Shown: piece by piece, positions 1 to 39,781 of the stretch | Layout of the letters: each line of letters starts with the position of its first letter | How positions within the stretch are numbered: position 1 is the first letter of the stretch | Source: Rhodospirillaceae bacterium | GTDB lineage: Bacteria; Pseudomonadota; Alphaproteobacteria; SMXQ01 | DNA: 39,781 nt | Reading direction: 5' to 3' | Assembly: GCA_947474495.1 (NCBI GenBank) | Contig: CANJIM010000026.1 | Span: forward strand, 1 to 39,781 | Made by a program: the position numbers and the translations under genes | Notes under the pieces: model-generated | The model's database searches: none | Seen by the model: only the letters and a program-made list of their open reading frames with translations | What the model was told of the DNA's origin: nothing

Positions 1-5
1 CGCGA

Positions 6-170
6 CTACTCTTCGAGCGGGAAGAACTCGTCCTTGCCGACGCCGCATTCCGGGCATTCCCAGTCTTCCGGGATGTCCTCGAACGCCGTGCCAGGCGCCA
101 CGCCGCGCTCAGGATCGCCCTTGGCCGGGTCATAGATGTAGTCGCAGTCGCCGCACATGTACTTCTTCAT
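6..170 (-). CDS. Rubredoxin, 54 aa
   Basis: This is a small one-iron electron-transfer protein. The translation begins [15 protein letters not shown] and ends with an acidic tail, FFPLEE. The two iron-binding knuckles are CGDC (Cys6 and Cys9) and CPECG (Cys39 and Cys42), the four-cysteine Fe(SCys)4 arrangement of rubredoxins. The length of 54 residues is normal for the family, so the gene is complete although it touches the window edge. GGAGAG lies a few bases before the ATG on the minus strand. Rubredoxins pass single electrons in the cytoplasm, for example to alkane hydroxylases or oxygen-detoxifying enzymes. No such partner is in view, so the pathway is unknown. The family call is very secure. 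Confidence 0.95.
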
Positions 171-693
171 GACTCTCTCCTAACAGGCAATCCATCAACG
201 GTTGGGCGCTACAAGACGCCGAACCGGTCGGCAGGCATCCCGCGTTTTTGATGGCGGCGAACCTACACGAGGCCCCCGCCCTTGGCTAGCCGGCGACGCG
301 GCGATTTTGCCAAGCTTTGCAGGGCAAACGCGCATTTCTTCTAGGGGTATTTGGCGCCACAGCGCCGCTCCCATCACAGCGCGACCGGGCTCTTTCCGCA
401 CGGCATGTCCCGCTTGCGCGGGGAAGACAGGGGCGCCAGAAAGGGGAAAAGCTCGGCCTGTGAAGGCCTTAGCGGATGCGCCCGGTGCGTCAGCTATTCC
501 GACCAATTCGGCGATGATTCGGAATGAAAAGGTTGATAGCGCAAAATATTGGCCTAAGATTATCCATAATAAATAAGCCAATCGCGCCCAGCGTTTCGTT
601 TGTCGATATGCAAGGCAGGCAGGTTCCGCGGCCAACGCGCAACCGATCAGACGCCGGCCCTCATTGAGCCTACCCAACAGGGAGTGTCGTCAC
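171..693. other. Intergenic region between rubredoxin and lysR
   Basis: About 520 bases separate these divergent genes. Open frames on both strands here have no recognisable domain, biased composition and no convincing ribosome binding site, so I treat the region as non-coding. The last 180 bases before lysR become AT-rich. They hold an inverted repeat with arms ATTCCG (496-501) and CGGAAT (520-525), and then a plausible promoter. LysR proteins often bind such dyads next to their own promoter, so the repeat is a candidate autoregulatory site; that is inference. Confidence 0.6.
533..560 (+). promoter_or_regulatory. Candidate sigma-70 promoter for lysR
   Basis: TTGATA at 533-538 is followed after 16 bases by TAAGAT at 555-560, inside the AT-rich stretch upstream of the LysR gene. 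This would give a leader of roughly 125 bases. The inverted repeat ATTCCG...CGGAAT lies just upstream of the -35 box. Confidence 0.4.
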
Positions 694-1725
694 ATGGATC
701 GTCTTCGGGCGATGGAAACCTTCACGCGTGTCGTGCGCGCCGGCAGCTTCTCCGCCGCGGCGAGCCAACTCGGCGTCTCGCGCACGATCGTCAGCAAGCA
801 TGTTTCGCAACTCGAGAATCTGCTCGGCGTGCGGTTGCTCAACCGCACCACGCGGCGCGTCAGTCTCACCGAGAGCGGCACCGCCTATTACGAATTTTGC
901 GCCCGCATCATCAACGATGTGGAAGAGGCCGAACTGTCGGTCACCAAGCTGCACAAAGAGCCGCGCGGCGCCCTCAAGGTGCTGGCGCCCAAGACCTTCG
1001 GCGTGTTGCATGTCACGCCGATCGTCAACGCCTTCTCGAAACGCTATCCCGACATTCGCATCACGCTGATCCTCAGCGACAATTTCGTCGATCTGATCGA
1101 CAACGGCTTCGACCTCGCCATCAAGCTCGGCGATCTCGGCGATTCCAGCCTGGTCGCGCGGCGTCTCGGCACCACGCGCCTGGTGCCCTGCGCGTCGCCC
1201 GCCTATCTCGCAGAGCACGGCACGCCGCAAGTGCCGCAAGAGCTCGAAAAGCACAACTGCATCATCCATGTGAACCAGACGCGCGACGGCATCTGGCGCT
1301 TCCGCGGCCCAAATGGCGACACCAGCGTCAAGATCAGCGGCGGCCCGAGCGGCAATAGCGTGCTGTTCCTGCGCCGCGCCGCGGCCGAAGGGCTCGGAAT
1401 CGCGCTCTTGCCGGAGATCGACATTCTCGACGAATTGGCCGCCGGCCGCCTCGTCACCCTGCTCAACGAATATGCCACGGCGGAATATCCGATCCACGCG
1501 GTCTATCCGCACAACCGCCACTTGGCGGCCAAGGTGCGCACCTTCGTCGATAGTCTGGTCGAAGGGTTCAAGGGTAACAGTTGGGATCCCACCGGCACGG
1601 CTCCCCAGATGACGCCGGCCGCCACCATTCTCGGCGGGCCGCGCGTCAGCATCCCCGGCCTGACGCGCACGGCCGAGCCGCTCACCAGCAAGACCAGCGG
1701 ACGCAAGCGCACAGCGCGCGCTTAA
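694..1725 (+). CDS. LysR-family transcriptional regulator
   Basis: A 343-residue LysR-type regulator. The N-terminal winged helix-turn-helix spans about residues 1-60 (MDRLRAMETF, then AASQLGVSRTIVSKHVSQLE and LLNRTTRRVSLTESG), which is the standard LysR signature. A periplasmic-binding-protein-like effector domain covers about 90-300. The ATG at 694 is preferred because GGAG sits 9 bases upstream and the family N-terminus starts at MDxLRAMETF; an in-frame TTG at 664 would add ten unrelated residues. The C-terminus has a basic tail of about 40 residues that is not part of the normal fold. Its target is unknown. Neither neighbour is an obvious metabolic partner, and the gene is not divergently paired in the tight way typical of LysR-controlled operons. 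Confidence 0.93.
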   Translation: MDRLRAMETFTRVVRAGSFSAAASQLGVSRTIVSKHVSQLENLLGVRLLNRTTRRVSLTESGTAYYEFCARIINDVEEAELSVTKLHKEPRGALKVLAPKTFGVLHVTPIVNAFSKRYPDIRITLILSDNFVDLIDNGFDLAIKLGDLGDSSLVARRLGTTRLVPCASPAYLAEHGTPQVPQELEKHNCIIHVNQTRDGIWRFRGPNGDTSVKISGGPSGNSVLFLRRAAAEGLGIALLPEIDILDELAAGRLVTLLNEYATAEYPIHAVYPHNRHLAAKVRTFVDSLVEGFKGNSWDPTGTAPQMTPAATILGGPRVSIPGLTRTAEPLTSKTSGRKRTARA

Positions 1726-1861
1726 TCGCCGAAGTAAAAGCCATCGCCAGGATCGTCAGATTCGGCCGATGGCGCGCGCGTATCACCCGCTTGCCTTTCG
1801 GGCACGGCGCAAGCCAGACTGCGCCGCCACTCCCATCCCTTGATGCATCCTTCATCGGTTC

Positions 1862-3763
1862 ATGCCGCCTCCCCCGCCCCCGTCCACTGTCGATGCCTTG
1901 CTAAGCGCCGCCTTGGCCGATCATCGCGCCGGCCGCTTGGCCGATGCCGAACGCGGCTATCGCGCGGCGCTGGCCGCCGCGCCCGGCCACGCCGCCCCGC
2001 TGCATCTGCTCGGGGTCCTGCTCTGCCAGACCCATCAGGCCGAGGCCGGCATCGATTTGATCCGGCAAGCGGCGCGACAAGCGCCGAATGACGCGGCGAT
2101 TCACAACAATCTCGGCAATGCGCTGAAAACGCTGGGGCGAACCGAAGAATCGATCGCCGCCTTCCTCGAGACATTGCGGCTCAAGCCGGATTATGCGGAA
2201 GGCTATTACAATCTCGGCAACGGCTTGATGCTGTTGGAGCGGCATGACGCGGCCATCGCCGCTTTCCGCCGCGCCGTCGCGCTCAAGCCGAGCTTTGCCG
2301 ATGCGCAGCACAATCTCGCACAAGCGCTGATGCAAACCGGCGATTGGAGCGCGGCGCAGCAAGCCACCGAACGGGCCGCCGCGATAAAACCCGACGACCG
2401 CGAGACGGCTTATCAAGCGTTCTATCTCGCCAATCATCTGTGTGACTGGAGAGAACGCGCGCCGCGTGTCGATAAATTTAGCGCCATCGCACGCCAGCCC
2501 GAGTCGCGCCTGCATCCGTTCACATTGCTGGCGACGAGCGACGATCCCACGCTGCATCTCGCCGCCGCCCGTGGCTATGTGCGCAACGTCATCATGCCGC
2601 GTGTTGCGCCGCTCGCCTCGCTCCCCCAGGCCACGCGAGGGAACAAACTGCGCATCGCCTATCTCTCAGCGGATTTCTGCGATCACGCGACCGCCAACTT
2701 GATGGCCGGCCTGTTCGAAGCGCACGACCGCACCGGCTTCGAGATCACGGCGATCTCCTGGAGCCCGCGCGACGGCAGCGCCATGGAAGCGCGCCTGCGC
2801 CGCGCCTTCGACCGCTTCATCGATGTCCATGACATGGACGATGCCGCCGTCGCCGCGCTGATCCACGAACAGGGAGTCGATATCGCCGTCGATCTCAAGG
2901 GTTACACGCGGGACGCACGGCCCGGCATCCTCGCCCATCGTCCCGCCGCGCTGCAGGTCGCCTATATCGGCTATCCCGGCAGCATGGGCGCAGACTTCAT
3001 CGACTATGCCCTCGTCGATGCCGTCGTCGCGCCGCCAGAGGATCAAGCGCTGTACGACGAGAAGCTCGTCTGGCTGCCCGGCAGCTACCAGGTCAATGAC
3101 CGCGCCCGCGCCGTCGCGGCGACCATGCCGAGCCGCGCGGCCAATGGCCTTCCCGACAACGCCGTCGTGTTCTGCAGTTTCAACGCGTCCTACAAGCTCG
3201 GACCGCTGATGTTCGACAGCTGGATGCGCATTCTCGGCCAAGTCCCCGGCAGTGTGCTGTGGCTGCTCGAAAGCCATGCGGGCGTCGCCGACAACTTGCG
3301 GCGCGAAGCCGCCGCGCGCGGCATCGATCCGGCTCGGCTGATCTTCGCCAAACCGCGACCGGTCGCCGAGCATCTGGTGCGCATGGGACTAGCCGATCTG
3401 ATGCTCGACAACCTGCCCTACAACGCCCACACGACGACGAGCGATGCGCTATGGGTCGGCTTGCCGGTGCTGACTTGCAAAGGCCGCAGCTTCGCCGCGC
3501 GGGTTGCCGCCAGCCTGCTGGCGACCAGCGGCCTTCCCGAACTGATTGTCGAAGGTTTCGGCGATTACGAAGCGACAGCCGTCCGCTTGGCGACTAGACC
3601 GCACGAGCTGGCCGCGTTGCGCCAGCGTTTGCGAAACGGCCGCGAGAGCAATCCACTGTTCGAAACGGCGCGCTTCGCCCGCCACCTCGAAGCCGCTTAT
3701 CGCGAGATGCAGGACATCGCCTTGGCGGGGCAGCCGCCGCACGCCTTCGCCGTTTCACCGTAA
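1862..3763 (+). CDS. TPR-containing GT41 protein glycosyltransferase (OGT/SPINDLY type)
   Basis: A 633-residue protein with N-terminal tetratricopeptide repeats at about residues 10-180, for example NLGNALKTLGRTEESIAAF and NLGNGLMLLERHDAAIAAF. These are followed by the two Rossmann lobes of family GT41. Recognisable catalytic-site elements are FCDHATANL (His275, matching the OGT active-site His), NASYKLGP (Lys445, the nucleotide-sugar phosphate-binding Lys) and HTTTSDALW (523-531, sugar-nucleotide binding). GT41 enzymes add GlcNAc, fucose or another sugar to Ser/Thr of proteins, with the TPR superhelix choosing targets. Neither substrate nor sugar donor can be read here. There is no adjacent flagellin, adhesin or sugar-nucleotide gene. 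The N-terminus is a proline run (MPPPPPPS), and no strong ribosome binding site precedes it, so the start is less certain than the family. Confidence 0.92.
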   Translation: MPPPPPPSTVDALLSAALADHRAGRLADAERGYRAALAAAPGHAAPLHLLGVLLCQTHQAEAGIDLIRQAARQAPNDAAIHNNLGNALKTLGRTEESIAAFLETLRLKPDYAEGYYNLGNGLMLLERHDAAIAAFRRAVALKPSFADAQHNLAQALMQTGDWSAAQQATERAAAIKPDDRETAYQAFYLANHLCDWRERAPRVDKFSAIARQPESRLHPFTLLATSDDPTLHLAAARGYVRNVIMPRVAPLASLPQATRGNKLRIAYLSADFCDHATANLMAGLFEAHDRTGFEITAISWSPRDGSAMEARLRRAFDRFIDVHDMDDAAVAALIHEQGVDIAVDLKGYTRDARPGILAHRPAALQVAYIGYPGSMGADFIDYALVDAVVAPPEDQALYDEKLVWLPGSYQVNDRARAVAATMPSRAANGLPDNAVVFCSFNASYKLGPLMFDSWMRILGQVPGSVLWLLESHAGVADNLRREAAARGIDPARLIFAKPRPVAEHLVRMGLADLMLDNLPYNAHTTTSDALWVGLPVLTCKGRSFAARVAASLLATSGLPELIVEGFGDYEATAVRLATRPHELAALRQRLRNGRESNPLFETARFARHLEAAYREMQDIALAGQPPHAFAVSP

Positions 3764-3856
3764 CAGCCCGGCTTCTCCCGCATCGGCGGTCCTGCTAGAC
3801 TGTCGCCATAACGCGCCACAGGGCGTCGTCACGCGGCAGGGGGAGGCCGTTCGTCC

Positions 3857-4801
3857 ATGATCCGTACCACACGCCACAGTTATATTTTCGCGCTGCTCGC
3901 ATTTTTCGCGGCGGCCATCGGTTTCGCGCTGCCCGTCGCCGCGCAAGACAAGATGGAGCTGCGCACCGTCACCGACGGTGTCTACATGATGCAGAACGAC
4001 CGCGGTTCGAGCAACGCGAGCTTCGTCATCACGCCCGACGGCGTCGTCGTGCTCGACGCCGACCTTCGCACCGCCGACCAGGTGCTGGCGCAAATCCGCA
4101 AGCTGACCGACAAGAAGGTGAAGTATCTCATCACCTCTCACTCCGCCGGCGATCATGCCTCTGGCGCCTGGCAGTACCGCGAGGACAAGCCGGTCTTCAT
4201 CGCCACCAAGACGCAAATGCGCGACCTCTACATGCAAGAGGGCAAGGAGTTCGCCGAGCGCAAGAAGACCGACGAGGTCTACAAGGTCAGCGAATTGGTG
4301 CGCCCCGACCTCGGCTTCGAGGGCAGCATGACGCTCCAGTTCGGCGGCCTCACCTTCATCCTGACCGAGGAAGGCGTCGGCCACAGCACCAGCGATGTCA
4401 CCGTCTTCATTCCGCAAAAGCGCGTCATGCTGATGGGCGATCTGCTCGATACGGAAATCCACCCCGGCCAGGGCGAATCGGCCGGCGTGTTCTATTCCAA
4501 CGTGAAGGGCTGGACGCATAGCCTCGACAACATCATCGCCCGCAACCTGCCGGTCGATACCTATGTGCCGGGCCACGGGCCGGTGCATATCGGCCGCGGC
4601 GTCGCCGACCTGCAGGAGCAGAAGCGCTACTTCATCGTCATGCGCGACGAAGTGTCGAAGCTGATGAAGGCCGGCAAGTCGCTCGCAGAGATCGAGAAGA
4701 CGATCGAAGTGCCGAAGGAGTTCGCGCACTACCAGCGCAAGCCGCGCCTCGTCTCCTTCGTCAAGCTGTTCTATTACCAGACCATCGAACAGGGCTACTG
4801 A
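3857..4801 (+). CDS. Exported metallo-beta-lactamase-fold hydrolase
   Basis: A 314-residue protein. Residues 1-30 form a signal peptide with a long hydrophobic core and an AxA-like site (LPVAAQ), so it is predicted to be periplasmic. The rest is a metallo-beta-lactamase fold. The usual HxHxDH zinc motif reads HSAGDH (95-100), so the second His is Ala97, while Asp99 and His100 are kept. Downstream ligands look intact: GHSTSD (His176), MGDLLD (Asp195) and GHGPV (His240). The protein may therefore bind one metal or have an altered first site. It resembles the broad class of MBL proteins annotated as SoxH- or cyclase-like; no substrate can be assigned. GGGGGAGG lies upstream of the ATG. The gene stands alone and ends at a strong bidirectional terminator. 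Confidence 0.85.
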   Translation: MIRTTRHSYIFALLAFFAAAIGFALPVAAQDKMELRTVTDGVYMMQNDRGSSNASFVITPDGVVVLDADLRTADQVLAQIRKLTDKKVKYLITSHSAGDHASGAWQYREDKPVFIATKTQMRDLYMQEGKEFAERKKTDEVYKVSELVRPDLGFEGSMTLQFGGLTFILTEEGVGHSTSDVTVFIPQKRVMLMGDLLDTEIHPGQGESAGVFYSNVKGWTHSLDNIIARNLPVDTYVPGHGPVHIGRGVADLQEQKRYFIVMRDEVSKLMKAGKSLAEIEKTIEVPKEFAHYQRKPRLVSFVKLFYYQTIEQGY

Positions 4802-4820
4802 GCAGCCCGCGCGCGCAAAG

Positions 4821-4852
4821 AAAAAGGCCGCTGCGATGCAGCGGCCTTTTTT
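4821..4852. terminator. Bidirectional rho-independent terminator
   Basis: Perfect stem GGCCGCTGC / GCAGCGGCC with a 3-base loop GAT, flanked by an A-run on the left and a T-run on the right. It lies between the convergent ends of the MBL-fold gene (stop at 4801) and the aspartate aminotransferase gene (stop at 4871), so it can serve both. Confidence 0.9.
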
Positions 4853-4870
4853 GTTTCCGGTGCGTGATTG

Positions 4871-6257
<1,387 letters not shown>

Positions 6258-6298
6258 CACTTGATCGGTAACGGCGATCAATCGTTTCGTTCTGGTGC

Positions 6299-6997
6299 CT
6301 AGTCCAAGTCGAAGACCAGCACCTCAGCCTGCAGGTCGCCGACGCCGGTCAGGGTCACTTCGGGGACCCCTTCGAGCGCCAGGCCGTCGCCGGCCGAGAG
6401 GGTCTGGCCGTTGACCGTGACCTGACCGCCGCGCGCCACATGGATCCAGCCATTGCCGGTGGCGAGGCTGTGCGTGACTGTCTCGCCCGCCTTGAGCTTG
6501 GCGGCATGGATCGCCGCGTTGGCGTGGATCGTTACCGAGCCGTCGCGGCCGTCCGGTGTGGCAACCGGGACCAGCTTGCCGTCGGCCGACTGCAGCGCCT
6601 TCTGCTCGTAGCTCGGCGCGATGCCGTCCTTGGCAGGCTCGATCCAGATCTGCAGCAAATGCACGCCCTCACCCTGCGAAGGGTTGAACTCGCTGTGGCG
6701 GATGCCGGTGCCGGCAGACATGCGCTGAGCGTCGCCGGGACGGATTACCGAGCCGGTGCCGATGCTGTCCTTGTGCTCCAAGGAGCCGTCCAAGATGTAG
6801 GTGACGATCTCCATGTCGGCATGGCCGTGCATCGGAAAGCCCGAGACGGGCGCCACCAGGTCGTCGTTGATCACCCGCAGGTTGCGAAAGCCCATGCGGT
6901 TGGGATCGTAGTGATGGCCGAACGAGAAGCTATGCTTGCTGTTGAGCCAGTTGATCTTGGTGGCGAAGCGTTCGTTGGCGGGGAAAAGCTGCATCAT
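6299..6997 (-). CDS. Pirin-family cupin protein (YhhW-like)
   Basis: A 232-residue bicupin of the pirin family. The metal-binding residues fall where they do in human pirin: His57 and His59 in FPMHGHADMEIVTYILDG, then His101 and Glu103 in SAGTGIRHSEFN. N-terminal FGHHYDPNRMGFRNLRVIND and C-terminal SAGDGLALEGV are also typical. Family members bind iron; some, including E. coli YhhW, oxidise quercetin in vitro, but the physiological role in bacteria is mostly unsettled. GGAGGA precedes the start codon (ATGATG; the first ATG is used). Transcription comes from a promoter whose spacer is filled by a 14-bp palindrome, with a second operator near the expected start of transcription, so MarR control is likely. 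The marR gene is 0.9 kb upstream with a related operator. Confidence 0.93.
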   Translation of the reverse strand: MMQLFPANERFATKINWLNSKHSFSFGHHYDPNRMGFRNLRVINDDLVAPVSGFPMHGHADMEIVTYILDGSLEHKDSIGTGSVIRPGDAQRMSAGTGIRHSEFNPSQGEGVHLLQIWIEPAKDGIAPSYEQKALQSADGKLVPVATPDGRDGSVTIHANAAIHAAKLKAGETVTHSLATGNGWIHVARGGQVTVNGQTLSAGDGLALEGVPEVTLTGVGDLQAEVLVFDLD

Positions 6998-7044
6998 GAT
7001 CTGGTCCTCCTCGGCCGGAGCCTTCCTCAGGCGGCGGCCATTCG

Positions 7045-7096
7045 TTCAATGTTGAACCGTTGAGGGGTAGATAATCGTTTAACGTTAAACTTTCAA
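7045..7096 (-). promoter_or_regulatory. Pirin promoter with two MarR-type operators
   Basis: Read on the minus strand: -35 TTGAAA (7091-7096), 17-base spacer, -10 TATCTA (7068-7073). The spacer contains the perfect 14-bp palindrome GTTTAACGTTAAAC (7077-7090). A second palindrome, TTCAATGTTGAA (7045-7056), lies just downstream of the expected transcription start. Both fit TTYAA-N2-TTRAA, and their centres are 33 bp apart, close to three helical turns. A near-identical palindrome sits at the marR promoter. The arrangement is that of repression by RNA-polymerase exclusion. Confidence 0.75.
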
Positions 7097-7103
7097 GGGC
7101 CCG

Positions 7104-7895
7104 TCAGGCGGCGAACCAGGCGGCCACCGCGGCGCGCAGCGGATTGGCCGGATCGCTTAGCAATTTCAAGACGATACCCAGCGAGATCACGACCAGCAGC
7201 GGGCGGATCAGGCGCGGCCCGAAGCGCATGGCGGCATGGGAACCGAGACGGCCGCCGATGACCTGGCCGACCGCCATGGCGGCGCCGAGAATCCACAGCA
7301 CATGGCCGCCGATCGCCAGCACGATCACCGACACAAAATTGCTGGTGAAGTTCAGCACCTTGGTGTGCGCGGTGGCGCGCGTCAGCCCCATGCCGAGCAA
7401 GGTCACCAGGCTGAGCGCGAAGAATGAGCCGGTACCGGGGCCGAAGAAGCCGTCGTAAAAGCCGATGCCGCCGGCGACCGGCGCGTAAGCCAGCACGCTC
7501 AAACGCCGGTGCGAATCCTCATCGCTCGCCTTCGGCCCGAACAGGAAGTAAAGCGCGACCGCCGTCAGCAGCACGGGTAGCGCGATGAGCAGCCAATAGG
7601 TGTCGATCAGCGTCACCGTCATGGCGCCGAGGCAGGCGCCGATCAGCGTCGCGGCGATCGGCCAGCGCAGCAGCTTGAAATCGATGCGCCCGGCGCGCCA
7701 GAAGCTCCAGGTCGCCGAGGCGGTGCCGAAGCTGCCCTGGATCTTGTTGGTGGCGAGCGCGGCGACCGGCGGCACTCCGGCGGCGAGCAGCGCCGGCAGC
7801 ACGATCAGCCCGCCACCACCGGCGATGGCGTCGATGAAGCCGGCCAGCACGGCGACCAGGGCCAGCAGCGCGATGACCTCGAGCGACAGCTCCAT
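7104..7895 (-). CDS. TauE/SafE-family membrane exporter (YfcA-like)
   Basis: A 263-residue integral membrane protein, mostly hydrophobic, with about eight predicted membrane segments in two inverted halves. Each half carries the family's glycine-rich loop: GFIDAIAGGGGLIVLPALL near the N-terminus and FYDGFFGPGTGSFFALSL near residue 150. TNKIQGSFGTASATWSF is also characteristic. Characterised family members export sulfite, sulfoacetate or other small organosulfur anions; E. coli YfcA belongs here. The substrate of this one is not visible. Its ATG overlaps the marR stop (TAATG), so the two are translationally coupled and share the marR promoter. Coupling a MarR repressor, an exporter and a pirin suggests a stress or toxic-anion response; that is inference. 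Confidence 0.9.
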   Translation of the reverse strand: MELSLEVIALLALVAVLAGFIDAIAGGGGLIVLPALLAAGVPPVAALATNKIQGSFGTASATWSFWRAGRIDFKLLRWPIAATLIGACLGAMTVTLIDTYWLLIALPVLLTAVALYFLFGPKASDEDSHRRLSVLAYAPVAGGIGFYDGFFGPGTGSFFALSLVTLLGMGLTRATAHTKVLNFTSNFVSVIVLAIGGHVLWILGAAMAVGQVIGGRLGSHAAMRFGPRLIRPLLVVISLGIVLKLLSDPANPLRAAVAAWFAA

Positions 7896-8353
7896 TAGGC
7901 GCCCGCCTGCGCCAAGCCGAGTTTCTTGGCGAGCTTGCCGAGCGTCTCCTGCTCGGCCGGCGTCAGGCAGGAAAACGCCTTGGCGACATTGGCGGCGTGG
8001 CGTGGGAACAGGCCGCGGATCAATTTGCGGCCCGCCACGGTGAGTTGCACGACGAGCAGACGCTTGTCCGCCGCATCGCGCTTGCGCGACACCAGGCCGC
8101 GCTTTTCCAGATTGCCCACCACCATGGTGAGATTGCCGTCGCTTTTAAGCAGCTTGGCGGCCAAATCCTTTTGGCAGAGCGGGCCGAGATGCAGCAGCGC
8201 TTCGAGCACGCCGAACTGGCTGGTGCTCAGATTGGCTTCGGCGAACAGCGAATCGAGCCGGCCGTTCACCGCGTTGGCGGCGCGCGTCAGCTTGACCAGG
8301 GCGTCGAACGCCCGCACTTCCTCGGGCGCGCCTTGATAATGGGTCGGCATCAT
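7895..8353 (-). CDS. MarR-family transcriptional repressor
   Basis: A 152-residue MarR-type winged-helix regulator. The DNA-binding core is LSTSQFGVLEALLHLGPLCQKDLAAKLLKSDGNLTMVVGNLEKRGLVSRKRDAADKR, split here only by my reading of helix and wing boundaries. The wing Asp-Lys-Arg and the C-terminal dimerisation helices are present. It is the first gene of a two-gene unit with the TauE/SafE exporter. The palindrome TTCAATATTGAA lies on its own promoter, and two related palindromes lie on the pirin promoter, so it probably represses itself, the exporter and pirin. There is no conserved Cys in the DNA-binding helix, so the signal is not obviously thiol oxidation. Two consecutive ATG codons follow GGGGAGGGG; the first is used. 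Confidence 0.92.
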   Translation of the reverse strand: MMPTHYQGAPEEVRAFDALVKLTRAANAVNGRLDSLFAEANLSTSQFGVLEALLHLGPLCQKDLAAKLLKSDGNLTMVVGNLEKRGLVSRKRDAADKRLLVVQLTVAGRKLIRGLFPRHAANVAKAFSCLTPAEQETLGKLAKKLGLAQAGA

Positions 8354-8371
8354 CCCCTCCCCGCGATATTC

Positions 8372-8412
8372 TTCAATATTGAACTATTTAGGCCGATTCG
8401 CGCCTCCGTCAA
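8372..8412 (-). promoter_or_regulatory. marR promoter and autoregulatory operator
   Basis: Minus-strand -35 TTGACG (8407-8412), 16-base spacer and -10 TAAATA (8385-8390) are followed at once by the perfect palindrome TTCAATATTGAA (8372-8383), which covers the expected transcription start. It has the same TTYAA-N2-TTRAA architecture as the two sites at the pirin promoter. Confidence 0.72.
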
Positions 8413-8491
8413 GCTGTGCGGAGAGGGTCTAGCCTTTTGCCGCCGGCTGCCTATCTAATGGAGGCCCCTCCCTATCCATCCGCGAGTTTTG

Positions 8492-10690
<2,199 letters not shown>

Positions 10691-10712
10691 ACGGCCATAG
10701 CTCTTAAAACAC

Positions 10713-10801
10713 CGTCATGGCCGGACTTGGTCCGGCCATCCACGCCTTAGGATGTGGCAATAAAAAAGGCGTGGATGCCCGGGCCAAGCCCGGGCATGAC
10801 G
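10713..10801. repeat. REP-like nested palindromic element
   Basis: The left arm (10713-10748) and right arm (10766-10801) are imperfect inverted copies of each other, starting CGTCATG and ending CATGACG. Each arm also contains its own perfect 10-bp hairpin with a 3-base loop: ATGGCCGGAC/GTCCGGCCAT on the left and ATGCCCGGGC/GCCCGGGCAT on the right. The differences between the arms keep each small hairpin intact. Dispersed elements of this design are common between alphaproteobacterial genes. They often create spurious ORFs, and here one would extend the downstream SDR gene at its 5' end. Confidence 0.85.
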
Positions 10802-10851
10802 AATTTTCACGATCTTGCGTCTCCCGCCTCCTTCCGCCATTGTCCGCGCCC

Positions 10852-11634
10852 ATGACGCTCCCGCCGCTCCCCATTCCGGCCATCCCGAAGGCCGCCCTCG
10901 TCACCGGCGCTGCCGCGCGCATCGGACGCGCCACCGCGCTCGCCCTGGCGGCGGACGGCTATGCGGTCGCCGTGCATTACAACAAATCCGCCGCGCCCGC
11001 CGAGGCCGTGGCGGAGGATATCCGCAAGGCCGGCGGCAAGGCGATCACGCTGCAGGGTGATCTCTCGGTCGAGGCGCAAGTCGCCACGCTCGTCGCCCAG
11101 GCGGCGCAGGCGCTCGGGCCGCTCGGCGTGCTGGTCAACAACGCCTCGATCTTCGAGCGCGATGAAGCGCTGACCGCGACGCGCCAAGGCTGGGACGACC
11201 ATATGGAGACCAATCTGCGGGCTCCCTTCAAGCTGTCGCAGGATTTCGCCCAGCAGCTGCCGGCCGGACAGGACGGCGTGATCGTCAATCTGCTCGACGA
11301 ACGCGTGCTGAACCTGACGCCGCATTTCACCACCTACACGCTGAGCAAGGCGGGCCTGTGGACGCTGACGCAGACGCTGGCCCAGGCGTTGGCGCCGCGC
11401 ATCCGCGTCGTCGGCATCGGCCCCGGCCCGGTGCTGCCGAGCCCGCACCAGACCGACGCGCAGTTCGTCGAGCAATATCGCGCCATGCCGCTGCAGCGCC
11501 CGTCCTCGCCGGAGGAGATCGCCAATGCGGTGCGCTTCATTTTGGCGACGCCGTCGATGACCGGCCAAATTCTGCTGCTCGACGGCGGCCAACATCTCGG
11601 CTGGAGCCAGCCCTCGGGCGAGCCCGCGCACTAA
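10852..11634 (+). CDS. folM: Pteridine reductase-like short-chain dehydrogenase
   Basis: A 260-residue NADPH-binding SDR. The cofactor loop is TGAAARIG (18-25), the form with Arg seen in pteridine reductases (TGAAxRxG), followed by NNAS (96-99). The catalytic set is Asp149 in VNLLDE, in place of the usual SDR Ser, with Tyr162 and Lys166 in YTLSK. Asp at that position is the hallmark of PTR1/FolM enzymes that reduce dihydropterins or dihydromonapterin. The gene sits 41 bases before folB, which fits a pterin or folate role. The ATG at 10852 is chosen; an in-frame ATG at 10717 would translate the palindromic repeat. Exact substrate, dihydrofolate, dihydrobiopterin or dihydromonapterin, cannot be told from sequence. 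Confidence 0.85.
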   Translation: MTLPPLPIPAIPKAALVTGAAARIGRATALALAADGYAVAVHYNKSAAPAEAVAEDIRKAGGKAITLQGDLSVEAQVATLVAQAAQALGPLGVLVNNASIFERDEALTATRQGWDDHMETNLRAPFKLSQDFAQQLPAGQDGVIVNLLDERVLNLTPHFTTYTLSKAGLWTLTQTLAQALAPRIRVVGIGPGPVLPSPHQTDAQFVEQYRAMPLQRPSSPEEIANAVRFILATPSMTGQILLLDGGQHLGWSQPSGEPAH

Positions 11635-11675
11635 TGCCTTTCAGCGGCGCTGATGCCGCATAGGAGTTTCGTCAC

Positions 11676-12131
11676 ATGGCGAACGATCCCAAGCTGCAAG
11701 CGATACAAGGCGGGCTGTCCCAGCCCAAGCCGGCCGAACCGCCGCAAGACGCCCCGGGCGTTTCGCTGTCCGGTCTGCGCCGCGTGTTCTTGCGCGACAT
11801 GATCCTGCCCTGCAGCATCGGCATCTACCGCCATGAGAAGGACGCGCCGCAGCGGGTGCGGATCAATCTCGACCTCGCCGTGCGCGAAGGCGACGTCGCC
11901 TTGGCCGACGATGTCGGCAATGTGGTGGATTACGCCACCATTGCTGATGGGGTGCGCGCCATCGTCGGCGGTGGCCATGTCAATCTGGTGGAAACCCTGG
12001 CCGAGCGCATCGCCAGCTTCTGCCTGCGCGATGTGCGCGTCGCCTCGGCCCAGGTGCGGGTCGAGAAGCTCGACGTCTTCGCCGACGCCGCCGGCGCCGG
12101 GGTCGAGATCGTTCGCCACCGGACGGGCTAG
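11676..12131 (+). CDS. folB: Dihydroneopterin aldolase
   Basis: A 151-residue FolB-family protein. After a 30-residue polar N-terminal lead come the family elements LRDMILPCSIGIYRHEK, RVRINLDLAV, DDVGNVVDYATIADGVRAIV, and NLVETLAERIASFCL with the conserved Glu and the aldolase core, then VRVEKLDVFADA. FolB cleaves 7,8-dihydroneopterin to 6-hydroxymethyl-dihydropterin and glycolaldehyde in folate synthesis. It follows the pteridine reductase-like gene closely and is probably cotranscribed with it. The N-terminal lead makes it longer than the roughly 120-residue standard. GGAG lies 10 bases before the ATG at 11676. Confidence 0.92.
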   Translation: MANDPKLQAIQGGLSQPKPAEPPQDAPGVSLSGLRRVFLRDMILPCSIGIYRHEKDAPQRVRINLDLAVREGDVALADDVGNVVDYATIADGVRAIVGGGHVNLVETLAERIASFCLRDVRVASAQVRVEKLDVFADAAGAGVEIVRHRTG

Positions 12132-12631
12132 CGAACCGCGTTAACATCTGCTGTAACGCCCGCCAATAGGGCGGAAACGGCGGAATTCCGCCATTTTGGG
12201 CGGCCCGGCGCTAGAGTTTTGCACAGGGAAGCGAAAAGGCCGTCAAGCGCCACTTCCGCTGCTCTGCAAAAAACATTTACCCCGGTGAATCCGTGTTGAC
12301 TTTGAATTTTTATATGAATTTCAGGCGTTTGCTTTGTTTGCACAATTTTCATGCAATCACGTCGACCTTCAGGAGTCCGTAGCGGGAAGTCTGCCGCGAG
12401 ACCGTCTCTCCACAAACTTGTCCACAGGTTTCGTGGATAGTTTTCAAATGCGTGACAGAAAGCTTGGCAAAGCCTCCCGTGCGCTGTCGGACGTTAAGAA
12501 ATGGCCCCGACTCTCATGCGTCACATCAACTGAAGGGCGATGAGCCCAAGCAGGCCGCCGACTTCGCCATATTCGCGCCCACCGCACAGGGCGCTTGATG
12601 TTCCGCAGCGTTACCCCGAAATAGATACAAC
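12132..12631. other. 500-bp AT-rich intergenic region with DnaA-box-like cluster
   Basis: No credible gene lies here; short open frames show no motif or ribosome binding site. Near the folB end is the palindrome GGCGGAATTCCGCC (12179-12192), followed by TTTT, which may end folB transcription. Further on are sequences matching the DnaA-box consensus TTWTNCACA: TTTTGCACA (12217-12225, full match), GTTTGCACA (12336-12344, 8 of 9), CTCTCCACA (12406-12414, 7 of 9), TTGTCCACA (12418-12426, 8 of 9), and CGTGGATAG on the other strand (12432-12440, 7 of 9). Between the first two is the most AT-rich stretch (about 12296-12322). An origin-like or DnaA-regulated role is only a possibility; the region may simply be a long uvrC leader and promoter. 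Confidence 0.45.
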
Positions 12632-14680
12632 ATGACGACAGAACCGCCGCGCGATCCGACCAAGCCCCCTGCCGAACCGCCCGACGAAACATCGCCGGCG
12701 ACCGATGACGCGCGCGACCCTAACCGAAAGGGTATGGCGGAAGCGCCACAACCGTTTCTCGCCGACGACGAGCTGACGAGCGGCGTCGTCATCAGCACGC
12801 AAGCGGACGATCCCAAAGAGATCGGCGTTTCGGTGATCAAAAATGTCATCAAGACGATCGGCACCTCGCCCGGCGTCTACCGCATGCTCAACGCCGCCGG
12901 CGACGTCCTCTATGTCGGCAAGGCGAAGAATCTCAAGAACCGTGTCACCAGCTACACCCATCCCGACCGGCTGAGCATCCGCATCGCCCGCGTCGTCGCC
13001 GCCACCGCCAGCATGGACGTGGTGACGACGCGCACCGAAGCCGAAGCGCTGCTGCTCGAGAACAACCTGATCAAGAAGCTGAAGCCGCGCTACAACGTGC
13101 TGCTGCGCGACGACAAGTCGTTTCCCTACATCTTGATCACCGGCGACACGGAATGGCCGCGCATCACCAAATATCGCGGCGCGCAAAATCAGCCCGGCGA
13201 ATATTTCGGACCGTTTGCATCTGCGGGTGCCGTGAATCACACGCTCGCCACCTTGGAGCGCGCCTTTCCGCTGCGCTCCTGCTCGGACAGCGTGTTCTCC
13301 ACGCGCACGCGGCCCTGCCTGCAATATCAGATCAAGCGCTGCACTGCGCCCTGCGTCGGCCGCATCGACAAGCCGGCTTATGAGGCCATCGTCGGCCAGG
13401 CGCGGCGCTTCCTCAACGGCCGCAGCCACGACATTCAGAAGGCCCTGTCCGCCGACATGACCGTCGCCGCCGAGGCGCTCGACTACGAGGGCGCCGCCAT
13501 CCTGCGCGACCGCATCCGCGCGCTCAGCCAAATCCAGTCGCGCCAGGACATTCATATCCAGGGGCTCGGCGAGGCCGATGTCATGGCCGTCCATGTCGAC
13601 GGCGGCCAATGCTGCATCCAGGTGTTCTTCTTCCGCGCCGGCCAGAACCTCGGCAACCGCAGCTATTTCCCGAGCCAGACGGCCAATCTGTCGCCGGAGG
13701 ACATTCTCGAGGCCTTCGTCGGCCAGTTCTACGCCGGCCATCCGCCGCCGCGCCTGATCCTGACCAGCCACAAGCTGCCCGGCGCCGAGCTGATGGCCGA
13801 GGCGCTCGCCATTAAGGCGGATCGCAAAGTCGCCATCGGCATGCCCGAGCGCGGCAACAAGCGCAAATTGATCGAGCATGCCCTGGCCAACGCAGCGCAA
13901 GCCCTGGCGCGGCGCATGGCGGAGAGCGCCACCCAGCGCAAACTGCTCGAAGGCGTCGGCGAAATCTTCGGCCTCGACGGCACGCCCGAGCGCATCGAGG
14001 TTTACGACAACAGCCATATCTCCGGCACCAACGCGATCGGCGCCATGATCGTCGCCGGGCCGGACGGGCTGATGAAAAACGCGTGGCGCAAATTCACCAT
14101 CCGCAGCGTCCTGCCGACCGGTCATACAGAGAATTCTCAGGGTGGCGACGATTACGCCATGATGCGCGAGGTGCTGACCCGCCGCTTCGCCCGCGCCCTG
14201 AAGGAAGACCCGGAACGCAACAAGGGCCAATGGCCCGATCTGGTGCTGATCGACGGCGGCGCCGGCCAGCTCAAGATCGCCTGCGAGGTCTTCGCCGATC
14301 TCGGCGTCACCGACGTCGCCCTGGTCGGCGTCGCCAAAGGCCCCGACCGCAACGCCGGGCGCGAGCGCTTCTTCATGCCGGGGCGCGAGCCCTTCAGCCT
14401 CGAGATGCAGGACCCGGTGCTCTATTTCCTGCAGCGCCTGCGCGACGAGGCGCACCGCTTCGCCATCGGCGGCCACCGGGCCAAGCGCTCGGCCGCCATC
14501 GGCAAATCGCAGCTCGACGAGATCGCCGGCATCGGCGCGACGCGCAAACGCGCCCTCTTGCATCATTTCGGCTCGGCCCGCGGCGTCGCCGAAGCCGGCC
14601 TGCCCGACCTGGAATCCGTCCAGGGCATCTCCAAGGCGGTCGCCAAGAAGATTTACGATCACTTCCACAGCGGGACGTAA
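12632..14680 (+). CDS. uvrC: UvrABC system protein C (excinuclease nuclease subunit)
   Basis: A 682-residue UvrC. The GIY-YIG nuclease that makes the 3' incision begins at about residue 78 (SPGVYRMLNAAGDVLYVGKA). A Cys-rich patch is RPCLQYQIKRCTAPCVG. A UVR motif, EALDYEGAAILRDRI, pairs with UvrB. The RNase H-like domain for the 5' incision shows VYDNSHISGTNAIGAM, LVLIDGGAGQL and DEAHRFAI, giving the Asp, Asp and His catalytic residues. Tandem helix-hairpin-helix motifs end the protein (IAGIGATRKRALLHHFGS). About 65 residues of Pro/Asp/Glu-rich, probably disordered sequence precede the first domain. The ATG lacks a clear Shine-Dalgarno sequence, so the true start could be internal. pgsA follows on the same strand. 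Confidence 0.97.
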   Translation: MTTEPPRDPTKPPAEPPDETSPATDDARDPNRKGMAEAPQPFLADDELTSGVVISTQADDPKEIGVSVIKNVIKTIGTSPGVYRMLNAAGDVLYVGKAKNLKNRVTSYTHPDRLSIRIARVVAATASMDVVTTRTEAEALLLENNLIKKLKPRYNVLLRDDKSFPYILITGDTEWPRITKYRGAQNQPGEYFGPFASAGAVNHTLATLERAFPLRSCSDSVFSTRTRPCLQYQIKRCTAPCVGRIDKPAYEAIVGQARRFLNGRSHDIQKALSADMTVAAEALDYEGAAILRDRIRALSQIQSRQDIHIQGLGEADVMAVHVDGGQCCIQVFFFRAGQNLGNRSYFPSQTANLSPEDILEAFVGQFYAGHPPPRLILTSHKLPGAELMAEALAIKADRKVAIGMPERGNKRKLIEHALANAAQALARRMAESATQRKLLEGVGEIFGLDGTPERIEVYDNSHISGTNAIGAMIVAGPDGLMKNAWRKFTIRSVLPTGHTENSQGGDDYAMMREVLTRRFARALKEDPERNKGQWPDLVLIDGGAGQLKIACEVFADLGVTDVALVGVAKGPDRNAGRERFFMPGREPFSLEMQDPVLYFLQRLRDEAHRFAIGGHRAKRSAAIGKSQLDEIAGIGATRKRALLHHFGSARGVAEAGLPDLESVQGISKAVAKKIYDHFHSGT

Positions 14681-14769
14681 TCGCAGTCTAAGTGACGCTT
14701 CCGTGACTTCGACGATCCGGCATGGATTGCCTGTGGCCGTTCCCTGCCGCCATCGTTAAAATGGCCGCC

Positions 14770-15345
14770 ATGTTCAAGCTCCCCAACCTGCTGACCTTTT
14801 CGCGCATCGGCGTGATCCCGCTGCTGGTGGCCGCCTTCTATCTCGCGGATCCGCTCGGCAATATCGTCGCCTGCGCGCTGTTCGCCCTGGCCGCCGTGAC
14901 CGATTATCTCGACGGCTACCTGGCGCGCGCCTGGAGCCAGCAGTCGAACCTCGGCCGTTTCCTCGACCCGGTTGCCGACAAGCTGATGGTCGCCGCTGCC
15001 ATTCTGATGATGGTCGCCTTCGCCATGATCTCGGGCTGGTCGATCCTCGCCGCCCTGGTCATCCTCTGCCGCGAGATTCTCGTCTCGGGCCTGCGCGAAT
15101 TTCTCGCCGAGCTGCGCGTCGGCCTGCCGGTCAGCAAGCTGGCCAAATGGAAGACGGCGATCCAGATGATCGCCATCACCCTGCTGCTGCTCGGCGACGC
15201 CGGGCCCCATTGGCTGCCGATCGTCACCCTGGGCGACATCGCCCTGTGGATCGCCGCCGCGCTGACGCTGATCACCGGCTACGATTATCTCCGCGCCGGC
15301 CTGCGCCACATGCGCGAAGACGGCTCGCCCGGCCCGGCCGAATAA
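14770..15345 (+). CDS. pgsA: CDP-diacylglycerol-glycerol-3-phosphate 3-phosphatidyltransferase
   Basis: A 191-residue inner-membrane enzyme that makes phosphatidylglycerophosphate, the first committed step to phosphatidylglycerol and cardiolipin. The CDP-alcohol phosphotransferase motif D-x2-DG-x2-AR-x8-G-x3-D-x3-D is complete: DYLDGYLARA (Asp45 and Asp48), then GRFLDPVADK (Asp66 and Asp70). Four to six membrane helices surround it. MFKLPNLLTFSRIGVIPLL at the N-terminus is the standard PgsA opening, hence the ATG at 14770; an in-frame ATG at 14761 would add three residues and cannot be excluded. It lies 89 bases after uvrC, a neighbour pairing also found in many other proteobacteria. Confidence 0.93.
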   Translation: MFKLPNLLTFSRIGVIPLLVAAFYLADPLGNIVACALFALAAVTDYLDGYLARAWSQQSNLGRFLDPVADKLMVAAAILMMVAFAMISGWSILAALVILCREILVSGLREFLAELRVGLPVSKLAKWKTAIQMIAITLLLLGDAGPHWLPIVTLGDIALWIAAALTLITGYDYLRAGLRHMREDGSPGPAE

Positions 15346-15352
15346 TCCTGCT

Positions 15353-15604
15353 ATGAAGATTCTGTATTTTGCCTGGCTGCGCCAACGCATCGGCAGCGCC
15401 GAGGAAACCGTCACGCCGCCGCCTGAGGTGACGTCGGTCGGCGCCCTGCTCGCCTGGCTGGCGACGCGCGGGCCGGGCTATGCCGAGGCGCTCAAGGATT
15501 TGTCGGTGGTGCGCGTCGCCGTGAACCAGGAATTCGCGCAGGCCGGCGATGCGGTCAAAGCCGGCGACGAAGTGGCGCTGTTTCCCCCCGTGACGGGAGG
15601 CTGA
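15353..15604 (+). CDS. moaD: Molybdopterin synthase sulfur-carrier subunit
   Basis: An 83-residue ubiquitin-like protein. It starts MKILYFAWLRQRIG and ends PPVTGG; the C-terminal Gly-Gly is the site of thiocarboxylate formation. MoaD delivers sulfur to MoaE for conversion of cPMP to molybdopterin. It begins 7 bases after the pgsA stop and ends 2 bases before moaE, so the three are very likely one transcript. MoeB, which activates MoaD, is not in the window. Confidence 0.95.
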   Translation: MKILYFAWLRQRIGSAEETVTPPPEVTSVGALLAWLATRGPGYAEALKDLSVVRVAVNQEFAQAGDAVKAGDEVALFPPVTGG

Positions 15605-15606
15605 GC

Positions 15607-16071
15607 ATGATCCGCGTGCAGCGCGAGGATTTCGACATCGGCGCCGAGCTCGACAAGCTGACGGCCGGGCGCAGCGACATCGGCGGCCTCGCCAGCTTCA
15701 CCGGCCTGGTGCGCGATTTCGTCGGCATGGACAAGGCGGCCGGCGCCGACGTCTCGGCCATGACGCTGGAACATTATCCCGGCATGACCGAGAAGCGCCT
15801 CGCCGAGATCGAGGCCGAGGCCAACACACGCTGGCCGCTGTCCGCCAGCCTGATCATCCATCGCTACGGCAAATTGACGGCGGGCGAGCGCATCGTGCTG
15901 GTCGCCTGCGCCGCCGCCCACCGCGAAGACGCCTTCGCCGCCTGCCAATTCCTGATGGACTGGCTCAAGACCAGCGCGCCCTTCTGGAAACAGGAAGACA
16001 CGGCGAACGGTCCACGCTGGGTCGAAGCCGACGCCAAGGACGATGCGCTGGCGGCGCGGTGGAAGACATAA
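15607..16071 (+). CDS. moaE: Molybdopterin synthase catalytic subunit
   Basis: A 154-residue MoaE. Typical elements are GGLASFTGLVRDF, MTLEHYPGMTEKRLAEI, the HRYGKLTAGERIVLVACAAAHRE core, and the active-site segment TSAPFWKQED, in which the Lys lies where E. coli MoaE has its catalytic lysine. With MoaD it inserts two sulfurs into cPMP to give molybdopterin in the cytoplasm. The gene overlaps the start of a strong terminator directly after its stop codon, so it ends the uvrC-pgsA-moaD-moaE run. Confidence 0.95.
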   Translation: MIRVQREDFDIGAELDKLTAGRSDIGGLASFTGLVRDFVGMDKAAGADVSAMTLEHYPGMTEKRLAEIEAEANTRWPLSASLIIHRYGKLTAGERIVLVACAAAHREDAFAACQFLMDWLKTSAPFWKQEDTANGPRWVEADAKDDALAARWKT

Positions 16072-16098
16072 AAAGGGCGCTCAAATGAGCGCCCTTTT
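16072..16098. terminator. Bidirectional rho-independent terminator
   Basis: GGGCGCTCA (16075-16083) pairs with TGAGCGCCC (16086-16094) across a very small A-rich loop. An A-run precedes it and TTTT follows, so it can stop both moaE (plus) and ilvE (minus), which converge here. Confidence 0.9.
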
Positions 16099-16121
16099 CG
16101 ATTCGGCGGTAACGCGAAAGC

Positions 16122-17009
16122 TTAAGCCGAGACGGCGGCCTTGCCGTTCACCAGCTTGTCGTAATCTTCCATCAGCGCGCGCGTCACCGGGCCGACGGTG
16201 AATTTGTATTCGTCGACCTCGGACACCGGCGTCACTTCGGCGGCGGTGCCGGTGAGGAACATCTCCTGCGACTTGGCGAGCTCTTCCGGCATGATCGCCC
16301 GCTCGGTCACCTTGATGCCGCGCTTGCGCGCGAGGTCGATCACCGTCTGGCGGGTGATGCCGTTGAGGAAGCAGTCGGGCGTCGGCGTGTGAATCTCGCC
16401 GTTCTGCACCAGGAAGATGTTGGCGCCGGTCGATTCGGCGAGCTGGCCGCGATAGTCGAGCATCAGGGCGTCGTCATAGCCCTTGGCCTCGGCGGCGTGC
16501 TTGCTGAGCGTGCAGATCATGTAGAGGCCCGAGGCCTTGGCATGGACCGGCTCGGTCTCCGGCGACGGGCGCTTGTAGAGGGCGCGCGTCAGGCGCAGGC
16601 CGCGTAGGCGCGCTTCCGGCGTGAAGTAAGACGGCCATTCCCACACGGCGACGGACACGTGGATCTTGGTCGACTGGGCCGACACCGCCATCATCTCGGT
16701 ACCGCGCCAGGCGACCGGGCGGACATAGGCGTTGGCGAAGCCCGACACCTTCACCATCTCTTCGCAGGCCCTGTCGATCTCCTCGACGCTGTAGGGGATC
16801 TTCATGCCGAGCAATTCGGCCGACTTGAACAGGCGCAAGGTGTGCTCGTGCAGCTTGAAGATCTTGCCCGAGTAGGCGCGCTCGCCCTCGAAGACGACGC
16901 TGGCATAATGCAGACCGTGGCTGAGCACATGGATCTTGGCGTCGCGCCAATCCACTTGCTTGCCGTCGAACCAGATATGACCGTCACGATCGTCGAAAGG
17001 TGCCGCCAT
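16122..17009 (-). CDS. ilvE: Branched-chain amino acid aminotransferase
   Basis: A 295-residue fold-type IV PLP enzyme that interconverts Val, Leu and Ile with their 2-oxo acids. Characteristic stretches are IWFDGKQVDWRDAKIHVLSH, SVVFEGERAY, YVRPVAWRG, and VHAKASGLYM with the Schiff-base Lys158, then ESTGANIFLVQNGEI and LNGITRQTVIDLA. It is close to the standard length of about 290-310. The ATG at 17009 is used because homologues start just before PFDDRDGHIWFDG; the upstream in-frame codons are unconserved. It is divergent from a MarR gene across only 77 bases, which carry two GTCAAC repeats, so that regulator could also affect ilvE. Confidence 0.94.
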   Translation of the reverse strand: MAAPFDDRDGHIWFDGKQVDWRDAKIHVLSHGLHYASVVFEGERAYSGKIFKLHEHTLRLFKSAELLGMKIPYSVEEIDRACEEMVKVSGFANAYVRPVAWRGTEMMAVSAQSTKIHVSVAVWEWPSYFTPEARLRGLRLTRALYKRPSPETEPVHAKASGLYMICTLSKHAAEAKGYDDALMLDYRGQLAESTGANIFLVQNGEIHTPTPDCFLNGITRQTVIDLARKRGIKVTERAIMPEELAKSQEMFLTGTAAEVTPVSEVDEYKFTVGPVTRALMEDYDKLVNGKAAVSA

Positions 17010-17050
17010 GATAATTTTCTTTCGCAGGAGTTGGGGGATGTGTAAGCCTA

Positions 17051-17086
17051 TTGCGTCAACTAGCATCCTCAGGCATATAAGTCAAC
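17051..17086 (+). promoter_or_regulatory. Promoter for a probably leaderless marR transcript, with GTCAAC repeats
   Basis: TTGCGT (17051-17056), a 17-base spacer and CATATA (17074-17079; overlapping TATAAG) place the expected transcription start at about the ATG (17087). No Shine-Dalgarno sequence lies before that ATG. Two direct GTCAAC repeats, 17055-17060 and 17081-17086, overlap the -35 box and the start site, 26 bases apart. They could be regulator contacts for this promoter and for divergent ilvE. Confidence 0.45.
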
Positions 17087-17632
17087 ATGGCTGACATAAA
17101 ATCCGGCGTTAACCCGCTCTTCCTGCGCGAAGAAGAACTCCGCCAAGGCATGGAGCTGCTGTTCTACGCCTACCGCGACTTTACCGACGAAGCCGACGCC
17201 ATGCTGGTGCGCTACAAGCTCGGCCGCGCCCATCACCGGGCGCTCTACTTTGTCGGCCGCCACCCGGGCATCAGCGTCTCCGAGCTGCTCGCCATCCTGC
17301 GCATCACCAAGCAGAGCCTGGCGCGCGTGCTGAACGACCTGGTGCGCCAGGGCTTCATCACCCAGACCGCCGGCATGAGCGACCGCCGCCGCCGCCATTT
17401 GGAGCTGACGCCCAAAGGGCTCGACCTCGAGCGCCAGATCACCGAGAAGCAGCGCAGCCGCATCGCGCGGGCCTACCGCCAGGCCGGCGCCGAGGCGGTC
17501 GAGGGCTTCCGCAAGGTGCTGCTCGGCATCGTCAACGAGCATGACCGCCGCCTGCTGCAGCCGCCCGCCGGTCCCGAGCGGGGCGCCGGCGAGCGAGGGG
17601 GCGCGACTTTGCCGACGCCGAAGCGGCCCTAG
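17087..17632 (+). CDS. MarR-family regulator (PetP-like)
   Basis: A 181-residue MarR-type winged-helix protein. The recognition region is HPGISVSELLAILRITKQSL, followed by ARVLNDLVRQGFITQ and a wing rich in Arg (SDRRRRHLELTPKG). A C-terminal Gly/Pro/Arg tail follows the dimerisation helix. The gene is 17 bases before an OmpR-type response regulator and a sensor kinase. A MarR plus response-regulator pair recalls petP-petR of Rhodobacter, in which such a pair acts on cytochrome bc1 and growth genes. That is an analogy of arrangement, not proof of function. It probably reads from a leaderless promoter, since the ATG has no ribosome binding site. Confidence 0.88.
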   Translation: MADIKSGVNPLFLREEELRQGMELLFYAYRDFTDEADAMLVRYKLGRAHHRALYFVGRHPGISVSELLAILRITKQSLARVLNDLVRQGFITQTAGMSDRRRRHLELTPKGLDLERQITEKQRSRIARAYRQAGAEAVEGFRKVLLGIVNEHDRRLLQPPAGPERGAGERGGATLPTPKRP

Positions 17633-17649
17633 CCCCCTATAATCGCGCC

Positions 17650-18390
17650 ATGAGCGACCAGACGCAGAGCGCCGCCGACACCGATGCGCCCGACGATCAT
17701 CCGCATGTGCTGGTGGTCGACGACGACCGCCGCCTGCGCGACCTGCTGCAACGCTATCTCGCCGAGAACGGCTTTCGCGTCACCACCGCCGGCGACGCCG
17801 CCCTGGCGCGCGCCAAGCTCGCCAGCCTCGCCTTCGATCTCATCGTGCTCGACGTGATGATGCCGGGCGAGACCGGCCTCGATCTCACGGCTAGCCTGCG
17901 GAAAGAGAGCCGCGTGCCGATCCTGCTGCTCACCGCCATGGGCGAGGCCGAGGACCGCATTCGCGGCCTCGAGCGCGGGGCGGACGACTATCTGCCCAAG
18001 CCGTTCGAGCCGCGCGAATTGGTGCTGCGCATCAAGACGATCCTGGCCCGCGTGCGCGAGCCGGCGCCGCAACCGACGCCGCCCAAGCTGCTGCGCCTCG
18101 GCGAGTATGTCTTCATGCCGGCGCGCGACGAACTGCGGCGCGGCGCCATCGTCGTCCGCCTGACCACCGGCGAGGCGGCGCTGCTGCGCGCCCTCGCCGA
18201 GAAGCCCGGCGAGCCGGTCAGCCGCGAGGACTTGTCGCGCCGGACCGGCGGCGATTCCGAAGATACCGGCGCGACCCGCGCCATCGACGTGCAGGTGACG
18301 CGCCTCCGCCGCAAGATCGAGCCCGACCCCAAGGAGCCGCGCTATCTGCAGACCGTGCGCGGCCAGGGTTACGTGCTGAGGCCCGATTGA
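17650..18390 (+). CDS. OmpR/PhoB-family response regulator (PetR-like)
   Basis: A 246-residue two-component response regulator. The receiver domain (about residues 18-135) has the acidic pocket VVDDD (Asp24-26), the phospho-acceptor Asp68 in IVLDVMMPGETG, the conserved Thr in LLLTAMGE and Lys117 in YLPKPFEP. A C-terminal winged helix (about 145-245) has RLTTGEAALLRALAEKPGEP and the recognition helix in TRAIDVQVTRLRRKIEPD, ending GQGYVLRPD. The kinase gene follows 15 bases later and is the likely partner. With the MarR gene upstream it forms a three-gene regulatory operon. The regulon is unknown. Confidence 0.94.
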   Translation: MSDQTQSAADTDAPDDHPHVLVVDDDRRLRDLLQRYLAENGFRVTTAGDAALARAKLASLAFDLIVLDVMMPGETGLDLTASLRKESRVPILLLTAMGEAEDRIRGLERGADDYLPKPFEPRELVLRIKTILARVREPAPQPTPPKLLRLGEYVFMPARDELRRGAIVVRLTTGEAALLRALAEKPGEPVSREDLSRRTGGDSEDTGATRAIDVQVTRLRRKIEPDPKEPRYLQTVRGQGYVLRPD

Positions 18391-18405
18391 TGAAGGCGCA
18401 TTGAG

Positions 18406-19740
18406 ATGAACCGCGTCACCCGCGCGATCAAGCAGATGCTGCCGCAGGGCCTGTTCGGCCGCTCGCTGCTCATCATCGTCATGCCGCTGATCCTGCTGCA
18501 GCTGATCTCGGCGACCGTGTTCTACGAACGCCATTGGGACAATGTGGCGCGCCGCCTCGCCGGCGTGCTGGCGGGCGACATCGGCACCGTGGTCGATGCC
18601 TTCCGCGAAACGACCATCCCGGAAAGCCGCGAGCGCGTGCTGACCATCGCCGCGCTCAACATGGGGCTCGGCCTGTCGTTCCGCGAAGACGCCATCCTGC
18701 CGAACATGGCGCCCGAGCGGATGATCGAGGGCGACGAGATCTTGCTGCGCACGCTGACCGATAGCCTGCGCCGCCCCTTCACCTTCGAACTGACCGGCGA
18801 GACCGGCGACATCGCCATCCATGTGCAGCTGCCCGACGGCGTGCTCGACGTGCTGGCGCCACGCAAGCGCCTCTATACCTCCACCACCTACATCTTCGTC
18901 ATGTGGATGGTCGGTTCGTCGCTGGTGCTGTTCGGCGTCGCCATGATCTTCATGCGCAACCAGGTGCGGCCGATCCGCCGCCTCGCCATCGCCGCCGATG
19001 CGCTCGGCAAGGGCCGCGACGTGCCCACCTTCAAGCTGCAGGGCGCCACCGAAGTGCGCCAGGCCGCCACGGCGTTCAACCTGATGCGCGACCGCCTGCT
19101 GCGCCAGATCAGCCAGCGCACCGAAATGCTCGCCGGCGTGTCGCACGATCTGCGCACGCCGTTGACGCGCATGAAGCTGCAACTCGCCATGCTGAAGGAC
19201 GGCCCCGACGTCGCCGAATTGAAGGCCGACGTCGTCGAGATGGAAACCATGATCGACGGCTATCTCGCCTTCGCCCGCGGCGAAGGCCCGGAAGAGCCGG
19301 TGCGCACCGATCTCGGCGAATTGCTGGCCGACGCGGTGAGCGGCGCGCAACGCGCCGGCGGCACCGTCGAGCTCGCACTCGACGTCCATGGCGAGGGTGA
19401 TCTGTCGTTGCCGCTGCGTCCGGCGGCGTTCAAGCGCTGCCTCGCCAATTTGATCGGCAACGCCATGCGCTACGGCCAGACCGTCAAGGTGGCAGCGACG
19501 CGCAAGGGCGACAGCATCGAGGTGACGGTCGACGACGACGGCCCCGGCATCGCGCCCGACCGCCGGGAGGAAGTGTTCCGCCCGTTCCGCCGCCTCGAGG
19601 AATCGCGCAACATCGAGACCGGCGGTGTTGGTTTGGGGCTGACCATCGCGCGCGACGTGGTCCATGCCCACGGCGGCGCCATCCTGCTGGAAGACTCGCC
19701 GCTCGGCGGCCTGCGCGCCCGGCTGCGGCTGCCGGTTTAA
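18406..19740 (+). CDS. Membrane sensor histidine kinase
   Basis: A 444-residue EnvZ-like sensor. The first membrane helix is at about residues 19-40 (SLLIIVMPLILLQLISATVF), followed by a periplasmic loop of about 120 residues with no known sensor domain. The second helix is at about 160-183, then a HAMP linker (QVRPIRRLAIAADALGKG). The H-box GVSHDLRTPLTRMKLQ carries His247. The ATP lid shows NLIGNAMRYG (N box), DDDGPGI (G1) and GGVGLGLTIA (G2). It should autophosphorylate on His247 and pass phosphate to Asp68 of the adjacent regulator. The start follows the response regulator closely. The signal cannot be inferred from the loop. Confidence 0.94.
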   Translation: MNRVTRAIKQMLPQGLFGRSLLIIVMPLILLQLISATVFYERHWDNVARRLAGVLAGDIGTVVDAFRETTIPESRERVLTIAALNMGLGLSFREDAILPNMAPERMIEGDEILLRTLTDSLRRPFTFELTGETGDIAIHVQLPDGVLDVLAPRKRLYTSTTYIFVMWMVGSSLVLFGVAMIFMRNQVRPIRRLAIAADALGKGRDVPTFKLQGATEVRQAATAFNLMRDRLLRQISQRTEMLAGVSHDLRTPLTRMKLQLAMLKDGPDVAELKADVVEMETMIDGYLAFARGEGPEEPVRTDLGELLADAVSGAQRAGGTVELALDVHGEGDLSLPLRPAAFKRCLANLIGNAMRYGQTVKVAATRKGDSIEVTVDDDGPGIAPDRREEVFRPFRRLEESRNIETGGVGLGLTIARDVVHAHGGAILLEDSPLGGLRARLRLPV

Positions 19741-19837
19741 GGTTTAATCGGGCGGCAGAATCGGTTTCCGCATCGATCGCTCAATTCGCGCTGGCGCTGC
19801 GATAGACGATATCGACCGCACCGGCCGATTCGTCCTG

Positions 19838-20173
19838 CTACTGGATGCGGGCGGGCGACGACGGTAGATCGACGACGAGGGTGCGCCCGTCGCGCCAGGA
19901 CATTTTCACGTCATGGCTGCCGTCGAGCACGAAGACCGGCGGATGACGCTCGGCCTTGAACGCGCCGCCCGCCGGCATCAAAGCGATATGGGTGTCGAGC
20001 CCCGTGGTCGCCTCGCAATCCATGTTGTAAAGCACGGCGCGGCGCGCGCCGTCCGGCGACAGTAGATCGGCCTGGATATGCGGCGCGCAGGTGACGAAGC
20101 GGTGCCACAGTTCGAAGGCGCCGTAAACGCCGAGCGACAGGAAACTCGCGAGCAGCAAAAGCTTATGCATCAT
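19838..20173 (-). CDS. Small anchored or exported protein, DUF5412-like, probably truncated at its C-terminus
   Basis: A 111-residue protein with an N-terminal hydrophobic helix (about residues 4-20) acting as signal peptide or anchor. The core reads LLSPDGARRAVLY, then DCEATTGLDTHIALM, then VKMSWRDGRTLVVDLP. The pattern SPDG...DCxATTGxxT...W.dg..L.v resembles small proteins grouped as DUF5412; this is from memory of the family and not from a search. The frame ends at TAG (19838-19840). It then continues for 18 sensible codons (QDESAGAVDIVYRS...) to TGA at 19781-19783, and the pattern V-x-I-x-Y looks like the missing last strand. AAGGAGG precedes the ATG. It is the last gene after ybjN-like and proC. 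Function unknown. Confidence 0.7.
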   Translation of the reverse strand: MMHKLLLLASFLSLGVYGAFELWHRFVTCAPHIQADLLSPDGARRAVLYNMDCEATTGLDTHIALMPAGGAFKAERHPPVFVLDGSHDVKMSWRDGRTLVVDLPSSPARIQ

Positions 20174-20197
20174 GGTCGCCTCCTTCTGCGGATGCGA

Positions 20198-21031
20198 TCA
20201 GCCGGCCAATTCCTTGGAACGTTTGGCAGCGGCAATGATCGCCTTGGTCATCAAGGGTTGCAGTCCGTTCTCACCCATCAGCACGGCAAGCGCGGCGGCG
20301 GTGGTGCCGCCCGGGCTGGTGACGTTCTGGCGCAGCGTCGCGGCGGGCGCGTCGGATTTATGCGCGAGTTCGCCCGAACCGGTGACGGTGGCGCGCGCCA
20401 AATCCATGGCGAGGTCGGCGGGCAAGCCGGCCTCGACGCCGGCTTGCGCCAGACATTCGATCAGCAGGAACACATAGGCCGGACCCGAGCCCGAGACGGC
20501 GGTGACGGCGTCGAACTGCGCTTCCTCGGTGGCCCAGCGCACCTCGCCGACGGCGCCCAGCAGCGTCTCGCAGAAATCCATCTGCTCCTCGCTGACCGCG
20601 CCGTTGGCGATCAGCACGGTCATGCCGCGCCCGACGGCGGCGGGGGTGTTGGGCATGGCGCGGACGATGGCGGCATCCTTGCCCAAGTGTGACTCGAAAT
20701 AGCCCAGCGTCTTGCCGGCGGCGATCGAGAGGAAGCAGGTTTGCGGACCGGTCAGGCTTTTATAGAGCGGCGCCACGCCGTCCAGGCTCTGCGGCTTGAC
20801 GGCGAACAGCACCAGGCTCGGCGGCCGTTCGAAAGCCCCAGGCGTCTCGGTGACGACCTTGACCTTGTAGCGCCCCGCCAGGGCGAGCGCGGTCTCGGCA
20901 TGGGGTTCGACGACGATGACATCGGACGCGGCAACGCCTTCGGCGAGCCAGCCCGCCAGCAGGGCAGCGCCCATCTTGCCGCCGCCCACCAGGACGATGG
21001 GGCCGCGGCGGTTGGTGTCCGCAGGGGTCAT
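20198..21031 (-). CDS. proC: Pyrroline-5-carboxylate reductase
   Basis: A 277-residue enzyme for the last step of proline synthesis, NAD(P)H-dependent reduction of 1-pyrroline-5-carboxylate. The N-terminal Rossmann motif is VGGGKMG (15-21), with FAVKPQSLDGV and VRAMPNTPAAVGRGMTV in the middle. The C-terminal dimerisation and substrate region carries the ProC signature, including AVSGSGPAYVFLLIECLA and QNVTSPGGTTAAAL. Length matches the family. It lies 10 bases downstream of the ybjN-like gene and 24 bases before the small DUF5412-like gene on the same strand, so the three are probably one operon. Confidence 0.96.
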   Translation of the reverse strand: MTPADTNRRGPIVLVGGGKMGAALLAGWLAEGVAASDVIVVEPHAETALALAGRYKVKVVTETPGAFERPPSLVLFAVKPQSLDGVAPLYKSLTGPQTCFLSIAAGKTLGYFESHLGKDAAIVRAMPNTPAAVGRGMTVLIANGAVSEEQMDFCETLLGAVGEVRWATEEAQFDAVTAVSGSGPAYVFLLIECLAQAGVEAGLPADLAMDLARATVTGSGELAHKSDAPAATLRQNVTSPGGTTAAALAVLMGENGLQPLMTKAIIAAAKRSKELAG

Positions 21032-21041
21032 AGCGGGGAGG

Positions 21042-21548
21042 TTACGCCTCGCCGACCGGGTCGATCAACGCCATCGCCACGGCATCTTCGGGCGATTTGC
21101 CGCCCCAGATGACGAATTGGAAGGCGGGATAGAAGCGTTCGGACTCGCTGAGCGCCACGTTGACCAGGTCTTCGATCTGTTCCGAGGTCGCCCCGCCGGT
21201 GCCGCGCAGCAGCATGGCGTGGCGGAAGATCGGCAGGCCGTCTTCCGACCACAGGTCGAAATGGCCGAGCCACAGCTTCTCGTTCACCATGGCGAGCAGG
21301 CCGTGAACCGGGGCGCGTTTCTGTTTGGGCACGCGCATGTCGAAGGCGCAGGAGAAATGCAGGGCCGAAGCGTCTTCGCGCCAGGCGAAGAAGAGCCGAT
21401 AATCGCACCACCGACCGGCGATCTCCACGGCCAATTCGTCGGCGGCGGCGCGCTCGAACGTCCATTCGTTGGCGGCGACGATTTGTTCGACGAGGTCGAT
21501 GGGATTATCGGCGGAAGACGAGTCGCTCTCGAGAACGGTAAGCGGCAT
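21042..21548 (-). CDS. YbjN-domain protein
   Basis: A 168-residue cytoplasmic protein with a single YbjN (type III secretion chaperone-like) fold. Recognisable stretches are NPIDLVEQIVAANEW, LHFSCAFDMRVP, LLAMVNEKLWLGHFDLWSEDG and FRHAMLLRGTGGA, ending YPAFQFVIWGGKSPEDAVAMAL. In alphaproteobacteria YbjN proteins are commonly found just upstream of proC, as here. Their molecular role is not firmly known; in E. coli YbjN affects motility, stress and envelope phenotypes. GGAGGAG precedes the ATG. It appears to be the promoter-proximal gene of the proC operon. Confidence 0.88.
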   Translation of the reverse strand: MPLTVLESDSSSADNPIDLVEQIVAANEWTFERAAADELAVEIAGRWCDYRLFFAWREDASALHFSCAFDMRVPKQKRAPVHGLLAMVNEKLWLGHFDLWSEDGLPIFRHAMLLRGTGGATSEQIEDLVNVALSESERFYPAFQFVIWGGKSPEDAVAMALIDPVGEA

Positions 21549-21868
21549 TGGGCTCCTCCACTATGTGAGCGCACCCGGGGCCGGTCGCGGGAGATGCCGC
21601 AATGGCCGGACCCGCAGTCATTTTCGCTCTCCGATACGCGGTCCCCCACCACGAGGGCTTGTGGGGGAATGACTGACACCCACAAGAAGAAGTATTGACG
21701 AACAGGACTCGCCACGCAAGGCCACAGTGACCGGGCGGAGTCATTTTCATCGAAATTTTTTGTGGATAACCATGCGCCGACTCATCGACCGCGAGTCACA
21801 GCGCTGACGCCGTATTGAATCAGGCGCGCAAGAAAAGAATCGAAGATGCTGATTCGACTCGCGAAAGC
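21549..21868. other. Intergenic region between ybjN-like and ubiK genes, with nested inverted repeats
   Basis: About 320 bases hold no credible gene. There is a nested inverted repeat at 21615-21675, described separately. A perfect DnaA box on the minus strand, TGTGGATAA, is at 21761-21769 directly after a T-run. GTCATTTTC occurs at 21617-21625 and again near 21740. Upstream promoter elements for ybjN were not resolved. Confidence 0.5.
21615..21675. repeat. Nested inverted repeat
   Basis: The outer arms CAGTCATT (21615-21622) and AATGACTG (21668-21675) enclose a second hairpin, TCCCCCAC (21642-21649) and GTGGGGGA (21661-21668). The whole can fold as one long interrupted stem. It may be a terminator or mRNA-end structure for ubiK, which ends upstream on the minus strand, or a dispersed repeat family distinct from the one at 10713-10801. 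Confidence 0.6.
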
Positions 21869-22129
21869 TCAAGCGCCAGAGAGTTTTTTGATCTGCGCTT
21901 CGAGCGCCGCGACGCGCGCCGCCAGGGCGTCTTGCTCGCCACGCGCCTTGGCCGCCATCGCCTTCACCGCTTCGAATTCCTCGCGGTCGACGACGTTGAG
22001 ATCGCCGACGACGCGGGCGAAGCGCTGACGCAGCACGCCCTCCAATTCGTCGCGCATGCCGGAGGCGACGCCGAGCGCGCCGGAGGCGACGCGGGCGAGA
22101 TCGTCGAGCAGCTTGTTGTTGGTCTGCAT
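21869..22129 (-). CDS. ubiK: Ubiquinone biosynthesis accessory factor UbiK (BMFP domain)
   Basis: An 86-residue protein with the membrane-fusogenic (BMFP) domain. It starts MQTNNKLLDDLARVASGALG and carries an amphipathic helix, then DLNVVDREEFEAVKAMAAKAR, and ends in a short coiled coil with heptad-spaced Leu/Ala (LAARVAALEAQIKKL). UbiK (YqiC) trimers bind UbiJ and lipids and help aerobic ubiquinone synthesis. Length and order are normal. It is divergent from hldD and followed by non-coding sequence, so it is probably transcribed alone. Confidence 0.92.
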   Translation of the reverse strand: MQTNNKLLDDLARVASGALGVASGMRDELEGVLRQRFARVVGDLNVVDREEFEAVKAMAAKARGEQDALAARVAALEAQIKKLSGA

Positions 22130-22201
22130 GGCGGCTGTCCTGGCTGTGTGGGGTGACCGATTATGGGGATGGACGGGCGTTCCCGCAACCTTGGCACCAC
22201 C

Positions 22202-22230
22202 TTGCCGGGCCGCCTGCCGAAGCCTATAAA
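22202..22230 (+). promoter_or_regulatory. Candidate sigma-70 promoter for hldD operon
   Basis: TTGCCG (22202-22207), a 17-base spacer and TATAAA (22225-22230), 42 bases before the hldD start. It is the only good -10 box in the ubiK-hldD divergent region. Confidence 0.55.
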
Positions 22231-22272
22231 AGCCCGGTCTGACAAGGACATGGCCACAAGGATGACGGCCCC

Positions 22273-23259
22273 ATGATCGTGATCACCGGCGGCGCCGGCT
22301 TTATCGGCTCGAACCTGGCCGCGGCGCTCGAAGCGCGGGCCGGCGAGGACATCGTCGTTTGCGACTGGCTCGGCAGCGACGACAAATGGCGCAACATCGC
22401 CAAGCGCAACCTGGCCGCCATCGTGCCGCCGGAAGACCTGATGCGCTATCTCGACCGCAACGTGACGGCGATCCACGTCATCTTCCACATGGGCGCCATC
22501 TCCTCGACCACCGAGACGGACGCCGACAAGCTGGCGCGCAACAATTTCGGCCTGTCGTCCGACCTCTGGAGCTGGTGCGCCTCGCACGGCAAGCGCTTCA
22601 TCTACGCCTCCTCCGCCGCGACCTACGGCGACGGCGCCGCCGGCTTCGACGACGAGTTCTCCAGCGCCGCGCTCGCCAAGCTCCGGCCCCTCAACGGCTA
22701 TGGCTGGTCGAAGCATCTGTTCGACCGGCGCGTGGCGAAGACCATCGAGACCAACGGCCCGCGGCCGCGCCAATGGGCCGGCCTCAAGTTCTTCAACGTC
22801 TACGGCCCAAATGAGCTTCACAAGGGCAACATGAAGAGCGTGGTGGCGCAGATTTCGCCGAAGATCGCCGCCGGCGAGCCCGCCACCTTGTTCAAGTCGC
22901 ATCACCCCGACTATCCCGACGGCGGCCAGATGCGCGACTTCGTCCATGTCGACGATTGCGTCGACGTCATGCTGTGGCTGCGCGACACGCCGAGCGTCAA
23001 CGGCCTGTTCAACATGGGCACCGGCAAAGCGCGCAGCTTCGCCGATCTCGCCAAGGCGACCTTCGCCGCCAACGACAAGCCGGTCGACATCCGCTTCGTC
23101 GACACGCCGGTCGAGATCCGCGACAAATACCAATATTTCACCGAAGCCAAGATGGCGCGCTTGCGTGCCGCCGGCTATGCCAAGCCGTTCACCAGCCTTG
23201 AAGACGGCGTCGACCGCTATGTGCGCGGTTCGCTGCGTGCTGCTGACCCCTATCGCTAA
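22273..23259 (+). CDS. hldD: ADP-L-glycero-D-manno-heptose 6-epimerase
   Basis: A 328-residue extended SDR that converts ADP-D-glycero-manno-heptose to the L-glycero form, the donor for LPS inner-core heptose. The NAD(P)-binding motif is GGAGFIGSN (6-14), followed by FHMGAISSTTETD, SSAATYG (113-119) and the catalytic Tyr143/Lys147 in YGWSK. FFNVYGPNELHKGNMKSVV is diagnostic of HldD as opposed to UDP-glucose epimerases. Other heptose-pathway genes (hldE, gmhA, gmhB) are not in the window, so the pathway is split in this genome. A promoter lies just upstream, and lgt follows after 47 bases. Confidence 0.94.
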   Translation: MIVITGGAGFIGSNLAAALEARAGEDIVVCDWLGSDDKWRNIAKRNLAAIVPPEDLMRYLDRNVTAIHVIFHMGAISSTTETDADKLARNNFGLSSDLWSWCASHGKRFIYASSAATYGDGAAGFDDEFSSAALAKLRPLNGYGWSKHLFDRRVAKTIETNGPRPRQWAGLKFFNVYGPNELHKGNMKSVVAQISPKIAAGEPATLFKSHHPDYPDGGQMRDFVHVDDCVDVMLWLRDTPSVNGLFNMGTGKARSFADLAKATFAANDKPVDIRFVDTPVEIRDKYQYFTEAKMARLRAAGYAKPFTSLEDGVDRYVRGSLRAADPYR

Positions 23260-23306
23260 CAGTCGACCGCTAAGCTGAGCCCCCTTTCCCAGCGCGAGTG
23301 CCCGCG

Positions 23307-24113
23307 ATGTTCGTCATTCCCTTTCCCGTCATCGACCCGGTGCTGATCGAGATCGGCCCGCTCGCCATCCGCTGGTACGCGCTTGCCTATGTCGTCGGCC
23401 TGATCCTCGGCTGGCGCTATATGCTGCATCTGGCGCGGCGCTTTCCCGCGATCATGTCGGGCCGCGACGTCGACGATTTCTTGCTGTGGGCAACGCTCGG
23501 CGTCATCCTCGGTGGGCGCATCGGCTATGTGCTGTTCTATCTGCCGGGCGGCCTGGCCAACGATCCGCTCACCCTGATCGCCGTATGGCGCGGCGGCATG
23601 TCGTTCCACGGCGGCCTCGTCGGCGTCATCGCCGCGCTGATCGTTTTCTGCCTGACGCGCAAGCTGGCGATCAAGCGCGTCGGCGACATCCTGTGCTGCG
23701 CCGTGCCGATTGGCCTGCTGCTCGGCCGCATCGCCAACTTCATCAACGGCGAATTGTGGGGCCGCGTCACCGATGTGCCCTGGGCCATGGTGTTTCCGCA
23801 TAGCGACGGCCTGCCGCGCCATCCGAGCCAGCTCTACGAGGCGTTCTTCGAAGGCGCGCTGTTGTTCGCCCTCCTCGCCTGGCTCGTCCATCGCACGCGC
23901 GCCATCGAGCGGCCCGGCCTGCTCGCCGGACTCTTCTTGGCCGGTTACGGCCTGGCGCGCTTCGGCGTCGAGTTCGTGCGCCAACCCGACCCGCAGCTCG
24001 GCTTCCTCTATGCCGGCGCCACCATGGGCCAGCTCTTGTCGCTGCCGCTGATCCTCGCCGGCGTCTGGCTGATCGCCACCGCAAAACCCCTGACCGCAAC
24101 GGCCACCAAATGA
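23307..24113 (+). CDS. lgt: Prolipoprotein diacylglyceryl transferase
   Basis: A 268-residue polytopic inner-membrane enzyme that moves diacylglycerol from phosphatidylglycerol to the lipobox Cys of prolipoproteins. It has about seven membrane helices. Family blocks seen are IRWYALAYVVGLILGWRY, WATLGVILGGRIGYVLFY, MSFHGGLVGV, and the Lgt signature GRIANFINGELWGR, then HPSQLYEAFFEG. The ATG at 23307 is used; an upstream in-frame GTG at 23298 would add three residues. It is the first gene of a conserved alphaproteobacterial trio with the MidA-type methyltransferase and pgeF. PgsA, encoded 8.5 kb away, supplies its lipid donor pathway. Confidence 0.96.
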   Translation: MFVIPFPVIDPVLIEIGPLAIRWYALAYVVGLILGWRYMLHLARRFPAIMSGRDVDDFLLWATLGVILGGRIGYVLFYLPGGLANDPLTLIAVWRGGMSFHGGLVGVIAALIVFCLTRKLAIKRVGDILCCAVPIGLLLGRIANFINGELWGRVTDVPWAMVFPHSDGLPRHPSQLYEAFFEGALLFALLAWLVHRTRAIERPGLLAGLFLAGYGLARFGVEFVRQPDPQLGFLYAGATMGQLLSLPLILAGVWLIATAKPLTATATK

Positions 24114-24126
24114 CGGGCGACAACCA

Positions 24127-25203
24127 ATGAGTGGCTTGGCCGACGCACTGCGGGCTGAGATTCGCCGCACCGGCCCGCTGCCGCTCGCCCGCTACATGGA
24201 TGCGGCGCTCAACGATCCGACGCACGGCTACTACCGCACGCGCGATCCGCTCGGCGCGGCGGGTGACTTCGTCACCGCGCCGGAGATCAGCCAGATGTTC
24301 GGCGAACTGCTCGGTGTCTGGCTCGCCTATAGCTGGCAGCAGATGGGTTCGCCCGGCGACGCGCTGCTCGTCGAACTTGGTCCCGGCCGCGGCACGTTGA
24401 TGGGCGACGCGCTACGGGCGACGCAGCGCGTGCCGGGCTTTCACGAATCGGTCACCCTGCATCTGGTGGAGACCAATCCGGTGCTGCGCCGGGCGCAGCA
24501 TGCGGCGCTCGGCGCGTTCAATCCGATGTGGCATGACCGCATCGCCAATCTGCCGCCCGGCCCGCTGCTGCTGGTTGCCAATGAATTCTTCGACGCCCTC
24601 CCGATCGACCAATACATCTTCACCAAGGGGGCCTGGCACGAGCGTCGCATTGGCTTGAAAGAAGGGGGCCTAGAGGGCGAGGACTTCGTCTTCACCGTCG
24701 GTCCGCCCGCCGATCGCGTCTTTCCACCCGGCGTCGAAGGCGCGATTCGCGAAGAGGCGCCTGCTGGCCATGCCATGCTGCGCCAGATCGCCACGCGGCT
24801 CGCGAATTTTGGCGGCGCGGCCATCATCGTCGATTACGGCACGGCGAACGGCGAGACCGGCGACAGCCTGCAAGCCATGCGCGGCCATGCGCGGCACGAT
24901 CCCTTGTTCGAACCGGGCAGCGCCGATCTCACCGCCCATGTCGATTTCGCAAGCCTCGCTGCCGCCGCGCGTCAAGCCGGCGCGACAGCGTTCGGTCCGA
25001 TCGAGCAAGGCCCGTTCCTGGAAACCCTCGGCATCGCCCATCGCGCCGATGTGCTGAGCAAATCCGACCCCACGCAAAGCGGCAAGATCGGCCTCGCCGT
25101 CAAACGCTTGGTCTCGCCCACCGAGATGGGCACGCTGTTCAAGGCGCTTGCCCTCACCGGTCCGCAGCAGCCGACGCCGCCGGGCTTTGCGGAGAAGGCA
25201 TGA
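24127..25203 (+). CDS. MidA/NDUFAF7-type SAM-dependent methyltransferase
   Basis: A 358-residue class I methyltransferase of the MidA/NDUFAF7 family. The N-terminal signature is ARYMDAALNDPTHGYYRTRD, then GAAGDFVTAPEISQMFGELLG. The SAM-binding motif is LVELGPGRGTL (81-91), and LVANEFFDALPIDQYIF follows. The mitochondrial member methylates an arginine of complex I subunit NDUFS2 during assembly; in bacteria the substrate is usually not proven. The reading frame overlaps pgeF by four bases (ATGA), so the two are translationally coupled. It lies 13 bases after lgt. Confidence 0.92.
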   Translation: MSGLADALRAEIRRTGPLPLARYMDAALNDPTHGYYRTRDPLGAAGDFVTAPEISQMFGELLGVWLAYSWQQMGSPGDALLVELGPGRGTLMGDALRATQRVPGFHESVTLHLVETNPVLRRAQHAALGAFNPMWHDRIANLPPGPLLLVANEFFDALPIDQYIFTKGAWHERRIGLKEGGLEGEDFVFTVGPPADRVFPPGVEGAIREEAPAGHAMLRQIATRLANFGGAAIIVDYGTANGETGDSLQAMRGHARHDPLFEPGSADLTAHVDFASLAAAARQAGATAFGPIEQGPFLETLGIAHRADVLSKSDPTQSGKIGLAVKRLVSPTEMGTLFKALALTGPQQPTPPGFAEKA

Positions 25204-25988
25204 CGGTCCCCACGCTGAATTCCGCGCTGTTGAAGGATCCGTTCAACGAGGGGCGGGTGAAGCATGCCTTCTTCACGCGGCAAGGCGGCGTCAGCGAAGG
25301 CATCTTCGCCGCGCTCAATGTCGGGCTCGGCTCGAGCGACGATCCAGAGCATGTGCGCGAGAACCGCCGCCGCTCGGCGTATGCGCTCGATCTGCCGGAG
25401 ACGGCGCTGGTCACCGCCTATCAGGTGCATAGTCCCGACGTCGCCGTGGTCGAGGCGCCCTGGGAAGCCGGCCAAGGCCCTAAGGTCGATGGTCTCGTCA
25501 CCGACAAGCCGGGCATCGCACTCGGCATTCTCACCGCCGATTGCGCGCCGGTGCTGTTCGCCGACAGCCGCGCCGGGGTGATCGGCGCGGCGCACGCCGG
25601 CTGGCGCGGCGCGGTCGGCGGCGTGCTTGATGCGACACTCGCCGAAATGGAAAAGCTCGGGGCGCGCCGCAATCGCATCGCCGCTGCCGTCGGCCCTTGC
25701 ATCGGCCGCATGTCCTATCAGGTCGGCCCGGAATTTCCCGCGCCGTTTCTCGCCGAGACGGCCGATAACGCGCGCTTCTTCCTGCCCGATCCAACAAGCG
25801 AAGGGCGCTGGCGCTTCGATCTGCCCGGCTATGTCGTGGCGAAACTAAAGACGCTTGGCGTCGGCGGCGCGGAAGCGCTGCCCTATGATACCTGTGCCGA
25901 CGAAACGCGTTTCTTCAGCTACCGCCGCACATGCCTGCGCAAAGAGCCCGACTATGGCCGCGGCTTGTCGGCCATCGCACTGGCATAA
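25200..25988 (+). CDS. pgeF: Peptidoglycan editing factor / laccase-domain protein
   Basis: A 262-residue YfiH/PgeF protein. The metal-binding triad is His77 (YQVHS), Cys115 (TADCAPVL) and His132 (HAGWRG). FFTRQGGVSEGIFAALNVG and GPCIGRMSYQVG are also family blocks. Proteins of this family have been reported as purine nucleosidase/deaminase-like and multicopper-like oxidases, and E. coli PgeF (YfiH) prevents misincorporation of Ser into peptidoglycan. Which activity matters here is not decidable. It is coupled to the preceding methyltransferase and is followed after 5 bases by a 22-residue hydrophobic reading frame. Confidence 0.93.
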   Translation: MTVPTLNSALLKDPFNEGRVKHAFFTRQGGVSEGIFAALNVGLGSSDDPEHVRENRRRSAYALDLPETALVTAYQVHSPDVAVVEAPWEAGQGPKVDGLVTDKPGIALGILTADCAPVLFADSRAGVIGAAHAGWRGAVGGVLDATLAEMEKLGARRNRIAAAVGPCIGRMSYQVGPEFPAPFLAETADNARFFLPDPTSEGRWRFDLPGYVVAKLKTLGVGGAEALPYDTCADETRFFSYRRTCLRKEPDYGRGLSAIALA

Positions 25989-25993
25989 GCGCC

Positions 25994-26062
25994 ATGCCGC
26001 ACCTCATCATTTTCACCTTCATCTTGATCCTCGGCATGATGGTGGCCTGTGTCATTGGCTAA
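25994..26062 (+). CDS. Putative 22-residue membrane peptide
   Basis: The ATG at 25994, 5 bases after the pgeF stop, opens a 22-codon frame, MPHLIIFTFILILGMMVACVIG, ended by TAA at 26060-26062. The product would be almost wholly a single membrane helix with one His near the N-terminus. Its last codons overlap the GTG start (26049) of the lipoprotein gene in another frame. It could be a real small membrane protein, a coupling leader for the lipoprotein gene, or chance. There is no strong ribosome binding site, so confidence is low. Confidence 0.35.
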   Translation: MPHLIIFTFILILGMMVACVIG

Positions 26063-27062
26063 GCTGTCATTGGCTGGGCGCCTCGCGATGGCTGTTGCGC
26101 TGATGGGATCGCTTGCCGGCTGCGGCGATCCACCGTCGCCGTTCCAGCATCAGACGCCGTTCAGCAACCCGCTGTTGCGGCCGGGCTTGCGCGGCGGCGT
26201 GATCGTCGCGCCGGTGACGACACCCAATCATGACGAGGTTCCCGGCGACGTCATCACCGATGCCGTCGTGCTCGCCCTGCGCGACGCCGAAATCCCGGCG
26301 ATGACCCAGGCCGAGGCGGCGCCGATCGCCAGCACGGCGCGCCCCGCCGCGCCGCCGACCTCGACCACGCCCGCGCTGCCGGCCCGCGCGGCGCGAACGC
26401 CGATCCGGCCGACGTTGCGCGGCGAACTCGGACAAGCGGCGCCGAACGGCCCCCTGCGCCTGACTTGGCGGCTGGTCGCCACCGACGGCCATGAGATCAC
26501 CCGCTTCATCAGCGAGCCGCGCGCTTCAGCTGCGGATTGGCAAAGCCTGTCGCCGGCTCTGCGCGCCGCCATTGCCGGCGATGTCGTGCGCGGCGTCGAA
26601 CGCTATCTCGACGAGGCCGAAGGACTGCCGCCCGACATCAAAGCGCTTCCCAAGGTCACCATTGCCGGCGTCGATGGCGTCGCCGGTGCGGGGCCGCAGG
26701 CCATGGCGCGCGCGCTCGAATATCATCTCAAGCAAGCCGGCCTCACCGTCGGCGATTCCCTGGCCGACGACGGCGCCATCGTCATGGGCGCCATCGAGAT
26801 CAAGCCGGGACCCATGCGGGGCGGCCAGCAGCTCGACAATCTTAAAGTCTCCTGGACGGTACTGCGGCCCGACGGCCGCGAGCTCGGCGTCATTTCCCAA
26901 GCCAACGACGTGCCGCGAAGCGCCCTGCAGGGCGCCTTGGGCGATCTCGCCTTCCTGATCGCCGAAGCGGCAACGCCGGGGATCATCGACCTTTTGGAAC
27001 AGTCGGTCATGGCCGATGCCGATGCCGCGGCGAAAAGCGGAAAGCCGGTGACGCCGCCATAA
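26049..27062 (+). CDS. Lipoprotein of unknown function
   Basis: A 337-residue protein with a lipoprotein signal: basic start, hydrophobic core, and lipobox LAGC with Cys25 followed by GDPPS. With Gly and not Asp at +2 it is predicted to go to the outer membrane. Residues about 85-125 are a low-complexity Ala/Pro/Thr/Arg linker. The second part is folded-looking, with a predicted alpha/beta pattern, including LRLTWRLVATDGHEITRF and VSWTVLRPDGRELGVISQ, which look like repeated beta-strand pairs. I recognise no named family. The start is GTG at 26049; ATG at 26088 would leave only a very short signal. GTCATTGGCT occurs twice around the start (26051 and 26066). It follows pgeF and precedes prs. 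Confidence 0.75.
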   Translation: MSLAKLSLAGRLAMAVALMGSLAGCGDPPSPFQHQTPFSNPLLRPGLRGGVIVAPVTTPNHDEVPGDVITDAVVLALRDAEIPAMTQAEAAPIASTARPAAPPTSTTPALPARAARTPIRPTLRGELGQAAPNGPLRLTWRLVATDGHEITRFISEPRASAADWQSLSPALRAAIAGDVVRGVERYLDEAEGLPPDIKALPKVTIAGVDGVAGAGPQAMARALEYHLKQAGLTVGDSLADDGAIVMGAIEIKPGPMRGGQQLDNLKVSWTVLRPDGRELGVISQANDVPRSALQGALGDLAFLIAEAATPGIIDLLEQSVMADADAAAKSGKPVTPP

Positions 27063-27156
27063 GCCTGCAGATGCGGCGTTTTAACCCTGTTTTCGCGTCA
27101 CCCTGCGACCCGCTTGCAACAGGCGACAAGCTTTCATCCCGCGCGGCATGGGAGCG

Positions 27157-27185
27157 TTTACACATTCCTGTCACGTTGATAAAGT
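27157..27185 (+). promoter_or_regulatory. Sigma-70 promoter for prs
   Basis: TTTACA (27157-27162), a 17-base spacer and TAAAGT (27180-27185), about 46 bases before the prs start. Position and spacing are near-ideal. Confidence 0.65.
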
Positions 27186-27231
27186 CCGCGCGCGCCGGGC
27201 TCCCGGCGCTCCATCTGCAAGGGGCACGTCC

Positions 27232-28167
27232 ATGAAGGTACTCAGCGGCAACAGCAATCGGCCGCTCGCGGAAGCTATCGCCGCCTGCCTCAACTTGCCG
27301 CTGACCAAAGCCGTGATCCGCCGCTTCTCCGATCTCGAAGTGTTCGTGGAAATTCAGGAGAACGTGCGCGGCGAGGATGTTTTCGTCGTCCAGCCGACCT
27401 CCTTCCCGGCGAACGACAATCTGATGGAATTGCTCGTCACGCTCGACGCGTTGAAGCGCGGATCGGCCCGCCGCATCACCGCCGTGCTGCCCTACTTCGG
27501 CTATGCCCGCCAAGACCGCAAGACCAGCCCGCGCTCGCCGATCTCCGCCAAGCTGGTCGCCAACCTGATCACCACTGCCGGCGCCGACCGCGTGCTGACC
27601 ATCGATCTGCACGCCGGCCAGATTCAGGGCTTCTTCGACATTCCCGTCGACAATCTCTACGCCCAGCCGGTGCTGATCGACGACATCCGCGCCAAATACA
27701 AGACCACTCAGGATTTGATGATCGTGTCGCCCGACGTCGGCGGCGTGGTGCGCGCCCGCGCCATGGCCAGCCGGCTCGACGCCGACCTCGCCATCATCGA
27801 CAAGCGCCGCGAGCGCGCCGGCGTCTCCGAAGTCATGAACATCATCGGCGACGTCTCCGGCCGCCACTGCATCCTGGTCGACGACATCGTCGATTCCGCC
27901 GGCACCCTGTGCAACGCCGCCGTCGCCTTGACCAAGGCCGGCGCCAAGAGCGTCGCCGCCTATGTCAGCCACGGCGTGCTGTCGGGCGACGCGGTGGCCC
28001 GCGTGGCGGCCTCGCCGCTGCAGCGCCTGGTGGTCACCGACAGCATCATGGCGACCCAGGCGGTGCGGGTTTCCGACCGGGTCGACCAGTTGACCGTCGC
28101 CCCGCTGCTCGCCGAAGCCATGAAGCGGATCAGCGAGGAAAGCTCGGTTTCCAGCCTATTTGATTGA
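27232..28167 (+). CDS. prs: Ribose-phosphate pyrophosphokinase
   Basis: A 311-residue PRPP synthase that makes 5-phosphoribosyl 1-diphosphate from ribose 5-phosphate and ATP for nucleotides, His, Trp and NAD. Key segments are the N-terminal [55 protein letters not shown] (125-135) with the metal-binding His, KRRERAG (191-197, flexible loop), and the PRPP-binding [13 protein letters not shown]. The ATG at 27232 is used: AAGGGG lies 9 bases upstream, and earlier in-frame codons span the promoter. It begins the common proteobacterial order prs, rplY, pth, ychF. Confidence 0.97.
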
Positions 28168-28267
28168 TTTAAATAGACTTTTCGGGATTTCGCCGATTCC
28201 GGCCGTTTCCCGGCTGGCCGGTTGATCTCCCACCCGGAAACCCTTACATTCCGCCGTTCCCAAAACC

Positions 28268-28296
28268 GCGCCGGCACCCCTGGAGGCCGGCGCTTT
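28268..28296 (+). promoter_or_regulatory. Hairpin in the prs-rplY intergenic region
   Basis: GCGCCGGC (28268-28275) pairs with GCCGGCGC (28286-28293) over a 10-base loop and is followed by TTT. It lies 55 bases before rplY. It may be a weak terminator after prs or an attenuator in the rplY leader; the T-run is short. Confidence 0.4.
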
Positions 28297-28347
28297 ACAT
28301 TGCGCGCAGCGCCTCTGACAGCCTGCCCGCATGATAGGAGAGTATCT

Positions 28348-29052
28348 ATGGCTGATATCGTCAGTCTTCCCGCCAGCGCGCGGGAGCGGAGCGGAAAGGG
28401 GGCCGCCCGTGCCACGCGTCGTGCCGGACATATTCCGGCCGTCGTATACGGCAATAAAGAGTCCCCCACTCTGATCTCGGTCGAGCCGAAGCTGCTCAAG
28501 CAGCAGCTCAGCCGTTCGGGCTTCTTCACCCGCCTGGTCGACATCGACCTCGACGGCAAGAAGCACCGCGTGCTGCCGCGCGACGTGCAGTACCACCCGG
28601 TGAGCGATCAGCCGATCCATGTCGACTTCATGCGCGTGGCCGCCAACGCCACCGTGACCGTCGCCGTGCCGGTGCAGTTCATCAACGAGACGCAGTCGCC
28701 CGGCCTCAAGAAGGGCGGCGTGCTGAACATCGTCCGTCACGAAGTCGACATGGTCTGCCCGGTGGCCGCGATTCCGCAGCACATCACCGTCGATCTGGCC
28801 GGCCGCGACATCGGCGACTCGATCCACATCAGCATGGTCAGCCTGCCCGACGGCGTTCGTCCGGTCATCGCCGACCGCGACTTCACCATCGCCACGGTGG
28901 CCGCTCCGACCGTTCAGACGGAAGAAGAGACCCGTCCGACTGCCGCAGCGGAAGCCGCGCCGGTCGAGCGCAAGGCCGTGCCGGCCGCGCCTGGTGGCGC
29001 TGCCGCGCCGAAAGCGGCGGCTCCTGCCGCCAAGGCTCCGGCGAAGAAGTAA
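28348..29052 (+). CDS. rplY: Large-subunit ribosomal protein bL25 (general stress Ctc form)
   Basis: A 234-residue bL25 of the long Ctc type. The N-terminal 5S-rRNA-binding domain runs to about residue 95 (RSGKGAARATRRAGHIPAVVYG, and RVLPRDVQYHPVSDQPIHVDF). The C-terminal beta domain runs to about 190 (PGLKKGGVLNIVRHEVDM, and DLAGRDIGDSIHIS). The last 40 residues are Ala/Pro/Lys-rich and probably disordered, a tail seen in many alphaproteobacterial homologues. The ATG at 28348 has TAGGAGAG upstream; the longer upstream frame is discarded. pth follows after 42 bases. Confidence 0.95.
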   Translation: MADIVSLPASARERSGKGAARATRRAGHIPAVVYGNKESPTLISVEPKLLKQQLSRSGFFTRLVDIDLDGKKHRVLPRDVQYHPVSDQPIHVDFMRVAANATVTVAVPVQFINETQSPGLKKGGVLNIVRHEVDMVCPVAAIPQHITVDLAGRDIGDSIHISMVSLPDGVRPVIADRDFTIATVAAPTVQTEEETRPTAAAEAAPVERKAVPAAPGGAAAPKAAAPAAKAPAKK

Positions 29053-29094
29053 TCGGCCTGCGGCCCCCGTGCCGACGGCCTATTGGGAGGCGAT

Positions 29095-29703
29095 ATGCTC
29101 CTTCTGGTGGGCCTCGGCAATCCGGGGCCGGAACATGCCGGACAACGGCACAATGTCGGTTTCATGGCGGCGGACGCAATCGTCCGCCGCCATGGCTTTT
29201 CTCCCTGGCGCAAGAAATTCCAAGGCGACGTCGCCGAAGGCACGATCGGCGGCATGAAGGTCGTCGCGCTCAAGCCGGCCACCTACATGAACCTCTCCGG
29301 TCAATCGGCGGCGGCGGCAGCGCAGTTCTACAAGATCGACTTGGCCGACGTGATCGCCATCCATGACGAACTCGACCTCAAGTTCGGCAAGCTGCGCGTC
29401 AAGCGCGGCGGGGGAGCTGCCGGCCACAATGGCCTGCGCAGCCTCGATCAGCATCTCGGCCAGGACTACCGGCGCTTGCGGATGGGCATCGACCATCCCG
29501 GCGAGAAACATCTGGTGACGAACTACGTGCTCGGCAATTTCGCCAAGGCCGAGCGCGCCTTCGTCGAGACCTGGTGCGACGCCATCGCCGACGCCCTGCC
29601 GATCCTCGTCAAAGGCGACGAGGCCGGCTTCATGAACAAAGTCCACCTGCTCGCGCCCGCGCCGGAAGATCCTGCGCCCCGCGCGGCGCTGAAGAAAGAG
29701 TAA
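29095..29703 (+). CDS. pth: Peptidyl-tRNA hydrolase
   Basis: A 202-residue Pth that releases tRNA from stalled peptidyl-tRNA. Blocks seen are [18 protein letters not shown] with the catalytic His19, [11 protein letters not shown] with the conserved Asn, [26 protein letters not shown], and [10 protein letters not shown]. The ATG at 29095 lies after GGGAGG; a TTG at 29083 is inside that ribosome binding site and is rejected. The C-terminus carries a short Pro/Ala/Lys tail beyond the fold. ychF starts 4 bases after the stop, so the pair is coupled. Confidence 0.96.
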
Positions 29704-29707
29704 GGCT

Positions 29708-30805
29708 ATGGGTTTCAATTGCGGCATCGTCGGCCTGCCCAACGTCGGCAAGTCCACGCTCTTCAACGCACTGACGGCGACCGCCGCCGCCCAAGCGGCG
29801 AACTATCCGTTCTGCACCATCGAGCCGAACGTCGGCCGCGTCGGCGTACCCGACCCGCGCCTCGACAAGCTGGCCGAGATCGGCAAGTCGGCCAAGATCA
29901 TCCCGACGCAGCTCGAGTTCGTCGATATCGCCGGCCTGGTGCGCGGCGCCAGCAAGGGCGAAGGCCTCGGTAACAAATTCCTGTCGCACATCCGCGAAGT
30001 CGACGCGATCGTCCATGTGCTGCGCTGCTTCGAAGACGACGACATCACCCATGTCGAAGGCCGCATCGATCCCATCGCCGACGCCGAGACGGTCGAGACC
30101 GAATTGATGCTCGCCGACATGGAGAGCCTGGAAAAGCGCGTCGACAACCTGACCAAGAAGGCCAAAACCGGCGACAAGGAGGCCAAGACGCTGCTGCCCG
30201 TCGTCGAGAAGGCGCTTGGCGTGCTGCGCGACGGCAAGCCGGCGCGCACCGCCGTCCTCACGCCCGACGAAGTGCCGACCTTCAAGCTGCTGCAGCTGCT
30301 GACCGGCAAGCCGGTGCTCTATGCCTGCAACGTCGATGAAGCCTCCGCCGCGACCGGCAATGCCTTCAGCGCCAAGGTCGACGAGATGGCCAAGCGCACC
30401 GGGGCGCGCAGCGTCGTCATCTCCGCCGCCATCGAAGCGGAAGTCGTCACGCTGGAGGCCGCCGAGCGCCAGGAATTCCTCGCCGGCCTCGGCCTTGAAG
30501 AGACCGGCCTCAACCGCGTCATCCGCGCCGGCTACGAGCTGCTCGGCTTGATCACCTATTTCACCGTCGGCCCCAAGGAAGCGCGCGCCTGGACGATCCT
30601 GAAGGGCACCAAGGCGCCGCAGGCCGCCGCCGTGATCCATAACGACTTCGAGCGCGGCTTCATCGCCGCCGAAGTGATCGCTTATGCGGACTTCGTCGCG
30701 CTGGGCGGCGAACAGGGCGCCAAGGAAGCCGGCAAGGCGCGCATCGAAGGCAAGGAATATGTCTTCGCCGACGGCGACGTCGTCCACTTCCGCTTCAACG
30801 TGTAG
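29708..30805 (+). CDS. ychF: Redox-regulated ribosome-binding ATPase YchF
   Basis: A 365-residue OBG-family P-loop ATPase. The P-loop is GLPNVGKST (9-17), with [12 protein letters not shown] and [20 protein letters not shown] as the switch and G3 region. In place of NKxD it has CNVDE, the change that gives YchF ATP over GTP preference. A coiled-coil insert (about 130-170) and a C-terminal TGS domain ([17 protein letters not shown]) complete the protein. YchF binds ribosomes and modulates stress responses, including catalase inhibition in E. coli. Pairing with pth is conserved across bacteria. Confidence 0.97.
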
Positions 30806-30829
30806 CGCGTCGGCCGGAGGATCAGCGCT

Positions 30830-31918
30830 TTGCAACTCGCGCAGCTCGCGACCGGCCGGGACAACAACTACAACCTGATCCGCATGCTGGCGGCCTTCGC
30901 CGTGCTGGTGAGCCACAGCTTCGCGCTCGCCACCGGCCGGCCCGATACGCAGCCGCTCCAGGCTGCGCTCGGCATGGATCTCGGCAACATGGCGGTCGAC
31001 GCCTTCTTCATCACCAGCGGCTTTCTGGTGACCGGGAGTTTGCTGGCGCGGCAGAGCGCGCTCGACTTTCTCGTCGCGCGAATCCTGCGCATCTATCCGG
31101 CGCTGATCGTCGTGGTGCTGCTCAGCGTGTTCGGCCTCGGCGCCGTCCTGACGACGCTGCCGCTCGCCGACTATTTCGCCGATCCGCTGACCTATCGCTA
31201 CTTGTGGAAATGCGCGACGCTGATCTGGGGCGTCGCCTACAACTTGCCCGGCGTCTTCGACAGCAATCCCTACAAGGGCGCCGTCAACGGCTCCCTATGG
31301 ACGATGCCGTTCGAGATTCGCATGTACGCCTTTCTCGTCATCGCCTGGGCGCTGCTGCTGCTCACCCGCGCGCGCCAAGCACCGCTGTTCCGCGTCGCCG
31401 TCGTGGCGGCCTGCGGCATCTCCGGCCTGTTGCTGTTGCGCCAGCATTTCGTCACCGGCGCCGAGAGCAAGGGCCTGCATCTGTTTTTCATGTTCTTCAC
31501 CGGCGCCGCCTTCCATCTGGAGAAGGCGCGCATCCGCCTGCATCACGCCGGTTTCGCCGGCGCGTTGGCCGCCCTCGTCATCGCCGCCGTGATCGACCGC
31601 GATCTGTTCTTCATTGCCTACCTGCTGACGGCGGCCTACCTGCTGTTCTATCTCGCCTATGTGCCGGGCGGGGCGTTGCGTGGCTACAACCGCGCCGGCG
31701 ATTACTCTTATGGCTTTTACATCTATGCCTTCCCGGTGCAGCAGACACTCATCGCGCTGTATCCCGGCATTTCCGTCGCCGCCTTGGTGCTGAGCGCCGG
31801 CGCCATTACGCTCGGCTGCGCCATGCTCTCCTGGCATCTCGTCGAGCGCCACGCGCTGGCCGTGAAAGACCGCAGTGCCGCCGCGATCCGCCGCGCTTTG
31901 CAGCTGCTGCCGCGCTAA
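30830..31918 (+). CDS. Acyltransferase-3 family membrane protein (OafA-like)
   Basis: A 362-residue polytopic membrane protein with about ten helices of the acyltransferase-3 family. The N-terminal motif is DNNYNLIRMLAAFAVLVSHS, whose His is the proposed catalytic residue. FFITSGFLVTGSLLAR, ILRIYPALIVVVLLSV and GSLWTMPFEIRMY follow. Such enzymes put acetyl or other acyl groups on LPS O-antigen, capsule, exopolysaccharide or lipids; the acceptor is unknown. A TTG start at 30830, 9 bases after GGAGG, is needed because the family motif begins only a few residues later. It follows ychF by 24 bases but is not a usual partner, so it may be an insertion at the operon end. Confidence 0.88.
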   Translation: MQLAQLATGRDNNYNLIRMLAAFAVLVSHSFALATGRPDTQPLQAALGMDLGNMAVDAFFITSGFLVTGSLLARQSALDFLVARILRIYPALIVVVLLSVFGLGAVLTTLPLADYFADPLTYRYLWKCATLIWGVAYNLPGVFDSNPYKGAVNGSLWTMPFEIRMYAFLVIAWALLLLTRARQAPLFRVAVVAACGISGLLLLRQHFVTGAESKGLHLFFMFFTGAAFHLEKARIRLHHAGFAGALAALVIAAVIDRDLFFIAYLLTAAYLLFYLAYVPGGALRGYNRAGDYSYGFYIYAFPVQQTLIALYPGISVAALVLSAGAITLGCAMLSWHLVERHALAVKDRSAAAIRRALQLLPR

Positions 31919-32002
31919 CCGCGCCTCATTTTCATTTCGCCTCGTTTCATTTTCCCGAGCATTTTGCCCGGCTGGACGCCTTTGGGCGGACATTGCATCT
32001 CT

Positions 32003-32019
32003 GGACGGCTTCGCCGTCC
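32003..32019. terminator. Hairpin between acyltransferase and binding-protein genes
   Basis: A perfect 7-bp stem, GGACGGC/GCCGTCC, with loop TTC lies 85 bases after the acyltransferase stop. No U-tract follows. It is the only clear structure in the 211-base gap and may mark the 3' end of the upstream transcript. Confidence 0.35.
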
Positions 32020-32129
32020 GGGGCCTATCCTTTCCCCGATTCAAAAAAACGCGGCCCGCAGTGCCGCCAATAAACGCCTACAGGGAACATGAGTCGTCAC
32101 TTCATAAAAAAGACGATCTGGGAGGAAAC

Positions 32130-33173
32130 ATGCTGTCCGTATTCAAAGGGGGACCGCGCGCGGTCTTAGTCGCATCCGCTTTTTCAGTCGTCGCCTTCGC
32201 CGCGCATGAGGCAAGCGCGCAAAGCGCCGAGGCCTTTTACAAAAGCCGCAACACCATCGACATGATGGTCGGCACCAATCCGGGCGGTGGCTACGATCTC
32301 TATGGCCGCCTGGTCGCGCGCTACATGGGCGACTATCTGCCCGGCAAACCGACCATGGTGGTCAAGAATATGCCGGGCGCCGGCCATCTCAAGATGGTCA
32401 ATTGGATGTACAACGCCGCGCCCAAGGACGGCAGCGTGGTCGGCGGCGCGCCGCAAGCGCTCGCCATCGAGCAGGCGCTCGAATCCGAAGGCATCCAGTA
32501 CGACGCCGCCAAGTTCATCTACATCGGCCGCGCCGCGCCGGTCGTCGAGGTGACCTACACCTGGCATACCTCGCCGGCCAAGACGCTGGAGGACGCGCGC
32601 AAGCGCGAGACGATCATGGGCGGCTCGGGCCCGACCTCGCCGACGGTGTTCTATCTCAAGCTGCTGAACAACCTCGCCGGCACCAACTTCAAGATCATCG
32701 CCAGCTACTCCGGCACCGCCGAAGTACAGCTCGGCATCGAGCGCGGCGAGATCGAGGGCGGCAGCAAGGCTTGGGAATCGATGAAGGTCGATAACGCCGA
32801 CTGGCTGCGCGACAAGAAGGTCAACATCCTGCTGCAATATGCCACCGAGCCGGCGCCGGATCTGCCGGGCGTGCCGCTGTTCTCCGATCTCGGCAAGACG
32901 CCGGAGGACAAGGCGGCGCTCAAGCTCTACGCCTTCGGCAACGAGTTGGGACGCGCCTTCATGACGACGCCCGGTGTGCCGGCCGACCGCGTCGCCCTGC
33001 TGCGCAAGGCCTTCATGGACGCCATGACCTCGCCGCAGATGAAGGCCGAGGCGGAAAAGACCAAGGTCGCCCTTGGCCCGATGGACGGCGCCAAGGTCGC
33101 CGACCTGATCAACCAGACGCTGGATACGCCGAAGGCCGTGTTGGAGAAGGCGCGCGCCAATCGCGGCTACTGA
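32130..33173 (+). CDS. Tripartite tricarboxylate transporter-type substrate-binding protein (TctC/Bug family)
   Basis: A 347-residue exported binding protein. The signal peptide is residues 1-30, cleaved at ASA-QS. The mature part has the Bug-family ligand loop GTNPGGGYDLYGRLVARYM and the matching region AGHLKMVNWMYNAAPKDGS. Pyrroline-like alternation of helices and strands continues to KARANRGY. Such proteins bind small carboxylates for TctAB transporters or for signalling. No tctA or tctB is adjacent, so it is an orphan. GGAGG lies 5 bases before the ATG at 32130; the longer upstream frame has no signal peptide and is discarded. It converges on the E1 operon, which suggests a shared substrate, a carboxylic or 2-oxo acid; that is inference. 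Confidence 0.9.
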   Translation: MLSVFKGGPRAVLVASAFSVVAFAAHEASAQSAEAFYKSRNTIDMMVGTNPGGGYDLYGRLVARYMGDYLPGKPTMVVKNMPGAGHLKMVNWMYNAAPKDGSVVGGAPQALAIEQALESEGIQYDAAKFIYIGRAAPVVEVTYTWHTSPAKTLEDARKRETIMGGSGPTSPTVFYLKLLNNLAGTNFKIIASYSGTAEVQLGIERGEIEGGSKAWESMKVDNADWLRDKKVNILLQYATEPAPDLPGVPLFSDLGKTPEDKAALKLYAFGNELGRAFMTTPGVPADRVALLRKAFMDAMTSPQMKAEAEKTKVALGPMDGAKVADLINQTLDTPKAVLEKARANRGY

Positions 33174-33193
33174 TCGCCGGCCGTCAAAAACAT

Positions 33194-33227
33194 AGGGCCG
33201 GCGGATCGCTCCGTCGGCCCTTTGTTT
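33194..33227. terminator. Bidirectional rho-independent terminator
   Basis: GGGCCGGCGGA (33195-33205) pairs with TCCGTCGGCCC (33210-33220), including one G-T pair, over the loop TCGC. The right side runs into TTTGTTTT and the left side has AAAAA, so it can stop both the binding-protein gene and the convergent E1 operon. Confidence 0.85.
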
Positions 33228-33241
33228 TGCCGGGACGTTTG

Positions 33242-34222
33242 TTACTTTTTCAGCAGCTTGCGCACCGCATCGACCAGCTTGGCCGCATCGGGCGTGCAAA
33301 AGGCTTCGAGCGAAGGGCTGTAGGGCATCGGCACATGCGGGCGACCGACGCGGATGATCGGCCCCTTCAGCGCCTCGAAGGCCTGTTCCGCCACAATCGC
33401 GGCGATCTCGGACGCCACCGAACAGACCAGGCTGGCCTCCTCGAGGATCACCAGGCGGCCGGTCTTCTTGACCGAGTCGATGACGACCTTGGCATCGAAC
33501 GGCACGACGGTCCGCGGATCGACCACTTCGGCGTCGATGCCGAGCGCCTTCAATTGATCGGCGGCCTTGAGCGCCTCCAGCACCATCAACGACATGGCGA
33601 CGATGGTGACGTCCTTGCCGGCGCGCTTGACCTCACCCTTGGCGAACGGGATCGCGTAATCCCCGTCGGGCACCTCGCCCTTGGTGGCAAGCAGTTTGGT
33701 GTGGGTGATGAAGAGCGTCGGATTGTCGCTCCGGATCGCCGTGCGCATCAGGCCCTTGGCATCCGCCGGGGTCGCCGGCAGAACCACTTCGAGGCCGGGG
33801 CAGTTGGCGTACATCGATTGCGGGCTCTGGCTGTGCTGCGCGCCGCCGATGCCGCGAATGCCGTGGAACATGTGATAGACCAGCGGCACCTTGAGCTGGC
33901 CGCCCGACATGTAGCGGGCGTTGCCGGCTTCATTGACGATCTGGTTGTGCGCCTCGAACGCGAAGCTCGACGTGCCGAAATTGATGAAGGGCCTGAGGCC
34001 CGCCGTCGCCGAACCGACGCCGACGGAGGCGAGCACATTCTCCGAGACCGGTGGGTCCAACAAGCGCGTCGTATATTTGGCGATGAAGGCCTTTTCGTCG
34101 GCCGGCGGCAGGCCGCGACCCAGCACGAAACTGCTGGCGCCGAACACCGAGATGGTCGGGTCCTGCTCCATGCTGATCGAGAGCGCGTCGAACATCGCCT
34201 GGGCGAAGGTTTTTTCCGTCAT
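33242..34222 (-). CDS. Thiamine-diphosphate dehydrogenase E1, beta subunit (pair 1, variant)
   Basis: A 326-residue transketolase-like beta subunit. It keeps the catalytic Glu61 in DPPVSE, which activates the cofactor, and His130 in AQHSQSPQ. The usual GEDV motif after the first strand is replaced by GAS (28-30). The middle has YMSGGQLKVPLVYHMFHG and DPRTVVPFD. It partners the alpha gene 15 bases upstream (34238-35239). Both are most like pair 3 of this window and less like pair 2. Family function is oxidative decarboxylation of a 2-oxo acid with transfer to a lipoyl E2; no E2 is nearby. AAGGACG precedes the ATG. Confidence 0.88.
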   Translation of the reverse strand: MTEKTFAQAMFDALSISMEQDPTISVFGASSFVLGRGLPPADEKAFIAKYTTRLLDPPVSENVLASVGVGSATAGLRPFINFGTSSFAFEAHNQIVNEAGNARYMSGGQLKVPLVYHMFHGIRGIGGAQHSQSPQSMYANCPGLEVVLPATPADAKGLMRTAIRSDNPTLFITHTKLLATKGEVPDGDYAIPFAKGEVKRAGKDVTIVAMSLMVLEALKAADQLKALGIDAEVVDPRTVVPFDAKVVIDSVKKTGRLVILEEASLVCSVASEIAAIVAEQAFEALKGPIIRVGRPHVPMPYSPSLEAFCTPDAAKLVDAVRKLLKK

Positions 34223-34237
34223 GGCTGCGTCCTTCGA

Positions 34238-35239
34238 TCAGGCGAAGGCGCCGAGGATGGCGCCTTCCGCTTGGGGGAACGGGCTGGCTTCGGCGAAATC
34301 GCGCGCCTTGGCCATCTTCGCCTGCACCTTCTTATCGAGCGCTTCGATGTCCGCTTGGGCCGCGGCCTTTTCGGCCAGCAGCTTGCGGACATAGCGCAGG
34401 ATCGGCTCCTGGCGGATCCAGTCGGCATGGGGGCCGGTAATCTTGCCGGTATCCCACGCCATCGAAATATCGGTCTCGCCGGTGGTGAATTCCGGCTTGT
34501 GCTGGTGCGAGCCGGGCCAGGCTTCGATCTGCGATTCGATGAAGACCGGCACTTGGTCCTTGCGAATGCGCGCCAAGGCCTCGCCGACTGCGGCATGGAC
34601 CGCTTCGACATCGCCGCCGTCCACCGTCATGGTGTGAATCTTCAGCGCTTTGGGAATGTCGAGCAAACGGTCTGCCGCCAGCATCGATGTCTCGCGCCGG
34701 CCCGGCTTCTCGTTGTTCTCGCACATGAAGAGAATCGGCAGGCTGTATTGCGAGGCGAAGTTGAAGGCCTCGTAGCTGATCCCTTCATCCAAAACGCCGT
34801 CGCCGAACAGGGCGACCGAGACGTTGCCTTGGCCGAGCTGCTTGCAAGCGAATCCGCCGCCGGTGGCGAGCCCGATGGAGCCGCCGACCATGGCCGAGGT
34901 CGATTGGAAGCCGACCGAGGTGTCGGTCATATGCCAGGTGCCGCCGCGCCCGCCGCACAGGCCGCCCTCGCGGCCCATGATCTCCGCCAGGGCCCGGCCC
35001 GGATCGGCGCCACGCCCGACGATATGGCCGTGGTTGCGGTGCGTCGTATGAGCGAGATCGCCGGGCTTCAGCTGCGCCATGACGGCGGCGCCGGTGCCCT
35101 CGTGGCCGATATAGAGATGGTTGCGGCCGATATATTTATGCTTGGCCGCGGCATGGATCACCGCTTCCTCGAAGCGGCGCATCAGCAGCATGCGCTCAAG
35201 CAGCGAGAGGCGCGCCTCCCGGCTCACTATTTCCGGCAT
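34238..35239 (-). CDS. Thiamine-diphosphate dehydrogenase E1, alpha subunit (pair 1, variant)
   Basis: A 333-residue E1 alpha subunit. The ThDP-Mg motif is intact: GDG at 146-148, 26 residues, then NN at 175-176. The phosphate-loop region is unusual, with TTHRNHGHIVGRG and then VGFQSTSAMVGGSIGLATG where AcoA/PdhA have an NGIVGGxxPLAxG type loop. This form is shared with the alpha of pair 3. GGAWHM-like context reads GGTWHM. The gene follows beta 2 by 26 bases in the minus-strand operon and has GGGAGG before the ATG. The substrate is unknown; pyruvate, acetoin or another 2-oxo compound are all possible. Confidence 0.9.
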   Translation of the reverse strand: MPEIVSREARLSLLERMLLMRRFEEAVIHAAAKHKYIGRNHLYIGHEGTGAAVMAQLKPGDLAHTTHRNHGHIVGRGADPGRALAEIMGREGGLCGGRGGTWHMTDTSVGFQSTSAMVGGSIGLATGGGFACKQLGQGNVSVALFGDGVLDEGISYEAFNFASQYSLPILFMCENNEKPGRRETSMLAADRLLDIPKALKIHTMTVDGGDVEAVHAAVGEALARIRKDQVPVFIESQIEAWPGSHQHKPEFTTGETDISMAWDTGKITGPHADWIRQEPILRYVRKLLAEKAAAQADIEALDKKVQAKMAKARDFAEASPFPQAEGAILGAFA

Positions 35240-35265
35240 GATTCCTCCCAGGGTATTTTTTGGTA

Positions 35266-36252
35266 TCAGGCATTCAGCATCTCGCGGATTTTTTGGGCGA
35301 TCTGCTGTTCGTTCGGCACGATCAACGGCTCGAGCGCCGTGTTGCAGGGAATGAGCACATTGGGCGCGGCAAGCCGCGCCACCGGCGCATCGAGATAATC
35401 GAAGGCCTGTTCCGAGATGATCGCGGCGATCTCGCCGGTGATGCCGTAATCGAGATGGCCGGCGTCCAGCACCAGGGCGCGCGAGGTCTTGCGCACCGAG
35501 GCGAGGATCGTCTCGCGGTCGAGCGGCACGATGCAGCGCGGATCGACGATCTCGACCGCGATGCCTTCACCCGCCAGGATGTCGGCGGCCTTAGTGGCGA
35601 TCTGCACCATGCGCGACACGGCGACGATGGTGACGTCGCGGCCCTCGCGCACGACATTCGCCTTGCCCAGCGGCACGATGACGTCGCCGTCCGGGATCGG
35701 ACCTTTGACATTGTAGGTCGTGCGGTCCTCGATGAAGACCACCGGATTGTTGTCGCGGATCGCCGCTTTCATCAGGCCCTTGGCGTCGGCCGGCGATTGC
35801 GGCATGACGACCTTGAGGCCCGGCACATGGGCGACCCAGGCATGGAAGCTTTGCGAATGTTGCGGCCCGAGGTTGCCGCCGACGCCGACCGCCGTGCGCA
35901 GCACCAGCGGCACTGTGTAACCGCCCGCCGACATGTAATGGATCTTGGCAGCTTGGTTGACCAGCTGGTCCATCACCAGGGTGATGAAATCGCCGAACAT
36001 CACTTCGACCACCGGACGCAGGCCGGCCATAGCGGCGCCCACCGTCATGCCGAAAATGGCGGGCTCGGAAATCGGCGTATCGACGACGCGGGCCTCGCCA
36101 AACTTCTCGAACAGGCCCTTGGTTTGACCGAACACGCCACCGGCGACGCCAACATCCTCGCCGATGATGCAGACGCGATCGTCGCGCGCCATTTCTTCGA
36201 ACAGGGCTTCGAGGATGGCGTCCTTCACGGTGAGCATCTTCTCACTCGGCAT
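35266..36252 (-). CDS. E1 beta subunit, acetoin/pyruvate dehydrogenase type (pair 2)
   Basis: A 328-residue beta subunit of canonical form. GEDVGVAGGVFGQTKGL begins at residue 31, the catalytic Glu63 lies in DTPISE, and His132 in GPQHSQSFHAW. It overlaps the alpha 2 gene by 11 bases, so the pair is translationally coupled. GGAG inside alpha 2 lies 9 bases before the ATG at 36252; ATG at 36237 (MLTVKDAI) is an alternative. It most resembles AcoB and PdhB. A functional complex would need a lipoyl acyltransferase (E2) and dihydrolipoyl dehydrogenase (E3) encoded elsewhere. Confidence 0.92.
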   Translation of the reverse strand: MPSEKMLTVKDAILEALFEEMARDDRVCIIGEDVGVAGGVFGQTKGLFEKFGEARVVDTPISEPAIFGMTVGAAMAGLRPVVEVMFGDFITLVMDQLVNQAAKIHYMSAGGYTVPLVLRTAVGVGGNLGPQHSQSFHAWVAHVPGLKVVMPQSPADAKGLMKAAIRDNNPVVFIEDRTTYNVKGPIPDGDVIVPLGKANVVREGRDVTIVAVSRMVQIATKAADILAGEGIAVEIVDPRCIVPLDRETILASVRKTSRALVLDAGHLDYGITGEIAAIISEQAFDYLDAPVARLAAPNVLIPCNTALEPLIVPNEQQIAQKIREMLNA

Positions 36253-37243
36253 AGAGATGCTCCATGAGATCGGCCGGCGTCGGCGACTCCAGCTTGCGCG
36301 CCGCCTCGGCGGCTTTCGTCACCGCTGATTTGGCTTCGTCAGCAATGGCGTCGAGCTGCTTCTGCGTCGCCTGCTTCTTGGCGACGAGCTTGCGCGCCAG
36401 CTGCGCGATCGGATCGCGCTTGCGCCAGGCTTTCGTCTCGGCGTCTTCCTTGTAGTCCTGCTTGTCGCCGACATGATGGCCGCTGAAGCGCCAGGTGCTG
36501 CAGATTAGGAAGCTCGGGCCCTTGCCGTCCCGCGCTCGCGCCACCGCCGTGCGCGCCGCTTTTTGCACCGCCAGCACGTCCATGCCGTCGACATGCTCGG
36601 AGGGGATGGCGAAGGCCTTGCCGCGATCGGCGATGTCCTTGCCGGCGGTCACGTCATCGATGCTGGTGAATTCGCCAAAACCGTTGTTCTCGCAGACGAA
36701 CAGCACCGGCAGCTGCCAGATCGCCGCCATATTCATGGCTTCGAACATGATGCCTTGGTTGAGCACGCCGTCGCCAAAGAAGCTGACCGCGACTTGGCCG
36801 GTCTTGCGCAGCTTGGCGGTGAGCGCCGCGCCGGCGGCCAGCGGCACCGAGCCGCCAACGATGCCGGTGGTGCCGAGATTGCCGTTGGCCGGATCGAAGA
36901 TATGCATGGAGCCGCCGCGCCCGAGGCCGTAACCGGCGCGCTTGCCGAGCAGCTCGGCGAACAATTTATCGAGATCGCCGCCCTTGGCGACGCAATGGCC
37001 GTGGCCGCGATGATGGCTGCCGATGAAATCGGTCTGCGCCAGCTCGGCGATGACGCCGGCGGCGACCGCCTCCTGGCCCATGTAGAGATGGACGAGGCCG
37101 GGGATATGGCCACCGAGGAACAGGCGCTGCACGGTCTCCTCGAAAGCGCGGATCGTCGCCATCGTGCGATAGAGCGCGAGGGGCGAGCCTGCGGCTTTAT
37201 TCGGCACCGCTTTTTGCGATTTGACGGCTTTCGCACGCGCCAT
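36242..37243 (-). CDS. E1 alpha subunit, acetoin/pyruvate dehydrogenase type (pair 2)
   Basis: A 333-residue alpha subunit of AcoA/PdhA form. SHHRGHGHCVAKGGD (76-90), LGRGGSMHIFD, GTTGIVGGSVPLAAGAAL and the ThDP-Mg motif GDG (157-159) to NN (186-187) are all in place, with NQG after GDGVL. The SxHRGHGHC and GIVGG patterns favour acetoin dehydrogenase-like E1. A lysine-rich 20-residue N-terminus precedes the fold. AAGGGAGG lies 11 bases before the ATG. This is the first gene of the minus-strand operon alpha 2, beta 2, alpha 1, beta 1. Its promoter lies in the divergent region shared with pair 3. Confidence 0.92.
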   Translation of the reverse strand: MARAKAVKSQKAVPNKAAGSPLALYRTMATIRAFEETVQRLFLGGHIPGLVHLYMGQEAVAAGVIAELAQTDFIGSHHRGHGHCVAKGGDLDKLFAELLGKRAGYGLGRGGSMHIFDPANGNLGTTGIVGGSVPLAAGAALTAKLRKTGQVAVSFFGDGVLNQGIMFEAMNMAAIWQLPVLFVCENNGFGEFTSIDDVTAGKDIADRGKAFAIPSEHVDGMDVLAVQKAARTAVARARDGKGPSFLICSTWRFSGHHVGDKQDYKEDAETKAWRKRDPIAQLARKLVAKKQATQKQLDAIADEAKSAVTKAAEAARKLESPTPADLMEHLYAE

Positions 37244-37352
37244 CGGTCGTCCGCGCCTCCCTTGCGCTTACTTTTCTTGTCGGCTCGCTTGCTGTGAGCC
37301 GGATCAGCCTAACGGCTTTCAACCCACGAGGCCAGCCGACGATTCGGCAAGC

Positions 37353-37381
37353 AAATATGGGCCTTGCCGTCCCATATTTTT
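37353..37381 (+). promoter_or_regulatory. Hairpin in divergent E1 promoter region
   Basis: In the 290 bases between alpha 2 and alpha 3, perfect arms AAATATGGG (37353-37361) and CCCATATTT (37371-37379) flank a 9-base loop. On the plus strand the right arm runs into TTTTT, so it has the form of a small terminator, or attenuator, 153 bases before alpha 3. Equally it could be a dyad bound by a regulator of both operons. A second, weaker stem, CGGCTC (37281-37286) / GAGCCG (37296-37301), is nearer alpha 2. No regulator gene is adjacent. Confidence 0.5.
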
Positions 37382-37533
37382 CCGCGCCGTTTCGTTACGC
37401 CGCGATGATGCGGCGATGGTCGTTTTGCCCTTGATGGCGAAATTTCCCGCTTCTACTGTGGCCGCAGGCAACGCAGAAGCGGCGCGATAATGAAACGCGC
37501 CGACAAGAAAATGAAGACCTCAGGGAGGACCGC

Positions 37534-38523
37534 TTGAACAAGCAAGAGCGCTTGGCGCTGTTCGAATGCATGCTGCGCATTCGCCGTTTCGAGGAGGACG
37601 TCATCCGCCTCGCCATGGCCTATGACTATGTCGGCCGCCAGCATCTCTATATCGGCGCCGAAGGCGCCGGTGCCGGCGCCTGCCTCGCCTTGCACAAGGA
37701 CGACGTCGCCCATACGACACACCGCAACCACGGCTATCTGGTGGCGCGCGGCTCGGACCGCATGGCGATGTTCGCCGAAATTCTGGGCCGCGACGGCGGC
37801 ACCAACAAAGGCCGCGGCGGCCCCTGGCATATCTGCGATCCCGACGTCGGCTTTCATTCGACCTCCGCCATGGTCGGCGGCTCCATCGCGCTCGCCGTCG
37901 GTTCGGCCTACGGCCTGATGAAGCAGAAGAGCCAAGCCATCGCGGTGGCCCATTTCGGCGACGGCACGCTCGACGAAGGCATCGGCTACGAATCGCTGAA
38001 TCTCGCCTCGCTACTCAAACTGCCCGTGCTCTTCATGTGCGAGAATAACGCCAAGCCGGGCCAGCGCCCCTCCTCCATGCTGGCGGCCAAGCATCTGTCG
38101 CATGTGCCCGCCGCCCTCGATATTCCGACCGCGGTGGTCAACGGCGCGAATGTCGAAGAGGTGCACGCGGCGGCGCAAAAGGCCGTCGCGCATGTCCGCT
38201 CCGGCAAGGGCCCTTTCTTCCTGCAAGCCGATCTCGAACGCTGGCCCGGCTCGCATCAAGTCCATGCCGCCTTCCCGACCGGCGTCACCGATATTGCGAT
38301 GGCGTGGGACAGCAGCAAGATCGACGGCAAGCATGCCGATTGGATCAAGACCTACGATCCGATCCTGCGGCATGCCAAGACGCTGCTCGCCGAATCGGTG
38401 GCAACACAAGACGAATTGCTCGCCGTCGATCAGCGCGTCACCGCCGATACGACCAAGGCGCGCGAGACGGCGGAAAAATCGCCCTTCCCCGTGGCGAGCG
38501 ACGCCGCCAAGCAGTTCGCCTGA
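37534..38523 (+). CDS. Thiamine-diphosphate dehydrogenase E1, alpha subunit (pair 3, variant)
   Basis: A 329-residue alpha subunit with GDG at 142-144 and NN at 171-172, the same 26-residue spacing as the other two. It shares the variant blocks of alpha 1: AHTTHRNHGYLVARG, VGFHSTSAMVGGSIALAVG, LDEGIGYESLNLAS, LERWPGSHQVHAAF and DIAMAWDSSKIDGKHADWI. The start is TTG at 37534, 5 bases after GGGAGG; no ATG is available before the conserved RRFEED. beta 3 follows 11 bases after its stop. It is transcribed away from the four-gene operon. Pairs 1 and 3 look like older duplicates of one another, but their substrate is unknown. Confidence 0.9.
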   Translation: MNKQERLALFECMLRIRRFEEDVIRLAMAYDYVGRQHLYIGAEGAGAGACLALHKDDVAHTTHRNHGYLVARGSDRMAMFAEILGRDGGTNKGRGGPWHICDPDVGFHSTSAMVGGSIALAVGSAYGLMKQKSQAIAVAHFGDGTLDEGIGYESLNLASLLKLPVLFMCENNAKPGQRPSSMLAAKHLSHVPAALDIPTAVVNGANVEEVHAAAQKAVAHVRSGKGPFFLQADLERWPGSHQVHAAFPTGVTDIAMAWDSSKIDGKHADWIKTYDPILRHAKTLLAESVATQDELLAVDQRVTADTTKARETAEKSPFPVASDAAKQFA

Positions 38524-38534
38524 GGAGCATCCTG

Positions 38535-39503
38535 ATGACCGAGATGAATTTCGCCGAGGCCCTGGTCGATGCCCTCTGCGTCGCCATGGACGCCGATCCC
38601 AAAGTCTCCATCATCGGCCGCGGCATTTCCGGCCACGGCGCCGAGGCTGGCGCCGACAAACGGCTCGTGCCCTATGGCGATCGCGTGCTCGATCCGCCGA
38701 CCTCCGAGGCCGCCGTCGCCATGTTGGCGCTCGGCGCCTCGATGACCGGCCTGCGCATGTTCCACCATTTCGGCAGCGGCGTGTTCGCCTTCGAGGCGTG
38801 GAACCAGGTGGTCAATGAGGCGGCCAATGCGCGCTACATGTCGGGTGGCCGGCTGAAATCGCCGGTGACCTACTGCATGTTCCACGGCTTGCGCCAGGGC
38901 GGCGGGCCGCAACATTCGGCCAGCCCGCACGGCGCCTATGCGCACAATCCCGGGCTCGAGATCGTCATGCCGGCGACGCCGGCCGACGCCAAAGGCTTGG
39001 TACTGACCTCGATCTACAGCGACAACGCCACCGTCATGCTGGTGCATCCGACGCTGCTCGCCTTGCGCGCCGAGGTGCCGGCTGGCGACTATCGCGTGCC
39101 GTTCGGCAAGGCGGCAGTGCATCGCCAAGGTAAGGATGTCACCATCGTCGCCCTCTCGCGCCAGGTGACTGAGGCGATGAAGGCTGCCGACATTTTGGCC
39201 CAGGAAGGCATCGACGCCGAAGTGGTCGATCCGCGCACACTCGTACCGCTGGACGAAACCGGCATTCTCGCCTCTGTCAAAAAGACCGGACGTTTGGTCA
39301 TCGCCGATGAAGGCCCGAGTTTCGGCAGCGCTTCGGAGATCGCCGCCATGGTCGCCGAAAAGGGCTTTAGCTCCCTGAAGGCGCCGGTCGCGCGCGTCAA
39401 CCGGCCGCATACGCCGGTGCCGTTCAGCCCCGAAATGGAAGCCTTCCTGACGCCGGATGCAGCTAAAATCGCTGCCGCGGCGCGACGGACTGTTGCCGCC
39501 TGA
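38535..39503 (+). CDS. Thiamine-diphosphate dehydrogenase E1, beta subunit (pair 3, variant)
   Basis: A 322-residue beta subunit closest to beta 1 of this window. It keeps Glu58 in DPPTSE and His127 in GPQHSASPH. The GEDV motif is replaced by GRG (28-30). ANARYMSGGRLKSPVTYCMFHGLRQ matches beta 1 in form. The C-terminal domain has DPRTLVPLDETGILASVKKTGRLVI and NRPHTPVPFSPEMEAFLTPDA. The ATG at 38535 follows GAGGA; the long upstream frame overlapping alpha 3 is an artefact. It is probably cotranscribed with alpha 3 and perhaps with the hydrolase gene 129 bases downstream. Confidence 0.88.
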   Translation: MTEMNFAEALVDALCVAMDADPKVSIIGRGISGHGAEAGADKRLVPYGDRVLDPPTSEAAVAMLALGASMTGLRMFHHFGSGVFAFEAWNQVVNEAANARYMSGGRLKSPVTYCMFHGLRQGGGPQHSASPHGAYAHNPGLEIVMPATPADAKGLVLTSIYSDNATVMLVHPTLLALRAEVPAGDYRVPFGKAAVHRQGKDVTIVALSRQVTEAMKAADILAQEGIDAEVVDPRTLVPLDETGILASVKKTGRLVIADEGPSFGSASEIAAMVAEKGFSSLKAPVARVNRPHTPVPFSPEMEAFLTPDAAKIAAAARRTVAA

Positions 39504-39632
39504 ATGAATTCGGGTAGTCTGCTCGCCCGCGCGCGGAAAAGGCGCCAGGCGGCGCGTTCAGCGCCATGAAATGACAAGAACGGCCAGCCGGTTCACGGCG
39601 GCCACAGGGACCATCAGGAAAGGACCAAAGTA

Positions 39633-39781
39633 ATGGGCAGCATGATTCAACTGACGGCATCGGACGGTCATAAGTTCGGGGCCTACAAGGCGGAGCCGTC
39701 GGGCAAGGCGAAGGGCGGCATCGTCCTGATCCAGGAGATCTTCGGCGCCAACAAGCATATCCGCGCGCTGGCCGACGGCTA
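39633..39781 (+). CDS. Dienelactone hydrolase-family protein, 5' part
   Basis: Forty-nine codons run to the window end. The translation starts MGSMIQLTASDGHKFGAYKA and continues KGGIVLIQEIFGANKHIRAL. IVLIQEIFGxNxHIR is the first catalytic-region block of dienelactone hydrolases, in which the Glu takes part in the active site; the nucleophile Cys or Ser lies beyond the window. Family members open dienelactones in chloroaromatic breakdown, but many have other esterase roles. AGGAAAGGA precedes the ATG at 39633. Position after pair 3 hints at a catabolic cluster; the true operon end is not visible. Confidence 0.85.
   Translation, partial: MGSMIQLTASDGHKFGAYKAEPSGKAKGGIVLIQEIFGANKHIRALADG

Follow-up and report, generated by a model that had tools for sequence, protein, structure and literature searches.

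Within the window, by which we mean the whole 39.8-kb stretch of DNA analysed here (GC content 65%), three genes on the minus strand follow one another: marR (7895–8353), encoding a MarR-family repressor of 152 aa (Pfam MarR/MarR_2); tauE/safE (7104–7895), encoding a predicted membrane exporter of 263 aa (Pfam TauE, PF01925, 7.9e-53, residues 11–245); and pirin (6299–6997), encoding a quercetinase-like (YhhW) cupin of 232 aa (Pfam Pirin, 4.2e-35; Pirin_C_2, 6.7e-23). The second ATG of marR (8350) is the more likely start, as in the sister species. The tauE start codon and the marR stop codon share one base (TAATG), which makes co-transcription of the two genes probable. The exporter spans the TauE/SafE domain at full length, with a PRK10621-like model scoring below cut-off. 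The pirin is of the same family and length as the Escherichia coli quercetin 2,3-dioxygenase YhhW, and its metal-ligand pattern HxH...H.E (HxH plus HSE) aligns with the His and Glu residues of that enzyme (6UTS/1TQ5, E ~1e-61), leaving the ligands of the His3-Glu site of quercetinase-type pirins intact. A plus-strand gene ~1.5 kb beyond pirin (3857–4801) encodes a metallo-beta-lactamase-fold protein that is nearest to quinoprotein relay metallohydrolase (SoxH-related) models, below their cut-off.

Candidate promoters precede both marR and pirin on the minus strand. The marR promoter (TTGACG-18-AATAGT, 8383–8412) matches the consensus at 9 of 12 positions and is kept in the sister species. The pirin promoter (TTGAAA-17-TATCTA, 7068–7096) was recognised from consensus and conservation, with TTGAAA at 7096–7091 and TATCTA at 7073–7068. 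As the latter is a weak match to the E. coli -10 consensus (3/6), the start sites of pirin and marR used below are those we infer.

Three candidate operators on two promoters
The first-pass annotation, made from the sequence alone, had described three TTYAA-N2-TTRAA sites at this locus. All three are exact in the sequence, and their placements on the two promoters hold on the minus strand, given the expected starts. The site at marR (TTCAATATTGAA, 8372–8383) overlaps the last base of the -10 element and the expected start, whereas the two at pirin lie, respectively, wholly within the 17-nt promoter spacer (O1, TTTAACGTTAAA, 7078–7089) and at about +6 to +17 (O2, TTCAATGTTGAA, 7045–7056; TTCAACATTGAA on the minus strand); none of the three is assigned a strand. 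The N2 centre originally proposed proved too loose: a pyrimidine-purine step occupies the centre in 26 of 29 collected sites, and the operator is better written TTYAA-YR-TTRAA.

The pattern TTYAANNTTRAA matches three times in the window, always at marR/pirin, as compared with a mean of 0.03 and a maximum of 1 in 100 dinucleotide shuffles. No extra site with one mismatch was found in the window, and the two matches with two mismatches are both far off. A genome-wide scan, proposed in the annotation as a check, returned six matches by pattern search of the 2.99 Mb genome, three of them at this locus. The reversed-pattern control gave 3 matches versus 6 for the motif, placing the motif at background outside the marR/pirin locus. 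Many unrelated matches in coding DNA with no promoter enrichment, the outcome named in the annotation as speaking against operators, is not what was found.

Conservation in a sister species and in another phylum
In the sister species (L037), MarR is 90% identical and the gene order uvrB-marR-tauE-pirin-aminotransferase is the same, which renders contamination of the metagenome-assembled genome unlikely. Both palindromes of the pirin promoter are identical there, set in ~58 bp of almost unchanged sequence whose flanks have diverged; the copy at the marR promoter has decayed to TTCAACATCAAA.

The motif had been defined on the window alone, so orthologous loci in another phylum provide an independent test. 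Orthologues were collected by a genome scan and then from 396 genomes belonging to the phylum that includes G750, with subsets of its order and family. The first Acidobacteriaceae orthologues (48–52% MarR identity) were next to pirin, with a palindrome in front, in 6 of 6 cases; across Acidobacteriota, identity ranges from 46 to 59%, and the 41 MarR orthologues in the set examined form one clade (100/100). Nineteen loci, the window and its sister counted in as the two alphaproteobacterial members, are pirin-linked; these share ancestry and do not represent 19 independent events. An exact palindrome lies within 150 bp upstream of pirin in 16 of them, amounting to 19 sites against 0.015 in shuffles of the same upstream regions. 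Among the misses, two are explained: the L140 locus ends at the pirin start, and L144 carries one mismatch (TTTGATATTAAA). In L143, a site directly follows marR and precedes an intervening stretch. The register within the promoter is likewise kept, the operator falling inside a 17–18-nt spacer, between TTGAAA-like and (C/T)ATCT(A/T) elements, in all but one of the 15 alignable pirin promoters; both the sequence and the placement of O1 recur in Acidobacteriota. Orthologues with no pirin in the locus have an exact site in 2 of 22 cases, the two being near-identical. The control set comprised 57 loci with more weakly related MarR proteins; pirin neighbours none of them, and a single site was found, ~1.4 kb away. 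No exact match was seen anywhere in the locus of the genome's second pirin gene. The recurrence of the motif at the same place in orthologous loci with marR and pirin from a second phylum supports the original view of the sites as operators of the adjacent MarR.

Exact sites also occur upstream of marR in 8 of the 19 pirin-linked loci (shuffle mean 0.0), those beyond the window being L097, L100, L130, L131, L134, L135 and L140. This copy is degenerate in the sister species and in six Acidobacteriaceae loci (TTTAAYGTTGTA-like), suggesting that autoregulation is less conserved than the control of pirin. In L038–L043 (Acidobacteriaceae; ~3000–4400), the gene immediately ahead of marR is 3-hydroxyisobutyrate-dehydrogenase-like (PF03446/PF14833), and the degenerate site before marR reads TTTAAYGTTGTA in four loci, TTTGATGTTGTA in L039 and TTCAACGTTGTA in L042.

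The exporter shows a different distribution. tauE is absent from every orthologous locus outside the genus, and the marR-tauE-pirin arrangement is limited to the window species and its sister, which makes TauE a local add-on, the conserved core being MarR with pirin. Thus, the single switch of MarR, TauE and pirin put forward in the annotation is supported for the MarR-pirin pair, the link to TauE being weaker and confined to these two species.

Relationship of the repressor to MhqR
The protein scores above the Pfam MarR cut-off and is predicted to adopt a winged-helix fold with N- and C-terminal dimerisation helices. The predicted model (order alpha1-alpha2-alpha3-alpha4-wing-alpha5-alpha6) superposes on many MarR structures with Z ~14–16.6, the best matches being MftR (8YLG, DNA-bound; Z 16.6) and MhqR (Z 15.8). 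By sequence, the nearest solved relative is Staphylococcus aureus MhqR (9QDR/9SMZ; E 1.7e-14, ~28% identity). In MhqR, the quinone pocket is formed by F11, F39, E43 and H111, and helix residues S65, S66, S68 and Y69 read the operator TATCTCGAA-ATCGAAATA (PMC12893000), which is also given in PMC6798810. Three of these four pocket residues are retained: F39, E43 and H111 align with F47, E51 and H119, which are invariant in an alignment of eight sequences and nearly so in 52 relatives, while the equivalent of F11 is L19 here and Tyr or Phe in most relatives. The UrtR-type regulators MftR, PecS and HucR belong to the same winged-helix dimer family and are urate sensors; of the MhqR pocket, F11, F39 and E43 have no conserved counterparts among UrtR proteins (PMC12893000), whereas equivalents of F39 and E43 are present here.

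The protein further resembles MhqR of S. aureus and Bacillus subtilis in lacking a conserved thiol and in being a putative autorepressor with an operator at its transcription start. It differs in what it would read on the DNA. The operator here is TTYAAYRTTRAA, in contrast to the TATCTCGAA-type 9-9 inverted repeat of MhqR; the base-reading residues S65/S66/S68/Y69 are replaced by G/N/T/M, and the alpha3-alpha4 loop reads S-D-G-N and not S-S/G-S. The named targets of MhqR are mhqRED, azoR2, mhqNOP and mhqA (PMC6798810, PMC12893000), and PMC6798810 makes no mention of pirin. Nothing relevant on MarR control of pirin or on the literal operator sequences was found among the searched literature, nor was any report of MarR control of YhhW. 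As far as that literature goes, the operator is undescribed, and the mechanism proposed for it is that of a classical ligand-released repressor.

A sister subfamily in Acidobacteriota (L115–L125), often encoded next to pirin, has the helix [GAP]S[MIL]T[ASTV]A and a palindrome of equal length (YTYGAYRTCRAR) located upstream of marR and not of pirin. The CTTGATATCAAG-type palindromes upstream of marR in L117–L124 show a closer likeness to the MhqR box. Comparison of the two subfamilies reveals that the GN-type helix goes with A at +/-3 and the S-type helix with G. Given two partial exceptions, L098 (Asn with TTCGATATCAAA) and L144, we offer as a hypothesis that the helix residue (Ser or Asn) covaries with the operator base three positions from the centre (G or A). 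On this view, a step from G to A at +/-3 would be matched in the recognition helix by a change of Ser to Asn and of Tyr/Ala to Met/Leu. Such a paired change of helix and operator in two related subfamilies is a test case for MarR specificity rules and, if true, would supply a natural pair for finding the helix residues that set operator choice.

A proposed switch and its alternatives
At the sequence level the switch is real, and very probably it also functions as one. We consider it likely that the protein is MhqR-like, represses its own marR-tauE transcript as well as pirin until released by a ligand, and does so through a 12-bp operator shifted from the MhqR-type box; that its inducer is quinone-like is a more tentative proposal, somewhat short of an even chance. 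From the features above, we infer how binding, repression, inducer class, tauE co-transcription and the parts played by pirin and TauE might fit together. A MarR dimer would bind the 12-bp TTYAA-YR-TTRAA operators, covering the start of the marR-tauE transcript at 8372–8383 (autorepression) and filling the gap between the -35 and -10 elements of the pirin promoter at 7078–7089; a dimer there and one at the second site just past the start (7045–7056) would both block RNA polymerase. Upon entry of a small aromatic or quinone-like molecule into the F47, E51, H119 pocket, the recognition helix would be displaced and the dimer would leave, allowing simultaneous expression of pirin and marR-tauE. 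The induced pirin, a quercetinase-type metal cupin, might go on to oxidise this molecule or a related one, and export of an anionic product or by-product might fall to TauE. The role of bacterial pirins is unsettled, and a conserved, dedicated repressor-operator pair with a quinone-sensor-like pocket suggests that pirin responds to an aromatic or quinone signal; such control of pirin, if true, would be a first regulatory handle on the purpose of these proteins.

The sites could instead be MarR operators in a system where the signal is thiol oxidation by hypochlorite or peroxide, sensed through a cysteine as in regulators of the OhrR/MgrA type. The protein does have two cysteines, and Cys60, at the start of the DNA-binding domain, recurs in many orthologues. 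Yet it is absent from six Acidobacteriaceae orthologues and from L097, all of which keep the operator, and no cysteine is found among the invariant columns of the eight-sequence alignment; MhqR itself is not thiol-regulated (PMC6798810). The lack of a conserved cysteine makes a thiol switch unlikely, and conservation points instead to an MhqR-like aromatic/quinone pocket. The same pocket bears on a reading in which MarR senses sulfite or an organosulfonate, with TauE as the main effector and pirin as a secondary one. The presence of tauE in the putative marR operon would fit such a sulfur switch, as would an extra genomic site upstream of a CysQ-like gene, but TauE is missing from orthologous loci outside the genus where pirin is kept, the sister species lacks the cysQ site, and the pocket is like those for aromatic or quinone ligands. 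We therefore regard this reading as improbable.

Two further explanations concern the identity of the sites themselves. Binding was assigned from sequence, and such half-sites are not confined to the MarR family, so that another transcription factor could control pirin and marR with the adjacent MarR as a bystander. Such a factor would have to account for a motif that tracks pirin-adjacent MarR orthologues in two phyla, is nearly absent elsewhere in the genome and varies at +/-3 with the MarR recognition helix, which makes it very unlikely. Chance has the least to recommend it, with hardly any weight left in our estimate: although AT-rich 12-mers are expected to gather in the promoters of a window with 65% GC, and AT-rich promoter DNA may yield such palindromes, the excess of sites in pirin promoters over shuffled upstream regions (19 versus 0.015), the preserved promoter register and the block that is invariant between species all argue against it.

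Distribution and possible origin
Orthologues of this MarR, the putative ligand-released repressor, occur in one alphaproteobacterial genus and in Acidobacteriota. A search of the class recovered an orthologue at E <= 1e-20 in 2 of 385 genomes, both of the genus of the window, and when the phylum was searched the runner-up had an E of 1e-25 versus 5e-75 for the window's own protein; the plasmid search gave MarR matches only below 60%. In the tree, the window and sister sequences cluster as a clade within the GN-type sequences (100/100), and this clade is not firmly placed among those of Acidobacteriota. It is thus the distribution, and not the tree, that suggests horizontal acquisition from an acidobacterium-like source. 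The broader picture, in which an undescribed MarR subfamily controls pirin across two phyla through an operator one step from the MhqR-type box, and possibly moved horizontally with operator and pirin target into one alphaproteobacterial genus, is in our judgement about as probable as its converse.

Other matches in the genome
The three genomic matches outside the locus do not make a convincing case for a wider regulon in this genome, being lost in the sister, coding or at a non-homologous position. One (TTTAACATTAAA; L005:1501–1512, G000:C41:3366–3377) lies ~70 bp upstream of the CysQ-like gene and is missing in the sister species (L126); another, with a TC centre, sits within coding DNA. The third belongs to a pair of TTCAAC(A/G)TTAAA sites at non-homologous positions before CcrM-like DNA methyltransferase genes, which may reflect turnover of a real site or coincidence and which we treat as a lead only: in this genome (L001:1501–1512, G000:C22:19334–19345) it is ~200 bp upstream of the gene, and in the sister (L090:1731–1742, G756:C137:5230–5241) the site is also ~200 bp before it.
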